DNA from: Usitatibacter palustris
GTDB lineage: Bacteria; Pseudomonadota; Gammaproteobacteria; Burkholderiales; Usitatibacteraceae
DNA: 64,000 nt
NCBI RefSeq assembly: GCF_013003985.1
Contig: NZ_CP053073.1
Coordinates: 62,001 to 126,000 of the forward strand
Direction: 5' to 3'
Under the pieces are notes generated by a model. That model did no database searches. It saw only the letters and a program-made list of their open reading frames with translations, and was not told where the DNA came from. Numbering within the stretch: the first letter of the stretch is position 1; every line of letters starts with the position of its first letter. The position numbers and the translations under genes are program-made. Positions 1 through 64,000 of the stretch are shown here, one piece after another.

Positions 1-1
1 C

Positions 2-709
2 CTCAACTTCACCGCGCTCGATCGCGATCTCACCGGGCCGCTTGCGGCGCAGCGCGCCGGGACGCCGCCCTTCGAGCTGAGAATCCACAAGCGCTACAAC
101 CCCGAGGGCAACACGCAATACAACATCGTCCCCGGCCTCATGGGCGTGGTGCTCACGATGACGATGGTGATGATGACTTCCATCGCGATGACCCGCGAGC
201 GCGAGCGCGGCACGATGGAAAACCTGCTCGCCACCCCCGTCACGCCGCTCGAAGTGATGATCGGCAAGATCGTGCCCTACGTCGTCGTGGGCTATGTTCA
301 AGTAGTCGTGATCCTCACCGCGGCGAAATTCCTGTTCAGCGTGCCCATGGTGGGGAGCCTCTTCCTGCTCTCGGCGGTGATCGTGGTCTTCATCGCGGCT
401 CTGCTCGCGATCGGCTTCACGTTCTCCACGCTCGCCAAGAGCCAGATGCAGGCGATGCAGATGACGATGTTCTTCTTCCTGCCCTCGATCCTGCTCTCGG
501 GCTTCATGTTCCCCTACCGCGGGATGCCCCTCTGGGCGCAATACCTGGGCGAAGTGCTTCCGCTCACGCATTTCCTGCGGATCGTGCGGGGGATCATGCT
601 CAAGGGCAGCGAGCTTCCCGACGTCCTCCCGCACGTCTGGCCGCTCGCGGTCATTTTCGTGCTGGTTTCCATGGTGGCGCTGCGCCGGTACCAGAGAACG
701 CTGGACTAA
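2..709 (+). CDS. ABC-2 type transporter permease, C-terminal part (5' truncated by window edge)
   Basis: The reading frame is open from base 2, so the true start lies left of the window; about 235 residues are visible. The visible part begins with a periplasmic-type stretch, then the typical ABC-2 sequence R-E-R-E-R-G-T-M-E-N-L-L-A-T-P before the remaining membrane helices, and closes with a short basic tail. This is the YbhR/YbhS-like permease family, which works with an ATPase, usually encoded upstream, to export drugs or lipids across the inner membrane. The next gene starts 94 bases downstream after its own leader. The family call is firm; the substrate cannot be read from the sequence. 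Confidence 0.85.
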   Translation, partial: LNFTALDRDLTGPLAAQRAGTPPFELRIHKRYNPEGNTQYNIVPGLMGVVLTMTMVMMTSIAMTRERERGTMENLLATPVTPLEVMIGKIVPYVVVGYVQVVVILTAAKFLFSVPMVGSLFLLSAVIVVFIAALLAIGFTFSTLAKSQMQAMQMTMFFFLPSILLSGFMFPYRGMPLWAQYLGEVLPLTHFLRIVRGIMLKGSELPDVLPHVWPLAVIFVLVSMVALRRYQRTLD

Positions 710-764
710 CTGTTACAAAGTGAAAAGGGGTTTGATCCCCCTAAATGACCGCAGATACGCCGCG

Positions 765-770
765 TATAAT
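765..770 (+). promoter_or_regulatory. possible sigma-70 -10 box for the PCMT-like gene and tolC
   Basis: A perfect TATAAT lies 34 bases before the chosen ATG in the gap after the ABC permease. No convincing -35 hexamer is found 16-18 bases upstream, so this is only a candidate promoter. Confidence 0.3.
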
Positions 771-803
771 CCGCCCTTTGCCGAAGACCGCACCCCGAGC
801 GCC

Positions 804-1457
804 ATGAACGTCGAACAAGCCCGCTTCAACATGATCGAGCAGCAGATCCGCACCTGGGAGGTGCTCGATCCGGACGTGCTCGCGTTGCTCTCGGAAGTGA
901 AGCGCGAGCAGTTCGTGGAGCCGGCCAACGAAAGCCTCGCCTTCGCCGACCTCGAGCTCCCGCTCGCGCACGGCTGGGCGATGTGGCAGCCCAAGGTCGA
1001 GGCGCGCGTCGTGCAGGAGCTCGCCCCGCAGGCGCACGAGAGCGTCTACGAAGTCGGCACCGGCAGCGGGCACCTTGCGGCACTCCTCGCCAAGCGCGCG
1101 CGCCAGGTGACGAGTGCGGAAATCCATCCCGATCTCCTCGAGCGTGCCCGCACGAACCTGCAGGCCGCCGGCATCGGCAACGTGACGCTACTCGCCGGCG
1201 ACAGCGCCGCGGCACCCCTGGGCGAATCGACCTACGACGTGATCGTGCTCACCGGCTCCGTACCCGTGCTGCCGCCTGCGTTCATCGAGCGGCTCAATCC
1301 GGGCGGGCGAATTTTCGCGATCGTGGGCGATGCCCCCGTGATGAAGGCCGTCCTGGTCCGCCAGGCCGCCCGGGGTGAAACGCGCACGGTGGAGCTCTTC
1401 GAAACCCTGATGAAGCCGCTGGAAAACGCCCCGCAGCCGGCGCGTTTCCGCTTCTGA
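804..1457 (+). CDS. protein-L-isoaspartate O-methyltransferase family protein
   Basis: A 217-residue class I SAM-dependent methyltransferase of the PCMT family. The SAM-binding loop V-G-T-G-S-G-H is at about residues 84-90. Known members transfer a methyl group to isoaspartyl residues in damaged proteins. The family's substrate motif, normally like G-Q-T-I-S-Q-P, here reads G-W-A-M-W-Q-P (residues 57-63), so the repair activity is doubtful although the fold is clear. An in-frame extension reaches base 720, but the ATG at 804 opens the conserved N-terminus (N-V-E-Q-A-R-F-N-M-I-E-Q-Q). tolC follows 83 bases later on the same strand, a common betaproteobacterial arrangement. Confidence 0.85.
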   Translation: MNVEQARFNMIEQQIRTWEVLDPDVLALLSEVKREQFVEPANESLAFADLELPLAHGWAMWQPKVEARVVQELAPQAHESVYEVGTGSGHLAALLAKRARQVTSAEIHPDLLERARTNLQAAGIGNVTLLAGDSAAAPLGESTYDVIVLTGSVPVLPPAFIERLNPGGRIFAIVGDAPVMKAVLVRQAARGETRTVELFETLMKPLENAPQPARFRF

Positions 1458-1540
1458 CCGGCCGCCCGGCCTGAATCCGAACCGACCCGCCCGGGCGTCC
1501 AAACCCAACTGACCCTCGAGAAGAGACAAAAGACCGAACC

Positions 1541-2866
1541 ATGAAGCTGAAGCGACTTGCCGCCGCCCTGGCCTTCGGGCTCTCCATCGGACCCGCCATG
1601 GGCGAGGACCTCCTGACCATCTACCGCGACGCGCTGGTGAGCGACCCGGTGTACCAGGCCCAGCGCGCGCAGCGCCAGGCCACGATCGAGAAGCTGCCGC
1701 AGGCGCGCGCCGGCTACCTGCCGTTCGTTTCCGCGCAGGCTTCGTACTTCAAGAACTACAACCAGCGCGACGGCACCGACGACCTCGACTACAACACGCG
1801 CAACGGCAACGTCTCGCTCTCGCAGCCGATCATCCGCGTGCAGAACTGGATCGCGATCGGCCAGGCGGAGAAAGTCGTCCTGCAGGCCGATGCCACGCTC
1901 GCCGCCGCCAACCAGGACCTGATCCTGCGTGCCGCGCAGGCTTACTTCGACGTCCTCCTCGCGCAGGACAACGTCGCGCTTTCGCAGTCCCAGAAGACGG
2001 CGTTCTCCGAGCAGCTCGCGCAGGCCAAGCGCAATTTCGAAGTTGGCACCGCGACCATCGTCGACACGCTCGAAGCGCAGGCCCGCTACGACCAGACGCT
2101 CGCCACCGAAATCCGCGACATCAACGACCTCGAAGTGAAGCGCCGCGCGCTCCAGCAGCTCGTGGGCAAGGTCGTTCCCGGCCTCGTGCCGCTCAAGGAG
2201 CCGCTGGCGCTGGTGCCGCCGCAACCCAACGACATCGAAGCGTGGGTGACCCAGGCCTCCGAGTCGTCGCTGACGGTCATCGTCGCCAAGGCGGGCAACG
2301 AGATCGCGCGCAAGGAAGTGGACCGCGCGCAAGCCGGCCACCTGCCGACCCTCGATTTCTCCGCCGACTACAACGTGAACCGCAATCCGGCGAGCACGCT
2401 GGGCCAGCTCGCCACGGGCGTGTCGCCCACGAGCAAGAGCGGTTCGGTGGGCATCGTCCTCGGGATCCCGATTTTCGAAGGCGGCCTCACACAATCGCGT
2501 GTGCGCGAAGCCGTGGCGCTGCGCGACCGCGCCGACCAGGACCTCGAGAATGCGCAGCGCTCCACCGCGCAGAACGTGCGCCAGAGCTTCCTCTTCGTCA
2601 CCAACGGCATCGCCGGCGTGCAGGCCCTCGAGCGCGCGCTCGCCTCGACGCAGAGCCAGCTTGACTCGACGATCCTCGGCCGCGATGTCGGCGTGCGGAC
2701 CAGCGTGGACGTGCTCAACGCCCAGCAGCAGGTCATCCAGACCCGCCGCGACCTGCAGCAGGTCCGCTACGGCTACCTGATGTTCACGCTGCGCCTGAAG
2801 GCCGCCACGGGCACGCTCACCGAAGCCGACCTCGAGGCCGTCAACCGCACGCTCGGCCGCAGCTAG
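1541..2866 (+). CDS. tolC: TolC family outer membrane channel protein
   Basis: A 441-residue protein with an N-terminal signal peptide (cleavage probably after A-M-G near residue 21), followed by two outer-membrane efflux repeats rich in alternating alanine, glutamine and arginine, as expected for the TolC alpha-barrel. TolC trimers form the exit duct for tripartite drug pumps and type I secretion. The length matches the family (about 420-490). A purine-rich ribosome-binding stretch (AAGAGAC) lies a little over ten bases upstream. The stop codon overlaps the stop codon of the convergent waaA gene. Confidence 0.93.
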   Translation: MKLKRLAAALAFGLSIGPAMGEDLLTIYRDALVSDPVYQAQRAQRQATIEKLPQARAGYLPFVSAQASYFKNYNQRDGTDDLDYNTRNGNVSLSQPIIRVQNWIAIGQAEKVVLQADATLAAANQDLILRAAQAYFDVLLAQDNVALSQSQKTAFSEQLAQAKRNFEVGTATIVDTLEAQARYDQTLATEIRDINDLEVKRRALQQLVGKVVPGLVPLKEPLALVPPQPNDIEAWVTQASESSLTVIVAKAGNEIARKEVDRAQAGHLPTLDFSADYNVNRNPASTLGQLATGVSPTSKSGSVGIVLGIPIFEGGLTQSRVREAVALRDRADQDLENAQRSTAQNVRQSFLFVTNGIAGVQALERALASTQSQLDSTILGRDVGVRTSVDVLNAQQQVIQTRRDLQQVRYGYLMFTLRLKAATGTLTEADLEAVNRTLGRS

Positions 2867-4104
2867 AGCCAGCCCATCAGGCGCGCGAGCGCGCCGCGGT
2901 TCGCGTTCGCGAATGCCTGGGCGGCCTCGCCCATCCGTGCGCGCTTCGCGTCGTCGTGCAGCAGGGCCAGCGCCGCCTTCATCGCGTCGTTCGCATCACG
3001 CTGCCGGAGCGCTGCTCCCGCGGCGATCGCGCTCTTCGAGGCTTCCTCGAAGTTGAATGTCGAGGGCCCCACGACCACGGGTTTGCCCATCGCGCACGCC
3101 TCGATGAGATTTTGGCTGCCGAAGTCGAGCAGGCTGCCGCCCATGATCACCACGTCGGCCGCGGCGTAGTACGCGAGCATCTCGCCCATCGAATCGCCGA
3201 TCACCACGCGCGTTCCCGAAGCAACGCCGCCCTCTGCGCTGCGCCGTGCGATCGCGAGCCCGCGTGCCGTCGCAAGTGCGGCAACCTCGTCGAAGCGCTG
3301 CGGATGCCGCGGAACGATGACGAGCAGGGCCTCCGGCGCGGCAGATGCGGCTGCGAATGCGTCGAGCAGCAGGACCTCCTCGCCATCGCGTGTGCTGCCG
3401 GCGACGATTACGCGACGCGCCGGACCGAATGACGCGCGAAAGCGCGCGCCGAGCGTGCGCATGGCCTCGGGCACGTCGAGATCGAACTTAATGTTGCCGG
3501 TGACAACGGGGGCGGCCGCGCCCAATGCGACGAAGCGGTCGGCGTCCGTGCGCGATTGCGCTGCGATTCCTCCGAGGTTCGCGAGAGCCCACCGCGTGAG
3601 CGAAGCAAATCGCGCATAGCCGCGCGCCGATTGCTCCGAGAGCCGCGCATTGGCGAGCTTCACCGGCACGTTCGCGCGCACCGCGCTCTCGAGCAGCCGC
3701 GGCCACAGCTCGGTCTCGAGGATCACTCCAGAGCTCGGCCGGAAGTGCGCGAAGAACGAGCGCGTGGCGAAGCCGTAGTCATACGGAAGCCACGCGCGGT
3801 CCACGCGGTCGCCGAAGAGCTCCACGCTCGTCGCGCGCCCGGTGGGCGTCATGTGCGTGAGCAGGATGCGATGGTCGGGATGGCGCGCCTGCAATGCTTC
3901 GACGAGGGGTGCCGCCGCACGCGTCTCGCCGACACTCACGGCGTGGATCCAGATGCGCGGGACATCGGCGACCGGCGCGTAGCTTCCGAAGCGCTCGCCC
4001 AGGTGTTCGAGGTAGCCCGGCTGCTTGCGCGAGCGCCACGCGAGCCGCAGCACGATGAAGGGGAGTGCCAGCCACCACAGCACCGCGTAGGCGAAACGCG
4101 CCAT
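2863..4104 (-). CDS. waaA: 3-deoxy-D-manno-octulosonic acid (Kdo) transferase
   Basis: A 413-residue GT-B glycosyltransferase that adds Kdo from CMP-Kdo to lipid IVA at the inner face of the cytoplasmic membrane. An N-terminal membrane anchor is visible (residues 3-20), then W-I-H-A-V-S-V-G-E-T, the conserved N-terminal half motif, and G-S-T-R-D-G-E-E and G-G-S-L-L-D-F-G-S-Q-N near the C-terminal donor site. Length matches WaaA (about 420). It is the second gene of a minus-strand pair with waaC: the stop of waaC and the start of waaA share one base. Its stop overlaps that of tolC by four bases (CTAG). Confidence 0.95.
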   Translation of the reverse strand: MARFAYAVLWWLALPFIVLRLAWRSRKQPGYLEHLGERFGSYAPVADVPRIWIHAVSVGETRAAAPLVEALQARHPDHRILLTHMTPTGRATSVELFGDRVDRAWLPYDYGFATRSFFAHFRPSSGVILETELWPRLLESAVRANVPVKLANARLSEQSARGYARFASLTRWALANLGGIAAQSRTDADRFVALGAAAPVVTGNIKFDLDVPEAMRTLGARFRASFGPARRVIVAGSTRDGEEVLLLDAFAAASAAPEALLVIVPRHPQRFDEVAALATARGLAIARRSAEGGVASGTRVVIGDSMGEMLAYYAAADVVIMGGSLLDFGSQNLIEACAMGKPVVVGPSTFNFEEASKSAIAAGAALRQRDANDAMKAALALLHDDAKRARMGEAAQAFANANRGALARLMGWL

Positions 4105-5111
4105 CAGGAGGGCGTCGCGTCGGTGGGGACGTCGTCGAACTCCGGGGGCGCCGCGAAACCCAGCGCGGCCATCACCTCATCGACCGTCGGCGGTTTTTGA
4201 ACGCCGCCGAGGCTCTTCGCGTACTCCCACCCATGCAGTCCGGTCAGCGTCGGATCGGTCGCGCAGTAGATGCCGGCGACGGCGGGGCTTTCCAGCGCGA
4301 CCGCGAGATGCGTGAGGCCCGTATCGACGCCGACGACGGAATCGGCCGCGCGTAGCAGCGCCGCGGCTTCGACGAGCGACATCTCGGGGGCCGCGACCCC
4401 TTGCGGGCTCGCCGCCGCGAGGCGAGCGGCCTGCTCGCGTTCCGCGGGGTTCCCTCCGGGGTACACCCCCACGAGGCCTCCCTCGTCCCAGAGGCGGGCC
4501 GCGAGATCAATCCAGAGGGCATCGGGCCAGCGCTTGTTCGCGCGGCTTGCCGCATGCAGCGCGACGAAGTACGGCCCTTCGGGCGCCCACGCCGGCGGCT
4601 CTTCGGGCGCGACCAGCCCGTAGCTCGCCTCGCCTTCGGGCTCATAGCCGAAGACGTTGGCCACGAGCTGGCGGTTGCGCTCGACCGCGTGCTGTTTCCT
4701 CGCGACCTTGATGCCCTGGTCGTAGAAACGCGCGGCGAAGCGCTCGCGCGCGCTGGCGCGGTCGAAACCGAAGCGGATTCCGTGGGCATTGGCTGCGACA
4801 AGGGCGCTTTTCGTGAGCCCCTGGGTATCGACCACGTAGTCGTAGCGCTCGCGGCGCAGCGCCTCGCGGGTCTCCCGCAGGGAACGCCAGGTCGACGAGG
4901 CAAACGGCGCCCCCTTGGCCCGCCGCAGCCCGACCGGGATCACCTGGTCGACCGCGGGGTGCAGGCGCACGAGGTCGGCGTAGGCCTCCTCGACGGCCCA
5001 ATGGATCTGCAGCTCGGGGCGCCGTGCCCGCAGGTCGGTCACGGCCGGCATGTGGTGGATCACGTCGCCGAGCGAGGAGAGCTTCACGAAGAGCACGCGC
5101 GGCACGGTCAT
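4104..5111 (-). CDS. waaC: lipopolysaccharide heptosyltransferase I
   Basis: A 335-residue GT-B (family 9) enzyme that adds the first L-glycero-D-manno-heptose to Kdo2-lipid A. The N-terminal [10 protein letters not shown] is the signature of this family, and [11 protein letters not shown] in the C-terminal half is the donor-binding motif. It directly precedes waaA and lies head to head with the core glycosyltransferase at 5161. Only 49 bases separate the two divergent starts, which leaves little room for two promoters. Confidence 0.95.
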
Positions 5112-5160
5112 GGGGCAATTCTAAGTAAAATAGCGGACCCTGCCATCGAAGAAGAAGCAC

Positions 5161-5931
5161 GTGGCGCATTCCCCGCCCGGAAAACTTCCCCTGACCGTCG
5201 CCATCATCGCGCTCAATGCCGCTTCCCAGATCGGCGAGTGCCTGGCGAGCTGCGCCTTTGCCGACGAGGTCCTGGTCGTCGATTCGGGCAGCTCGGACGA
5301 TACCCAGGCGATCGTCGAGCGTCATGGCGGGCGCTTCGTCCACAACGACTGGCCGGGCTTCGGCAGGCAGAAGCAGTTCGCCGTCCAGCAGGCGCGCAAC
5401 GAATGGGTGCTGTGCCTCGATGTCGACGAACGCGTCACCGAAAGGCTCCAGGCCTCGATCCGCGAGGCATTCGCCAGCCGCCGCTACCAGGCCTGGCGCA
5501 TGGCGCGACGCAACCGCTTCCTGGGCACGTGGCTCGCGCACGGCGAAGGCTATCCGGACTGGTCCCTGCGCCTGTTCCATCGCGCGCATGCGAGCTGGTC
5601 CAACGACGAAGTGCACGAGGCCGTGCTCACGACCGCGGAGGTCGGCCGCCTCGAGGGCGACCTGCTGCACGACTCGGCCGACGACATCGCGACCTACCTC
5701 GCCAAGCAGAACCGTTACACCACGCTGCATGCCAAGGCCCTCTTCGACCAGGGTGTGCGCACGAGCGCGTGGCGGCTGTTCCTCTCGCCGTTCGTGCGCT
5801 TCGTGAAGTTCTACATCGTGAAGCTCGGCTTTCTCGATGGGGGCCCCGGATTCGCGCACGTCGTGATCGGCTGCAACAACACGTTCCACAAGTACCTCAA
5901 ATTGATCGAACTGCAGAGGGCGGCGAAATGA
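5161..5931 (+). CDS. glycosyltransferase family 2, WaaE-like LPS core glucosyltransferase
   Basis: A 256-residue GT-A enzyme beginning with GTG. The N-terminal beta strand and D-S-G-S-S-D-D-T are the nucleotide-sugar binding region, and L-D-V-D-E (about residues 86-90) is the metal-binding DXD-type motif. The closest described group is WaaE/KdtX, which transfers a hexose to the inner-core heptose. The position next to waaC-waaA supports an LPS core role; the exact sugar is not determined. Its stop overlaps the rfbB start (ATGA), so it is translationally coupled to the rhamnose genes. Confidence 0.85.
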
Positions 5932-6995
5932 CCATTCTCGTAACCGGCGGCGCGGGATTCATCGGCGCGAACTTCGTGCTCGACTGGATCGCGGCCGAAG
6001 GCGAGCCCGTCGTGAACGTGGACAAGCTCACGTACGCGGGCAACCTCGCGAACCTCGCGTCCCTCTCGGGCGACAAGCGCCATGCGTTTTCTCGCGGCGA
6101 CATCGGCGACCGCGCGTTCATCGACGCGCTCCTCGCGCAGCACCAGCCGCGCGCCGTCGTGCACTTCGCCGCGGAAAGCCACGTCGACCGCTCGATCCAC
6201 GCGCCGGGCGAATTCATCCAGACCAACGTCGTGGGCACGTTCACGCTGCTCGAAGCGGTGCGCGGCTTCTGGACCGCGCTCGCCGACGATCGCAAGGCGG
6301 CGTTTCGCTACCTGCATGTCTCCACCGACGAGGTGTACGGCACGCTCGGCGCGGACGATCCGGCCTTCAGCGAGACCACGGCCTATGCGCCCAACAGCCC
6401 GTACTCCGCGTCCAAGGCCGCGTCGGACCATCTGGTGCGCGCCTACCATCACACGTATGGGCTGCCGGTCCTCACGACCAACTGCTCGAACAATTACGGC
6501 CCGTACCAGTTCCCCGAGAAGCTGATCCCGCTGATGATCGCCAACGCGCTCGAAGGCAAACCCCTTCCGGTGTACGGCGACGGCAAGCAGATCCGCGACT
6601 GGCTCTATGTCGGCGATCACTGTTCGGCCATTCGCGCGGTGCTCGCGAAAGGCCGCCTGGGCGAGGTCTACAACGTCGGCGGCAACGCGGAAATGAAGAA
6701 TCTCGATGTCGTGCACGCGTTGTGCGACACGCTCGATCGCGAGCGCCCGCGCGACGGCGGCCATCGCAAGCTCATCACGTACGTGAAGGACCGGCCTGGC
6801 CACGACCGGCGCTACGCGATCGACGCGCGCAAGATCCGCGGCGAGCTGGGCTGGAGCCCGAGCGAAACCTTCGAGACGGGATTGGCGAAGACCGTGCGCT
6901 GGTATTTGGGTAACGCCGACTGGGTCGCGCAGGTGAAGAGCGGCGAGTACCGCCGCTGGATCGAGAAGAACTACGCCGAGAGGAGCGCGGGGTGA
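5928..6995 (+). CDS. rfbB: dTDP-glucose 4,6-dehydratase
   Basis: A 355-residue extended short-chain dehydrogenase that converts dTDP-glucose to dTDP-4-keto-6-deoxyglucose, the second step of dTDP-rhamnose synthesis. It has the NAD-binding loop G-G-A-G-F-I-G at residues 7-13, S-T-D-E-V-Y-G at 132-138 containing the catalytic Asp-Glu pair, and Y-S-A-S-K at 159-163 with the catalytic Tyr/Lys. The frame is open far upstream, but the ATG at 5928, overlapping the preceding stop, opens exactly at the family's M-x-I-L-V-T-G-G. It is the first of four tightly coupled genes rfbB-A-C-D. Confidence 0.97.
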
Positions 6996-7873
6996 ATCGC
7001 AAGGGAATCATTCTCGCGGGAGGTTCGGGCACGCGTCTGTACCCGTCCACGCGCGTCGTCTCGAAACAGTTGCTGCCGGTGTACGACAAGCCGATGGTCT
7101 ACTACCCGCTTTCCACCCTCATGCTCGCCGGCATCCGCGAGATCCTCATCATCTCCACGCCGCAGGACACGCCGCGCTTCGAGGAGCTGCTGGGCGACGG
7201 CAAGGAGTGGGGCCTCAAGCTCACCTACGCCGTGCAAGCCAAGCCCGAGGGCCTCGCGCAGGCCTTCATCATCGGGCGCGATTTCGTCGGCAAGGATCCG
7301 TCGTGCCTGATCCTCGGCGACAACATCTTCTACGGCCACGACCTCGCGGGCTCGCTGATGCGCGCCTCGAAGTCGACGACGGGTGCCACGGTGTTCGCCT
7401 ATCCCGTGCACGATCCCGAGCGCTACGGCGTGGTCGAATTCGATCCCGCGGGACGCGCCGTGAGCATCGAGGAGAAGCCCGCGCAACCGAAGTCACGCTA
7501 CGCCGTGACCGGGGTCTACTTCTACGACAACAGCGTGCTCGATGTCGCCCGCGACATGAAGCCTTCGAAACGCGGCGAGCTCGAGATCACCGACGTGAAC
7601 CGCGTGTACCTCGAGGCGGGAACGCTTTCGGTCGAGGTGATGGGCCGCGGAACCGCGTGGCTCGACACCGGCACGCACGAGAGCCTGCTCGAGGCCGCGC
7701 AATTCATCGAGACGATCGAGACGCGCCAGGGCCTGAAGATCGCCTGCCCCGAGGAGATCGCCTATCGCATGGGCTACATCGATGCCGCGGCACTCGAGCG
7801 GCTCGCCGAGCCGATGAAGAAGAACGCGTACGGCCAGTACCTCCTCGACGTGCTTCGCGACCGCGTGTTCTAG
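6992..7873 (+). CDS. rfbA: glucose-1-phosphate thymidylyltransferase
   Basis: A 293-residue nucleotidyltransferase that makes dTDP-glucose from dTTP and glucose-1-phosphate, the first step of dTDP-rhamnose synthesis. The signature G-G-S-G-T-R-L-Y-P is at about residues 10-18, with K-P-M-V-Y-Y-P-L and G-D-N-I-F-Y-G following as in RmlA. It starts with GTG, overlapping the rfbB stop (GTGA), and is followed one base later by the rfbC start. Length is typical for RmlA (about 290). Confidence 0.97.
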
Positions 7874-7874
7874 C

Positions 7875-8420
7875 GTGAACGTCATCACGACCGACATCCC
7901 CGAGGTGCTGTTGCTCGAGCCGAAAGTATTCGGTGATGCGCGGGGCTTCTTCTACGAATCCTGGAACCAGGCGGTGTTCGACAAGGCGGTGGGTGCTCCT
8001 GTGCACTTTGTGCAGGACAACCACTCGCGCTCGGCAAAAGGTGTGCTGCGCGGCCTGCACTACCAGGTGCAGCAGGCGCAGGGAAAGCTCGTGCGTGTCG
8101 TCGCGGGCGAAGTGTTCGACGTTGCCGTGGATCTTCGCCGCGCTTCGCCCACGTTCGGCCGCCACGTCGCCGCGCGCCTCTCGGGCGAGAACAAGCGCAT
8201 GTTGTGGGTGCCTGCCGGTTTCGCGCATGGATTCCTCGTGGTTTCCGAGATGGCGGAGTTTCTCTACAAGACCACCGATTACTACGCGCCCGCCCATGAG
8301 CGTTCCCTGCTCTGGAACGATCCGGCCCTCGGCATCGATTGGCCCCTCGAGAGCGAGCCCCAGCTGAAGGCGAACGACGCCGCCGGCAAGCCCCTCGCGC
8401 AAGCCGAGACCTACCCGTGA
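7875..8420 (+). CDS. rfbC: dTDP-4-dehydrorhamnose 3,5-epimerase
   Basis: A 181-residue cupin-fold epimerase, third step of dTDP-rhamnose synthesis. The conserved F-V-Q-D-N-H-S-R-S and L-R-G-L-H-Y-Q, with the catalytic His in the latter, are present, and the typical F-A-H-G-F-L-V segment and a Y-K-T-T-D-Y-Y region follow. It starts with GTG directly after rfbA, and its stop overlaps the rfbD start (TGATG). Confidence 0.96.
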   Translation: MNVITTDIPEVLLLEPKVFGDARGFFYESWNQAVFDKAVGAPVHFVQDNHSRSAKGVLRGLHYQVQQAQGKLVRVVAGEVFDVAVDLRRASPTFGRHVAARLSGENKRMLWVPAGFAHGFLVVSEMAEFLYKTTDYYAPAHERSLLWNDPALGIDWPLESEPQLKANDAAGKPLAQAETYP

Positions 8421-9313
8421 TGCGCGTGCTCGTCACGGGCAGCCGCGGCCAGGTGGGCAGCGCGGTCGTCGCCGCGCTCGCGGACCACGCGGAAGTCGTA
8501 GCGGTCGGTCACGCCACGCTCGACCTCACGAATGCCAACGCGGTTCGCGCGTGCGTGCGCGAAACCAAACCCGCGCTGATCGTGAACGCCGCGGCGTATA
8601 CCGCGGTCGACAAGGCCGAGCAGGACGCAGCCACCGCCGAGGCGGTGAACGCGATCGCACCCGGGATCCTCGCCGAGGAAGCGCAGCGCCTGGGCGCGGC
8701 ACTCATCCACTATTCGACCGACTACGTCTTCGACGGCACGAAATCCTCGCCGTATCGCGAAGACGATCCGACCAATCCGCTGGGCGTGTACGGCCGCACG
8801 AAGCTCGCGGGCGAGCAGGCGATCGTCGCCTCCGGATGCGTGCACGTGATCCTGCGAACGAGCTGGGTGTATGGACCCACCGGCGGAAACTTCCTGCTCA
8901 CCATGCTCAAGCTCGCGGCCACTCGACCGGAACTTCGCGTGGTCGATGACCAAATCGGCGCGCCCACCTCCAGCCTCCTGCTCGCGCGCGTGACGCGCGA
9001 GATCATCGAGCGCATGCGCTCCGAGCCGGGCACCCTCACGGCGCGCATGGGCGTCTTCCACACGACTGCGCGGGGTTCGGTGAGCTGGTGCGGATTCGCA
9101 CGCCGGATCTTCAAACGCTGGAGCGAGCTCTCGCCCGAGCCGTTCACGGCGCCGAAGGTCATTCCCATTCCCGCCTCGGAATATCCGACGCCGGCCCGGC
9201 GCCCCGCGAACTCGCGGCTCGCGGGCGACAAGCTCGCCGCGGCCTACGGCGTGCGGCTGGAATCCTGGGAGGACGGGCTCGAGGAAGTGCTGCGCACGCT
9301 CGCCTCGCGCTGA
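8420..9313 (+). CDS. rfbD: dTDP-4-dehydrorhamnose reductase
   Basis: A 297-residue NAD(P)-dependent reductase that completes dTDP-L-rhamnose. The Rossmann loop V-T-G-S-R-G-Q-V-G is at residues 5-13; S-T-D-Y-V-F-D-G and Y-G-R-T-K-L-A-G-E carry the Thr/Tyr/Lys catalytic residues of the family. The start is the ATG overlapping the rfbC stop; a GTG one codon earlier is possible. The last 70 bases overlap antisense with the end of the histidine kinase gene on the other strand, so both C-termini share DNA. Confidence 0.95.
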   Translation: MRVLVTGSRGQVGSAVVAALADHAEVVAVGHATLDLTNANAVRACVRETKPALIVNAAAYTAVDKAEQDAATAEAVNAIAPGILAEEAQRLGAALIHYSTDYVFDGTKSSPYREDDPTNPLGVYGRTKLAGEQAIVASGCVHVILRTSWVYGPTGGNFLLTMLKLAATRPELRVVDDQIGAPTSSLLLARVTREIIERMRSEPGTLTARMGVFHTTARGSVSWCGFARRIFKRWSELSPEPFTAPKVIPIPASEYPTPARRPANSRLAGDKLAAAYGVRLESWEDGLEEVLRTLASR

Positions 9314-11013
9314 ACGCTGAAGCACACGGCTGCGTCCGAGTTGCTCGCGAGCTCCACGCGGAAGCCTTCGACCCGCGCCTGGCGCGCCACCTGGTAGAGC
9401 CCGATTCCGAGCCCGCCTTCGCGCGTGCCCTCGATCGGTTCGCGGAATAGCGCGCGCGCCACCGCGTCGGGAACCGCGCTGCCGGTGTCGGTGACGCGTA
9501 GATCGCAGTACATCGCGTCCGCCACGAACGTGACGGTCACTTCCACCGCGGGCTCGCGTTCGCGCTTCGCGCGCGCATTGCTCAGGAAATTCTCGATGAG
9601 GCTGTCGAAGAGCGACGCGGGAACCATGGCGCCGGGCATCACGCGCCCGGCGAACGTGATCCCCGGCGCGGCGTGGCGCTTTTCGACTTCCGCCCACCAG
9701 GTGCGCGCATCCACCTGCAGGTCGGCCGCGGTCGCGTCGGGTGCGCGCAGTTTCTCGAGCGTGGCATGCAGGCGCCGCGTGAGCTGTGGGAGCTGTCGCT
9801 GCAGCAAGCCCGCATATGCCGTCGTCGCCTCGTTGCCGCGCGGAGCCACCGAGGTCAGCGCATAGAGCGACTGCAGCAGGTTCTTGATGTCGTGCGTGAG
9901 CTGCGCGCCCGTCTCGTGCACGGCCTGCATGTAGGCGTTGCGGCGCATGAGGCTTTCGCGGCGCTTGCCCTCGTGGAATTCGCCGACGACTTGCGCGAGC
10001 AACCTCAGATGCAGGAAGAGCGCGGGCGACAGGCGCACGGCCGTGCGGAACGTGAGCTCGAGACCGTGGAACGTGAAGCGCGAGGTGAAGCCGTCGGGCT
10101 TGCCGAACGTGCCTTCGCCATCGGCGGCTTTCCAGTTGCCGCCGCGCATCCAGGGGAAGGTGGCGATCTCGTCGAGGGCGAGCTGCAGGAAGCGCTGCGA
10201 ATCGGGCTCCGTCTCGGCGAGCTCGGCCACGCGGCGCATCCACATCTCGAAGGGCATGCCCACCGAGAGCAGGTAGCGCGAGAAATACGTCCGCAGTCCC
10301 CCGAAGCCCCCGCGCGGCGCCCATAGCACCGCGAGCACGAAGAGCCCGATCCCGAAGCCCGAAACCGTGAGCGCGACCGAAGGGTAGTAGAGGCCCTCGG
10401 TATAGCGCATCAGCGCGACCGAGCCCAGGACGAGGACGACGACAAGCTGGAAGATCAGCACCGCGTAGAAGAAATCGAAGACCTGCCCCGGTTGCTCCTC
10501 GGGCGCGGTGGGCACGAGCACGATCGCGAGCAACACGAAGGGAAGCAGGCTCTTCGCGACGAAGGGCAGGGGCTGCGGAATTTCCGGGCCGGCGAGCAGG
10601 AGTGCCGGGACGGCCCAGAGGAGGAGCAGGGTAAGGAGGTAGCTGAACGCCACGAGGTAGGCCACGTGGCCGAGCTGCGCCGCCCGCACGGTGAAGACCT
10701 TGCCGCCGAGAATGCCCAGTAGCACCGAGATCCACATCACCAGCATCCAGCCGGCGAGGAAGTAGAGGATCAGGGACGTGATGGCCACCAGAAGCACGAG
10801 CGAGAACACCTCGAGCTCGAGCTCCGCCGCGAAGAACGGCTGCCACAGCAGGAACAGGCCGAAATGCACCAGCAGCCAGATGCGCTGGAAGGCCCCGGTC
10901 GGGTCCGCGATCAGCGCGGCGTGCAGGGTGAGCAGCATCGCCACGAGCACCCAGCGGCGGCCCGTGACGAGCGTGCGCGTGAGGCGGCGGTAAACGGGGA
11001 TCGAAGCGGCCAT
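9244..11013 (-). CDS. membrane-bound sensor histidine kinase
   Basis: About 589 residues. The N-terminal half has several hydrophobic segments (roughly residues 20-230), followed by a cytoplasmic linker and a kinase module: an H-box with L-T-H-D-I-K-N-L-L (phospho-acceptor His), an N-box I-E-N-F-L-S-N-A, a D-T-G G1 box and G-L-G-I-G-L-Y as the G2 box. The H-D-I-K-N style recalls PrsK-like kinases. Start: the frame extends to 11106, but the Met at 11013 comes just before the first membrane segment. No response regulator is adjacent, so the partner is unknown. Its 3' end overlaps rfbD on the opposite strand by 70 bases. Confidence 0.85.
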   Translation of the reverse strand: MAASIPVYRRLTRTLVTGRRWVLVAMLLTLHAALIADPTGAFQRIWLLVHFGLFLLWQPFFAAELELEVFSLVLLVAITSLILYFLAGWMLVMWISVLLGILGGKVFTVRAAQLGHVAYLVAFSYLLTLLLLWAVPALLLAGPEIPQPLPFVAKSLLPFVLLAIVLVPTAPEEQPGQVFDFFYAVLIFQLVVVLVLGSVALMRYTEGLYYPSVALTVSGFGIGLFVLAVLWAPRGGFGGLRTYFSRYLLSVGMPFEMWMRRVAELAETEPDSQRFLQLALDEIATFPWMRGGNWKAADGEGTFGKPDGFTSRFTFHGLELTFRTAVRLSPALFLHLRLLAQVVGEFHEGKRRESLMRRNAYMQAVHETGAQLTHDIKNLLQSLYALTSVAPRGNEATTAYAGLLQRQLPQLTRRLHATLEKLRAPDATAADLQVDARTWWAEVEKRHAAPGITFAGRVMPGAMVPASLFDSLIENFLSNARAKREREPAVEVTVTFVADAMYCDLRVTDTGSAVPDAVARALFREPIEGTREGGLGIGLYQVARQARVEGFRVELASNSDAAVCFSVQREASVRSTSSSPSSQDSSRTP

Positions 11014-11138
11014 AAGCGGGCAGTGTCGGCGATCCGGACAGGGGGTGTCGACCCTGCGGACAGTTTTCCCCGGCGCCCGGGCGCTGTAGGACGCCCAGGG
11101 TTGCAATAAGTGTTTGAAAAGGCTTACATTGCTCGGCG

Positions 11139-11154
11139 TGGCATAGCGCTTGCA
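11139..11154 (+). promoter_or_regulatory. sigma-54 (-24/-12) promoter of the prepilin gene
   Basis: The bases TGGCATAGCGCTTGCA match the sigma-54 consensus TGGCAC-N5-TTGCA closely. The invariant GG (11140-11141) and GC (11152-11153) are exactly 12 bases apart. Transcription would start near 11165, giving a leader of about 34 bases with a good ribosome site (AAGGAG at 11185-11190). Pilin genes are known sigma-54 targets in several proteobacteria, and rpoN itself lies at 17427. Confidence 0.8.
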
Positions 11155-11198
11155 TTAAAGGCGTACGTCAGCGAAACACAGAACAAGGAGAAAATAGA

Positions 11199-11873
11199 AT
11201 GAAGGCGCAACAGTCCGGCTTTACGCTCGTCGAGATCGCGATCGTGCTCGTGATCATTGGCCTGCTGCTCGGTGGGATCCTGAAAGGTCAGGAGCTCATC
11301 AACAGCGCGAAGGTGAAGAACCTCGCGAATGACTTCCGCATCATTCCCACGTACATCTACGCCTTTCAGGACAAGTTCAAGTCGCTGCCCGGGGACGACG
11401 CCCAGATCTCGGCGCACATTGGCACCACCGCCTGCATTGCTGCAGATTGCAAAGAGGGCAATGGTAATGGCGTCATCGAGGGTGCATGGAACGCGGCGGC
11501 GGGTCTTACGCCAGAAGCAGCGCAATTCTGGGGGCACGTGCGCTTTGCGAACCTCGCCGCCGGTCCCACCGCCATCTCCGATGCTACGTACATGCCGCGG
11601 AACTCGGTTGGAGGACGATTGGGCGTGAGCAGCATGGCGACGGGACAGCCCCAGATTACCGGCATGACGGGTACTTATCAGATCTGTTCGGCGGCGATCC
11701 TGGGCAAGTTCGTGAAGCAACTCGACATCCAGATGGACGACGGCAACACGGCAACCGGTTCAATGCGCGCGATCACAGACATCGGTACTGCCACGACCGT
11801 TACCGCCGCCGCCGCGTTGGCGACCACGGCCGTCAACGACGCCGATTCGTACACCGTCTGCATGACGTTCTGA
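11199..11873 (+). CDS. type IV prepilin-like protein
   Basis: A 224-residue protein with a short basic leader and the prepilin-peptidase site G-F-T-L-V-E (cleavage after Gly8, Glu at mature position 5), followed by a hydrophobic helix (V-E-I-A-I-V-L-V-I-I-G-L-L-L-G-G). The C-terminal globular part has two cysteines near the end (I-C-S-A and V-C-M-T), which could form a disulfide loop. It is longer than many major pilins (about 150-170). No other pilus gene is nearby; a strong sigma-54 promoter precedes it and a terminator follows, so it is a single-gene unit. Major pilin, minor pilin or pseudopilin cannot be decided. Confidence 0.85.
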   Translation: MKAQQSGFTLVEIAIVLVIIGLLLGGILKGQELINSAKVKNLANDFRIIPTYIYAFQDKFKSLPGDDAQISAHIGTTACIAADCKEGNGNGVIEGAWNAAAGLTPEAAQFWGHVRFANLAAGPTAISDATYMPRNSVGGRLGVSSMATGQPQITGMTGTYQICSAAILGKFVKQLDIQMDDGNTATGSMRAITDIGTATTVTAAAALATTAVNDADSYTVCMTF

Positions 11874-11893
11874 TCCGGCATTTCGCACCAACG

Positions 11894-11925
11894 AACGGCC
11901 CGCCTTGCGCGGGCCGTTTGCTTTT
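11894..11925 (+). terminator. rho-independent terminator after the prepilin gene
   Basis: A perfect 10-bp GC-rich stem (11894-11903 paired with 11909-11918) with a five-base loop is followed by TGCTTTT. It sits 20 bases past the prepilin stop and just before the end of the convergent antiporter gene. Confidence 0.75.
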
Positions 11926-13880
11926 CAGCCCTGCAGCAGGCGGAACTCGGCGCGCGCGAGGCCTTCCTGGTCGCCGAGCAACACGACGACGTCGCCTTCC
12001 TGCAACCGTATCTCGTCGGCCAATTCGACGCTGCCCGTACCCGGGCGGCGGATCGCGGTCACGTGCGCGCCCAGGTGGTCGAGGTTGAGGTTGCCGATGG
12101 CCTTCCCGACGCATGCGGCACTCGGGCCCAGGACGATGGAATGCAGGCGCCGGCCCTCGTCCTCGGTGTCGGTCGCGCCGGGGAAGAATCCGCGCATGAG
12201 CTGGTAACGCTCCTGGCGCTCGTCGCGCAGGCGCTGCAGGACGCGCTTGAACGGCATGCCGGTGTGCAGCATGGTCTGGGTGGCGAGCATCAGCGAACCC
12301 TCGACGACTTCCGCCACGATCTCCGCGGCCCCGGCTTCCTTGAGCCGCGCGACATCGGTGTCGTCGAACGTGCGCACGATCACCGGGACCTCGGGGCGCA
12401 TTTCGCGCACGTGCGAAAGGATCGCGAGTGCCTTGCCCGTGTCCGCGAAGCTCACGACCACCGCGGTCGCCCGCACGAGCGCGGCGGCGATCAGCACCTC
12501 GCGTCGCGCCGCATCGCCGTAGACGACGGAATCGCCGGCCGCGGCCGCCTGGCGCACGCGCTCGGGGTCGGAGTCGAGGGCGATCACCGAGATCTTCTCG
12601 CTCTCGAGGAAGTGCGCGAGCGCCTGGCCGCTGCGCCCGTAGCCGCAGACGATGACGTGGCCCTGCGTGTTCATCGTCTTCACCGCGAGCTGGTGGAGCG
12701 CCATCGCGCGGCTGGTCCATTCGCTCTCGACGAAGTACAGGACGATGCGCTCCATCCTCTGCAGGAGGAGGGGCGCGACCAGCATCGAGAGCAGCGCGCC
12801 GGCGAGAACCACTTGCAAGGTGATGCTCGGCACCGCGTTGTTCCTCTGCGCGAGAGCGAGCAGCACGAAGCCGAATTCCCCCGCGGGCGCGAGGGAGAGC
12901 GCGGTGCGCAGCGCCGTGGGCCGCTCGCTGCCGAACTGCCGCGCGAGGAAGAACACGAGGACGAACTTGATCGCGAGGAGCGCGACGAGCACCAGCGCCA
13001 CGAAGATGAAATTCGCCAGGACGGCGCGAACGTCGAGCAGCATTCCGATCGTGACGAAGAACAGCCCGAGCAGCACGTCGCGGAACGGCATGATGTAGTC
13101 GTCGACCTGGTAGCGGTACTCGGTCTCGGAGATGAGCATGCCGGCGAGGAACGCACCGAGTGCGAGCGACAGTCCGGCGAGCTCCGTGAACCACGCGAGT
13201 CCCAGGGCGACTAGCAACACGAAGAGCACGAAAAGCTCGGAGGACTTCTGGTTGGCGACGATGCGAAAGAGCGGCCGCATCACGCGCTGGCCGACGACCA
13301 GCACGACGAGCAGCACGACCATGGCCTTCAACGCCGCCCAGCCCAGCGCGCCGGCGAGCGCCTCGGGCGGGAAGGCGAGCGCGGGGACGATCACGAGCAG
13401 CGGAATGACCGCGAGATCCTGGAAGAGCAGCACGCTCATGATCTGGCGGCCGTGCGGCGTGTGCAGCTGCATTGTCTCCGAGAGCATCTTCGAGACGATC
13501 GCGGTGGAGCTCATCGCGAGCACACCGCCGATTACCAGTCCCGAGCGCCACGATTCGCCCGCGAGCAGCGCCACGGCGAGTCCCAGCGCGATCACGGCGA
13601 CGACCTGCGCGCCGCCCAAGCCGAAGACCGAGCGGCGCATCGCGAAGATCTGCGGCAGGCTGAACTCCAGCCCCACCGAGAACATGAGGAAGACGACGCC
13701 GAACTCCGCGATGTAGCGCTGGTCCTCCGAGTTGGCGACAAGGCCGAGCGCGTTGGGGCCGACGGCCGCGCCGACGATGAGGTAGCCCAGGATCGCGGGC
13801 ATCGACAGGCGCCGGAAAAGCACCACGACCGCGACGGCGGAAGCGAGCAGGATCAGCGCGACGGGAAGGGCTTCGTGCAT
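11925..13880 (-). CDS. KefB-type monovalent cation:proton antiporter (CPA2) with RCK domains
   Basis: A 651-residue CPA2 antiporter. About 12 hydrophobic segments fill residues 1-390 (including G-Y-L-I-V-G and F-L-M-F-S-V-G-L-E-F-S, typical of KefB/KefC). Then comes a TrkA-N/RCK NAD-binding domain starting H-V-I-V-C-G-Y-G-R-S-G near residue 409, and a TrkA-C domain at the end containing D-E-I-R-L-Q-E-G-D-V-V-V-L. It probably exchanges K+ or Na+ for protons at the inner membrane. No KefF/KefG-like partner is adjacent, unlike the second antiporter at 41199. It is transcribed away from kdsD. Confidence 0.9.
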   Translation of the reverse strand: MHEALPVALILLASAVAVVVLFRRLSMPAILGYLIVGAAVGPNALGLVANSEDQRYIAEFGVVFLMFSVGLEFSLPQIFAMRRSVFGLGGAQVVAVIALGLAVALLAGESWRSGLVIGGVLAMSSTAIVSKMLSETMQLHTPHGRQIMSVLLFQDLAVIPLLVIVPALAFPPEALAGALGWAALKAMVVLLVVLVVGQRVMRPLFRIVANQKSSELFVLFVLLVALGLAWFTELAGLSLALGAFLAGMLISETEYRYQVDDYIMPFRDVLLGLFFVTIGMLLDVRAVLANFIFVALVLVALLAIKFVLVFFLARQFGSERPTALRTALSLAPAGEFGFVLLALAQRNNAVPSITLQVVLAGALLSMLVAPLLLQRMERIVLYFVESEWTSRAMALHQLAVKTMNTQGHVIVCGYGRSGQALAHFLESEKISVIALDSDPERVRQAAAAGDSVVYGDAARREVLIAAALVRATAVVVSFADTGKALAILSHVREMRPEVPVIVRTFDDTDVARLKEAGAAEIVAEVVEGSLMLATQTMLHTGMPFKRVLQRLRDERQERYQLMRGFFPGATDTEDEGRRLHSIVLGPSAACVGKAIGNLNLDHLGAHVTAIRRPGTGSVELADEIRLQEGDVVVLLGDQEGLARAEFRLLQG

Positions 13881-13915
13881 CGGCTCGCCGGTTGCATTGG
13901 ACTTATACTTCGACC

Positions 13916-14929
13916 ATGCCGAATGTACTACAAGCCCCCGCGGCGACCGACACGGCGCACCTCCTGGAACTGGCCAAGGACGTCCTCGACATCGAGGCGC
14001 GGGCGGTCGACGCCCTGAAGGCGCGGCTCGGCAAGGAGTTCCTCGCCGCGCACGCCGCCGTCCGGGCGCTCGAAGGCACCAACGGCCGCGTGGTCGTCAT
14101 GGGCATGGGCAAGAGCGGCCACATCGCGAGCAAGATCGCCGCGACCCTGGCCTCCACGGGCACCCCGGCGTTCTTCGTGCATCCGGCCGAAGCCAGCCAC
14201 GGCGACCTCGGGATGATCACGAAGGACGATGTCGTGATCGCAATTTCCTACTCGGGCGAGTCGGGCGAGATCCTCGCGATCCTCCCGCTGCTCAAGCGCC
14301 GCGGTGCGACGATCATCGCGATGACCGGCCGCGCGCGCTCCACGCTCGCCCGCGAAGCCGATGTCCACCTGGATGTCGCGGTCGAGAAGGAAGCCTGCCC
14401 GCTGGAGCTCGCCCCCACCGCGAGCACGACCGCCACGCTTGCACTCGGTGACGCGCTCGCGATGGCATTGCTCGATTCGAAGGGTTTTCGCAGCGAAGAC
14501 TTTGCGCAGCACCATCCGGGCGGCGCGCTGGGCAGGAAGCTCCTCGTGCACGTCTCCGACATCATGCGCAAGGGCGATCAGCTGCCGATCAACAAGCCCG
14601 ATGACTCGCTCGCCGCGGCCATCCTCGAGATGTCCGCGAAGGGCATCGGCATGACCGCGATCGTTGATCCGGGCATGAAGCTCATCGGGATCTTCACCGA
14701 CGGCGACTTGCGCCGCGTCCTCGAGAAGCACGACAGCATCAAGACGCTGCGCGTAGGCGACGTGATGACGAAGAACCCGCGCACCATCGCGCCGGAAAAG
14801 CTCGCGGCCGAAGCCGCGCAGGTGCTCGAGAAGCAGAGCCTGGGCGGTCGCCTCGTCGCGGTCGATCCCGAAGGCCGGCTCGTGGGCGCGCTCACGTTCC
14901 ATGATCTCCTCGCCGAAGGAATCATCTAG
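13916..14929 (+). CDS. kdsD: D-arabinose 5-phosphate isomerase
   Basis: A 337-residue SIS-domain isomerase converting ribulose-5-phosphate to arabinose-5-phosphate, the precursor of Kdo. The SIS domain contains V-M-G-M-G-K-S-G-H and S-Y-S-G-E-S-G-E; Q-H-H-P-G-G-A-L-G leads into two CBS domains (from about residue 205, with G-I-F-T-D-G-D-L-R-R). Length fits KdsD/KpsF. The ATG at 13916 matches the family start; an ATG eight codons upstream is possible. It opens a long operon (kdsC, lptC, lptA, lptB, rpoN and beyond). Confidence 0.95.
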   Translation: MPNVLQAPAATDTAHLLELAKDVLDIEARAVDALKARLGKEFLAAHAAVRALEGTNGRVVVMGMGKSGHIASKIAATLASTGTPAFFVHPAEASHGDLGMITKDDVVIAISYSGESGEILAILPLLKRRGATIIAMTGRARSTLAREADVHLDVAVEKEACPLELAPTASTTATLALGDALAMALLDSKGFRSEDFAQHHPGGALGRKLLVHVSDIMRKGDQLPINKPDDSLAAAILEMSAKGIGMTAIVDPGMKLIGIFTDGDLRRVLEKHDSIKTLRVGDVMTKNPRTIAPEKLAAEAAQVLEKQSLGGRLVAVDPEGRLVGALTFHDLLAEGII

Positions 14930-14934
14930 TCCCC

Positions 14935-15441
14935 ATGGCCGAGCGCGAAGCGGAGCTGCGCAAGCGCGCGAAGCAGATCCGCCTCGCGATCTTCGACGTG
15001 GATGGCGTGCTCACCGACGGCTCGCTGTGGTTCGGGCCTGACGGCGAAGCGCTGAAGGTGTTCAACATCCTCGACGGCCACGGGCTGAAGATGCTGGCCG
15101 AAGAGGGCATCGCCACGGCCATTCTTTCGGGACGAAGCTCGCCGGCCGTCACCAAGCGCGCGGCGGAGCTGGGCATCGCGCACGTGATCCAGGGCGCGAC
15201 CGACAAGCGCGTGGAATTCGATCGCCTGCGCGCGAAGCTCGGCGTCGAGGAAGCGCAGTGCGCGTTCGTGGGCGATGACCTTCCCGACCTTCCCGTGATG
15301 CAGCGTTGCGGGCTCGCGGTGGCGGTCGCCAACGCCGTGGAACTGGTGAAGGCCGCGGCGCACTACGTCACCGATGCCCCCGGCGGGCGCGGCGCAGTTC
15401 GCGAGTTCAGTGACCTGGTGCTCGCAGCGAGGCGTGCTTGA
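14935..15441 (+). CDS. kdsC: 3-deoxy-D-manno-octulosonate 8-phosphate phosphatase
   Basis: A 168-residue HAD phosphatase that removes the phosphate from Kdo-8-phosphate. The nucleophile motif is D-V-D-G-V-L-T-D-G (about residues 21-29), the Thr/Ser motif is I-L-S-G-R-S-S, and G-D-D-L-P-D-L-P carries the metal-binding acids. It is a minimal cap-less HAD of the usual KdsC size. It lies five bases after kdsD, and its TGA overlaps the TTG start of lptC. Confidence 0.95.
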   Translation: MAEREAELRKRAKQIRLAIFDVDGVLTDGSLWFGPDGEALKVFNILDGHGLKMLAEEGIATAILSGRSSPAVTKRAAELGIAHVIQGATDKRVEFDRLRAKLGVEEAQCAFVGDDLPDLPVMQRCGLAVAVANAVELVKAAAHYVTDAPGGRGAVREFSDLVLAARRA

Positions 15442-16013
15442 TCCGGCCCACCACCTGGCTGCCGCTGGGGGTGCTGGCACTCCTCGTGGGGCTCACGGTG
15501 TGGCTCAACACCCTGGTGCAGCCGGTTGCGCAACGCGCCGATGGAACCGGACGCCACGATCCTGATCTGATCGTTGAGAACTTCAACGCGCGCAAGCTCG
15601 GGGAAGACGGCAAGGTCCTCTACACCCTCGTGGCGCGCAGGATGGTACATTACCCCGACGACGATTCCTCGCACCTGCAGAGCCTCGCGTTCGACGCCTT
15701 CGAGCCCAAGCAGCCCCGCGTGGCGATCACCGCCGACAGCGGGCGTCTCGAGAAGGGCGGCGACCGCGTGTGGATCGAGGGCAACGTGCTCGTGAACCGC
15801 GAGGCGGCCGAGAAAAGCGAACCGGTGAAGCTGGCCACCGAGCGCGTGCTCCTGCTTCCCGACGAGGGCATCGCCCGCACGACCGACGAAGTGAAGCTCG
15901 AATCGCCCTCGGGCCACGCGGTGGCTGCCGGCTTCGAGCTGAACAACAAGGAACGCACGCTTCGGATGGATCGCGTGCGCGCAACCTACAAACAACCGAC
16001 AACGAAACGCTGA
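15438..16013 (+). CDS. lptC: LPS export ABC transporter periplasmic protein LptC
   Basis: A 191-residue bitopic protein with one N-terminal membrane helix (about residues 8-26) and a periplasmic beta-jellyroll containing the family's L-V-A-R-R-M-V-H-Y-P-D-D region. LptC receives lipopolysaccharide from LptBFG and hands it to LptA. It starts with TTG, overlapping the kdsC stop, and its TGA overlaps the lptA ATG. Sequence conservation is low in this family, but the order kdsC-lptC-lptA-lptB is diagnostic. Confidence 0.93.
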   Translation: MIRPTTWLPLGVLALLVGLTVWLNTLVQPVAQRADGTGRHDPDLIVENFNARKLGEDGKVLYTLVARRMVHYPDDDSSHLQSLAFDAFEPKQPRVAITADSGRLEKGGDRVWIEGNVLVNREAAEKSEPVKLATERVLLLPDEGIARTTDEVKLESPSGHAVAAGFELNNKERTLRMDRVRATYKQPTTKR

Positions 16014-16606
16014 TGCGCACGATCTTCCTCTCGCTCCTCATCGCTTCGGGCTTCGCGCCGCTCGCGTCGTTCGCCGAAAAGGCCGACCGCGAGAAGGAAG
16101 TGAACGTGAGCGCGGACGTGCTCAACGCCGACGACAAGAACCGCACCAGCGCCTTCGAAGGCAGCGTCATCGTCACGCAGGGCACGATGCGCATCACCGC
16201 GGCGAAGGTCACGGTGAAGGAAGACCCGGAGCGCTTCAAGTTCTACACCGCGGTCGGTTCGCCCGTCACCTTCCGCCAGAAGCGCGACAAGATCGAGGAC
16301 TACATCGAGGGCTACGCCGAGCGCGCGGAGTTCGACGACAAGAGCGACATGCTCAAGCTCTACAACCGCGCGCGGCTGAAGAGCTCGCAGGGCGAGATCA
16401 CGGGCGACCTCATCACGTACGACATGACGCGCGAGCTCTTCCAGGTGTCGGGCAAGGGCGGCACCGAGACGGTGCCCGCCTCGCGCGTGAAGGCCACGCT
16501 CATGCCCACGAAGAAGAAGGACGCGGACAAGGACAAGGCGCCTGCCGCCGCACCCAATCCGCCGCTCACCCTGAAGCCGGACACCACCAGCGGGACATCC
16601 AACTGA
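16013..16606 (+). CDS. lptA: lipopolysaccharide transport periplasmic protein LptA
   Basis: A 197-residue exported protein with a signal peptide ending near A-S-F-A-E (residue 21) and an OstA-like beta-jellyroll core ([22 protein letters not shown]). It polymerises into the periplasmic LPS bridge. The C-terminal tail is lysine/aspartate rich then proline/threonine rich (about residues 163-197), probably disordered. The frame extends upstream inside lptC, but the ATG overlapping the lptC stop opens exactly at the signal peptide. Confidence 0.94.
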
Positions 16607-16610
16607 CCCG

Positions 16611-17393
<783 letters not shown>

Positions 17394-17426
17394 CGCACCC
17401 GCCGGTCCGCGAGTTCCTTCGACGTC

Positions 17427-18890
17427 ATGAAGCACAGCCTCCAGCTCAAGCTCTCACAGCACCTCACCCTCACGCCGCAGTTGCAGCAATCGATCCGATT
17501 GCTCCAGCTCTCGACGGTGGAGCTCAATCAGGAATTGGAGCGCTACCTCGCCGAGAACCCGCTGCTCGAGCGCGAGGACATCCCCCAGGAAGAATCCCTG
17601 CCGGCCAAGCCCGGGACGAACCCCGAAACCGAGGCTGAACGCGACGGCGACGCCGAGGGCGACGGCGAATCGCAGGCTGCCTCCGCCCCCGAGACCCACG
17701 AAGACCGCGGCAACGATGATGTCCCCTCGATGGGCGACGACATGGGCAGCGGTGTCCGCCGCGACAGCGGCGACCGCGACGACTTCACGCAGTTTGCGGC
17801 GGCCGAGCCCACGCTCCAGGACCACCTGCTCGCGCAGCTCGCTCTGCTCTCGCTGACGGAGCGCGACCGCAACATTGCCGCGCTCCTCGTGGGCCACCTC
17901 GACGAAGACGGTTATTTCCCGCGCGACCTCGCGGAGTTGCGCGAGACGATGGCCGAGGCGATCCCCGAGCTCGAGCCCGAGGAAATCGACATCGCGCGGC
18001 GCCACATCCAGTTCCTCGAGCCCACCGGGGTCGGTGCGCGCGACGTCCCGGAATGCCTCGCGCTCCAGTTGCGCACGATGCCCGTGCAAACACCGCATCG
18101 CGACGGCGCGATCGCGCTCGTCACCAACCACCTCGATGTCCTCGCCGCGCGCGACTTCAACCGGTTGAAACGCCTGCTGGGCGTGGACGAAGACGAGCTG
18201 CGCGACATCCGCGCGCTCATCCTCACGCTCGATCCCAAGCCGGGCCGCGCCTTCGGTGCGGGCGATGTGCGCTACGTCGTACCCGATGTCGTGGTGCGGA
18301 AATCCAGCGGTCGCTGGACCGCCACGCTCAACCGCGACGCGATGCCGCGCCTGCGGATCAACAAGATGTACGCCGACATCCTGCAGGCCTCGCGCGACAA
18401 CGGCGCCAAGCACCTCGCGGGGCAGCTCCAGGAAGCGCGCTGGCTCATCAAGAACGTGCAGCAGCGCTTCGACACGATCCTCCGGGTCACGCAGGCCATC
18501 GTCGACAGGCAGAAGAATTATTTCGAGCACGGCGAGGTCGCCATGCGCCCGCTCGTGCTGCGCGAGATCGCCGAGGCGGTGGGTCTCCACGAATCCACGA
18601 TCTCGCGCGTCACCACGCAGAAGTACATGTTCACGCCGCGCGGCATCCTCGAGCTGAAGTACTTCTTCGGCAGCCACGTTTCCACCGACACGGGAGGCTC
18701 GTGCTCCGCCACGGCCATCCGCGCGCTCATCAAGCAGCTTGTCGCCGCAGAGGATGGCAAGAAGCCCCTCTCGGACCACCGAATCTCCGACATCCTCGCG
18801 CAGCAGGGCATCCAGGTCGCACGGCGCACCGTTGCGAAGTACCGCGAGGCGTTGCAGATACAGCCGGCAAATCTCCGCAAGTCGATCTAG
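17427..18890 (+). CDS. rpoN: RNA polymerase sigma-54 factor
   Basis: A 487-residue sigma factor. Region I is Gln/Leu rich (L-T-L-T-P-Q-L-Q-Q-S-I-R-L-L-Q), followed by an acidic region II (about residues 50-115), the core-binding domain, and near the C-terminus the RpoN box A-R-R-T-V-A-K-Y-R-E that reads the -24 element. It directs transcription with activator ATPases, often for nitrogen, motility or pilus genes. It sits in its usual place after lptB and before hpf and ptsN. A matching sigma-54 promoter is present at 11139. Confidence 0.97.
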   Translation: MKHSLQLKLSQHLTLTPQLQQSIRLLQLSTVELNQELERYLAENPLLEREDIPQEESLPAKPGTNPETEAERDGDAEGDGESQAASAPETHEDRGNDDVPSMGDDMGSGVRRDSGDRDDFTQFAAAEPTLQDHLLAQLALLSLTERDRNIAALLVGHLDEDGYFPRDLAELRETMAEAIPELEPEEIDIARRHIQFLEPTGVGARDVPECLALQLRTMPVQTPHRDGAIALVTNHLDVLAARDFNRLKRLLGVDEDELRDIRALILTLDPKPGRAFGAGDVRYVVPDVVVRKSSGRWTATLNRDAMPRLRINKMYADILQASRDNGAKHLAGQLQEARWLIKNVQQRFDTILRVTQAIVDRQKNYFEHGEVAMRPLVLREIAEAVGLHESTISRVTTQKYMFTPRGILELKYFFGSHVSTDTGGSCSATAIRALIKQLVAAEDGKKPLSDHRISDILAQQGIQVARRTVAKYREALQIQPANLRKSI

Positions 18891-18915
18891 CAGGTCCAAC
18901 CAGAAAGGAGCTTCG

Positions 18916-19242
18916 ATGAACCTCCAGCTCACCGGACACCACGTCGAGATCACTCCCGCGATTCGCGAATACGTCGTAGCCAAGCTCGAACGCATCAACA
19001 GGCACTTCGACCACGTCATAGACGTCAACTTGATCATGACGGTCGAGAAGCTCGACCAGAAGATCGAGGCCAACGTGCACCTTTCCGGCAAGGACATCCA
19101 CGTCCAATGCCACCAGCCCGACATGTACGCGGCGATCGACGGCCTGGTCGACAAGCTCGACCGCCAGATCCTCAAGCACAAGGAAAAATTCAAGGTGACG
19201 CTGCGGCAATCGCCGGGCATCAAGCGCACCGCTGAATCCTAG
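18916..19242 (+). CDS. hpf: ribosome hibernation promoting factor
   Basis: A 108-residue protein of the HPF/RaiA family, short form, which binds the 30S subunit and promotes inactive 100S ribosomes in stationary phase. It begins with the typical G-H-H-V-E-I-T-P-A-I-R-E-Y-V and keeps D-K-L-D-R-Q-I-L-K-H-K-E near the end. A strong ribosome site (AAAGGAG) precedes the ATG. It is the standard companion of rpoN and ptsN. Confidence 0.95.
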   Translation: MNLQLTGHHVEITPAIREYVVAKLERINRHFDHVIDVNLIMTVEKLDQKIEANVHLSGKDIHVQCHQPDMYAAIDGLVDKLDRQILKHKEKFKVTLRQSPGIKRTAES

Positions 19243-19248
19243 AGCGCA

Positions 19249-19734
19249 ATGAACCTCGTCACGAACCTGCTGCCGCAGGAGCACGTCCTGCTCGACCTCG
19301 ACGCGACCAGCAAGAAGCGTCTGTTCGAGCAGGTCGGGTTGCTCTTCGAAAACTCGCGGCAAGTGCCGCGCGCGCGGGTCTTCGACGCGTTCTTCGACCG
19401 CGAGAAGCTCGGCTCCACGGCCCTGGGCTGTGGAGTCGCGATTCCGCACGGGCGCATCAAGGCGTTGAAGGAACCGCTGTGCGCCTTCGTGCGCACCGCC
19501 ACGCCGCTCGCGTTCGAAGCGCCCGACGGCCAGCCCGTGCAGCTTGTCTTCGCGATGCTCGTTCCGGAGCACGCGACCGAAGGCCACCTGCAAATCCTCT
19601 CCGAGCTCGCGCAGATGTTCAGCGATCCCGGATTCCGCACCGCGCTGCTCGACGCGAAGGACGCGCGCGAAGCGCACGCGACGATCACCGGCTGGTCGCC
19701 GTATGCCCCGGCTCAGCGTACAGCGGCTCTTTGA
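19249..19734 (+). CDS. ptsN: PTS IIA-like nitrogen regulatory protein PtsN
   Basis: A 161-residue EIIA-Ntr protein. The phospho-accepting histidine lies in the conserved G-V-A-I-P-H-G-R (about residues 63-70). It takes phosphate from NPr in the nitrogen PTS and regulates K+ handling and stress responses. It starts six bases after hpf, and its last 32 bases overlap the start of hprK. Confidence 0.95.
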   Translation: MNLVTNLLPQEHVLLDLDATSKKRLFEQVGLLFENSRQVPRARVFDAFFDREKLGSTALGCGVAIPHGRIKALKEPLCAFVRTATPLAFEAPDGQPVQLVFAMLVPEHATEGHLQILSELAQMFSDPGFRTALLDAKDAREAHATITGWSPYAPAQRTAAL

Positions 19735-20668
19735 CGAGCGCCGCGCGCGCCTGGGCCTCGCGTGGCTCGCGGGCGCCGCGGGTGCGACGCGCGAGATCAC
19801 CGGCGAGATGCTCGCGCAGCCGGGCGTGGGGCTCATCAGTCACCTGAACCTCATCCACCCGCTGATCGTGCAGGTGCTGGGCAAGAGCGAAGCGGCGTAC
19901 CTCGAGGGCCTCGACCCGACGACGCGCGAGCAGACGGCCGCGCGCATCTGCGGCGGCGACACGGTGGTCGTCATCGCTTGCGACGGCATCGCCGTACCGA
20001 TCGAGCTCGAGCAGGCCGCCTCGCGCACCGCCACGCCGCTCCTCGGTTCGGCCGAACCCAGCCAGCAGGTGATCAACGTCCTGCGCCCGTATCTCCAGCA
20101 AGAGCTCGGCGCCGTCACGCAGGTGCACGGCGTCTTCCTCGACGTGCTCGAGATCGGCGTGCTGATCACGGGCGAATCGTCGGTGGGAAAAAGCGAGCTC
20201 GCGCTCGAGCTCATCTCGCGCGGCCACGGCCTCGTGGCCGATGACGTCGTCGAGCTGCAGCAGATCGGCCCGGAGACGGTGCAGGGGCGCTGCCCCGCGA
20301 TGCTGCGCGACTTCCTCGAGGTCCGCGGGCTAGGCGTGCTCAACATCCGTTCCATCTTCGGCGAGACCGCGGTTCGTCCGCGCAAGGCGCTGCGCCTCGT
20401 GGTGCACCTGGAGATGCCCGTGAACGGCTCCTCCGAACGCGAACGCCTCACCACGCGCTCGGGCACGCAATCGATCCTCGGCGTCGATGTGCCCACCGTG
20501 ACGCTCGCGGTGGCACCGGGACGCAACCTCGCCGTGCTCGTGGAAGCCGCGGTGAGAAACCACATCCTGCTCACGCGGGGCATCGACTCGACGCGCGACT
20601 TCATCGCGCGCCAGGCGAGCACCATGCGCGACGAGGGCGCGCCGGGTCGCAAGGACGACGCCGACTGA
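19703..20668 (+). CDS. hprK: HPr kinase/phosphorylase
   Basis: A 321-residue bifunctional kinase/phosphorylase acting on a serine of HPr. The P-loop is G-E-S-S-V-G-K-S, and the C-terminal signature E-V-R-G-L-G-V-L-N-I is present. In Betaproteobacteria it is regularly found between ptsN and rapZ, as here. The chosen ATG overlaps ptsN by 32 bases and gives the family N-terminus (L-S-V-Q-R-L-F-D). The stop shares a base with the rapZ start. Confidence 0.95.
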   Translation: MPRLSVQRLFDERRARLGLAWLAGAAGATREITGEMLAQPGVGLISHLNLIHPLIVQVLGKSEAAYLEGLDPTTREQTAARICGGDTVVVIACDGIAVPIELEQAASRTATPLLGSAEPSQQVINVLRPYLQQELGAVTQVHGVFLDVLEIGVLITGESSVGKSELALELISRGHGLVADDVVELQQIGPETVQGRCPAMLRDFLEVRGLGVLNIRSIFGETAVRPRKALRLVVHLEMPVNGSSERERLTTRSGTQSILGVDVPTVTLAVAPGRNLAVLVEAAVRNHILLTRGIDSTRDFIARQASTMRDEGAPGRKDDAD

Positions 20669-21501
20669 TGCATCTCGTCCTGCTCTCCGGCGTATCGGGC
20701 TCCGGCAAGAGCGTGGCGCTCAAGGCCCTCGAGGACGCAGGCTTCTTCTGCGTGGACAACCTCCCCGCGGCGCTGATTCCGCAGCTCGTCGCCACGCGCA
20801 CTGAACCGCGCGTAGCCATCAGCGCGGATGCGAGAAGCCCCGAGACGCTCGCGGAATTGCCGCGCGTGGTCGCCGGCGTGAAGGACGCGGGCCACCAGGT
20901 CCAGGTGATCGTGCTCGATGCAACCGATGAGAGCCTGGTGCGCCGCTTCTCCGAGACGCGCCGCCCGCATCCGCTGGCGAAGGACGGCCGCACGCTCAAG
21001 GAAGCGATCGTCAAGGAGCGGCTGCTGCTCGAAGGCCTCACCGACATCGGCAATCGCATCGACACGAGCGCGCTCACACCCGCGCAATTGCGCGGCTGGA
21101 TCCAGGACCTCGTCGTCACCGACCGCACGCGGCTCGCCCTCGCGTTCGTCTCCTTCGGCTTCAAGGGCGGCGTGCCGCTCGACGCCGACTTCGTCTTCGA
21201 CGTTCGCTTCCTCGCCAATCCGCACTATGACCCGCAGCTCAGGTTGCTCACCGGCGCCGATCCGGACGTGATCGCCTTCCTCGAGCGCGAGACCGAAGCG
21301 GGCCTGCTCATCGAGGAGATCCAGCGCTTCCTGCAGCGATGGATCCCGAAGTTCGTGCTCGACCAGCGCGCCGCGCTCACGGTTGCGATCGGCTGCACGG
21401 GCGGGCGTCACCGCTCGGTGTACGTCACCAACCAGCTCGCCGAGCGCTTCGCGCAGGACTACGACGTGATCGTGCGCCACCGCGACATCTCGAAGGCCTG
21501 A
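20668..21501 (+). CDS. rapZ: RNase adapter protein RapZ
   Basis: A 277-residue protein with an N-terminal P-loop (G-V-S-G-S-G-K-S) and a C-terminal domain with G-C-T-G-G-R-H-R-S-V-Y, the conserved RapZ signature. In enterics RapZ presents the small RNA GlmZ to RNase E and senses glucosamine-6-phosphate; here the RNA target is unknown. Start and stop overlaps (TGATG at its start) show coupling to hprK. Confidence 0.95.
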   Translation: MHLVLLSGVSGSGKSVALKALEDAGFFCVDNLPAALIPQLVATRTEPRVAISADARSPETLAELPRVVAGVKDAGHQVQVIVLDATDESLVRRFSETRRPHPLAKDGRTLKEAIVKERLLLEGLTDIGNRIDTSALTPAQLRGWIQDLVVTDRTRLALAFVSFGFKGGVPLDADFVFDVRFLANPHYDPQLRLLTGADPDVIAFLERETEAGLLIEEIQRFLQRWIPKFVLDQRAALTVAIGCTGGRHRSVYVTNQLAERFAQDYDVIVRHRDISKA

Positions 21502-21503
21502 CG

Positions 21504-22121
21504 GTGCTGGTGCTGAACCTCCTATCGGCAGGACGCCGCCCGGAGGCGGTGCCGATCTTCCCGCTCTCCACGATCCTCTTCCCGGGCGCGATCCTGCCGC
21601 TGCGCATTTTCGAGACGCGCTACATGGACATGGCCAAGGCGTGCCTGCGCGACAAATCGCTCTTCGGCGTGTGCCTCATCCGCGAGGGCTCCGAAGTCGG
21701 CGCGCCCGCCGTGCCCGAGCCCGTGGGCTGCCTCGCGAGGATCGCGGAGGCGGACATGGAAGAGCTGGGCATCCTCAAGGTGAAGGCCGAGGGGCTCGAG
21801 CGCTTTCGCATCGTGTCCTCCGAGACCACGAGGTCGGGCCTCATCGTGGGCGCGATCGAGCCGATCGCCGCCGATGACGTCGAGGCGACCACGCCGCAGC
21901 TCGACGAGTGCGCGGACTTCCTGCGCAAGGTGATCGCGGGCATCGGCGAGGGCCGCTTCGCCCCGCCGCTCAAGTTCGACGATCCGAGCTGGGTGAGCTT
22001 CCGCATCGCCGAGATCCTGCCGCTCAGGAACGACGTGAAGCAGAAGCTCCTCGAGTTGCGCGACGCGACCGTGCGCGTGGCGTTCCTGCACAAGTTCCTT
22101 CGCCAGCAGAAGCTGATCTGA
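21504..22121 (+). CDS. Lon substrate-binding (LON N-terminal) domain protein
   Basis: A 205-residue stand-alone LON N-terminal domain protein without the AAA or protease parts. The family motif F-P-L-S-T-I-L-F-P-G-A-I-L-P-L-R-I-F-E begins at about residue 19, followed by R-Y-M-D-M. Its function is unproven; such proteins are thought to bind peptides. A GTG start two bases after rapZ is chosen because it precedes the conserved region. Its last 98 bases overlap antisense with the mutY 3' end. Confidence 0.85.
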   Translation: MLVLNLLSAGRRPEAVPIFPLSTILFPGAILPLRIFETRYMDMAKACLRDKSLFGVCLIREGSEVGAPAVPEPVGCLARIAEADMEELGILKVKAEGLERFRIVSSETTRSGLIVGAIEPIAADDVEATTPQLDECADFLRKVIAGIGEGRFAPPLKFDDPSWVSFRIAEILPLRNDVKQKLLELRDATVRVAFLHKFLRQQKLI

Positions 22122-23124
22122 CTTCGCGCAGCAGCTTCTTCACCGGCGCGGGCAGCGCCGCGCCTTCCAGTTCCGAAAGCGGCAGCCAAAAAAAGGGGAC
22201 AGACCCCTTTTCCAAAAAGGGGACAGTCCCCTTTATTTCCCACGGCGTGACGTCCAGCGTGAAGTGGGTGAACACGTGGGTGAAGGGAGCGAGTGCCCTC
22301 GCTCCGGCCGGCGGCTTCTGGTCGGCGGGAAATTCCGGCAGCGACCATAGCCCGCCCCAGATGCCCTTCGCGGGGCGCTTCTCGAGCAGCACTTCTCCCG
22401 CGCGCAGCGTCACCAGCATCGCGATCGCGCGGCGCGGCGATTCGCGGCGGCGCTTGCGGCCGGGCAGCTCCGCGATGCGATCCTCGCCGCGGGCCACGCA
22501 ATCGAGGGCCACCGGGCAGGTCGCGCACGCGGGCTCGCGTACGACGCAAACGGTCGCACCCAGGTCCATGAGTCCCTGCGTGTAGGATTCGATCGCGCGC
22601 GCGGGCAGGCGCGCTTCGGCCGCCTCCCACAGCGACGCGACCACCGCGTTGCTCGCCGGATCTCCGCCGATGCCGGCGTGGCGGGCGATCACGCGCTTCA
22701 CGTTGCCGTCGAGGATCGCGCGAAGCTCGCCGGAGGCGAACGCCGCGATCGCCGCCGCCGTCGACCGGCCGATGCCGGGGAGCGCCACCAGCGCATCGAA
22801 CGTGGTCGGAAAGACGCCCGCGTGGTCCGTCATCACCGATTTCGCGGCGCGATGCAGGTTGCGGGCACGCGCGTAGTAGCCCAGCCCGCTCCACAGGGCC
22901 AGCACGTCATCCTCGGGGGCCGCGGCCAGCGCTGCCACCGAGGGAAACCGCGCGAGGAAGCGCTCGTAGTACGGGATCACCGTCGTGACCTGCGTCTGCT
23001 GCAGCATCACCTCGGAGAGCCAGATCCGGTAGGCGTCGCGGGTGCCCTGCCAGGGGAGGTCGTGGCGGCCATGGCGGCGCTGCCAGCGCACGACACGCGC
23101 GGAAAAGGATTCGGGGGAGGGCAT
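22024..23124 (-). CDS. mutY: A/G-specific adenine glycosylase (carries a REP-like insertion in frame)
   Basis: A 366-residue DNA glycosylase that removes adenine mispaired with 8-oxoguanine. It has the helix-hairpin-helix L-P-G-I-G-R-S-T-A, catalytic acids in L-S-E-V-M-L-Q-Q-T, and the 4Fe-4S cysteines C-x6-C-x2-C-x5-C (C-V-V-R-E-P-A-C-A-T-C-P...). In the C-terminal NUDIX-like domain, an in-frame insertion reading K-G-T-V-P-F-L-E-K-G-S-V-P-F-F comes from a tandem palindromic repeat (22191-22234). After the usual family end (L-P-A-P-V-K-K-L-L) the frame runs about 30 more residues antisense into the Lon-N gene. The ATG lies only nine bases after the tRNA-Gly gene. Confidence 0.93.
   Translation of the reverse strand: MPSPESFSARVVRWQRRHGRHDLPWQGTRDAYRIWLSEVMLQQTQVTTVIPYYERFLARFPSVAALAAAPEDDVLALWSGLGYYARARNLHRAAKSVMTDHAGVFPTTFDALVALPGIGRSTAAAIAAFASGELRAILDGNVKRVIARHAGIGGDPASNAVVASLWEAAEARLPARAIESYTQGLMDLGATVCVVREPACATCPVALDCVARGEDRIAELPGRKRRRESPRRAIAMLVTLRAGEVLLEKRPAKGIWGGLWSLPEFPADQKPPAGARALAPFTHVFTHFTLDVTPWEIKGTVPFLEKGSVPFFWLPLSELEGAALPAPVKKLLREVRSASAGEGTCAGTPRARSRRATRGASASRRS
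22191..22234. repeat. tandem palindromic REP-like repeat inside mutY
   Basis: Two copies of the palindrome AAAGGGG-N5-CCCCTTT (22191-22211 and 22216-22234, loops ACAGA and ACAGT) sit 25 bases apart. On the minus strand they add a short sequence to MutY without breaking the frame. Elements of this look are widespread dispersed repeats in proteobacteria, often mobilised by REP-associated transposases. Confidence 0.75.
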
Positions 23125-23133
23125 CGGGAGCGG

Positions 23134-23207
23134 TGGAGCGGGTGAAGGGAATCGAACCCTCGTCGTAAGCTTGGGAAGCTTCTGCTCTGCCATTGAGCTA
23201 CACCCGC
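23134..23207 (-). tRNA. tRNA-Gly (anticodon CCC)
   Basis: The minus strand folds as a 74-base tRNA including an encoded 3' CCA. The acceptor GCGGGTG pairs with CACCCGC, the D arm is GCTC/GAGC, the anticodon loop is TTCCCAA (anticodon CCC), and the T loop is TTCGATT. It resembles the known bacterial Gly-CCC tRNA. Base pair 27-43 appears to be a G-A mismatch. mutY begins nine bases downstream, so both are probably on one transcript. Confidence 0.93.
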
Positions 23208-23290
23208 AGCCGAGGTCGCCAGTTTACCGTTGGCGAACGCCGGCAGCCATCCGTCGCACGGCTGGCCCCGGGTGCCGGCGGGCAGCTACC

Positions 23291-24463
23291 ATGCCCCGCA
23301 TGTCCCGAACCGCCCTCCACCTCACCTCCAACCTCAGTGCCCAGGAGCTCGCGGCCCTGTGCAAGGCCGTCGACTTCCACCCGATCGTGGGGATCCCCGG
23401 CTTCCAGGACGCCAAGCGCGGGCCGTTGCGCGACCTCTACCTCACGCTCATCTGGAACACGTTCCTGGGGATCGTCTTCACGGGATTCGCGTGGCTCATG
23501 AACCTGCGGCCGCCGCCCATGCAGACGCTGTGGATCAACATCGTCGTGGCCAACTTCGCGGGCTTCAGCATCCACGCGCTCTTCATGCTGGGCTCGATGA
23601 CCGGGATGGACGTCAAGCTGTACCTCTGGAACCGCACCGCGTTCGGGATTTACACGGCGACCATCGTGAGCATCGGCGTGGCCACCGGGTTCACCCTCGC
23701 CGGTTCGGTGCTCGAGCTCGATTTCGCCCGCTTCATGCGCAGCGAGCGCTGGCTCACGATCGTGACGCTCTCGAGCGTGATCATCTCGATCATCATGCTG
23801 TCGATCTTCTTCTGGCGCGCGCGCACCGCGGACGCCGAAGCCGCGCTCGAGCGCGAGCGCCAGCGCAACGAACGCGCCGAGCGCGAAACCGCGATCGCGA
23901 ACCTGCGCACGCTGCAGGCCCAGATCGAGCCGCACTTCCTTTTCAATACGCTCGCCAACGTGACGAGCCTGATCGATCCGGATCCGGCGAAGGCGAAGCG
24001 CATGCTCGAAACCTTCATCCGATTCCTGCGCGCGACGCTCGGCGCCTCGCGCAGCGAGTCCACGACGCTCGGCGCGGAAAAGGAACTGATCGCCTCCTTC
24101 CTCGACGTGCTCGAGGTGCGCATGGGCCCGCGGCTTCGCTATTCGATCGACGTCGAGCCTTCGCTGGAAATGCACGTGCTCCCGCCGATGCTCCTGCAGC
24201 CGCTCGTGGAAAACGCGATTCGCCACGGCCTCGAGCCCAAGGTCGAGGGCGGCGAGGTGCGCTTCACCGCGCGCCGCGAAGGCGAGGATGTCGTGATCGA
24301 GATCGCCGACACGGGCGTGGGATTCGCGCCCGCGACGAGCGGCGGCTTCGGGCTCACCAACGTGCGCGACCGGTTGCGCCTGCTCTTCGGCGCGCGCGGC
24401 TCGCTCGCCATCGCCGAGAATGCGCCCTCCGGCACGCTCGTCACCGTGAGGCTCCCCGCATGA
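23291..24463 (+). CDS. LytS-type sensor histidine kinase
   Basis: A 390-residue histidine kinase with about four membrane segments (roughly residues 50-175), a short coiled linker rich in Glu/Arg, and a His_kinase (PF06580) domain with Q-I-E-P-H-F-L-F-N-T-L (phospho-His near residue 214). The ATPase follows: L-V-E-N-A-I-R-H-G, D-T-G-V-G-F and G-F-G-L-T-N. The ATG at 23291 is used; a Met three codons later is also possible. It ends in an ATGA overlap with the LytTR regulator. The stimulus is unknown; the group resembles AlgZ/FimS. Confidence 0.88.
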   Translation: MPRMSRTALHLTSNLSAQELAALCKAVDFHPIVGIPGFQDAKRGPLRDLYLTLIWNTFLGIVFTGFAWLMNLRPPPMQTLWINIVVANFAGFSIHALFMLGSMTGMDVKLYLWNRTAFGIYTATIVSIGVATGFTLAGSVLELDFARFMRSERWLTIVTLSSVIISIIMLSIFFWRARTADAEAALERERQRNERAERETAIANLRTLQAQIEPHFLFNTLANVTSLIDPDPAKAKRMLETFIRFLRATLGASRSESTTLGAEKELIASFLDVLEVRMGPRLRYSIDVEPSLEMHVLPPMLLQPLVENAIRHGLEPKVEGGEVRFTARREGEDVVIEIADTGVGFAPATSGGFGLTNVRDRLRLLFGARGSLAIAENAPSGTLVTVRLPA

Positions 24464-25215
24464 CGCGCGCGCTGATCGCCGACGACGAGCCGAACCTCGC
24501 CGAACACCTGCGCGGCCGCCTCGCCCAGCTTTGGCCGGAGCTGGAAATCCTGCCGCTCGCCGCCAACGGGCTCGAGGCGCTGCGCGCGCTCGACGAGGAC
24601 GAACCCGAGGTCGCCTTCCTCGACATCCGGATGCCCGGGCTTTCCGGGCTGGAAGTCGCCGGGCGAAGCGGGCACGCGACGCACGTGGTGTTCGTGACCG
24701 CCTACGACCAGTACGCGGTGGAAGCTTTCGATCGCGAGGCCGCCGATTACGTGCTCAAGCCCGTGACCGACGAGCGTCTCGAGAAATGCATCGAGCGGCT
24801 GAAGAAGAAACTCGCCGCCGCCGAGCGCCCGCCCGCACTCGACGACGTGCTCGCGCGCATCGCGCGCGCGATCCCCGGCGCGGCCGGCGGAAAGCTTCGC
24901 TGGATCCGGGCCTCGAAGGGCGAGGTCGTCCGGCAGATCGCCGTGGACGACGTGCTCTACTTCCAGGCCTCGGACAAGTACACGTGCGTGATGACGCGCG
25001 AGGGCGAATCGCTCATCCGCCTGCCGCTCGCCGAGCTCGCCGACCAGCTCGACCCCGAGGCCTTCGCCCAGATCCATCGCGGGACGATCGTGAACCTGCG
25101 CGAGGTCGCCTCGACGCGCCGCGATCTCGGAGGCCGCACGTTCGTGATGCTTCGCGACGGCAAGACCGAGCTCCCGGTCAGTCGCGCCTACGCCCCGCTC
25201 TTCAAGCAGATGTGA
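24460..25215 (+). CDS. LytTR-type DNA-binding response regulator
   Basis: A 251-residue regulator. The N-terminal receiver has A-D-D-E-P at the acidic pocket, the phospho-Asp in F-L-D-I-R-M-P-G (about residue 54), and K-P-V-T. A linker follows, then a LytTR DNA-binding domain (about residues 148-250; Y-F-Q-A-S-D-K-Y-T, I-H-R-G-T-I-V-N). It is co-translated with the LytS-type kinase and is its evident partner; the pair resembles AlgZ/AlgR. Confidence 0.92.
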   Translation: MTRALIADDEPNLAEHLRGRLAQLWPELEILPLAANGLEALRALDEDEPEVAFLDIRMPGLSGLEVAGRSGHATHVVFVTAYDQYAVEAFDREAADYVLKPVTDERLEKCIERLKKKLAAAERPPALDDVLARIARAIPGAAGGKLRWIRASKGEVVRQIAVDDVLYFQASDKYTCVMTREGESLIRLPLAELADQLDPEAFAQIHRGTIVNLREVASTRRDLGGRTFVMLRDGKTELPVSRAYAPLFKQM

Positions 25216-25271
25216 GGTCTTGAAGCGCATCAAGTAGCCACCCTCCGGTCGGTGCTAGACTTTTTGTGCAC

Positions 25272-25487
25272 ATGACCCAAGCCCCCATCCGCGTCACCGT
25301 CAACGGCACCGCGCGCGAATTCCCCACCGCTCCCACCTTCGTCGAGATGCTCCAGGCCCTCGCGATCGAGGGCCGGCGCCTGGCGATCGAACGCAACGGC
25401 GAGATCGTGCCCCGCAGCCGCTTGGGCGAAGCGCGGCTGGCCGACGGCGACCGCATCGAAGTCGTCGTCGCAGTCGGGGGCGGCTAG
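25272..25487 (+). CDS. thiS: sulfur carrier protein ThiS
   Basis: A 71-residue ubiquitin-like protein ending in G-G-G, whose C-terminal Gly is adenylylated and thiocarboxylated to give sulfur to the thiazole of thiamine. It contains the family's [11 protein letters not shown]. The ATG at 25272 is preferred; an in-frame GTG two codons earlier exists. It is followed by thiG eight bases later. Confidence 0.92.
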
Positions 25488-25495
25488 GAGCTCGA

Positions 25496-26290
25496 ATGTC
25501 GAACGACAAACTCATCGTCGCCGGGAAGCCCTACGACTCGCGCCTGCTCGTGGGCACCGGCAAGTACCAGGACTTCGACGAGACGCGCCGCGCCATCGAG
25601 GCGAGCGGCGCGCAGATCGTGACCGTCGCGATCCGGCGGACCAACATCGGGCAGAAGGCGGGAGAGCCGAACCTGCTCGACGTCCTGCCGCCGTCGAAAT
25701 TCACGATCCTGCCCAACACCGCGGGTTGCTACAGCGCTGATGACGCGGTGCGCACTCTCCGCCTCGCGCGTGAGCTCCTCGACGGCCATTCGCTCGTGAA
25801 GCTCGAGGTGCTGTCGGACCCGCAGACGTTGTTTCCGAACATGCCCGAGACGTTGGTGGCGGCGAAGCAGCTCGTCTCGGAAGGCTTCCAGGTGATGGTC
25901 TATTGCAGCGACGATCCGGTGCTCGCCAAGCAGCTCGAGGACCTCGGCTGTGTGGCGGTGATGCCGCTTGCTTCGCTCATCGGTTCGGGCATGGGCATCC
26001 TCAATCCCTGGAACCTGCAGATCATCATCGATCGCCTGCAGGTGCCCGTGCTGGTCGATGCGGGAATCGGCACCGCGTCGGACGCGGCGATCGCGATGGA
26101 GCTCGGCTGCGATGGCGTGCTGATGAACACCGCGATCGCGCAGGCGAAGGACCCGGTGCGCATGGCGCGTGCGATGAAGCTCGCGGTGGAGGCGGGGCGC
26201 GAAGCCTATCTCGCGGGCCGCATGGCGAAGAAGCCCTACGTGGCTTCGCCGAGCTCGCCTACCGAGGGACTCATCCAGAAATCGGCCTGA
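25496..26290 (+). CDS. thiG: thiazole synthase
   Basis: A 264-residue TIM-barrel enzyme that joins deoxyxylulose-5-phosphate, dehydroglycine or iminoglycine, and the ThiS thiocarboxylate into the thiazole of thiamine. The catalytic Lys is in V-K-L-E-V-L-S-D, and the phosphate site region [11 protein letters not shown] is intact. Length matches ThiG. A terminator follows directly. Confidence 0.97.
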
Positions 26291-26300
26291 GGCCCACAGA

Positions 26301-26330
26301 CAAACGCCGCAGGACGCGGCGTTTGCTTTG
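26301..26330 (+). terminator. rho-independent terminator after thiG
   Basis: A perfect 10-bp stem (26301-26310 with 26316-26325) with loop AGGAC is followed by CTTTG. It lies between thiG and the convergent outer-membrane protein gene and could serve both. Confidence 0.65.
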
Positions 26331-26341
26331 CTACGGAGCGC

Positions 26342-26947
26342 TCAGAACCGCCACATTACGCCGACGGAGAAGGTATCCGTATCGGCGTCAGCAGCCAGCG
26401 TGTGGCCCACGAGCGAATAGCGCTCCAATTCGGCACGGATGCCGAATGCCTTGTTGAACTCGTATTGCGCGCCCAGGCCGTAGCGCATGCGCGTGCCGCG
26501 CGTCGCATCCGTCTGCAGCAGGGTCGTGGAGTAGGGGGCGAACGACGAGTGCGCATCGCCGCGATACGCGCCGAAGCGGCCGTACAGGGACATGCGTCCC
26601 CACACCGGCAGCGTGGCGACGGCATCGACGCCAAAGCCCGTGCTGCGGAAGTTCGAGGAGAGCACCGCGGGATTGGCGAACGGGTTGGTGCTGTTCCGGC
26701 CGAAGTCCACGTACTCGCTCGAGATCTCGAAATACTTGTTGGCCCTGTATCCGAGCTTCAGGCGCTGGCCCGGATCCGCATTGAGCGTGGGCGACAGGCC
26801 CAGCAGCGCAGGCGCGGTGAAGGCATAGAAATTGTTGCCGGGCCCGAGCATCGACTGCGGGGGACGCAGATGCCCGTAATAATCACCCCACGCAGCGGAC
26901 GATGCCGACGCGATGGCGACTACGAAGAGGGCTCTGCGAAGTGGCAT
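26342..26947 (-). CDS. OmpA/OmpW-like outer membrane beta-barrel protein
   Basis: A 201-residue protein with a signal peptide ending at about A-A-W-G (residue 21). Short alternating strands follow ([38 protein letters not shown]), and it ends in W-R-F, the terminal Phe needed for barrel insertion. It fits the eight-strand OmpA-like barrel class without a peptidoglycan-binding domain. The function is not evident. It is transcribed divergently from trmB. Confidence 0.82.
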
Positions 26948-27012
26948 GGGGCGTGACCGAGGGGTTCGAACTCAATGTAGGCCGGTGCCCTGCGACTGTC
27001 AATTCGCCCCGT

Positions 27013-27693
27013 ATGATCGCCTCCGTGACCCATCCTCCGATCCGCAGCTACGTTCTTCGCCAGGGGCGCTTCTCGCCGGCCCAGCAGCGCGCCTACAGCG
27101 AACTGCTGCCCCGCTACGGCGTCCCCTACGCCGCCGGGCCCATTGATTTCAAGGCTCTTTTTGGCAGGTCCGCACCGGTCGTGGCGGAAATCGGCTTCGG
27201 CATGGGCGAAACCACCGCCCGGATCGCCGAGGAGCGTCCCGAGGTCGATTTCCTGGGGATCGAGGTCCATTCGCCCGGCGTCGGCAGCCTGCTGCGGATG
27301 GTCGGTGAGCGGGCGCTTACCAATGTCCGCATCATCCAGCACGACGCCATGGAAGTAGTTCGGGATATGGTCCCCGCCGCGTCCCTGTCCGGGCTGCACA
27401 TTTTCTTCCCCGACCCCTGGCCCAAGAAGCGCCACCACAAGCGCCGCCTCATCCGTCCGGAGTCCGCAGCGCTGTTCGCCTCACGGCTGGCACCGGGGGG
27501 CTACCTGCACTTCGCCACGGACTGGGAGGAGTACGCCGAGCAGGCGCTGGAGGTCCTTTCGGGCACTCCCGGCCTGAGCAACACCGCGAAGGATTACGCA
27601 CCCCGGCCCGAGTCGCGGCCGGAAACCAAGTTCGAGCGCCGCGGGATCCGCCTGGGTCACGCCGTTCGCGACCTCTACTTCCACAAGGACTGA
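27013..27693 (+). CDS. trmB: tRNA (guanine-N7-)-methyltransferase
   Basis: A 226-residue SAM-dependent enzyme that methylates G46 of tRNA. The SAM loop [10 protein letters not shown] and the signature [15 protein letters not shown] are unmistakable. The ATG at 27013 (residues M-I-A-S-V) is used; the frame is open upstream but without conserved sequence. Confidence 0.96.
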
Positions 27694-27695
27694 AC

Positions 27696-28367
27696 ATGGA
27701 CGCAAGGCGCAGGAATCTCTCGAAGGTGATTGCCGCGGCAATGCTGCTTCCCGGTGGACTGAGCGCGTGGATGTCGCGCGCGCTCGCCGCGGGCACCGTG
27801 GGCGGCATGCAGGGCGTGGCCCGCCTCGAAGGGACGGCGACCGTGAACGGCACGGCAGCGCAGGTGGGAACGCCCGTGAAGGCCGGCGACAAGGTGGTTA
27901 CCGGGAAGGGCAGCCAGGCGGTGGTCGTGATCGGCGACGACGCGTTCCTGATGCGCTCGGACACCGTGATCGAGTTCAAGGGGCGCGGCAGCGTGCTCTC
28001 CGAGCTCGCGATCGCGAGCGGGAAGGTGCTCAACGTGTTCTCGAAGAAGCCCATGGCGATCAAGGCCGCGACGGCTTCGATCGGCATTCGCGGCACCGGC
28101 GCGTACATCGAGGTCGAGCCGAAGAAGGTGTACTTCTGCCTCTGCTACGGCACCGCCGACATCGACGGGCCGAACATGACGACGAAGACCGTGGTCACGA
28201 CCCACCACGAAAGCCCGCTCTATCTGCTCGACGACGGACGCGCGCTCAGCGCGGAGCCGGGACCCTTCCTCAACCACAAGGACGACGAGCTGATCCTGCT
28301 CGAGTCGCTGTGCGGCCGCGAGCCGCCGTTCGTGAAGAGCGGCCAGTACCCCTCGAAGAAATACTAG
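27696..28367 (+). CDS. FecR-domain exported protein
   Basis: A 223-residue protein with an N-terminal R-R-R-N-L-S-K followed by a hydrophobic stretch ending A-L-A-A, which looks like a twin-arginine or Sec signal. A FecR-type beta-sandwich follows (about residues 55-140: V-K-A-G-D-K-V-V-T-G, A-F-L-M-R-S-D-T-V-I-E, I-G-I-R-G-T-G-A-Y). The C-terminal part has three cysteines (C-L-C-Y and L-C-G) in an otherwise charged tail. There is no sigma factor or TonB receptor nearby, so it is not a classical FecR anti-sigma protein. It starts two bases after trmB. Confidence 0.78.
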   Translation: MDARRRNLSKVIAAAMLLPGGLSAWMSRALAAGTVGGMQGVARLEGTATVNGTAAQVGTPVKAGDKVVTGKGSQAVVVIGDDAFLMRSDTVIEFKGRGSVLSELAIASGKVLNVFSKKPMAIKAATASIGIRGTGAYIEVEPKKVYFCLCYGTADIDGPNMTTKTVVTTHHESPLYLLDDGRALSAEPGPFLNHKDDELILLESLCGREPPFVKSGQYPSKKY

Positions 28368-29590
28368 GGCGCGCGCTTCAGGGCGATGGTCCGCGCCTGC
28401 GCAGGCTCGGCCGGCAGGAACATCTCCAGCAGCTCGTTCAGGAAGCGCTGACCGCGCGACGTCGGGCGAATCGTCGTGGGATCCTTCTCGAGCAGGCCGC
28501 GCTCTTCCGCGGCGCGCAGCTCGCGACCCACCGTCGTGATCGGCAATCCCGTGCGCTCGGTGTAGATCGTGGCCGGAACGCCGCCTGTGAGGCGCAGGGC
28601 GTTGAGCATGAACTCGAACGGCAGGCGCTCGACCGAGACGTCCGCTCCCTCCTGCAGGGCGTCACCGGCCAGCGCCGCATCCATGTATGCGGCGGGCTGG
28701 CGCTGGCGCGCTTCGCGCCGCACGCGATCGGCGAAGGTGATCTTGCCGTGCGCGCCCGCGCCGATGCCGACGTAGTCGCCGAAGGTCCAGTAGTTCACGT
28801 TGTGCCGCGCGCGCCGGCCCGGCTTGGCGAAGGCAGATGTTTCGTAGTGTTCGTAGCCTCCGGCGGCGAGTACGGCTTCGATCGCTTCCTGCATGTCCGC
28901 GGCGAGATCGTCATCGGGCAGCTTCGGCGGATGGCTGTGGAAGTACGTGTTGGGCTCGAGCGTGAGGTGGTAGGCCGAGATGTGCGGCGCGTCGAAGGCA
29001 ATGGCCTCCTTCACGTCGGCAAGGGCTTCCTCGATCGATTGCCCGGGGAGCGCGTACATGAGGTCGATGTTCACGTTGCCGAATACCTCGAGGCCCGTGG
29101 CGATCGCCCGCCGCGCTTCATCCGAGCCGTGGACGCGCCCAAGCGCGGCGAGCTTCGCATCGTCGAAGCTCTGCACGCCGATCGAGAGGCGGCTCACGCC
29201 CGCGGCGCGATACCCGCGAAAGCGTTCGGCCTCGAAGGTGCCCGGGTTCGCTTCGAGCGTGATCTCGGCGTCCGGATCGACGGGTACACGCGTGCGCACC
29301 GCGGTGAGGATGGCGTCGATCGATTGGGGCGTGAAGAGGCTTGGCGTTCCGCCGCCGATGAAGATCGTCGAGAAGCGCCGGCCCCAGATCTGCGGGAGCG
29401 CGCTTTCAAGATCCGCGACCAACGCCTGCACGTAGCGCGCTTCGGGCACGTCGCCCCGCTTCTCGTGCGAATTGAAATCGCAGTACGGGCACTTCTTCAG
29501 GCACCAGGGAATGTGGACGTAGAGCGAGAGCGGCGGCAACTGCGCGAAGCGCGGCCGGGTGAGATCGGCAAGGACCTGCGCCGCGGGCAT
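28364..29590 (-). CDS. hemW: radical SAM protein HemW (heme chaperone)
   Basis: A 408-residue radical SAM protein of the HemN-like group. C-L-K-K-C-P-Y-C supplies the CX3CX2C iron-sulfur ligands, preceded by L-Y-V-H-I-P-W, and G-G-G-T-P-S follows. HemW binds heme and delivers it to respiratory enzymes; it is often misnamed coproporphyrinogen III oxidase. It is the last gene of the minus-strand run rph-rdgB-hemW. Its stop overlaps the convergent FecR-domain gene by four bases. Confidence 0.93.
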   Translation of the reverse strand: MPAAQVLADLTRPRFAQLPPLSLYVHIPWCLKKCPYCDFNSHEKRGDVPEARYVQALVADLESALPQIWGRRFSTIFIGGGTPSLFTPQSIDAILTAVRTRVPVDPDAEITLEANPGTFEAERFRGYRAAGVSRLSIGVQSFDDAKLAALGRVHGSDEARRAIATGLEVFGNVNIDLMYALPGQSIEEALADVKEAIAFDAPHISAYHLTLEPNTYFHSHPPKLPDDDLAADMQEAIEAVLAAGGYEHYETSAFAKPGRRARHNVNYWTFGDYVGIGAGAHGKITFADRVRREARQRQPAAYMDAALAGDALQEGADVSVERLPFEFMLNALRLTGGVPATIYTERTGLPITTVGRELRAAEERGLLEKDPTTIRPTSRGQRFLNELLEMFLPAEPAQARTIALKRAP

Positions 29591-29600
29591 TTCGCCGGGC

Positions 29601-30215
29601 CTAGGCGTGCGCCTGCAGCGCGGTGAGCTTCGCCTCGAGCGCGACGATCGCCTTCGCGCGATGGCTCACGCGGTTCTTCTCCTCGGGGAAGAGCTCGCCC
29701 GCGGTGAGCCCGCGAAAGGGCAACAGGAAATGCGGGTCGTAGCCGAAGCCGCGCGCGCCGCGGGGGTCGAGCACGATCTCGCCGTGCCAGGTGCCGTCGG
29801 CGATGATCGGGCACGGATCGTCGGCGGTCTGCACGAGCACCAGCACGCAGTAGTAGTAGGCCGAGCGGTCCTTGAGGTCGCGAAGCGCGTTCACGAGCTC
29901 CGCGTTGTTGCGCGCATCGCGCGTGGCGCGATCGCCGTCACGGCCCGCGTAGTACGCGGAGTTCACGCCCGGCGCGCCGGCCAGCGCCGGTACGCACAGG
30001 CCGGAATCGTCGGCGAGCGCGGGCAGCCCCGTGGCTTCGCATGCGTGGCGCGCCTTGGCGAGCGCGTTCTCCACGAATGTCGAATAGGGTTCCTCGGCTT
30101 CGGAGATGCTGAAGATCGATTGCTCGAGCGCTTCCATGCCGAGCGGTTCCAGCAGCGCCTTGAGTTCCTTGATCTTCGCTGCGTTGTTCGAGGCGATGAC
30201 GACGCGCCGCGTCAC
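29601..30215 (-). CDS. rdgB: XTP/dITP pyrophosphatase
   Basis: A 204-residue house-cleaning NTPase that hydrolyses non-canonical purine triphosphates. The N-terminal [23 protein letters not shown] and G-F-G-Y-D-P-H-F motifs are all present. It overlaps rph by four bases and precedes hemW by ten. Confidence 0.96.
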
Positions 30216-30940
30216 GCAGTGCCCCCGGCGAGTGCCGAGCGCTGCGCCGCGACGAGCTGCGAGATGCCGTGCGTGGCGAGGTCGAGCAGGCGCGTCATCT
30301 CCTCGCGCGTGAACGGTTCGCCCTCGGCCGTGCCCTGGACCTCGACGAAATCACCGGAGCCCGTCATCACGACGTTCATGTCGGTTCCGCAGGCCGAATC
30401 CTCGGAGTAGTCGAGGTCGAGCAGCGGGTGGCCGCCCACCATGCCCACGGAAACGGCGGCGACGAAATCGCGCAGCGGATCGTGCGCGAGGTTGCCCTTC
30501 GCGCGCAGGAACGCGATCGCATCGGCGAGTGCGACCATCGCGCCGGTGATCGAGGCGCAGCGCGTGCCGCCGTCGGCTTGCAGCACGTCGCAGTCGATCG
30601 TGATCTGGCGCTCGCCCAGGAGGGCGAGGTCGGTCACCGCGCGCAGGCTGCGGCCGATCAATCGCTGGATCTCCTGCGTGCGGCCCGATTGCTTGCCCGC
30701 GGCCGCCTCGCGCGCGCCGCGCGTGTTGGTGGCGCGCGGCAGCATGCCGTACTCGGCGGTCACCCAGCCCTTGCCGGTTCCCTTGAGGAAGGAGGGCACG
30801 CGCTCCTCGACGCTCGCGGTGCACAGCACCTTGGTGTGGCCGAACTCGACGAGCACCGAGCCTTCGGCGTGCATCGTGTAGCGGCGCAGGATGTTCACGG
30901 GGCGAAGCCCCCGTGCATCACGATCGAACGAGCGGGGCAT
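30212..30940 (-). CDS. rph: ribonuclease PH
   Basis: A 242-residue phosphorolytic 3'-5' exoribonuclease that trims tRNA 3' ends. It has the start [21 protein letters not shown], and G-R-S-L-R-A-V-T-D. It is full length. The phosphatase gene upstream ends five bases before the ATG, so the whole run from the kinase to hemW could be one transcript. Confidence 0.96.
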
Positions 30941-30944
30941 GGGT

Positions 30945-31853
30945 CTAGCGCGGAACCTTGCGGATCGCGTCCTGGATTTCGGCGATGGCTTTCTCGATGT
31001 CGGCTTCCGTCACGTCGTCGGGGGGCACGGCCACATCGAGCTGCTCGGTGTTGCTCGAGGTGCTGAACTCTTCCTCGTTCAGCATCTGCGTGGTGTCCTT
31101 CACCGTGTCGTCGTCCTGGTTTTCCCAGGTGAGGGCGACCACGGAGATGTTGTCGGAGTCACCGTCGGCGCGCCGGTACGCTTCGGTGATCAGGCCCGGG
31201 ATGAGGCCCACGACATCCTGCTTGCGAAGCAGCGTCGAGATGAGGCTCGCCGGGATCTGCGCCCAGAAGCCGTCGGTCGACAGCATGATCGTGTCGCCGG
31301 TCTGGAGATCCATCTCGCGGCTGACATCGATCTGCGGCGGCACCACGCCCCCGAGGCAACTGAAGATCTTGTTGCGATCGGGATGGCGCGCGGCCGCTTC
31401 CGGCGTCAGTGCTCCCATGTCGATCATCTGCTGCACGCGGGAGTGATCCTGCGTGGCCGCGACGAGGCGCCCGCCGCGCAGCAGGTACAGGCGCGAATCG
31501 CCCGCGTGCGCCCAGCACGCGCGGCCGGCCTGGATCACGCAGGCGACGACGGTGGTGCGCGGGCTTTCGAGGAAATTCATCTCGACCGCATGCGCGACGA
31601 TGGCCCGATGCGCGGAGTTGATCGCGGACACGAGGAACTCCGCGGGCTTCTTCAGCTTGTTGCGCGCTTCCTGCTGGAAGCGGCGCGTGATCTCGGTGAC
31701 CGCGATCTCGGCGGCGACCTCGCCCTTCATGTGGCCGCCCATGCCGTCGGCGATCACGAGGAGCACGACGTTGCGGCTGTACGAGTAGCCGACGCGGTCC
31801 TCGTTACCCTTGCGGTCGCCTACGTGGCTGTCCTGGAAAACGCGGAATCGCAT
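30945..31853 (-). CDS. PP2C-family protein serine/threonine phosphatase
   Basis: A 302-residue Stp1-type metal-dependent phosphatase. The motifs are [22 protein letters not shown] and D-G-D-S-D-N-I-S. After the catalytic domain (to about residue 245) there is an acidic tail ([12 protein letters not shown]). The ATG at 31853 gives [13 protein letters not shown], the usual start. It follows the kinase gene by two bases, and the two are expected to act on the same substrates. Confidence 0.93.
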
Positions 31854-31855
31854 GC

Positions 31856-32797
31856 TCAACGCGAAAACAACTTGGACAACGGCTTGTTGATCGTCTCGAA
31901 GATGCTGCGCTTCAAGTCGCCCTGCGGCTCCTCCATGAGGCGCTTCTGCAGGTCGAACGCGGTCTGGGGCCGCTGCAGGTGGTCGAGCGCGAGGCAATCG
32001 TTCACGAGCTGGTAGAGCTCCTCGGAGTAGTACTGCCGCGCGAGCGTCTTCAGCGGAATCATCTGGTCCTTCTTCTCGCGCTGGTCGGCCGCCTGCGGGG
32101 GCGTTCCCGCGATGCACGTGTAGATCGTCGCGCCCAGCGAATAGATATCGGCCCAGGGCCCCAGCTCGCCGGGAACGAAGCGGTAGTGCTCGGGGGCCGC
32201 GAAGCCCGCGGTGTACATGGGCTTCAACTTCGACTGCTCGTCGGAGAGCGTGATGCGCGCGGCGCCGAAATCGAGCAGCACGGGGCGGCCTTCCATCGTG
32301 AGGAAGATGTTCGCCGGCTTGATGTCCAGGTGCAGCAGCTTGTTCGAATGCACTTCGCGCAGCCCGTTCATCAGGTGGATGAAGAGCCGGCGGATGAAGG
32401 CCTCGGTGAATTCGTGGCGATTGCGCTGGATGTGGAACTGCAGCGTGCGGCCGCGCACGTACTGCATGACCATGTAGCAGGTCTCGTTGGCGCGGAAGAA
32501 GTTCTCGACGCGCACCACGTTCGGGTGCGAGATCATCGCGAGCGCGCGCCCTTCCTCGAAGAAGCACTTCAAGCCGTGGCGGAACACCGAAAGCTCCTCT
32601 TCCGTGTTCTTCACCTCGACGCCTTCGGTCCTCAACGCGAGCGAGGAGGGCAGGTACTCCTTGATGGCAAAAGGCGTCCCGGACTCGTCGCGCGCGAGAT
32701 AGACGATGCTGAACCCGCCCGAGGAAAGCGGCTTCTCGATGCGATAGCCATTGAGTACATAGCCCGCGGGCAGCGGTTGATTGACCTGCTGGGGCAT
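31856..32797 (-). CDS. eukaryotic-type serine/threonine protein kinase (HLD variant)
   Basis: A 313-residue cytosolic kinase. The glycine loop reads L-S-S-G-G-F-S-I-V-Y, the ATP-binding Lys is in F-A-I-K-E-Y-L-P, the catalytic loop is H-L-D-I-K-P-A-N-I (Leu replaces the usual Arg of HRD), and D-F-G-A-A-R binds Mg. It has no transmembrane or sensor domain. The non-RD loop suggests it does not need activation-loop phosphorylation. It is coupled to the PP2C phosphatase. No type VI secretion gene is near. Confidence 0.92.
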   Translation of the reverse strand: MPQQVNQPLPAGYVLNGYRIEKPLSSGGFSIVYLARDESGTPFAIKEYLPSSLALRTEGVEVKNTEEELSVFRHGLKCFFEEGRALAMISHPNVVRVENFFRANETCYMVMQYVRGRTLQFHIQRNRHEFTEAFIRRLFIHLMNGLREVHSNKLLHLDIKPANIFLTMEGRPVLLDFGAARITLSDEQSKLKPMYTAGFAAPEHYRFVPGELGPWADIYSLGATIYTCIAGTPPQAADQREKKDQMIPLKTLARQYYSEELYQLVNDCLALDHLQRPQTAFDLQKRLMEEPQGDLKRSIFETINKPLSKLFSR

Positions 32798-32886
32798 TCG
32801 TCTACCGAGGGGAAGGAGGGGTTCCAGCTATAATTCATCGCATTGTCGGCACTCCCCGCCGCCTTGTAAACCACTGGTTCCCCGCG

Positions 32887-33753
32887 ATGATCGCCAGCAT
32901 GACCGGCTTTGCGAGTGCGACGCGCGAAAGCGCGCCTGGAAGCGTCGCGATCGAGCTCAAGAGCGTCAACCACCGTTACCTCGAATTCACGGTCCGGGCG
33001 CCCGAGGAATTGCGCGCCCTGGAGCCCGCCCTGCGCGAGGCGATCACCGCCAAGCTCACGCGGGGCAAGGTCGATTGCCGGCTCACCTTCACGCCGAGGT
33101 CTGTAGGACCCAAATCGCTCGTGCCGGACGCGGCGGCGATGGAATCGCTCAGGGCCGCCAGCGGCAAGGTTATTGCCGCGTTTCCCGAGGCACGCCCGCT
33201 CTCGGTGTCCGAAATCCTGCATTGGCCCGGTGTCCTGGCCGACGAATCGTTTTCGCCGGAGGCACTGCGTGAAGAGGTCCTGACGATCCTCTCTCGCGCC
33301 ATTTCCGACCTCGACCAGACGCGCACGCGCGAAGGCGCGAAGCTGAAGGTCATGATCGAGGAGCGCCTCGACCGCATGTCGGAACTCGTCATCGAAGCCA
33401 AGCCCCTCGTTCCGGGCGCGCTGAAGGCTTTCCGGGACAAGCTCGCCGCCAAGGTGGCCGAAGCCGCGCAATCGCCGAGCGACGAGCGCCTGCAGCAGGA
33501 AGTCGTCCTCTACGCGGCGAGAATCGACGTGGACGAGGAGCTTTCGCGCCTGGGCGCGCACATCGCCGAAGTGCGGCGCGTGCTCTCGAAGGGCGGCGCG
33601 TGCGGCAAGCGCCTCGATTTCCTCTGCCAGGAGCTCAACCGCGAGGCGAATACCCTCGGGTCGAAGGCCGCGGCCAACGAGATGACGGCCATTTCCGTGG
33701 AGCTGAAGGTCCTGATCGAGCAGGTTCGCGAGCAGGTCCAGAACGTCGAATGA
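32887..33753 (+). CDS. yicC: YicC family endoribonuclease
   Basis: A 288-residue YicC protein. It starts M-I-A-S-M-T-G-F-A and has E-L-K-S-V-N-H-R-Y-L-E, the family signature; the C-terminal DUF1732 part includes G-K-R-L-D-F-L-C-Q-E-L-N-R-E-A-N-T. Some homologues are reported to cleave RNA. A TATAAT lies about 55 bases before the start, but without a clear -35. gmk follows after ten bases. Confidence 0.94.
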   Translation: MIASMTGFASATRESAPGSVAIELKSVNHRYLEFTVRAPEELRALEPALREAITAKLTRGKVDCRLTFTPRSVGPKSLVPDAAAMESLRAASGKVIAAFPEARPLSVSEILHWPGVLADESFSPEALREEVLTILSRAISDLDQTRTREGAKLKVMIEERLDRMSELVIEAKPLVPGALKAFRDKLAAKVAEAAQSPSDERLQQEVVLYAARIDVDEELSRLGAHIAEVRRVLSKGGACGKRLDFLCQELNREANTLGSKAAANEMTAISVELKVLIEQVREQVQNVE

Positions 33754-33763
33754 GCGCGCGCGC

Positions 33764-34372
33764 ATGAACGGCAACCTGTTCGTGGTTGTCGCTCCCTCGG
33801 GCGCGGGCAAGACGAGCCTCGTCTCGAAACTCCTCGAAGGCGACCACAACATCAAGCTTTCGGTGTCGTTCACGACGCGCGCACCGCGCGAGGGCGAAGA
33901 GCCGGGCCGCGATTACCACTTCGTGTCGCGCGCGACCTTCGAGGCGATGATCGCCGCGGGCGATTTCCTCGAGCACGCCGAGGTCTACGGCAACTACTAC
34001 GGCACGTCGCGAAAGTGGATCGAAGCCGAGCTCGCAGGCGACCACGATGTGCTCCTGGAGATCGATTACCAGGGGGCCCAACAGGTCCGCGGGCTCTTCC
34101 CGACCATGGTCGGAATCTTCATCCTGCCCCCCTCGTTCGCGGAGCTTCGCCGCCGCCTGGAGGGCCGCGGAAAAGACAGCGCGGAGGCCGTCGAGAAGCG
34201 CATGGCGAGCGCCCGGCAAGAAATCTCGCATGTTCTTGAATTTGAATATATAATTGTCAATGAACGCTTCGAGGCGGCGTTAACGGACCTGGTTTCGGTC
34301 GTGCGGGCGGCACGTGTGTCGCGCGCGCAGCAGCGTTTGCGCCTTCCGAAGCTCCTCAGCGAATTCAGGTAA
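33764..34372 (+). CDS. gmk: guanylate kinase
   Basis: A 202-residue kinase converting GMP to GDP. The P-loop is A-P-S-G-A-G-K-T-S, followed by S-F-T-T-R-A-P-R-E-G-E and D-Y-H-F-V-S, the GMP-binding region. It is the first of gmk-rpoZ-spoT, a conserved set tied to purine and ppGpp metabolism. Confidence 0.97.
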   Translation: MNGNLFVVVAPSGAGKTSLVSKLLEGDHNIKLSVSFTTRAPREGEEPGRDYHFVSRATFEAMIAAGDFLEHAEVYGNYYGTSRKWIEAELAGDHDVLLEIDYQGAQQVRGLFPTMVGIFILPPSFAELRRRLEGRGKDSAEAVEKRMASARQEISHVLEFEYIIVNERFEAALTDLVSVVRAARVSRAQQRLRLPKLLSEFR

Positions 34373-34384
34373 CGGAGAGAAGCC

Positions 34385-34606
34385 ATGGCCCGCATCACCG
34401 TCGACGACTGCATCAAGCACTTCCCGAATCGTTTCGAGCTCACGCTCGCCGCGACGAACCGCGCGCGCCAGATCGCCCTCGGTGCCACGCCCCTCGTGGA
34501 ACCGAACAAGGACAAGCCCACCGTGATCGCCCTGCGCGAAATCGCGGGTGGCAAGGTCGGCCGCGAGCTCCTGCTTCCCCCGGCACCGCAACCGCCGGTC
34601 CTCTGA
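34385..34606 (+). CDS. rpoZ: RNA polymerase omega subunit
   Basis: A 73-residue omega subunit. It starts M-A-R-I-T-V-D-D-C and contains [15 protein letters not shown], and a proline-rich end follows. It supports RNA polymerase assembly and forms part of a ppGpp-binding site, which fits its place before spoT. A ribosome site GGAGAG precedes the ATG. Confidence 0.97.
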
Positions 34607-34611
34607 AATCG

Positions 34612-34635
34612 ATGGGGCATAGCCCCATTCGTTTC
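34612..34635 (+). terminator. small hairpin between rpoZ and spoT
   Basis: A perfect 7-bp stem ATGGGGC / GCCCCAT with a three-base loop (34612-34628) is followed by TCGTTTCC. It ends ten bases before the spoT start and could attenuate transcription or occlude the spoT ribosome site. Confidence 0.35.
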
Positions 34636-34637
34636 CG

Positions 34638-36827
34638 ATGCCCTCGCTTGGGGTCCACACCGCCACTGCCAGCGGCCTGAAGGCCGGAGGCGTGTCGTTG
34701 CCGGGCCCCGGCGCCGAGGAGCTGGTTTCAGCACTCGGGTACCTCAAGCCCCAGGATGTCGAGCTGATCGAGGCGGCCTACGAGGTCGCCCGCGCGGCCC
34801 ACGCGGGGCAGTTCCGCAAGAGCGGCGAGCCGTACATCACGCATCCGCTCGCCGTCGCGAAGATCCTCGCCGAATGGCACCTCGATCCGCAGGCCCTCAT
34901 GGCCGCGATCCTGCATGACGTCGTCGAGGACACGCCGACCACCAAGTCCGAGATCGCGAAGAAGTTCGGCAAGCCCGTTGCCGAGCTGGTCGACGGCGTC
35001 TCGAAGATCGACCGCATCGAATTCGCGACGCTGCAGCACGCGCAGGCGGAGAACTTCCGCAAGATGCTGCTCGCGATGGCGCGCGATGTGCGCGTCATCC
35101 TCATCAAGCTCGCCGATCGCCTCCACAACATGCGCACGCTGGATGCCGTGCATGCGGAGAAGCAGGAACGCGTCGCCAAGGAAACGCTCGAGATCTACGC
35201 GCCGATCGCCAACCGCCTCGGCCTCAACGCGCTCTACTACGAGCTCGAGGACCTGGGCTTTCGCTTCATGCACCCCACGCGCTTCAAGGTGCTCGACAAG
35301 GCGCTGAAGAAGGCGCGCGGCAACCGGCGCGATGCCGTGGGCAAGATCACCGAGCAGATCCAGGCGCGGTTGAAGGAATTCAAGCTCGAGGCGCAGGTCA
35401 CCGGCCGCGAGAAGCACATCTCCTCGATCTACAAGAAGATGCAGGAGAAGAACATCTCCTTCTCCGAGGTGTTCGACCTCTACGGCTTCCGCATCCTCGT
35501 GCCCGATGTCGCGTCGGCCTACCTCGCGATGGGCGCCCTGCACACGATGTACAAGCCGATCCCGGGCAAGTTCAAGGACTACATCGCGATCCCGAAGGCG
35601 AACGGCTACCAGTCGCTGCACACCACGCTCTTCGGCCCGTTCGGCATGCCCCTCGAGCTGCAGATCCGCACGGCGGACATGCACAAGGTCGCCGAGGCGG
35701 GTGTCGCGTCGCACTGGCTCTACAAGAGCTCCGAGATGGACGCGAAGGGCGTGCAATTGAAGAGCCACCAGTGGCTCCAGTCGCTGCTCGAGATCCAGAG
35801 CGAATCGGGCGATGCGCTCGAATTCCTCGAGCACATCAAGGTCGACCTTTTCCCCGACGAGGTCTACGTCTTCTCGCCGAAGGGCACGATCTTCTCGCTC
35901 CCGAAGGGTGCGACCGCGATCGACTTCGCCTACGCGGTACACACGGACGTCGGAAATCACTGCGTGTCGGCGCGCGTGAACGGCGAGCCCGTGCCGCTGG
36001 GCCACGTGCTCCGGAACGGCGATCGCATCGAGATCGTCACTGATCCGTCCGCGCGTCCCAACCCCGTGTGGCTCTCGTACGTGGGCACGGGCAAGGCGCG
36101 TTCGCACATCCGTCACTACCTGAAGACGATGCAGTCGCAGGAATCCGCGGAGGTGGGCGAGCTCCTGCTGGTGCAGGCGCTCCGATCGCTGAAGGCGAAC
36201 CCCGACGAGATCCACGACTCGCACTGGGAGCGCTTCTTCAAGGGCGATTCGGCGAAGACGCGCGAAGAAGTCCTCGCCGACGTGGGCCTCGGCAAGCGCC
36301 TCGCGGTCGTGGTCGCGAAGAAGCTCCTCTCGACACCCGATGCGCATGCCGATCCGTCGCAACCGCCGCGGCTCGACTCCATCACCATTCGCGGCACCGA
36401 GGGCATGGCGGTGCAGTTCTCGCCGTGCTGCCGGCCGATTCCCGGCGACCCGATCATCGCGCAGATCCGCAAGGGGCAGGGCCTCGCGGTGCACACGCAC
36501 GATTGCCCCGCGATCCACCCGTTCCACTTCGATCCCGAAAAGTGGGTCGACGTGCAGTGGGATCCGGCGCCCGACCAGCTCTTCGACGTGAACGTGCGCC
36601 TCACCGCCGCGAACCAGCGCGGTGTGCTCGCTCGCCTCGCCGCCGAGATTTCCGAAGCCGACTCCGACATAGACCACATCGAGACGGAGCAGAAGTCGAG
36701 CCAGGCCTACACCACGCTCGTGTTCACCGTGCAGGTGAAGAACCGGATGCATCTCGCGCACGTGTTCCGTCGCCTGCGTCGCATTCCTGAAGTCGTGCGC
36801 ATCTCCCGCTTCAAGAAAAAGACGTAA
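34638..36827 (+). CDS. spoT: bifunctional (p)ppGpp synthetase/hydrolase
   Basis: A 729-residue RelA/SpoT protein with an active hydrolase: the HD domain has H-P and A-A-I-L-H-D-V-V-E-D-T. The synthetase domain carries G-R-E-K-H-I-S-S-I-Y-K-K-M and G-Y-Q-S-L-H-T, then TGS and C-terminal ACT domains follow. It sets ppGpp levels in the stringent response. The presence of the HD residues argues for SpoT rather than RelA. The ATG at 34638 is taken; the first 25 residues are not conserved. Confidence 0.95.
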   Translation: MPSLGVHTATASGLKAGGVSLPGPGAEELVSALGYLKPQDVELIEAAYEVARAAHAGQFRKSGEPYITHPLAVAKILAEWHLDPQALMAAILHDVVEDTPTTKSEIAKKFGKPVAELVDGVSKIDRIEFATLQHAQAENFRKMLLAMARDVRVILIKLADRLHNMRTLDAVHAEKQERVAKETLEIYAPIANRLGLNALYYELEDLGFRFMHPTRFKVLDKALKKARGNRRDAVGKITEQIQARLKEFKLEAQVTGREKHISSIYKKMQEKNISFSEVFDLYGFRILVPDVASAYLAMGALHTMYKPIPGKFKDYIAIPKANGYQSLHTTLFGPFGMPLELQIRTADMHKVAEAGVASHWLYKSSEMDAKGVQLKSHQWLQSLLEIQSESGDALEFLEHIKVDLFPDEVYVFSPKGTIFSLPKGATAIDFAYAVHTDVGNHCVSARVNGEPVPLGHVLRNGDRIEIVTDPSARPNPVWLSYVGTGKARSHIRHYLKTMQSQESAEVGELLLVQALRSLKANPDEIHDSHWERFFKGDSAKTREEVLADVGLGKRLAVVVAKKLLSTPDAHADPSQPPRLDSITIRGTEGMAVQFSPCCRPIPGDPIIAQIRKGQGLAVHTHDCPAIHPFHFDPEKWVDVQWDPAPDQLFDVNVRLTAANQRGVLARLAAEISEADSDIDHIETEQKSSQAYTTLVFTVQVKNRMHLAHVFRRLRRIPEVVRISRFKKKT

Positions 36828-36896
36828 CGAATCTATAACCATCGAGAACGGCGTTGGAGCGGACGAAGTGCAACGCCGCTCAACGCCAGCGAGCAA

Positions 36897-37271
36897 ATGA
36901 CACCAATAGCTACCTCCGAAGCCCCCGCCGCGATTGGCACCTATTCACAGGCGGTTCGCGCCGGCGACACCGTGTACCTCTCCGGCCAGATCCCGCTTGA
37001 TCCCAAGACCATGCAATTGGTCGAGGGCTTCGAGAACCAGGTGAAACAGGTGTTCGAGAATTTGAAAGCAGTGTGCAAGGCCGCGGGCGGCGACTTCGGC
37101 AAGGTCGTGCGCGTGACGGTCTACCTCACCGACCTCGCGAACTTCGCGAAGGTGAACGAAGTGATGGCGACGTATTTCTCGCAGCCGTATCCGGCGCGCG
37201 CGGCGATCGGCGTGGCCTCGCTGCCGCGCGGCGCGGCGGTCGAGATCGACGCGATCATGCACCTGGAGTAG
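36897..37271 (+). CDS. ridA: 2-iminobutanoate/2-iminopropanoate deaminase (RidA family)
   Basis: A 124-residue YjgF/RidA protein. It has [11 protein letters not shown], the S-G-Q-I-P-L-D segment, and P-A-R-A-A-I-G-V containing the Arg that holds the substrate carboxylate. It hydrolyses reactive enamine/imine intermediates. The 69-base gap after spoT could hold its own promoter. It lies ten bases before recG. Confidence 0.95.
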
Positions 37272-37281
37272 CCCGCCTCAC

Positions 37282-39297
37282 TTGGCCTTCAGCCCCGCGG
37301 TCGCGAAGCCCCTCGAAAAACTCGGCATCCGCTCGACGTTCGACCTCGTCCTGCATCTTCCGATGCGCTACGAGGACGAAACCCGCCTCACACCGATTCG
37401 CGAAGCCCAGCCCGGCGAAAGCGTGCTCGTCGAAGCCGAGGTTGTGGAGAGCGAAGTGAAGTACCGCGGCCGCCGGACCCTGGTGGCGAAGCTCACCGAC
37501 GGCAAGTCCGAGCTCTGGATCCGTTTCCTCAATTTCTATCCGAGCCAGGTGAAGCAGCTGGAGCCGGGCAAGCGCGTGCGCGTCTTCGGCGAGATCCGCC
37601 CCGGCTTCTTCGGCGACGAGATGGTCCACCCGCGCGTGAAGGTCGTCGGCAAGGACACGCCGCTGCCGAAGTCCCTCACCCCCGTCTATCCCACGACCGC
37701 GGGGCTTTCGCAGCACCAGCTGCGCGAGCTGATCCTGGGTGCCCTCGACAAGCTTGCGCTCGAGGACACGCTCGACAACGCGCTGCTTGCGAAGCTGCGG
37801 CTCGGTGAATTCCGCGAGAGCGTGCTGTTCCTCCACCGGCCGCCACCCGGCGTCGATCGCACGAGCCTGGATGAGCGCACGCACCCGGCGTGGGAACGCC
37901 TCAAGTTCGACGAGATCCTCGCGCAGCAACTGGCGATGCGCATCGCCTACCGCGAGCGGCGCGCGAAGTCGGCGCCGAAGCTTCCCGACAAACACACGCT
38001 CACCAACGCATTGGTGAAGTCCCTTCCGTTCGCGCTCACCAAGGCGCAGAAGAAGTCGTACGCCACGATCGCGCGCGATCTCGCCGAGGCGCATCCGATG
38101 CGCCGCCTGCTGCAAGGCGATGTCGGCAGTGGGAAGACGCTCGTGGCGGCCCTCGCGGCGTTGCAGGCGATCGAGAACGGCGCGCAGGTGGCACTGATGG
38201 CGCCCACCGAGATCCTCGCCGAGCAGCACTTCCTCAAGCTTTCGCACTGGCTCGTTCCGCTGGGCGTGCGGATCGCGTGGGTTGCCGGGAGCCTCAAGGC
38301 GCGCGCGAAGAAGCAGGCGCTCGCCGGGATCGCGGCAGGCGAGACGCAGCTCGCGATCGGTACGCACGCGCTCTTCCAGGGAGACGTCGCGTTCGCCAGG
38401 CTCGGGCTCGCGATCGTCGATGAGCAGCAGCGCTTCGGCGTCGAGCAGCGCCTGGCGCTCGCGGCCAAGGGCGGCGAGCCGCACCAGCTGATGATGAGCG
38501 CCACGCCGATCCCGCGAACGCTCTCGATGAGCTACTTCGCCGACCTCGACGTATCCGTGATCGACGAGCTCCCGCCGGGACGCACGCCGGTGCAGACGAA
38601 GCTCGTCTCCGAAAAGCGCCGCGACGAAGTCATCAAGCGAATCCGCACTGCTTGTGCGGAGGGCGCGCAGGCCTATTGGGTCTGCCCGCTGATCGAGGAA
38701 AGCGAGACGCTGCAGCTGAAGACCGCGCTGGAGACTTTCGAGACGATCAAGGAAACCTTCCCCGATCTCGCCGTGGGCCTCGTGCACGGGCGCCTCAAGG
38801 CCGAGGAGAAGGCGCAGGTGATGGCCGACTTCAAGGCGAAGAAGATCCAGTTGCTGGTCGCGACCACGGTGATCGAGGTGGGCGTGGATGTACCCAATGC
38901 CACGCTCATGGTGATCGAGCACGCCGAACGCATGGGCCTCGCGCAATTGCACCAGCTGCGCGGGCGCGTGGGCCGCGGCGCGAAGAAGAGCCACGCCATC
39001 CTCTTGTATCATCAACCGCTATCGGAAATGGCAAGGGCGCGCCTGAAAGTGATCTACGAAAACAATGATGGCTTCGAGATCGCGCGCGCCGATCTCCAGC
39101 TGCGCGGGCCTGGCGAGTTTCTGGGCGCGCGCCAGAGCGGCGCACCGTTGTTGCGCTTCGCGGACCTCGAGCGCGACGCGCACCTCATCGAAAGTGCACG
39201 CAACGTCGCTGACGACCTCCTTGCCGGCAAGTCGCGCGCCGCCGCGCGTCACCTCGACCGCTGGCTCGGCACGCGCCAGTTCTACCTCAAGGCATGA
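37282..39297 (+). CDS. recG: ATP-dependent DNA helicase RecG
   Basis: A 671-residue superfamily 2 helicase that reverses stalled replication forks. An OB-fold wedge domain precedes Walker A G-D-V-G-S-G-K-T, D-E-Q-Q-R-F-G as motif II, S-A-T-P-I-P-R-T and a C-terminal helicase domain (Q-L-R-G-R-V-G-R-G). A TTG start is used; no in-frame ATG precedes the conserved V-A-K-P-L-E-K-L-G-I. The stop overlaps the ubiC start. Confidence 0.95.
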   Translation: MAFSPAVAKPLEKLGIRSTFDLVLHLPMRYEDETRLTPIREAQPGESVLVEAEVVESEVKYRGRRTLVAKLTDGKSELWIRFLNFYPSQVKQLEPGKRVRVFGEIRPGFFGDEMVHPRVKVVGKDTPLPKSLTPVYPTTAGLSQHQLRELILGALDKLALEDTLDNALLAKLRLGEFRESVLFLHRPPPGVDRTSLDERTHPAWERLKFDEILAQQLAMRIAYRERRAKSAPKLPDKHTLTNALVKSLPFALTKAQKKSYATIARDLAEAHPMRRLLQGDVGSGKTLVAALAALQAIENGAQVALMAPTEILAEQHFLKLSHWLVPLGVRIAWVAGSLKARAKKQALAGIAAGETQLAIGTHALFQGDVAFARLGLAIVDEQQRFGVEQRLALAAKGGEPHQLMMSATPIPRTLSMSYFADLDVSVIDELPPGRTPVQTKLVSEKRRDEVIKRIRTACAEGAQAYWVCPLIEESETLQLKTALETFETIKETFPDLAVGLVHGRLKAEEKAQVMADFKAKKIQLLVATTVIEVGVDVPNATLMVIEHAERMGLAQLHQLRGRVGRGAKKSHAILLYHQPLSEMARARLKVIYENNDGFEIARADLQLRGPGEFLGARQSGAPLLRFADLERDAHLIESARNVADDLLAGKSRAAARHLDRWLGTRQFYLKA

Positions 39298-39821
39298 AGC
39301 GGTGGAAACGCCTCGCGCCGTCCCATGCGGATCCATGGCGAGGCTGGCTCACGTACCGCGGCTCGCTCACCTGGCGCATCGTGTCGCGCGCCGAGGGCTT
39401 TCGTGTCGAGCGCATCCAGCAGCGCCTGCGCCATCCGAATGAAGACGAATACCGCGCGCTCGGCCGGCCGACGCACAAGCGGGCCCTCGTGCGCGAAGTG
39501 ATCCTGCACGCCGGCGGCCGCCCCGTGGTCCTCGCGCACTCGATCGCCGCGCGCCGCGACCTCTTCGGCGTGTGGCGGAGCCTCCGCGGCCTGGGCACGC
39601 GACCGCTCGCCGAAGCGCTCTTCACCGATCCGCTCGTGCGCCGCGAGCCGCTCGAATTCGTGCGCATCGATTTTCGCCATCCGCTCTGGAAGCGCGCGTG
39701 CAAGGTCCTCGGCCGCGAGCTGCCGTCCCTCTGGGCGCGCCGCTCGCTCTTCCGCAAGCGCGGCCGGCCCCTCATGGTGACCGAGGTGTTCCTCCCCGAA
39801 ATTCTCGAGCTCGGCGCATGA
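39294..39821 (+). CDS. ubiC: chorismate--pyruvate lyase
   Basis: A 175-residue UbiC that converts chorismate to 4-hydroxybenzoate plus pyruvate, the entry to ubiquinone. V-R-E-V-I-L-H (Arg) and V-T-E-V-F-L-P (Glu) supply the catalytic residues known from E. coli UbiC. The sequence is otherwise divergent, as usual for the family. It overlaps recG and ubiA by four bases each. Confidence 0.92.
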
Positions 39822-40693
39822 GCCCGTTCCTCGCGCGCATCGACGCCTACGAAAAGCTGATCCGGCTCGACAAGCCGATCGGCATCCTGCTGCTGCTCTG
39901 GCCGACTCTCTGGGCCTTGTGGCTAGCGCGCCGCGGCGTGCCCGATCCGACGGTGCTGTGGATCTTCATTTTCGGCACCGTGCTCATGCGCTCGGCGGGC
40001 TGCGCGATCAACGACTGGGCCGACCGCAAGTTCGACGCGCATGTCGAACGCACGAAGAACCGGCCGCTCGCAGCAGGGCGCATCGCGCCCTGGGAAGCGC
40101 TCGCGGTCGCCGCGGTGCTCTCGCTCGCCGCATTCCTGATGGTGCTCAAGCTCAACGCGCTCACGATCAAGCTCTCGGTCGTGGCCTTCGCCCTCGCCGC
40201 GATCTACCCCTTCACCAAGCGCTTCTTCGCGATGCCGCAGGCGTGGCTGGGTGTCGCCTTCGGCTTCGGCATCCCGATGGCCTTCGCCGCGCACTGGCAC
40301 GTGGTGCCGCCGCTCGCGTGGGCGCTCCTCGCCGCGAACGTGCTCTGGACGATCGCCTACGACACGGAATACGCGATGGTCGATCGCGATGACGACGTGA
40401 AGCTCGGCATCAAGACCTCGGCGCTGCTGTTCGGCAAGTACGACGTGATCGCCGTGATGACCTGCTACACGCTCTTCATCGTCGCGATGCTCGCGATCGG
40501 CCTCTGGGCAGGCTTCGGGCCGTTCTACTCCGCGGGCCTGCTCGCCGCAGCCATCATCGCGGGCTACCACTATCGCCTCATCCGCACGCGTTCGCGCGAA
40601 GGCTGCTTCAAGGCGTTTCTCCACAACAACTGGATCGGTGCCGCGATCTTCGCGGGCATCGTGGCCGATACATGGCAAAGATCGTCGTCCTGA
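39818..40693 (+). CDS. ubiA: 4-hydroxybenzoate octaprenyltransferase
   Basis: A 291-residue integral membrane prenyltransferase with about eight or nine helices. The two Asp motifs are N-D-W-A-D-R-K-F-D and [12 protein letters not shown]. It attaches the polyprenyl tail to 4-hydroxybenzoate made by UbiC. The ATG overlapping the ubiC stop is used; the frame is open upstream without homology. Confidence 0.96.
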
Positions 40694-41193
40694 CCGCGCA
40701 CCCGTACCCGGACCGCTCCCGCGCGCATCGCGTGTTGGTCGATGCGATAAGGGATCTGCCCGACGTGGACGTGCGCTCGCTCTACGGCCGCTACCCCGAC
40801 TTCGACATCGACGTCGCCGCCGAGCAGGCGGCGCTCGAGTCCGCGAGCCTCGTGGTCTGGCTGCATCCGATCTTCTGGTACGGCGTGCCGAGCCTGCTCA
40901 AGCACTGGTTCGACCAGGTGCTCACCAACGGCTGGGCGCACGGCAAGGGCGGGCGCGCGCTCGCGGGCAAGGATTGCCTGTGGGTGGTGACGACAGGCGG
41001 CGACGGCGAGTCGTACTCCGAGAAGGGCCGCCACGAACGCCCCTTCACCGACTACATGCCGCCGATCGAGCACACGGCGCGATACTGCGGGATGAAGTGG
41101 CTCGAGCCGCACGTGCTGCATGGCGCGCACAAGGTCGATGATGGCGTCATTGCGGATGCCGCCGCACGCCTGCGCGCCCAACTCGCCGGATAA
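40672..41193 (+). CDS. kefF: KefF-type NAD(P)H oxidoreductase, antiporter regulator
   Basis: A 173-residue flavodoxin-like quinone reductase ([26 protein letters not shown]). KefF binds KefC and is needed for its full activity in electrophile stress. It overlaps the end of ubiA by 22 bases and lies five bases before kefC. Confidence 0.9.
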
Positions 41194-41198
41194 CCGCC

Positions 41199-42977
41199 AT
41201 GCTTTTCGAAGCCCTCGTCTTCCTCGCGGCCGCGGTGATCTGCGTGCCGATCCTCTCGCGGCTCGGGTTCGGCTCGATCCTGGGCTACCTCGTCGCGGGC
41301 ATGATCATCGGCCCGTGGGGACTGAGCCTCATCGACAACGTCGAATCGACGCTGCACCTCGCGGAGTTCGGCGTGGTGCTGATGCTCTTCGTGATCGGCC
41401 TGGAGCTCGAGCCCGCGCGCCTGGTCTCGATGCGCCGTGAAATATTCCGCGGCGGTTCGATCCAGCTCTTCGCCTGTGCCGCCGCGCTCGCCGCGGGCCT
41501 CATCGCACTCGAGCTCAACTGGAAGATCGCGCTCGTGGCCGGCGTCACGCTGGCACTTTCCTCCACGGCGATCGCGATGCAGACGCTCGCCGAGCGCAAC
41601 GAATTGCCCACGCCGACGGGCCGTTCGGCCTTCGCGGTGCTGCTCTTCCAGGACATCGCGGCCATCCCGCTCATCGCGCTCGTGCCGCTCATGGGGCACG
41701 TCGACCTTCCCGGCGGACAGTCGGTGTGGATGCGCGTGGGCATCGCCTTCGCGGCGATCGCCGGCGTGGTCGTCATCGGGCGATACCTCACGCGCCCCGC
41801 GTTGCGCCTGATCGCGAGCACGGGCCTGCGCGAGATGTTCACCGCGTTCACGCTGCTGCTCGTGATCGGCATCGCGCTGTTCGCCGGTTTCGCGGGATTG
41901 TCGATGGCCCTCGGGGCCTTCCTCGCCGGCGTGCTGCTCGCCAGTTCCGAGTATCGCCACGCGCTCGAAAGCGACATCGAGCCGTTCAAGGGCCTGCTGC
42001 TGGGGCTCTTCTTCATCGCGGTGGGCATGACGATCGATTTCGATCTGCTCGCCCGCAACCCCGACCGCATCGCGATCCTGGTGGCGGGCCTGCTGGGCCT
42101 CAAGATCCTCGTGTTGCGCCTGATCGCCCCGTGGCTGGGTGTCGCGAAGTCGCAGCGGTGGGTGTTCGCGTTCCTGCTGTCCCAGGGCGGCGAGTTCGCC
42201 TTCGTGGTGTTCGAGGTGGCGCGTGCCGCCAACGTGCTCCCGCGCGAATGGCAGGCGCAGCTCACGATCGCGGTGGCGCTTTCCATGGCCGCTACGCCGA
42301 TGCTGCTGCTCGCCTACGACAAGCTCCTCGCACGCCGCGCGCGCGGCACGGCGGGCGCCGACAAGATCGAAGAGGAAGCGCCGGTGATCATCGCGGGCTT
42401 CGGGCGCTTCGGGCAGATCGTCGGCCGCCTGCTCTTCGCCAATGGCATTCGCGCGGTGGTGCTCGACCACGACCCCGAGCAGGTGGAAACGCTGCGTCGC
42501 TTCGGCTTTCGCGTGTACTACGGGGACGCGACGCGCCTGGATCTGCTTCGCGCAGCAGGCGCCGAGAAGGCGAAGCTGCTCATCAACACGATCGACGACG
42601 TGGCCGACAGCCTCGCGCTCGTCGATCGCGTGCGCACCAACTTCCCGAACGTGCAGATCATCGCCCGTGCGCGCAACGTGCAGCACTACTTCGAGCTGAA
42701 GCTGCGCGGCGTGGAGGTGATCGAGCGCGAAGTGTTCGAAGGTTCGCTTCGCATCGGCCGCCGTGCGCTCGAGGCGCTTGGCACCGAACCGTACCGCGCC
42801 CGCGAGATGGCCGATGCGTTCCGTCGCCACAACGTCGCGCTCATGGACGCCATGTATCCGCACTACCAGGACGACGAGCGATTGATGTCCGTCGCGAAAG
42901 CGGGCCGCCAGCAGCTCGAGGAGCAGTTCGCACAGGACCGCGAGCGCTTCGAGGCGGGGAAAGAGCGCTGGGATTAG
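41199..42977 (+). CDS. kefC: glutathione-regulated potassium/proton antiporter KefC
   Basis: A 592-residue CPA2 antiporter. About 12 membrane segments (residues 1-380) include G-Y-L-V-A-G-M-I-I-G and V-I-G-L-E-L-E-P-A-R-L; an RCK domain follows (I-I-A-G-F-G-R-F-G-Q, then a region to about residue 520), and the tail is Glu/Arg rich. Coupling to kefF supports KefC: K+ efflux and acidification on glutathione-adduct sensing. It is the second CPA2 antiporter in the window and lacks the extra TrkA-C domain of the first. Confidence 0.93.
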   Translation: MLFEALVFLAAAVICVPILSRLGFGSILGYLVAGMIIGPWGLSLIDNVESTLHLAEFGVVLMLFVIGLELEPARLVSMRREIFRGGSIQLFACAAALAAGLIALELNWKIALVAGVTLALSSTAIAMQTLAERNELPTPTGRSAFAVLLFQDIAAIPLIALVPLMGHVDLPGGQSVWMRVGIAFAAIAGVVVIGRYLTRPALRLIASTGLREMFTAFTLLLVIGIALFAGFAGLSMALGAFLAGVLLASSEYRHALESDIEPFKGLLLGLFFIAVGMTIDFDLLARNPDRIAILVAGLLGLKILVLRLIAPWLGVAKSQRWVFAFLLSQGGEFAFVVFEVARAANVLPREWQAQLTIAVALSMAATPMLLLAYDKLLARRARGTAGADKIEEEAPVIIAGFGRFGQIVGRLLFANGIRAVVLDHDPEQVETLRRFGFRVYYGDATRLDLLRAAGAEKAKLLINTIDDVADSLALVDRVRTNFPNVQIIARARNVQHYFELKLRGVEVIEREVFEGSLRIGRRALEALGTEPYRAREMADAFRRHNVALMDAMYPHYQDDERLMSVAKAGRQQLEEQFAQDRERFEAGKERWD

Positions 42978-42996
42978 GAGACGATCGTCGCTTGCT

Positions 42997-43222
42997 CCAC
43001 TGTCATCCTGAGGAGCGCAGCGACGAAGGACCTGCTGTAAGGGGTTAACTGCCTGGCAGGGTCGGTGGCCGAATTCACCTATGACGTCCCGTGCTATGGC
43101 TTGTCACACTCTTCAGGAGGGCGAATGTGACAACCCATAACGCGGCGCGCCATAGGCGTCCGGGAAGCAGCTAACCTCCTAAAGCAGGTCCTTCGTCGCT
43201 GCGCTCCTCAGGATGACAGTGG
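42997..43222. repeat. 226-bp palindromic element bounded by a perfect 40-bp inverted repeat
   Basis: The left arm 42997-43036 and right arm 43183-43222 are exact reverse complements over 40 bases. Between them, 43079-43109 and the segment before 43155 also pair imperfectly, so the whole element can fold as one long hairpin. It contains no gene. It fills almost all of the gap between kefC and the thiolase gene. The arm sequence resembles a short repeat seen dispersed in many bacterial genomes. Read as protein, both arms give H-C-H-P-E-E-R-S-D-E-G-P-A. A MITE-like origin is plausible. Confidence 0.85.
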
Positions 43223-43258
43223 AGAGAGGACGACGATTGGTGGGAATACAATGTGCCC

Positions 43259-44527
43259 ATGAACGCCCGCGAAATTTTCCTCGTCCCCGGAGTCCGCACA
43301 CCCTTCACTCGTGTCGACGGCGCACTGCGCTCCCTCGATGCCGTGGCCCTGTCCGTTCCCGTGGCAAAAGCCATGGCCGGGCAACTAACCGGCGACAAAC
43401 CCGACTTCCTCGTGTGGGGAACGGTCGCACCCAACCTGGGCTGGAGCAACATCGCACGCGAAGTGCTGATCGACGCGGGCATGGACCAGACCACGCCAGC
43501 GTTCAGCACGGTGCTCGCATGCTCGACCTCGATGGTGGGCGCGTTCGAGGCCGCGGGCATGCTCGGCGGCACGCATCACCTCGCGATGGTGGGCGGCGTG
43601 GAGAGCATGAGCCGCGTTCAGATTGGCTTGAAGCAAGGACTTTCGGACTGGATCCGCCGCCTCTCGCAGGCGAGGAGCTTCGGCGAGCGCGTCGACCGGT
43701 TCCTCGAGATCAAGTTCTCTGAAGTAGGCCTGCACGTGCCAAGTGTCGCCAACCGCGCGACGGGAAAAAGCATGGGCGAGCACTGCGAGGAAATGGCCAA
43801 GCAGTGGCGCATCGCGCGCACGGACCAGGACCGCATCGCCTACGAATCGCACGCGCGGGCCGTGAAGGCGATGGCAAATGGATTCTTCGACGACCTCATC
43901 GTCGCGGTCGGCGATGCGCGCAAGGACGGCATCCCGCGCGCCGATTCCACGCCCGAGAAGCTCGCGAGCTTGAAGCCCGCCTTCGACCGCACGAGCGGCC
44001 AGGGCACGATCACTGCGGGCAATGCGTCGCCCCTCACCGATGGTGCCGCGGCGATCTGGGTCGCGACGGAGGAGGGCGCGGCGCGCCTGCCCGCCGGGAA
44101 GCCCCGCGCACGCCTCGTCGATTGGGAAATGGCGGCCGTGGACATCTTCCACGAGGGACTGCTCATGGCGCCCGCCTACGCGATTCCGCGCCTGCTCGCG
44201 CGCCGCGGCCTCACGCTCGCCGCGATCGACCTGTGGGAAATCCATGAGGCCTTCGCCGCGCAGGTGCTGTGCAACGTGGCCGCGCTCGAGAGCGAAGACT
44301 TCCTGCGCGACAAGGTGCGTGTCGATGCGCACTTGGGCAAGTTTCCGTGGGAGAAGTTGAATCCGAACGGCGGCAGTGTCGCGATCGGTCATCCGTTCGG
44401 CGCAACCGGCGCTCGCATCCTCTCGCAGGCCGTGAAGGAACTCGCCGCCATGGGCCCGGGCAAGCGCGCGATCGTGTCCATCTGCGCCGACGGCGGCGTG
44501 GGCACCGTGGCGCTGCTGGAGAGCTAG
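43259..44527 (+). CDS. acetyl-CoA C-acyltransferase (FadI-type thiolase)
   Basis: A 422-residue thiolase. The acyl-accepting Cys is in L-A-C-S-T-S-M-V; N-G-G-S-V-A-I-G-H-P-F-G-A-T-G-A-R and the final C-A-D-G-G-V-G contain the catalytic His and second Cys. The H-E-A-F-A-A-Q segment and overall layout fit FadI rather than FadA, but no fadJ partner is nearby. The ATG at 43259 is preferred over an in-frame GTG two codons before. The palindromic element ends 36 bases upstream, so any promoter must overlap it. Confidence 0.88.
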   Translation: MNAREIFLVPGVRTPFTRVDGALRSLDAVALSVPVAKAMAGQLTGDKPDFLVWGTVAPNLGWSNIAREVLIDAGMDQTTPAFSTVLACSTSMVGAFEAAGMLGGTHHLAMVGGVESMSRVQIGLKQGLSDWIRRLSQARSFGERVDRFLEIKFSEVGLHVPSVANRATGKSMGEHCEEMAKQWRIARTDQDRIAYESHARAVKAMANGFFDDLIVAVGDARKDGIPRADSTPEKLASLKPAFDRTSGQGTITAGNASPLTDGAAAIWVATEEGAARLPAGKPRARLVDWEMAAVDIFHEGLLMAPAYAIPRLLARRGLTLAAIDLWEIHEAFAAQVLCNVAALESEDFLRDKVRVDAHLGKFPWEKLNPNGGSVAIGHPFGATGARILSQAVKELAAMGPGKRAIVSICADGGVGTVALLES

Positions 44528-44528
44528 G

Positions 44529-45191
44529 TTGGACGGCGACATCCTCGCGTCATTCCCGCAAACGCTTCGCCGCGTCGAAGTGCCGTTGGTGCGCGCGACG
44601 AACGAATCGCTGAAGGGCTACGGAAAGCTCGTCGACGACCCGAAGAATTTTGCCGTCGAGATCGTGCCGTGGCCGCTCAAAGGCTGGCGCAAGCTCGATC
44701 CGGGCACCGGCAACCAGGGCGGCACGGTGACCGGCACCTTCGATTTCTGGTGGGAAGGCGACGTGCTGATGGGCCGCAACGACGCGGTCGATCACACGGA
44801 CGAAGAGGACGAATACCTCATCGGCTGGTCGTGCGATCCGCGCGCGGCGCGCCGTGACAACCCCTCACCCGATCACTCGCGCGTCCTGCTCTGGCACGCG
44901 AACTACCATCCCGACGGCGGCCAGCTCTTCTTCCCGACCGATGGCGGCGCGTTCGTCTCGCCGCTGGCCCTTCCGGGCGAGGACGTGAAGCCCGAAGACT
45001 TCGTCTCGTTCTACGTCGAAGGCGGCAAGGGCCTCTACATCCACCCGAACATCTGGCACGAAGCGGTGTTCCCGCTCGCCACGCCCGCGCGCTTCCACGA
45101 CGAGCAAGGCAAGGTGCACGGCCGCGTGAGCTGCAATTTCGCGGAAGAGTTCGGCCTGCTCCTCGACGTCGCGTTAAGGAAGCCGGACTGA
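44529..45191 (+). CDS. ureidoglycolate lyase-like cupin protein
   Basis: A 220-residue protein starting with TTG one base after the thiolase. It has Q-L-F-F-P-T-D-G-G-A-F-V, A-L-P-G-E-D-V-K-P and G-L-Y-I-H-P-N-I-W-H-E-A-V-F, which match the conserved core of AllA-type ureidoglycolate lyases (cupin; ureidoglycolate to glyoxylate plus urea). It is longer than E. coli AllA (about 160), with extra N-terminal sequence. No other purine-degradation gene is nearby, so the substrate is uncertain. Confidence 0.65.
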   Translation: MDGDILASFPQTLRRVEVPLVRATNESLKGYGKLVDDPKNFAVEIVPWPLKGWRKLDPGTGNQGGTVTGTFDFWWEGDVLMGRNDAVDHTDEEDEYLIGWSCDPRAARRDNPSPDHSRVLLWHANYHPDGGQLFFPTDGGAFVSPLALPGEDVKPEDFVSFYVEGGKGLYIHPNIWHEAVFPLATPARFHDEQGKVHGRVSCNFAEEFGLLLDVALRKPD

Positions 45192-45223
45192 CAAAGTCGG
45201 ATAACAGAACAAGGAGAACACCG

Positions 45224-45571
45224 ATGCGCACGCTGCTCGCTGCTTCCGTACTGCTCGCCATTGCCGCCGCCGCGATTCCCGCGCCCGCGGAGGCCTACCC
45301 GGCGAGCGCATGGCGTTCGCGCCCGACAGGCCTCGACAGCGTCGCGGCCTGCACGAAGCGGGGCTTCAAGGCGATGGAATCGGCGCGATTGCAGGCGAAG
45401 GCGAGCGGCAGCGCCGGCGTCTACGGAAACAACCAGACGCTCGCGGCGTATGTGATCTGCGTCGAAGGCGGCCGGACCGCGCTGATCTTCTGCGCCTCCA
45501 CCCAGAAGGGGAAGGATGGCGGCGACTACACCGGCGCGATCTGCGAGACGCTCTGGAAGGCGATGGCCTGA
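45224..45571 (+). CDS. small exported protein of unknown function
   Basis: A 115-residue protein with a clear signal peptide (cleavage near A-E-A-Y, residues 22-25) and a mature part with four cysteines (A-C-T, V-I-C-V, F-C-A, I-C-E), probably two disulfides. The family is not recognised. A good ribosome site (AAGGAG) precedes the ATG, and the leader sequence (CAGAACAAGGAGAA) is the same as before the prepilin at 11199. It is convergent with the amidohydrolase. Confidence 0.7.
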   Translation: MRTLLAASVLLAIAAAAIPAPAEAYPASAWRSRPTGLDSVAACTKRGFKAMESARLQAKASGSAGVYGNNQTLAAYVICVEGGRTALIFCASTQKGKDGGDYTGAICETLWKAMA

Positions 45572-45572
45572 C

Positions 45573-46838
45573 TTACTTGTAGCGGACGCCGTCCTTCATC
45601 ACGAAGCTCACGCGCGACATCACGGCGATTTCCTTCACGGGATCACCAGGCACGGCAACGATGTCGGCGATCTTCCCGGGTTCCAGCGTGCCCAGGTCCT
45701 TCTCGAGGCCCATCACCGTCGCACCGTAGAGCGTCGCGGCGCGAATGGCTTCAAGGGGCGGCATGCCGCCTTCCACCATGTACTCGAACTCCCTCGCATT
45801 CTCGCCGTGCGGTGCCACGCCCTGGTCGGTGCCGAACGCGATCTTCACGCCGGCCTTGTACGCCTTGGCGAACGTGCCCTGGATGAGCGGGCCGATGGCC
45901 GCGGCCTTCACGCGCACGACCTCGGGGAAGAAGCCTGGCACCTTCGCCTTCTCGGCGACGAAGCGGCCGGCGGAGATCGTGGGGATGTACCACGTGCCGT
46001 GCTTCTTCATGAGCTCCATGGCCTCGTCATCCATGTACGTGCCGTGCTCGATCGTCTGCACGCCGGCGCGGATCGCGCGCTTCATGCCTTCCGTGCCGTG
46101 CGCGTGGCAGGTGACGGGCATGCCGTAGTCCTTCGCGGTCGTCGTGATCGCCATCAGTTCCGCATCGATGAGCATGGGCGCATCGCCGCTCTTGCCGAGC
46201 GAGAGCACGCCGCCCGTGGTCGCGATCTTGATGAGGTCGAAACCCTCCTTGTAGCGCTGGCGAACGACGTTGCGCGCCTGGTCGGGCCCGCTCACGATGC
46301 CGCGCTCCGGCCCGGGGTGGCCCATGAGGTCCGCGCGCAATCCGTTGGTCGGATCGCCGTGGCTGCCCGTGGTGCCGACACCGCCCGCAACTTGCAGGCG
46401 TGGTCCCTTGATGCGGCCTTCGTTGATCGCGTTGCGCAGTGCGACGCTCACGCCCGGTGAGGCGCCGAGGTCGCGCGCGGAGGTGAAACCCGCGAGCAGC
46501 GTCTTCTCGGCGTAGACCACCGAACGGATCGCGTAGTCAGGCGGATTAAGGCGCGTGGCCTCGGTGTAGCTCGCGGGTGTGAACTCGCTGCCGAAATGGA
46601 TATGCAAGTCGATGAGCCCGGGCATGCACGTGTGGCCCTTGAGGTCGATCGCGCCCTCGGCCGGCGTGTAGCCCGCGTCGATGCGCACGATGCGCTTGGC
46701 ATCGACCACGATCGTGCGCTCACGCACCACCGAGAGCGTGCGCACGTCAACCAACGCCCCGCAGTGCAGCGTGGTGGGCGCGGCGAAGGCAGCGAAGCTG
46801 GAGAGCGCGAAACAGGCGGCAACAGCGCGTTGGATCAT
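45573..46838 (-). CDS. secreted metal-dependent amidohydrolase (prolidase/imidazolonepropionase-like)
   Basis: A 421-residue exported enzyme with a signal peptide (A-A-F-A-A-P, about residue 19). Metal ligands appear in order: L-H-I-H-F-G, a Lys region I-K-I-A-T-T-G-G, C-H-A-H-G, E-H-G-T-Y-M-D-D, and F-G-T-D-Q-G. This pattern fits binuclear amidohydrolases of the Xaa-Pro dipeptidase-like group. The substrate is unknown. The Met at 46838 opens the signal peptide; the frame is open upstream into sulP, which lies in the same orientation only eight bases away. Confidence 0.85.
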   Translation of the reverse strand: MIQRAVAACFALSSFAAFAAPTTLHCGALVDVRTLSVVRERTIVVDAKRIVRIDAGYTPAEGAIDLKGHTCMPGLIDLHIHFGSEFTPASYTEATRLNPPDYAIRSVVYAEKTLLAGFTSARDLGASPGVSVALRNAINEGRIKGPRLQVAGGVGTTGSHGDPTNGLRADLMGHPGPERGIVSGPDQARNVVRQRYKEGFDLIKIATTGGVLSLGKSGDAPMLIDAELMAITTTAKDYGMPVTCHAHGTEGMKRAIRAGVQTIEHGTYMDDEAMELMKKHGTWYIPTISAGRFVAEKAKVPGFFPEVVRVKAAAIGPLIQGTFAKAYKAGVKIAFGTDQGVAPHGENAREFEYMVEGGMPPLEAIRAATLYGATVMGLEKDLGTLEPGKIADIVAVPGDPVKEIAVMSRVSFVMKDGVRYK

Positions 46839-46846
46839 GGCGGGAC

Positions 46847-48544
46847 TCACGTCGGGGAAGGAGGCGATTGTCTCAAGCTCGCGAGCGCTTCGTCGAGGGT
46901 CGCGAAGAGGTTCTCGTCGCCCAGGCGCGCGGTGAACCCGGCGCGCCGCATCATGTTCAACGGCTGCTCGTTGGGCGCGACGACGACGAGCCGGCTCCCG
47001 TGCTTGAGCGTATGGCGGTAGACGTGCTCGAGCGCCTCGAGCCCGGTGTTGTCCATGTTGATCACGTGGTCGAGGTCGAGCAGCACGATCTCGCCGGATT
47101 TCGCGGCCGGATCGATCAGCGCCTCGAGCTTGGTGACCGAGCCGAAGAACAGCGTCCCGAAGACGCGCCAGGCCCGGACGCGCTGGCCGTCGGGAAGGGC
47201 CGCGACGTTCGCCGGAAGCGCGATCGGGTCGATGTGCGTGAGCTGCGACATCCGGTAGATGAAGAACACGCACGACAGGATGATCCCGACCTGCACGGCG
47301 ACCGTGATGTCGAGCATCACGGTGAGCGCGAACGTCGAGACCATCGTCGCGCGGTAGAGCAGCGAGTAGCGCTGCATGAGGCGGAATTCCCGCCAGCCGC
47401 CCATGTTGAAGGCCACCCAGAGGAGGATCGCTGCGAGGGCGGCGAGCGGAACGCCGAGCGCGAAGGGTGCGAGCAACACGACGATCAGCAGCAGCGTGAT
47501 CGCATGCACGATGCCCGCGACGGGCGAGCGCGCGCCGCTCTTCACGTTGGTGACGGTGCGGGCGATGGTCCCGGTGGCTGCGATCCCGCCAAAGAGCGGT
47601 GCGATGAAATTCGCGATGCCCTGCGCCATCAGCTCCTGGTCGGGGTCATGGCGATCGTCGATGAGGTTGTCGGCCACGCGTGCGCACAGGAGCGATTCGA
47701 GGGCCCCCAGCAGTGCGATCGCCACCGTCGGCGCAAAGAGGTACTGGACGGTCGCCCAGTCGAACGCGGGAAAGCGCGGCGCGGGCAGTCCCGCGGGCAT
47801 CGACCCGAAGCGCGAGCCGATCGTCTCCACCGGAAGGTCCGCGAGGCGCACAACGAGGGTGGAGGCGAACAGCACGACGATCGTGGCCGGAAGCTTCGCC
47901 GTGAGGCGCGTGAACACGCCCGCGCGGTTCTGGGCACCCGGGGCAGGCCAGACCACGATCACGAGCAGGGACACCAGCCCTACGGCGATCGCCCACGGAT
48001 TGGCCGTATGCAAGTGATCCCTCAGCACCGCGATCTGCGAGAAGAAGTTCGAGGGCATGCGATCCACGTGCAGCCCGAGGAAGTCGCGCAGTTGCGAGAG
48101 CCCGATGATCACGGCGATCCCGGCGGTGAAACCCACGATGATCGGCACGGGCACGAAGCGCACGAGCGTGCCGAACTTGAGCGCACCCATCGTGAACAGC
48201 AGCACCCCGGCGAGCATGGTCGCGATGAGCAGGTTCGCCACGCCGTACTGGTCCACGATTCCGTAGAGCAGGGCCACGAAGGCGCCCGCCGGACCGCCGA
48301 TCTGCACGCGCGATCCGCCCAGCAGGGAGATGAGCAGGCCCGCGACGATGGCGGTGACGATCCCTTGTTCCGGACGCACGCCCGAGGCGATGCCGAAGGC
48401 CATGGCGAGCGGGAGCGCGATCAGGGCGACGGTGACGCCCGAGGCTAAGTCCGCGGCGAAATCCTCGCGGCTGTACCCCTGCTTGAGCGTGTCGACGAGG
48501 CGCGGCCGGAACTTAAACCGGACCAGCCTCGCGACGCGCTTCAC
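46847..48544 (-). CDS. SulP family anion transporter with STAS domain
   Basis: A 565-residue inner membrane transporter. About ten to fourteen helices follow the N-terminal D-L-A-S-G-V-T-V-A-L-I-A-L-P-L-A-M-A-F-G, the SLC26/SulP signature. The C-terminal STAS domain (about residues 440-560) contains L-L-D-L-D-H-V-I-N-M-D-N-T-G. Substrates in this family include sulfate, bicarbonate and dicarboxylates; which applies here cannot be told. It overlaps the response regulator gene by four bases. Confidence 0.92.
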   Translation of the reverse strand: MKRVARLVRFKFRPRLVDTLKQGYSREDFAADLASGVTVALIALPLAMAFGIASGVRPEQGIVTAIVAGLLISLLGGSRVQIGGPAGAFVALLYGIVDQYGVANLLIATMLAGVLLFTMGALKFGTLVRFVPVPIIVGFTAGIAVIIGLSQLRDFLGLHVDRMPSNFFSQIAVLRDHLHTANPWAIAVGLVSLLVIVVWPAPGAQNRAGVFTRLTAKLPATIVVLFASTLVVRLADLPVETIGSRFGSMPAGLPAPRFPAFDWATVQYLFAPTVAIALLGALESLLCARVADNLIDDRHDPDQELMAQGIANFIAPLFGGIAATGTIARTVTNVKSGARSPVAGIVHAITLLLIVVLLAPFALGVPLAALAAILLWVAFNMGGWREFRLMQRYSLLYRATMVSTFALTVMLDITVAVQVGIILSCVFFIYRMSQLTHIDPIALPANVAALPDGQRVRAWRVFGTLFFGSVTKLEALIDPAAKSGEIVLLDLDHVINMDNTGLEALEHVYRHTLKHGSRLVVVAPNEQPLNMMRRAGFTARLGDENLFATLDEALASLRQSPPSPT

Positions 48545-49275
48545 AACGTTTCGACGGAGGTGTTGAGGTAGTACCCGGCGCCGCGTTCGGTCTTGATGAG
48601 GTTGGGCTGGTTGGGGCTCTCCTCGATCTTGCGGCGCAGCCTCAGGATCTGCACGTCGATCGAGCGGTCGTAGATGTCGTCGTGCAGGCGGCTCGATTCG
48701 AGCAGCTGGTCGCGGGAAAGCACGCGTTGGGGTGCGCGCAGGAACGCCACCAGCAGCGCGTATTCACTGTTGGTGAGCTCCACGGCATCGGCATTGGGGC
48801 CCTTGAGGCGGCGCGTGCCGGTGTTGAGCTCCCAGCCCGCGAAGCGGTAGGCCCGCACGCTCTCGCCGCGGCGCTTCTCGCGCTTGCCTTCGGTGCGGCG
48901 TAGCACGGCCTTGATCCGCGCGAGCAGTTCGCGCTGCGAAAAGGGCTTGGTGACGTAGTCGTCCGCGCCGAGCTCCAGGCCCATCACGCGGTCGACTTCG
49001 TCCTTGCGACCGGTGAGGATGATGATCGGCAGGTCGAGGGATTCGCGCAGCCGCCGCGCGATGGCGAGGCCATCCTCGTCGGGGAGCTTGAGGTCGAGGA
49101 TCACGAGATCGACGATTTCCACGCCGAGGACGCGATCCATGTCCGCGCCGCTTTCGGCCACGGACACCTTGAAGTCGTTCTCGCCGAGGTACTCGCGAAT
49201 GAGGTCGCGAATGGCGGCGTCGTCATCGACGACGAGGATATGGGCTTCCTGGGTTTCCACGTTCGATGGGTCCAA
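48541..49275 (-). CDS. OmpR-family DNA-binding response regulator
   Basis: A 244-residue regulator. The receiver has V-D-D-D at the acidic pocket, phospho-Asp in V-I-L-D-L-K-L-P-D, and T-K-P-F-S. The winged helix ends in R-R-K-I-E-E and R-G-A-G-Y-Y-L-N. It overlaps sulP, which it may control, and is divergent from the hybrid kinase at 49340 with only 64 bases between the starts. That kinase is a plausible partner. Confidence 0.94.
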   Translation of the reverse strand: MDPSNVETQEAHILVVDDDAAIRDLIREYLGENDFKVSVAESGADMDRVLGVEIVDLVILDLKLPDEDGLAIARRLRESLDLPIIILTGRKDEVDRVMGLELGADDYVTKPFSQRELLARIKAVLRRTEGKREKRRGESVRAYRFAGWELNTGTRRLKGPNADAVELTNSEYALLVAFLRAPQRVLSRDQLLESSRLHDDIYDRSIDVQILRLRRKIEESPNQPNLIKTERGAGYYLNTSVETL

Positions 49276-49339
49276 TGTCGTGGCGTTGCAGCCATTCTAC
49301 CGCCGTAGCCCGTAGAATCCGAATCGGCCCCCCGGATCG

Positions 49340-51829
49340 ATGAATTCCACCGCGCACAGGACGACCCCCGAGGCGTTCACCACAACGCCAACCGTGCAGG
49401 CAATCGCCTATGCATCGTTCACGGCGATCTACTACGTCCTGGCCGCGTACGCGACCGATCTCCCGGTCCAAACCAGCTTCCCGTTCCTGATCTGGCCCGC
49501 CGACGGGCTGGTCCTGGGTGTCCTCCTGGTCGCCCCCGCGCGCCGCTGGCCCGTCTATCTCGCCCTGGTGGCGGTCTGCAACGTGGCGATGGGCCTGCAC
49601 CTGGGCGTTCCGTATTCGCGCGTCTTCGCGGCAACCATGGTCAACGTCGCCAGCCCGCTGTTCGTGGCCGCCGGACTGCAGCGCCTGGGCGGTCCACGCG
49701 TTCACATCGATACGGTTAAGGGTGTCGCGGCCTTCCTGATCGGCATGGCCCCGCTGGTGGGCGCGATGTCGATCCTCGACGCGTTCTATTCATACACGCG
49801 CTTCCAGGCCCCGTTCCGCGAGCAGTGGTCGGTGGTGTTCGTCTCCGACATGCTGGGGATGATCCTGATCGCGCCATTGATCATCGCCTGGAGCCGCCAG
49901 GGCTGGCGCGAGGCGCTTACGTCCTCGCGCGCGCGGCTGCCCGAGCTGATCGTCCTTTATGTGGGATTGATCATCACGTCGTGGTACGTGTTCGGCGCGC
50001 GGCCGCAGGTCGCAGGGTTCATACCTCCGCTCGCCTACCTATGCGCACCCTTTCTTATCTGGGCCGCGCTGGGCTTTGGCCTGCGCGCGGCCACGCTCGG
50101 CCTCGCGATCTTCGGCCTCATCTGCTACTGGCACACGGCGCAGGGCTTCGGTCCGTTCTCGATCGACGGCGTCGCGGACTGGCGCGCACTCCTGCACCTG
50201 CAGGGCTACCTCGCCACCATCGTGGTGACCACGCTGTTCGCGGCGGCCTTGCTCGTCGAGCGCCAGCAGGAGGCGCAGACCACGAGCGCCTGGCGTCGGC
50301 GCTACGAAGCGGTGATCCGGGCGAGCGGCAACCTTCTTTATGAGCTCGATCCCGATACCGGCACCGTGCTCTGGGACGGCGACACGCGCGCGGTGCTCGG
50401 CGTAGGCCCCGAGGATCTATCCCAGGTGCGCGACTGGATGGAGCGCATCCACCCCGACGACCGCGCCCGCATGCGCAGCCTGCGCGAGCTCGTGCTCACC
50501 GACAACCAGGCGCGCATCGATGCCGAGTACCGCTTGCGGCGCGACGACGGCGAGTACATCTCGATCGGCGTGAACGGCTTCGTGATCGCCGAGCCCATGG
50601 GGCTGCGCGAGGTTCGCCGGCGCGTGATCGGCTTCGTGCAGGACGTCTCGGACAAGATCCGCGCGGAGGAAGAGCGCCGCAAGCTGGAGGCGCAGCTCAA
50701 ACAGGCGGAAAAGATGGAGGCCGTGGGCCACCTTGCCGGCGGCATCGCACACGACTTCAACAACATCCTGGGAGCGATCCTGGGTTACGGGGAGCTCGCG
50801 CAGCTGAAGGCGAAGGACCCGGACATGAAGCGCTACGTCGACACGATCATGAATGCCGGCGCGCGCGGCAAGTCGCTCGTGACGCAGATCCTTTCCTATA
50901 GCCGCGCCGAAAGCCTCGCGCGCGCACCCGTGATCATCGCCGCGGTCGGGCGCGAAGCCTGCGACCTCATCCGCGGCTCTTCGGCGAACGAGATCGATGT
51001 CCGCTTTCGCACGGAGGGCGAGGAAGCGAGCGTGATGGGTGATCCCACGCGCATCCACCAGCTCTTCATGAACCTGGGCACGAACGCCGTGCACGCGATG
51101 GGCGAGGAGGGCGCGCTGGAAGTCGTGGTCGCCAACGAGCACGTCGCGCAACCTTTTGTCGCGCGAAACGGCGAGGCCCCCGCCGGCGAGTACGTAAAGA
51201 TCACCGTGCGCGACACCGGCCACGGCATCGCGCCCGAGGTCATCGACCGAATCTTCGAACCGTTCTTCACGACCAAGCCCGCCGGGCGCGGTACGGGCCT
51301 GGGCCTGGCACTCGTGCACTCCGTAGTAAAGGAGCACCAGGGTTACATCGACGTCGCGAGCACGTTGGGCCAGGGCACGACATTCACGGTCTGGCTGCCG
51401 ATGCTGCCGGCCGACGAGCTGGAGGCCGCGCCCAAGGTCGATCCACGGACCCCGGGCCGCGGGCAGGTGATCCTCGCCGTGGACGACGAGAAGCAGGTGC
51501 TCGCGGCACTCGAGGAAATGCTCGCGAACCTGGGCTACGAGCCCGCGGGCTTCAACAGCAGCCGCGAGGCGCTGGAGGCGGTGCGCGCCGACCCGCGCCG
51601 GTTCGAGGCCGTGGTGAGCGACGAGGTGATGCCGGAGATGTCGGGCACGCAGCTCGCCGTGGAGCTGCGGAAATTGAACCCGGCGATCCCGATCGTCATC
51701 GCCACGGGTTACGGCGGGGCGGGATTCGAGACCCGGGCGTTATCGGCGGGGGTCAACCGGGTCCTGAGAAAACCCTATCGAATGAACGAGATCGGCGAGG
51801 CGCTCGCGGGCTTCTTTCCGGGCGAGTGA
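49340..51829 (+). CDS. hybrid sensor histidine kinase (MASE1-PAS-HisKA-HATPase-REC)
   Basis: An 829-residue protein. An N-terminal MASE1-type membrane domain has about eight helices (residues 20-305), then a PAS domain with its PAC part (about 315-440), a HisKA H-box G-I-A-H-D-F-N-N (His near 471), and a HATPase with D-T-G-H-G-I-A and G-T-G-L-G-L-A. It ends with a receiver carrying V-V-S-D-E-V-M-P-E (Asp near 760). Such kinases pass phosphate internally and may need a phosphotransfer protein; the divergent OmpR-type regulator is the nearest output candidate. Confidence 0.92.
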
Positions 51830-51925
51830 CAATTGCAACGCCGGACGTCTGACACGTAGCTGTGAAGTAACGCACCTCGCGGATATTGCGGAATCCGCCG
51901 AACAACGGCGATCAGGAGTTCCGCC

Positions 51926-52822
51926 GTGCCGGCCTCGATCGAATTCAACGGTCTCACCCTCGTCTCGACCTTCCAGCCCATCTATAACGTGCGCGAGACC
52001 CGCGCCGAGGGCTACGAAGGCCTGGTTCGCGCGTCGCGCGCGGATGGCACGCCGGTCAACTCGGGCGATCTCTTCGACAGCCTCGACGAATCGGAACTGA
52101 TCTCGCTCGATCGCACCTGCCGCACGCTGCATCTTCGCAATTTCGCGGCCGTCGATCCGGGCGACCGCATGCTCTACCTCAATATGCATCCGGTTGCCGC
52201 CGTTGCCGACGCCACGCAAGCGAAGGAAGTGCGCTCGCGCATCGGATACTTCGGCCTCACGCCCGAGCGCGTGTGCATCGAGATTCTCGAAGGCTCGTGC
52301 GCCGATGAAGGCCTGCTCGTCGAAGCCGCGGACGCCTACCGTTCGATGGGTTTCAAGCTCGCGATGGATGACTTCGGCGTCGAGCGCTCCAATTTCGACC
52401 GCGTCGCCGCCATCGGCCCGGACCTCGTGAAGATCGATCGTTCGATCCTCGCCGACGCCGTGGGCAACGTGAAGGCGCGACGCATGCTGCCGGCCGTGGT
52501 CGGCCTCCTGCACGAAGCGGGCAGCAAGGTCGTGATCGAAGGCATCGAGGATGCGAGCGAAGCGCTGCTCGCCATCGAGTCGGGCGCCGACTATCTCCAG
52601 GGTTTCTACTTCGCGCCGCCCGGCGTGAAGCTGCATAACGATGCGCTGACCGACCGGATGCTCGCCGAGCTCACGCGCGTGCGCCGCCCGGTGATCGAAC
52701 TCGCCCCGGAATCGGTGAACGAGGCTTCGTCGCTGAGCGCCGTCGCACGGTTGTTGAAATCAGCGCGCTCGCTGTCGATCGCGGAGCGGTTCACGGTGCT
52801 CAAGAAGACCGGTTCGGACTGA
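51926..52822 (+). CDS. EAL-family protein (c-di-GMP phosphodiesterase, EGL variant)
   Basis: A 298-residue stand-alone EAL domain. The signature reads Y-E-G-L-V-R where EAL enzymes have E-A-L/V-L-R. The remaining metal and catalytic residues seem present: L-N-M-H, C-I-E-I-L-E, M-D-D-F-G, V-K-I-D-R-S, V-I-E-G-I-E-D and L-Q-G-F-Y-F-A. Hydrolysis of cyclic di-GMP is likely but not certain. A ribosome site (CAGGAG) precedes the ATG. It follows the hybrid kinase in the same direction. Confidence 0.88.
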   Translation: MPASIEFNGLTLVSTFQPIYNVRETRAEGYEGLVRASRADGTPVNSGDLFDSLDESELISLDRTCRTLHLRNFAAVDPGDRMLYLNMHPVAAVADATQAKEVRSRIGYFGLTPERVCIEILEGSCADEGLLVEAADAYRSMGFKLAMDDFGVERSNFDRVAAIGPDLVKIDRSILADAVGNVKARRMLPAVVGLLHEAGSKVVIEGIEDASEALLAIESGADYLQGFYFAPPGVKLHNDALTDRMLAELTRVRRPVIELAPESVNEASSLSAVARLLKSARSLSIAERFTVLKKTGSD

Positions 52823-52833
52823 CACCGCGAGAC

Positions 52834-52864
52834 GTATCCTCCAAAAGTCGAAAATGGAGGATAC
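52834..52864. promoter_or_regulatory. inverted repeat GTATCCTCCA-N11-TGGAGGATAC
   Basis: A perfect 10-bp inverted repeat lies twelve bases after the EAL gene stop. It could be a weak hairpin terminator or a further operator: its arm and spacer lengths are almost those of the two dyads that follow, though the sequence differs. Confidence 0.5.
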
Positions 52865-52872
52865 CGCGCGTC

Positions 52873-52947
52873 GTTATACTAGGTTGACTCTGGGCTAGTA
52901 TAACTGCGGGACTTTGTTATACTAGGCCATCTACAGGCTAGTATAAC
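52873..52947. promoter_or_regulatory. two copies of the dyad GTTATACTAG-N12-CTAGTATAAC before the nucleotidyltransferase gene
   Basis: Perfect arms lie at 52873-52882 / 52895-52904 and 52916-52925 / 52938-52947. Successive half-sites start 22, 21 and 22 bases apart, about two helical turns each, so all four face the same side of the DNA. The last arm ends one base before the downstream ATG. The half-sites contain TATACT or TATAAC and may overlap -10 boxes. This looks like a cooperative operator for autoregulation. Confidence 0.8.
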
Positions 52948-52948
52948 C

Positions 52949-54043
52949 ATGCTCAGCACACCCCTCGGCGCCGCCGCCCAGGCCGCCTACTCCGAACTCC
53001 TCGACGTGGTCCGCCACCTGGAGCTCTCGCGCTCCATCGAAACGCTGAGCGGGTCCTTCAACCGGAAGACCGTCCGCGGGATCGTGTACTGGTACTACCA
53101 GTTCACCGAGGTCGATACCGGAAAACTCACGCAATACTTCATCGGACCCGACAGCGACCCGCTGCGCGCGCTCGTCGAACGCGCGCGCGCCAAGGACGCA
53201 CGATCCATCACTCGCCTTGCGGCGGCCGCCATCGCCCACGGCTGCGCGGGCGCGACACCGACGCACTTCCGTGTCGTCCGGCGGCTGAACGAGGTGGGAT
53301 TCTTTCGCGCAGGCGGGCTCCTCATCGGAACCCATGCCTTCCTCGCGTGCGGGAACGCGCTCGGTGTGTCGTGGGGCGAGGCGGCGCGCACGCAGGACCT
53401 CGATTTCGCCCACGCGGGATCGAACATCGAGCTGGGTTTACCGCACTTGATGAAGGTGGACACCGCAAGCGCCATCGAGCGGCTCGAAGCGGGCTTCCTG
53501 CCGATACCGGGTTTCCGTCCCTGGGAAAAGACCGCGAGCTTCGTGAGCAAGACGGATAGATCCCTGCGCGTGGACTTCCTTGCGCCGATGGTCGGAGGCA
53601 AGGAAGCGCCGTACGAGCACGCCGAGCTTGGGGTGCGGCTCCAGCCGCTGAGGTTCCTCGAGTTCATCCTCGAGGACGTCGGCCAGGCGGTTGTACTGAG
53701 CGCAGTGGGAGCAACGTTGGTCAACGTTCCCGATCCCGCGCGCTACGCGCTGCACAAGATGCTCGTCTATGCGGATCGCCGGGCTCGCAATCCCACGAAG
53801 GCCGGGAAGGACCTCCTGCAGTCCGCGGCGCTCCTCGAGGCAACGTTTGCGGATCGCGAGGACGACTACAAGCGCCTCTGGAAGGACTTGCACGCGCGCG
53901 GCGCAGGATGGCGAGCGCGTGCGCGCAAGGGTTTCGCTGCCCTGAAGAAGCTGGCACCTGAACTGGACGCGCTGCCCATGATGGATTCGATCCAGCGCAA
54001 GTTCGGACCGACCCCGCGGAAAAAGCCTGCCGCGCGAGCGTGA
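52949..54043 (+). CDS. GSU2403-type nucleotidyltransferase-fold protein
   Basis: A 364-residue protein of the NTP_transf_8-like group. The central segment G-T-H-A-F-L-A-C-G-N, followed by R-T-Q-D-L-D-F-A, supplies the nucleotidyltransferase-type acidic pair; the C-terminal part is helical and basic, ending P-R-K-K-P-A-A-R-A. No activity is established for the family, but related folds occur in toxin-antitoxin and abortive-infection proteins. There is no usual ribosome site: the operator-like dyads reach to one base before the ATG, so translation may be leaderless or begin further in. Confidence 0.7.
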   Translation: MLSTPLGAAAQAAYSELLDVVRHLELSRSIETLSGSFNRKTVRGIVYWYYQFTEVDTGKLTQYFIGPDSDPLRALVERARAKDARSITRLAAAAIAHGCAGATPTHFRVVRRLNEVGFFRAGGLLIGTHAFLACGNALGVSWGEAARTQDLDFAHAGSNIELGLPHLMKVDTASAIERLEAGFLPIPGFRPWEKTASFVSKTDRSLRVDFLAPMVGGKEAPYEHAELGVRLQPLRFLEFILEDVGQAVVLSAVGATLVNVPDPARYALHKMLVYADRRARNPTKAGKDLLQSAALLEATFADREDDYKRLWKDLHARGAGWRARARKGFAALKKLAPELDALPMMDSIQRKFGPTPRKKPAARA

Positions 54044-54172
54044 TTTTTCACACTCCGTTCGTCCGATAGCTTTCTCGGTCGCCTCGCAATACTGCGGCGA
54101 CCTCTCTGCCCCCGCCCCCCTAGTCTGGCGGTGAGCGCAATTCCGCGCTCGCCACCCTGAAAGAGGGAAGCC

Positions 54173-54475
54173 ATGAACCACTCCAACATTCGTCTCGCGC
54201 TGGCCACGCTGGCGCTCGCCGCCGTTCCCGCGATCGCCTCCGATTCCGATGCGCCCGTCGCCGTCAACACGGACGGCCTCACGCGCCTGGTCGCGAAGAA
54301 GGTCGAAGAGAACGCCGCGATGGGCATGCAGCAGCTGCGCCGGCACCTGTGGAGCACGTTCCACCTGCATCGCGTCCTGATCGAGGACGTGCTGAAGGAT
54401 AAGGACGATGTCATCGCGGCCAACGATGCGCCCGCGGTGAAGAAGGAGTTCAAGCTTGCGACGCGCACGCGTTGA
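54173..54475 (+). CDS. small exported protein of unknown function
   Basis: A 100-residue protein with a signal peptide (cleavage near A-I-A-S, about residue 22). The mature part has an amphipathic helix region with two His (F-H-L-H-R-V-L-I-E-D-V-L-K) and a basic end. A strong ribosome site (AGAGGGAAG) precedes the ATG. No family is recognised. It stands alone between the nucleotidyltransferase and the HD hydrolase. Confidence 0.6.
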   Translation: MNHSNIRLALATLALAAVPAIASDSDAPVAVNTDGLTRLVAKKVEENAAMGMQQLRRHLWSTFHLHRVLIEDVLKDKDDVIAANDAPAVKKEFKLATRTR

Positions 54476-54665
54476 ACCCCGAAAACGGAGCCCCGCACGC
54501 GGGGCCCAGTCCGCGCGCCGCAGGCTTGCCGCACGGCTCCTGCTGCGCGTGGACCGCATGGTGGTGGGGGTGCTCGCACGCCTGCGCCGAATCCATGCGG
54601 CGAATGATCCGGAGGGCTGAGCGCCTCTAGGCGGCTCCGCGCCACGTCAGGCAAGATGGCGCTCC
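54476..54665. other. intergenic stretch with a GC hairpin and an arginine-rich frame
   Basis: It holds a 7-bp hairpin (GCCCCGC/GCGGGGC) without a T run. A TTG-started frame, 54456-54620, would overlap the end of the preceding gene and encode a 54-residue, very Arg-rich peptide ending H-A-A-N-D-P-E-G. It is reported as a possibility only. Confidence 0.25.
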
Positions 54666-55289
54666 ATGAGCGCTACGGAGCTCTTTCAAACGTCCTGGAT
54701 ACGCGCGTGGCGCGGCCTCGATGCGCGCGGAGATGGCGACGCGCTTCGTGACGCGGTGCTCGCGCGCTACGCCGAGCCGCATCGCAAGTACCACACCCTG
54801 CAGCATCTCGAGGAATGCCTCGCGCTCTTCGAATCCGTCGGCTCCGCAGCCGAGCGGCCCGCGGAAGTCGAGATGGCACTGTGGTTCCACGACGCCATCT
54901 ACGACCTGAAGTCTTCGGACAACGAAGCGAAGAGCGCTGCGTGGGCGCACCAGGCGCTGGTCGCGGCGGGCGTCGCGTATTCATCTGCCGAACGCATACG
55001 CGATCTCATTCGCGTCACTCGGCACACGGGCGTACCGGTCACGCAGGACGAGAAGGTCCTGGTGGACATCGACCTGTCGATCCTGGGCGCTTCCGACGCG
55101 CGGTTCGCCGAATACGAGGGCCAGATCCGCGAGGAGTATTCCTACGTTCCGGGATTCATCTTCCGGATGAAGAGGAAATCGATCCTCAAATCATTCCTCG
55201 ATCGTCCCGTGATCTACAGCACTCCGGCAGTGCAGGGACAATTGGAAGCGCGTGCACGGGCCAACCTCGCACGCGCGATCGGTTCGTAA
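54666..55289 (+). CDS. predicted HD-superfamily metal-dependent hydrolase
   Basis: A 207-residue protein. Y-H-T-L-Q-H-L-E-E, A-L-W-F-H-D-A-I-Y-D and V-D-I-D-L-S-I-L-G match the metal-binding His/Asp pattern of the stand-alone HD phosphohydrolase group (COG4339). The substrate is unknown. It lies 15 bases before the DMP19-like gene in the same direction. Confidence 0.8.
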   Translation: MSATELFQTSWIRAWRGLDARGDGDALRDAVLARYAEPHRKYHTLQHLEECLALFESVGSAAERPAEVEMALWFHDAIYDLKSSDNEAKSAAWAHQALVAAGVAYSSAERIRDLIRVTRHTGVPVTQDEKVLVDIDLSILGASDARFAEYEGQIREEYSYVPGFIFRMKRKSILKSFLDRPVIYSTPAVQGQLEARARANLARAIGS

Positions 55290-55304
55290 TCCCAGGAAAA
55301 CGAC

Positions 55305-55868
55305 ATGCTGCGAATCCCCCGTGCCGTCGAACAATCCATTCTCAAGATACGCGCCTACTTTCGCGAGAGGGACAGGGAGATGCGTGCAAAGAGCAACGGC
55401 AAGATGGGCTTCACGACGAAACCCGAGATGCTCGGCGCCGAGCTCGCCTTCTGGGAGATCGAGGACGATGACGAGCTCGATGAATTTCTGTCCGGCGATC
55501 TTCTGGCCGCGATCTATGGCACGGACATGCCACCGCTGCCCAAGGGCTACGAACCGCTGCTCTACGTCCTGGAGTTCGAGCGGCACTGCCAGTTCGAGGG
55601 ATGGACGGCGATCGGCAACCGGTCGTCGGACATGGGACGCATCATCGAGTCCTATCGCGTCCTCGGGCTGGCGGACGAGGCGAGTGCGCTCGAGGCCGTC
55701 GTCGCGGCGGCCGAGAAGATCAGCGACAACGATGACGAGTACCACGACGTGCTCGGCAAGGCCTACGGCAGCGTTGCGAACAAGACACCGGATATCGAGG
55801 ATCGGCTGCCGCTGATCTACGCGTTCGTGCGCGGGCATCCGGATTGGTTCGGCGAGGAGGTTCGCTGA
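55305..55868 (+). CDS. DMP19-like (DUF4375) protein
   Basis: A 187-residue acidic protein. The C-terminal half, containing E-G-W-T-A-I-G-N, Y-R-V-L-G-L-A-D-E-A and Y-G-S-V-A-N-K-T-P-D-I-E, resembles the DMP19/DUF4375 family. The best-studied member (Neisseria DMP19) mimics DNA and blocks a repressor. Whether this protein does so is unknown, although its strong negative charge fits. Its TGA overlaps the ATG of the acetyltransferase gene. Confidence 0.6.
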   Translation: MLRIPRAVEQSILKIRAYFRERDREMRAKSNGKMGFTTKPEMLGAELAFWEIEDDDELDEFLSGDLLAAIYGTDMPPLPKGYEPLLYVLEFERHCQFEGWTAIGNRSSDMGRIIESYRVLGLADEASALEAVVAAAEKISDNDDEYHDVLGKAYGSVANKTPDIEDRLPLIYAFVRGHPDWFGEEVR

Positions 55869-56455
55869 TGGGGGCGCCCTTCAAGCTCGTGCAGCCGTCG
55901 GCTGAATATCTTTCGGCGTACGTTGCGGCCCTCGAGCGAGGCTGGTCCTGGGACACCGTGCGCGGCAAGGTCGCGGCGGACGAAGAGCTCGAGCTCATTC
56001 GCAAGGACAGCGCCGCGTTTCTTGCATCGCTCGCGATTCGCCGTCCGGAAGGGGCGATGGTCACGCTGCCCGATGGCACACAGGTCCCGCGCCTTCCCGG
56101 ACTCCGGCGATGGATGTGGGACGGAGAGTTCTGCGGCGCGATTGGGTTTCGCTGGCAGGACGGAACCGAAGCGCTGCCGCCGCATGTGCTGGGCCACATC
56201 GGCTACACCGTGGTTCCCTGGAAGCAGCGGATGGGATGCGCCACGCGCGCACTGGGCCTGATCCTGCCGCTCGCGAAAGAGGAGGGCCTCCGCTATGTCG
56301 AGCTGACGACGGACCCTGCGAACGTGGCCTCGCAGCGCGTGATCGAAGCCAACGGTGGCGTGCTGCACGAACGATTCACGAAACCGGAAGCCTTCGGCTC
56401 GACGCCCGGGCTTCGCTACCGGATCGCACTCGAAAGGATCGCCGATGGGTCTTGA
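55868..56455 (+). CDS. GNAT family N-acetyltransferase
   Basis: A 195-residue acetyltransferase. The acetyl-CoA region is visible as I-G-Y-T-V-V-P-W-K-Q-R-M-G-C-A-T-R-A, followed by Y-V-E-L-T-T-D-P-A-N-V-A-S and R-V-I-E-A-N-G-G, the typical GNAT motifs A and B. The substrate is unknown. The ATG overlapping the previous stop is used. Confidence 0.85.
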   Translation: MGAPFKLVQPSAEYLSAYVAALERGWSWDTVRGKVAADEELELIRKDSAAFLASLAIRRPEGAMVTLPDGTQVPRLPGLRRWMWDGEFCGAIGFRWQDGTEALPPHVLGHIGYTVVPWKQRMGCATRALGLILPLAKEEGLRYVELTTDPANVASQRVIEANGGVLHERFTKPEAFGSTPGLRYRIALERIADGS

Positions 56456-56502
56456 TGTCTACGCAGGATCGTTCACCCGCCCTCCCGGGTGAGCCTTCCT
56501 TC

Positions 56503-56523
56503 TATACGCAGATTGCGTATAAT
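56503..56523 (+). promoter_or_regulatory. palindromic operator TATACGCA-N3-TGCGTATA overlapping a TATAAT box
   Basis: Perfect 8-bp arms (56503-56510, 56514-56521). The right arm runs into TATAAT at 56518-56523, a consensus -10. The toxin ATG begins seven bases later, so transcripts would start at or very near the ATG. This is the expected autoregulatory site of a type II toxin-antitoxin operon. Confidence 0.75.
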
Positions 56524-56529
56524 ATTGCC

Positions 56530-56874
56530 ATGAAGGCGGTCTTCGTCGAACTTCCAGCGTTCGCGCGCCACCGCGCCGACTACTTCGACGACTCGGCCTT
56601 CACGCGACTGCAAGTTGAACTGATGAAGAATCCCGAAGGCGGCGATCTCATCAGGGATTCCGGTGGACTGCGCAAGCTGCGCTTCCCCGATGCAAGGCGC
56701 GGCAAGGGCAAGCGAGGCGGCCTGCGGGTGATTTACTACTGGTGGGATTCAGAGAGCCAGTTTTGGTTGTTCACCGTTTATGACAAGGACCAGGCCGATG
56801 ACCTATCCCCTGAGCAGCGTAGAACTCTCAAGGGGCTGATGAAGGCCGAGTTGGAAGCAAGGAGCAGACGATGA
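56530..56874 (+). CDS. HigB/RelE-type toxin (ribosome-dependent mRNA interferase family)
   Basis: A 114-residue protein with F-V-E-L-P-A-F-A-R-H-R near the start, L-R-K-L-R-F and G-K-R-G-G-L-R-V-I-Y-Y-W, the conserved core of the HigB2/RelE group, and L-F-T-V-Y-D-K-D near the end. It is the first gene, with the antitoxin second, as in higBA. An upstream in-frame ATG at 56455 would add 25 residues but lies before the operator. It ends in a four-base overlap with the antitoxin. Confidence 0.85.
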   Translation: MKAVFVELPAFARHRADYFDDSAFTRLQVELMKNPEGGDLIRDSGGLRKLRFPDARRGKGKRGGLRVIYYWWDSESQFWLFTVYDKDQADDLSPEQRRTLKGLMKAELEARSRR

Positions 56875-57218
56875 ATACGAAAGCAAAGTCGGTTGGAAAA
56901 CTTGGGCGGAAACGCGACGTATTCGCGGAGCTCAAGGAAGGCATGGATGCCCTGTCGGCCGCCCGTGCGGGAAAGGTGACGCTCAGGACCCATAGCGTGA
57001 AGGTCAAGCCGGCACCCACCCTTTCCCCCAAGGAACTCGTTCGCGTCCGAGAGGGCCTGCACATCTCTCGAGCCGTGTTTGCCGCCTACCTGCGAACAAA
57101 CGTTCGAACCTTGGAGAATTGGGAGCAAGGACGGGCGAAACCCAATGCCCAGGCCGCCTTGCTCATCAGTCTGGTGAAACAGTTTCCCGACACGGTTCAG
57201 CGGCTCGCGGCGATCTGA
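56871..57218 (+). CDS. HigA-type antitoxin with XRE helix-turn-helix
   Basis: A 115-residue protein with an N-terminal toxin-binding part and a C-terminal helix-turn-helix (L-H-I-S-R-A-V-F-A-A-Y-L, then V-R-T-L-E-N-W-E-Q-G-R-A-K-P-N). This is the usual HTH of the HigA2/VapI-like antitoxin-repressors. It should neutralise the toxin and bind the palindrome at 56503. It overlaps the toxin gene by four bases. Confidence 0.88.
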   Translation: MNTKAKSVGKLGRKRDVFAELKEGMDALSAARAGKVTLRTHSVKVKPAPTLSPKELVRVREGLHISRAVFAAYLRTNVRTLENWEQGRAKPNAQAALLISLVKQFPDTVQRLAAI

Positions 57219-57242
57219 CGACAACTCGTCTTGGTTGCCCAT

Positions 57243-57383
57243 CGCACCTTCACGGTTCAACTCGGGTCGCTCTACCACGACTTCCGGGACGTCGACCCGC
57301 GGATCGGGTGGGACGTCGAGAGCGACCCAGTCGGGCTACGAGGGGGCGCAAGATATTCAATCGCATTCTTGACTACTTCCTAG
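57243..57383 (+). pseudogene. Rhs core remnant
   Basis: The plus strand from about 57270 reads L-Y-H-D-F-R-D-V-D-P-R-I-G-W-D-V-E-S-D-P-V-G-L-R-G-G, a decayed copy of the Rhs hallmark ([22 protein letters not shown]). It stops at 57381 soon after. There is no start or upstream Rhs sequence. It lies on the strand opposite to the two fragments to its right. Confidence 0.75.
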
Positions 57384-57933
57384 GCTTCTTGTCCCGTTCG
57401 AGTTCAGTCCTGACCTGCTCGATGTACCGGTGCGAGTACGAATAGACCGCAGTCTGTTCGTGTCCGGAAAGTTGGTTGAATACCCATCGCCGAACGATCC
57501 CGTATGGAGCGATCTCTAGCTGGGCGCGGTAAGAGCCCGCGGCGTCGCCGCCCGCAATGGACAAGAGAAGGCTTTCACCTTTCATCTCAATCTCGACTCG
57601 TCGAGGATCGTGGAGATCTCCAAACGCGGACGAGCTTAGGTACATGGCTGGCAAGCCGCCCCATTTGACTCCAATGCGCTTAACGACTGCCTCATTGGGT
57701 TCGCTGAGACCGAAGTGGAGCGGCGCATAGTTCATGTATTCGTCGAACTCGGTTTTCGACAGCGGTTCTCTTGGCCCGGTATGAACTTCAATCACAACGC
57801 GTTGAGCAGCGTTGTGCTCGAACAGCGTCTTGCCAGGCACCACAAGATCCTTGGCAGAGGTCGATCCAATTGCGAGAAGCAGCAAGAGGCTCAGCAGCGG
57901 CAGACTCGATTTGCCCGCTCTCAGTTTGAGCAT
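57373..57933 (-). CDS. exported protein, candidate immunity protein for the Tlde1-like Rhs tip
   Basis: A 186-residue protein with a signal peptide (L-L-L-L-L-A-I-G-S-T-S-A near residues 15-27). The family is not recognised; the mature domain has K-L-F/V-type alternating beta strands and no cysteine pair. Its Met overlaps the end of the Rhs tip by 13 bases. The periplasmic location fits a partner of a toxin that acts on peptidoglycan in the periplasm. The immunity role is inferred from position only. It overlaps the antisense Rhs scrap by eleven bases. Confidence 0.6.
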   Translation of the reverse strand: MLKLRAGKSSLPLLSLLLLLAIGSTSAKDLVVPGKTLFEHNAAQRVVIEVHTGPREPLSKTEFDEYMNYAPLHFGLSEPNEAVVKRIGVKWGGLPAMYLSSSAFGDLHDPRRVEIEMKGESLLLSIAGGDAAGSYRAQLEIAPYGIVRRWVFNQLSGHEQTAVYSYSHRYIEQVRTELERDKKPRK

Positions 57934-58529
57934 TTCTTCCTCACTCTCAGTTCTCGGTCTGGACTCTCTGCAATCTTCGTTAGAACGTCGTCGTCCAGCT
58001 GCAGGCACCCAATCGATCCGCGCCTGTCGTGAATCCAAAAATCCTTGCGGCCGCACATCTTCCCCGGATCTCTCGGCTTCAATTTCATGGCGTTCGCGCC
58101 GTAGGCGAACTGGGTAGGTGGCCCGATATCGTAGGTGTTCTCGGGCGGCGGGCCAACATTGGGCACGCATTGCATGTCGGGGTTGTTGGCGCCGGCACCA
58201 GCTCCTGCTGGGCCGTATCCGATGAATGTGCGCTTCGTCCCGCTCACGTTATTGAGTTGCCCGGTCCCTGAGCAGAACTCCCAATGGAGCCCGAGTGGAT
58301 CGACAAGCCCAAGAGGCGCGCTATCCACATAGCCAAAAGTGTTGATTCCACCTTGCAAGCCAATCGGATCGCTCTCAACATATCGGCCGATCCGCGGGTC
58401 GTAATCTCGGAAGTAGTTGTAGAGCATCGCGGCAGCAGGCGTCGTAGTCGTGGACGACGCAGTCGTACTGCTAAACGGACTAGGCGATCCAGGTGTGACG
58501 GATGCCAACGACCGCCCACCGATCGCCAT
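57921..58529 (-). CDS. orphan Rhs tip with Tlde1-like (L,D-transpeptidase-type) toxin domain
   Basis: A 202-residue frame. After about 35 unrelated residues it gives the Rhs core end ([25 protein letters not shown]), then a C-terminal domain with K-M-C-G-R-K-D-F-W-I-H-D-R-R-G-S-I-G-C-L, which fits the His...S-x-G-C pattern of Tlde1/DUF2778 toxins that alter peptidoglycan. The rest of the Rhs cage is missing, so it is a displaced tip and probably silent unless recombined. The first codons may lie outside the real coding part. Confidence 0.7.
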   Translation of the reverse strand: MAIGGRSLASVTPGSPSPFSSTTASSTTTTPAAAMLYNYFRDYDPRIGRYVESDPIGLQGGINTFGYVDSAPLGLVDPLGLHWEFCSGTGQLNNVSGTKRTFIGYGPAGAGAGANNPDMQCVPNVGPPPENTYDIGPPTQFAYGANAMKLKPRDPGKMCGRKDFWIHDRRGSIGCLQLDDDVLTKIAESPDRELRVRKKCSN

Positions 58530-59382
58530 GTTTGCGCAACAGGTAGTTGTAGCCCACCGCCCCTTGGACGCTCACCGCCGCCACAGCACGCAGCCCGTCA
58601 CTCGACCGGAACGTCTCTAGTACTACCTTGCTCGCGCCCTGCGAGCAGCCAGGAACAACGCCCCAACCATCACTTCCTAGCCTCCAGGTACGGATACCAT
58701 CACAGAGAAGTGCGAGACGAGGATCCGAGTCCGGAGGGTAGAACGGGAGGATGGCAGCAAGCAGATCATCGTCCCGAGATGAGGCCTCGAACTTGACGGT
58801 CGCCTGCGGCAGCTCAATCCACGTCACCGCAGCCTTCGCGGCACTCGAATCACCGAGGCGTTCCCCGGCCATGCGCCGCAGCGAAGGGATCGCTCTCTTG
58901 TCCTTTAGCAAAGCAAGGCTCAGAGCAGCCTGTGTCCTAGCGGAATATTCATCGCGCGGCTGATCAACAGCACGAATGAGCGGCTGAATCATGCCCTCCG
59001 ACCTGGCCGATGGCGCCACAAGAAACGTCATCCCCCTTGCCCACGGGTACTTCGCCACCGACTTCGCCTGCAGCGCCTCTATCGCCGCTTTGCCGCCCGC
59101 GTAAGCTATAGCACTTGCGAGTAGACGTAGCCGCTCTTCATCCTTCTCGGCGGCCATTCGCGCAGCCAGTTGTGAAGCCCCGGCCTCTCCAAGTTCGGTT
59201 CCGAGCTTTGCGTCTACCCCCAAGTAGAACGGGTTGTGGTCGTTAGACGCATGGGCCTCGAACATCTTCTCGACGGTTAACGTCGAAGAGGCGCCGAGCG
59301 ACGCGCTCAGTAGCAGTGCCGCAAGGTTGGCCACCGCCACGAGAGAGTTTGCGGTCAGTCGACAGTTCACTAGAACGCCCAC
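58480..59382 (-). CDS. exported HEAT-repeat-like protein, candidate immunity protein for the metallopeptidase Rhs tip
   Basis: A 300-residue protein with GTG start and a signal-type segment ([10 protein letters not shown], about residues 22-31). Residues 60-190 are alpha-helical with repeated A-x-x-L-A/x-x-x-D-x-R patterns ([24 protein letters not shown]), like HEAT repeats. The C-terminal part contains two Cys (L-L-C-D-G and P-G-C-S-Q). The start overlaps the Rhs tip upstream by 13 bases, exactly as in the other pair. Immunity is inferred. Confidence 0.6.
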
Positions 59383-59888
59383 TTGTTGTGATCCTCATTC
59401 GGAACTCCCTTGCCCTTTTCGTTCTTCCAGCCGCATGCGTGGGCAAACTCGTGAATAGCGATCGGTCCATAGTTTTTGTTCTTCGGTCCGCCACCGCAAA
59501 GAATGATCTCACCGGGTCGCTGCGGATCGAATGCGCCACCGTTGAAGTTTTCAAAGCAGTTCTTCACGCAGCGAACTTTCATCGTCTGGCACTTTTCTTT
59601 GATGCAACGGGCCAGCGCAATGTCAGTGATCTGGTTGTCGACACGCTTGCACTCGGCGCTCGCCTGGCTCTGCATTTGATCGCGCTCCGGGCAATCGCTA
59701 CAGCCTGGACCCATCTCGACCAGGCCGCGTGGGTCAGTCCAGCGTAGCGGGCTACCACTCACATAGGCATAGGTGTTCGGGCCGCCCTTCAGACCGATGG
59801 GATCAGACTCAACGTATCGCCCGATCGTCGGGTCGCAATCCCGGAAGTAGTTGTAGATTTCAGCGTTCCTAGCGAACCGAAGATGCAT
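59370..59888 (-). CDS. orphan Rhs tip with HExxH metallopeptidase-like toxin domain
   Basis: A 172-residue frame. The N-terminus joins an unrelated dozen residues to [23 protein letters not shown], then the [17 protein letters not shown] end of the core. The toxin part is rich in cysteine (about ten) and has [12 protein letters not shown], a zinc-binding HExxH motif. Secreted peptidase-type Rhs toxins are known. The Rhs cage is missing, as in the other tip. Confidence 0.68.
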
Positions 59889-60288
59889 CGGCGCGGATCC
59901 GAAGTTGAAGGTATCTGCGCCAAAGCGACATGCTCATGCCGAAGCGCATCGTCCCCATAAGCATAGTCCCGCTGGACCCGTCGCGCGACAGGACGCTCGC
60001 GCGCGATGCGATCGAGCACTGGTCGATCATGAAGCTGGATTACTGAAACTCACTTCAATCAATTGCATTTGTAAACTCCGCACGGCCCTGTTTTGCGCGA
60101 CAAATTCTTGATCCGTTCGACATCGCTTTGTATAATGACGGCCTAATATAAAGCGCCAGGTCGCACACAAGCGAACCTCCGAGCGCGTCACATCAGGGTA
60201 CTTCCGCACACAGCTTGATCCGGCATTCCAAGCCGGCGGAGAGCTATTGCCCAAAAAAACTCCGTCATCCATTTGCGAGGGGTATCCA
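59889..60288. other. intergenic region with promoter, no convincing gene
   Basis: About 400 bases between the metallopeptidase tip and the IPT/TIG gene. The base composition is more AT-rich than in the rest of the window. It contains a sigma-70 promoter (60108-60136) and a short plus-strand open frame (59935-60046) whose last residues are W-S-I-M-K-L-D-Y. It may be a fragment of a lost gene. No repeat is seen. Confidence 0.5.
60108..60136 (+). promoter_or_regulatory. sigma-70 promoter TTGATC-N17-TATAAT
   Basis: The -35 TTGATC (60108-60113) and perfect -10 TATAAT (60131-60136) are exactly 17 bases apart. Transcription would begin near 60143, giving a leader of about 146 bases for the IPT/TIG and Rhs genes. 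Confidence 0.75.
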
Positions 60289-63039
60289 GTGTCGCTAGTC
60301 GCAAGCTTGTCTCGAATTCGTCCCGGGGTCGTCGCCGGCGCATGCCGATTCTTCACCGTCGTGGCCGCGCTCACGCTCGTTGCAGCCAATGCGTCGGCTG
60401 CGAGCAGCAAAGTGGAGTTGATCTATGACGCGGCGGGAAACGTAAAGCAATTCAAGCGCCAGGCTGCGTATGGCCTCGCCATTACTGGCTTCGCACCCGC
60501 TCAAGGTCCCGTTGGCTCGACGGTCACGATCTACGGCGCGGGGTTCAGCGCGACCGCGATCAACAACACGGTGATGTTCAATGGAGTTGCGGCCACGGTC
60601 TCAGCGGCGGACTCCGGCTCCCTTAGTGTGACGGTGCCGTCTGCCGCGACGTCCGGGCCGATCTCGGTATCCGTCGGTGGGCTCTCTGCTTCCACGACCG
60701 CGCCATTCACGATCATCACCGCGGTCCCGCCCGGCTACGCGCCCGAGGACATCATCACGACCGTGCGCTTGTCTCCTGGCGGCGCTCCGGGTTTGGTCGA
60801 AGTGGGCCAGCCCATGAAGCACGCGGCCCTACTCGTCGACTTGCTTGCCGACACGTTCTACACGCTGCAATTCGGCTCACTCGCAAACAGCCCTTCCGAC
60901 GCGAGCATCCAATACAAGGTCTTCAAGCCGGACCTCACGCTTCTCATGCAGGGTTTCTTCGGCATGAGTGCCGCCCGGCCAACCATCCACCTGCCGAAGA
61001 CCGCGACGGCGGGCGTGTACTTCGTCATGGTGAGCCCGGGAACCGCCGAGCTCTCGACCATGGCCTCCGTCATGGCGGACCCGATCCTTGTTGTCGATGG
61101 CACCTCGGTTGCGGTCAGCACGACAGGCCCATGGCAAAGCACCCGCTCGGTCTTTGCAGCGAGTGCGAACCAGCGCCTCGGTCTTGGCATCTCGGGCTTC
61201 ACCATCCTCCCGTATAGCGCAGGCGGTACCACGTGGCGTGTCTACAAGCCCGATGGAACCGAGCTTGGAATCACCAGCTGCAATGCCGCGGGTGGCGGGT
61301 ACAGCGGCAACTGCGACGGTGAGTTCCTCGCGCCAGTCGCGGGTACGTACACGATGATCGAGGAGACATTCTTCAACGTGAAGCCCTCGTTCGACATGCA
61401 GCTCAGCAACGAGGTCAGCGGCGCGTTGGTCGCAGACGTTGCCAGCAACGTAGTGCTTTCTCGACGCGGCCAGGATGGCCGGTACACGTTCAACGTATCA
61501 GCCGGCGACAGCTTCGCCGTCGAATTGTCGGGAGTGACGCCCGATCAAGTAACCCAGGCATTCAACTACTCCGTGCTGCGCCCCAACGGAACGCAGCTCA
61601 CCTCGAGCTCGGCATCTGTTGACGCACCGGGATACGTGGAACTGGGCACGCTCTCGACGGCCGGCACGTACACGGTTGTCGTGGATCCCGCCGCCGGTGC
61701 ATACGGCTCAGCGCACCTCAGCGCCCGACAAGGGACAGTGCTCGATACGACCTCCGCGCCCACGGCATTCTCGACGTTGGATGCGGGCGAGAACGTTCGC
61801 TTCCGATTCACCGCGACGGCAGGACAAACGGGACTTACGATTGGCGTAGCCCAGTTGGCTCATGTTGGAGCGGGAAGCTCGCCCTCGTATCTCTACGTCG
61901 ACAAGCCAGACGGCTCATCCGTAACGAGCGTGAGCTGCTACCCGTCGAACCCTGGCGGCCGTTGCAAGGTGAATCTGCCTGCGCTGACGGTCGCAGGTAC
62001 TTACTCGGTTCGCCTCTGGCCGCCCACCGGCATCAAGATCAGCGGCAACATCGCACTTGCGACGGAACAGACCGGCACACTCGTTTCTGGCACACCGGCC
62101 GCGATCAGCGTGACCCGGCAGGGTCAGAACGTGCGCTTCTCGTTTGCAGGTACTGCGGGAGAGAGCACGGCGATCGAGCTTGCCGATCTCGTCACCAGTC
62201 CGAGCGGCCAGTCGATCACGCTTCAGGTCTACAAACCCGATGGCGTGCTGCTCACGTCGACGAGCACGAACACGGCCGGAACGTTGCTCAATCTCCCGTC
62301 TCTGCCAGTCACAGGGGCATACAGCCTCGTTGTTCGAGACTCGCAGTACGGCGTCGGATTCAGCGGTCGAGTCACGCTCGACCCAGGCGTTGCGCTGGCG
62401 ATCGACGGCACCATGCCCACGCCGACCACTGTCTACGCCGGCGAAACCGTTCGCTACACGTTCGCTGGAACCGCCGGAGCACGCGTCGAGTTTGGACTCA
62501 GCGGGCTGACCTATGCCAGCGCAAGTTCGTCGACGACGTGGATCAGCGTGCTTAAGCCCGACGGCTCCACCCAGACCTCGATGTCGTGCTCGCCCGCGCC
62601 AAGCGCGTGTGAGGTGATTGTGGCGAGCCTTCCGATCACGGGAACGTATGTGGTCACGGTCGCCCCTCCGGGGACATCGCTGATTACGGGCGGCAGTCTC
62701 GCGCTTTCAACGCCCCACGTGGCGGCACTCAACATCAACGGTGCGTCGGAGACGGCCAACCTCGCTCGTCCTGGCCAGACCGCTCGCTTCACGTTTGCCG
62801 GCAGTGCGTCGCAGTTGCTGCGATTGAACTGGACGTCCGCCACGGTTGTGGGCGGTGGAAGCGTCCTGGTGTCTGTCCTCAAGCCCGATGGATCGACGCT
62901 CACGAGCGTCTCGTATTCCAACGGCGCGACCGGTGGCATCGACGTGCCATCGCTGCCAACGACTGGAACCTACACAGTGGTCGTTGATCCGCCCGCGGCA
63001 TCGACGACGTCCGTACCTCTCACGCTGGTGACACGATAG
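60289..63039 (+). CDS. exported IPT/TIG-domain repeat protein linked to Rhs
   Basis: A 916-residue exported protein. The start is GTG at 60289 with ribosome site GAGGGG six bases before; a TTG at 60247 is less likely. The signal segment ends near A-N-A-S-A-A-S. A single Y-D-A-A-G-N-V, the Rhs/YD hallmark, follows, then an IPT/TIG immunoglobulin-like domain (I-T-G-F-A-P-A-Q-G-P-V-G-S-T-V-T-I-Y). About six beta-rich repeats with V-x-K-P-D-G-S/T...L-P...G-T-Y-x-V-x-V come next, like pre-peptidase C-terminal domains. It may act as a surface or secretion scaffold for the Rhs protein encoded next. The stop overlaps a GTG of the Rhs gene. Confidence 0.8.
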   Translation: MSLVASLSRIRPGVVAGACRFFTVVAALTLVAANASAASSKVELIYDAAGNVKQFKRQAAYGLAITGFAPAQGPVGSTVTIYGAGFSATAINNTVMFNGVAATVSAADSGSLSVTVPSAATSGPISVSVGGLSASTTAPFTIITAVPPGYAPEDIITTVRLSPGGAPGLVEVGQPMKHAALLVDLLADTFYTLQFGSLANSPSDASIQYKVFKPDLTLLMQGFFGMSAARPTIHLPKTATAGVYFVMVSPGTAELSTMASVMADPILVVDGTSVAVSTTGPWQSTRSVFAASANQRLGLGISGFTILPYSAGGTTWRVYKPDGTELGITSCNAAGGGYSGNCDGEFLAPVAGTYTMIEETFFNVKPSFDMQLSNEVSGALVADVASNVVLSRRGQDGRYTFNVSAGDSFAVELSGVTPDQVTQAFNYSVLRPNGTQLTSSSASVDAPGYVELGTLSTAGTYTVVVDPAAGAYGSAHLSARQGTVLDTTSAPTAFSTLDAGENVRFRFTATAGQTGLTIGVAQLAHVGAGSSPSYLYVDKPDGSSVTSVSCYPSNPGGRCKVNLPALTVAGTYSVRLWPPTGIKISGNIALATEQTGTLVSGTPAAISVTRQGQNVRFSFAGTAGESTAIELADLVTSPSGQSITLQVYKPDGVLLTSTSTNTAGTLLNLPSLPVTGAYSLVVRDSQYGVGFSGRVTLDPGVALAIDGTMPTPTTVYAGETVRYTFAGTAGARVEFGLSGLTYASASSSTTWISVLKPDGSTQTSMSCSPAPSACEVIVASLPITGTYVVTVAPPGTSLITGGSLALSTPHVAALNINGASETANLARPGQTARFTFAGSASQLLRLNWTSATVVGGGSVLVSVLKPDGSTLTSVSYSNGATGGIDVPSLPTTGTYTVVVDPPAASTTSVPLTLVTR

Positions 63040-63047
63040 TGAAGAAC

Positions 63048-64000
63048 ATGATCAAGCCTCTCATTCGAATTGCACTTGCCTCCCTGCTTATCTTCTCCGG
63101 CGAGGTGCTGGCCGCGTGCGCCGATCAAGGCGGCGGGACAAGTTGCCAGGAACCGATGCCAAAGGGCGGTTGGACGTTCGGCGCATGCAGTACCGGCGGC
63201 GACTTCCTCGCCTGGAGCGCTCAATGGTGCCTCGCACGCGGCGGCATCTGGGACACGGAAAACGTGTCGACAGGTCCGCGATGCATCGGCACTCCAGTCG
63301 AGGTGAGCGAGGGAAACTTCATGGGCATCGCCACGATCGCGGAGACCAATTTCCGCAATGCATGTTCCATGAGCCCGGTCATGGGACCTTGGGGAGACAC
63401 GATCGCGTCGGGAACGTGCGGCAATCACCAGAACACGTTCACGGGATCGGTGATGACCGCAACGTGGGCGCAGGCGAATTTCACATACAAGGTCGCCACC
63501 GAGTCAGGTTGCAATAGCGGGGAGCAGACGGCGAGCTATGTCCTGGGAAAGACTCGGCCCGCAGGATGTGCGCAGGGTTCCGGCGCGGCGGGCGCTCGCT
63601 GTGCCCTCCCGCCGCCGTGCGATACGTGCAGGGGAAATCCCACCGACGTGGGCAACGGCGCGAAACGCCAGCACGAGACCGACTATGAGTCGGGCGCGAC
63701 CGGCGGCCTTTCCTTCTCGCGCTACTACAACAGCTCCGGGACATTCGCCCAGACCGAAAGGATGGCGGAGAACACGGATTTCTGGCGTCACACATACGCG
63801 AGCCGCGTCGTTTCATACGTGGGCAACGCGTATCTGCTGGCCGCGATCCAGCGTGCCGACGGGTTCGTTGTCTACTTCAAGACCAACGGCAAGGAGCTGA
63901 ACAACAACCGAGGCGCCGCGGCGACCATCGAGCAGGTTGCCGGGCCGGGCGCAGCGGCCTGGCGCCACACGACCGCCGAGCGTGACGTCGAGCTTTACGA
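63048..64000 (+). CDS. exported Rhs-repeat protein, N-terminal part (3' truncated by window edge)
   Basis: Over 317 residues visible. A signal peptide (I-R-I-A-L-A-S-L-L-I-F-S-G-E-V-L-A-A) is followed by a cysteine-rich region, then P-C-D-T-C-R-G-N-P-T-D-V-G-N-G-A-K-R-Q and F-S-R-Y-Y-N-S, the DUF6531-type entry to an Rhs shell. The ATG at 63048 or the GTG at 63039 (overlapping the previous stop) may be used. A Sec signal rather than a PAAR or Tc-type leader suggests export through the envelope instead of type VI delivery. The toxin tip lies outside the window. Confidence 0.82.
   Translation, partial: MIKPLIRIALASLLIFSGEVLAACADQGGGTSCQEPMPKGGWTFGACSTGGDFLAWSAQWCLARGGIWDTENVSTGPRCIGTPVEVSEGNFMGIATIAETNFRNACSMSPVMGPWGDTIASGTCGNHQNTFTGSVMTATWAQANFTYKVATESGCNSGEQTASYVLGKTRPAGCAQGSGAAGARCALPPPCDTCRGNPTDVGNGAKRQHETDYESGATGGLSFSRYYNSSGTFAQTERMAENTDFWRHTYASRVVSYVGNAYLLAAIQRADGFVVYFKTNGKELNNNRGAAATIEQVAGPGAAAWRHTTAERDVELY

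Follow-up and report, generated by a model that had tools for sequence, protein, structure and literature searches.

The window, a stretch of 64,000 nucleotides from the genome of Usitatibacter palustris, contains a nucleotidyltransferase gene that is directly preceded by four copies of the sequence GTTATACTAG. These start at positions 52873 (+), 52895 (-), 52916 (+) and 52938 (-), with the spacings of 22, 21 and 22 bases described in the original prediction, and together they constitute two 32-bp palindromes whose centres lie 43 bp apart and whose arms are perfectly complementary. The last half-site ends one base ahead of the start codon, likewise as described. Table 1 lists the features of the locus.

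Table 1. Positions of the nucleotidyltransferase gene and its proposed control elements in the window
Feature	Position	Strand	Basis or remark
Distal operator palindrome (putative)	52873..52904	.	GTTATACTAG-N12-CTAGTATAAC; with the proximal copy unique in the genome
Putative extended -10, TG-T-TATACT (TGTTATACT)	52915..52923	+	Read from the sequence; inside the proximal left arm
Proximal operator palindrome (putative)	52916..52947	.	GTTATACTAG-N12-CTAGTATAAC; followed by C52948 and ATG 52949
Nucleotidyltransferase gene, 364 aa	52949..54043	+	PF12281 NTP_transf_8 ("GSU2403") at residues 107-313, E 3.3e-41
N-terminal domain, residues 1-99, proposed operator-binding	52949..53245	+	AlphaFold fold; covariation with the operator

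The gene upstream (51926-52822) encodes a lone EAL-domain protein resembling c-di-GMP phosphodiesterases; it ends about 50 bases before the distal palindrome, and no functional link between the two was found. In the intervening DNA, at 52834-52864, lies a further perfect inverted repeat with 10-bp arms, GTATCCTCCA-N11-TGGAGGATAC, which is unique in the genome. It resembles the sequences (GTATCCTC/CATATCCTC) found in front of the family genes of one PF12281 subclade (L016, L018-L020), a subclade outside which both family genes detected in the U. palustris genome lie, and it may be a remnant operator.

Chance does not account for the half-sites in the window. With at most one mismatch, GTTATACTAG is matched four times in the window against 0.09 expected matches, a number reached by none of 100 shuffled sequences. 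The entire genome of 3.96 Mb holds four exact copies, all of them before this gene, and allowing one mismatch adds a single site at 2,090,018. The reversed pattern gave 66 matches genome-wide, a contrast that is exaggerated because CTAG is scarce in many bacteria. Further exact sites being absent, a regulon elsewhere in the genome was ruled out. Repeats dispersed without relation to the gene family, the finding that the original prediction had named as speaking against it, occurred neither in this genome nor in the 399 genomes of the order that were searched.

By the curated PF12281 profile the gene product is a clear member of its family (142 bits versus a cut-off of 26.3). Active-site residues are retained almost throughout 179 aligned members (G127 in 179, D150 in 176, D152 in 178, D/E209 in 178, K270 in 177 and D288 in 176), K284 and Q291 are each conserved in at least 98% of them, and the protein of the present locus possesses all motifs, i.e. 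G-[TS], DxD and the third acidic residue. From these conserved catalytic residues the enzyme looks catalytically competent. Residues 1-106 lie outside the PF12281 model and gave no Pfam match above the cut-off. The AlphaFold model of the full-length protein has a mean pLDDT of 92, and the N-terminal domain folds alike when modelled alone (pLDDT 80), with a predicted helix (8-26), three antiparallel strands (36-42, 45-53 and 60-67) and a second helix (70-81). In the PDB no structure matched the whole model at E 0.001, the best being the nucleotidyltransferase-like protein 5uvd from a fungus (E 6e-3); for the N-terminal domain there was neither a sequence match nor a significant fold match (best Foldseek E 0.39), and ecotin matches of this domain (E 0.001, below the cut-off) were judged to be chance similarity of β-strands. 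Throughout 100 related genomes the N-terminal domain is joined to the nucleotidyltransferase, with a single exception. This is a truncated family gene of about 125 codons (L249 1480-1872, genome G088) that encodes the N-terminal domain only and is accompanied by an operator-like palindrome; genes reading like a VapBC pair lie downstream of it. The product of this truncated gene could act as a repressor by itself, or it could be a mere relic.

The arrangement of the proximal palindrome and the start codon had been taken to mean that the gene has neither a leader nor a ribosome site. This is not supported, and the absence of a leader is unlikely. The putative extended -10 element predicts that the transcript starts near 52930 and that its leader measures about 20 nt, with a weak AGG at best. 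A consensus promoter scan detected no full sigma-70 site at this locus, where a good -35 element is absent. In 72 relatives, TTGACA-like matches are most frequent at 16-17 bp before the TATACT in the proximal operator's left arm.

Palindromes of this kind are found throughout much of the family. We collected 192 family loci and examined the 80 bases before the predicted start codons, counting as near-perfect those palindromes with no more than one mismatch among the 11 arm pairs. Such a palindrome precedes 134 of 179 family genes (75%) versus 36 of 805 other genes from the same loci (4.5%), and only about 2 of 179 reach this level after dinucleotide shuffling. Roughly one quarter of the members, some of the most distant among them, fall short of this strict test, so that the operator feature may not be universal in the family. 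The half-sites vary by clade and include GTTATACTA, GTTATACTC, GTTATACGCA, GTTATACAAC, GTTGCTAAACA, GTTACTATACA, GTATCCTC, TTACCCC, TTTACCGT and others. In the close subfamily the palindrome has a constant span of 32-33 bp and usually ends 1-10 bases ahead of the ATG. Where two palindromes stand in tandem, they usually share the half-site (CATATCCTC, CTTGTTACC, TGTTKGTAA, TRCCACACA, GTTATACAA, GTTATACTA and others, in a list that also includes chance second palindromes). The centres of tandem palindromes in relatives are 35-56 bp apart, and the proposed phasing of the half-sites on one face of the DNA therefore holds for the present locus and not as a rule of the family.

A search for the half-site before other GSU2403-family genes had been suggested as a check of the original prediction. 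The pattern GTTATACTA-N13-16-TAGTATAAC occurs at eight sites in five of the 399 genomes of the order, and all eight lie beside PF12281 genes; the reversed control pattern gave no match. The paralogue in the U. palustris genome (L006) has a different operator, GTTATACAAC, and its residues on the sheet face differ as well. Where other genomes carry two family genes, the operators in front of them differ in several cases as well, which fits a control restricted to the own gene. In a genome of the same genus (G005), an orphan palindrome of the GTATCCTC type with a length of 31 bp is located in an intergenic region (L230 ~1501-1531; G005:C246:2238-2268) with no adjoining PF12281 gene; it may be what a lost gene has left behind, or an element of another kind.

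A relation between the operator and the N-terminal domain became apparent when 100 close relatives were classed by their half-site, using the DNA only, and each protein column was scored for its excess of differences between classes over those within them, with the identity of the catalytic domain kept equal. The high-scoring columns of the sheet are S36, N38, K40 and V42 in the first strand, Q51 and T53 in the second and L60 and Q62 in the third, i.e. alternate strand residues. The mean score was 0.35 for this face of the sheet (p = 6e-7 versus the rest), -0.01 for its back and 0.015 for the remaining columns. High scores were also obtained outside the sheet (T256, Q149, V215 and others), as is expected of phylogenetic noise. 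On the predicted fold we propose that S36, N38, K40, V42, Q51, T53, L60 and Q62 (and F64) form a base-reading face. Residue 60 tracks bases 8-9 of the half-site, which are those following TATAC: the bases TC (TATACTC) go with Arg60 in 11 of 11 cases, TA (TATACTA) with Leu60 in 43 of 54, GC with Lys60 in 4 of 4, GT with Gln60 in 3 of 3 and TG with Thr or Ser60 in 6 of 6. A tree built from the catalytic domain only shows three origins of TC, all of them together with Arg60; the pairings of G at position 8 with Lys or Gln60 and of TG with Thr or Ser60 are also recurrent, with no contrary pair. Each of these tests of independent pairs is too small to reach significance alone, and the argument lies in the agreement of all of them. 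An arginine that reads the guanine opposite C would be chemically sensible.

We conclude that the palindromes are, with high probability, the operator of a self-repressing enzyme, whose N-terminal β-sheet domain would bind as a dimer over the promoter. That the protein very probably binds both palindromes to control its own gene agrees with the autoregulatory binding proposed originally, which is strongly supported by the comparison of sequences, namely by the operators across the family, the uniqueness of the sites in the genome and the covariation with the sheet. We assume that the three-stranded sheet of the solitary nucleotidyltransferase reads one half-site, so that one dimer would occupy each palindrome and two dimers both. 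The proximal palindrome contains the putative -10 element (TATACT) and abuts the start codon; a dimer bound here would exclude RNA polymerase, and the gene would be shut off once enough protein is present. Since the half-site is private to the locus and matched to the domain of its own protein, the protein would control its own gene only. Besides physical binding, the dimeric state and the activity of the enzyme, we infer repression rather than activation because the operator overlaps the putative promoter. A more far-reaching idea, which we regard as tentative and rather doubtful, is a widespread single-gene control system: a toxin-like enzyme modifying RNA or nucleotides would directly gate its own promoter through the fused β-sheet repressor according to its state of activity (whether substrate or nucleotide is bound). 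Operator and domain would diversify together under a readable code from residue to base, which would keep each locus private even where a genome holds paralogues.

It is usually a dedicated repressor that binds a palindrome ahead of a gene, and a separate regulator encoded elsewhere might therefore bind the present ones, with the nucleotidyltransferase being a mere target. We consider this improbable: the class of the operator covaries with the sheet face of the very gene behind it, no neighbouring gene recurs (the commonest is present at no more than 5 of 183 loci), and the genome lacks the other exact site that is often needed if a repressor controls its own gene elsewhere. The perfect complementarity of the arms and the position of the second palindrome against the ATG would suit RNA hairpins near the start codon that act in translation control or attenuation. 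However, tandem palindromes usually share their half-site, which is required if one protein binds all half-sites and is not required for RNA pairing; the span is fixed at 32-33 bp in the close subfamily; and the likely -10 element lies in the left arm, so that the transcript would hold the right arm only. Mismatches between the arms moreover show no preference for G-U pairs (10 G-T versus 9 A-C of 33). On the shared tandem half-sites and the absent G-U preference the hairpin explanation was rejected, and we regard it as very improbable.

The gene might also travel on a mobile element whose ends or target sites are the palindromes. PF12281 has a patchy distribution: 49 of 399 genomes sampled from the order carry it, as do 50 of 397 from the phylum, or about 12%. 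Plasmids often encode it (430 records), and the orphan GTATCCTC palindrome in G005 stands without a family gene, all of which would be in line with mobility. Against this, all GTTATACTA palindromes are located just upstream of the gene and none at its other end, and mobility leaves the covariation with the sheet face unexplained. An empty-site comparison with genomes of the same genus found the downstream flank not to be syntenic at the DNA level. We consider a mobile element scarcely credible as the reason for the palindromes, and self-repression by the fused domain remains our preferred reading.

A phage origin was rejected, there being no matches in 50,697 phage records and, at the sensitivity used, no confirmed relative on viral contigs. 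None of the papers in the literature searched names the PF12281/GSU2403 family, its role or its regulation. Several relatives (L130-L133, L138, L164, L167, L176, L194 and others) adjoin genes of polysaccharide biosynthesis (sugar transferase, CapD/WecB-like); these neighbours may reflect hypervariable islands and not a function. The PADLOC defence models matched neither the protein nor any of 74 aligned members. The description as 'toxin-like' in the original prediction thus finds no direct evidence, there being no recurrent partner gene, no PADLOC match and no significant AbiEii profile match, and we retain a toxin role as possible.

If our reading is correct, the PF12281 family gains a testable mechanism of control and its undescribed N-terminal domain a probable function. 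The natural set of matched operator and β-sheet sequences is one from which the DNA recognition code of a sheet-type binder could be derived. Whatever lifts the repression would in addition point to the substrate of the enzyme.

The arrangement resembles that of the type IV toxin-antitoxin systems AbiE and MenAT, in which the promoter is overlaid by paired inverted repeats that AbiEi or Rv2827c binds, conferring negative autoregulation; Rv2827c has four repeats, located between -1 and -131 relative to the start codon (PMC7319586). Inverted repeats over a predicted promoter, followed by a nucleotidyltransferase gene, are present here as well. Nucleotidyltransferases of type IV toxins have a DxD motif and a catalytic lysine (PMC11375011), and in this respect the protein of the present locus is like the AbiE/MenAT enzymes (DUF1814). 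In AbiE, however, the repressor is a separate protein recognising 23-bp repeats, whereas the proposed binding domain of the present locus is part of the enzyme itself, the half-sites comprise about 10 bp and a second gene is lacking. A profile-profile comparison with AbiEii/DUF1814 gave a probability of 2% (E 0.02) and covered the shared active-site motif only, and hmmscan gave no AbiEii match to the protein. Membership of the AbiEii/DUF1814 toxins was ruled out as the profile comparison was not significant, and a type IV two-gene operon with a cognate antitoxin was ruled out for want of a recurrent neighbour among the 183 loci.

The predicted succession of a three-stranded antiparallel sheet and a helix is reminiscent of the AP2/ERF domain, where one face of the sheet reads the bases, and of the arm-binding domain of integrases (Arm-DNA-bind_3, PF13356). 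PF13356 matched 3 of 44 members weakly (E 0.017 at best). Unlike in these domains, to which there is no significant match in sequence or fold, the sheet is fused to a nucleotidyltransferase and would presumably bind palindromes. The proposed union of enzyme and repressor in one protein has precedents in NadR, PutA and BirA, autoregulated 'trigger' enzymes that act both as enzymes and as transcriptional repressors. These proteins control pathway genes in response to known ligands; the nucleotidyltransferase described here differs from them in its fold and in an operator that appears to serve its own gene only.
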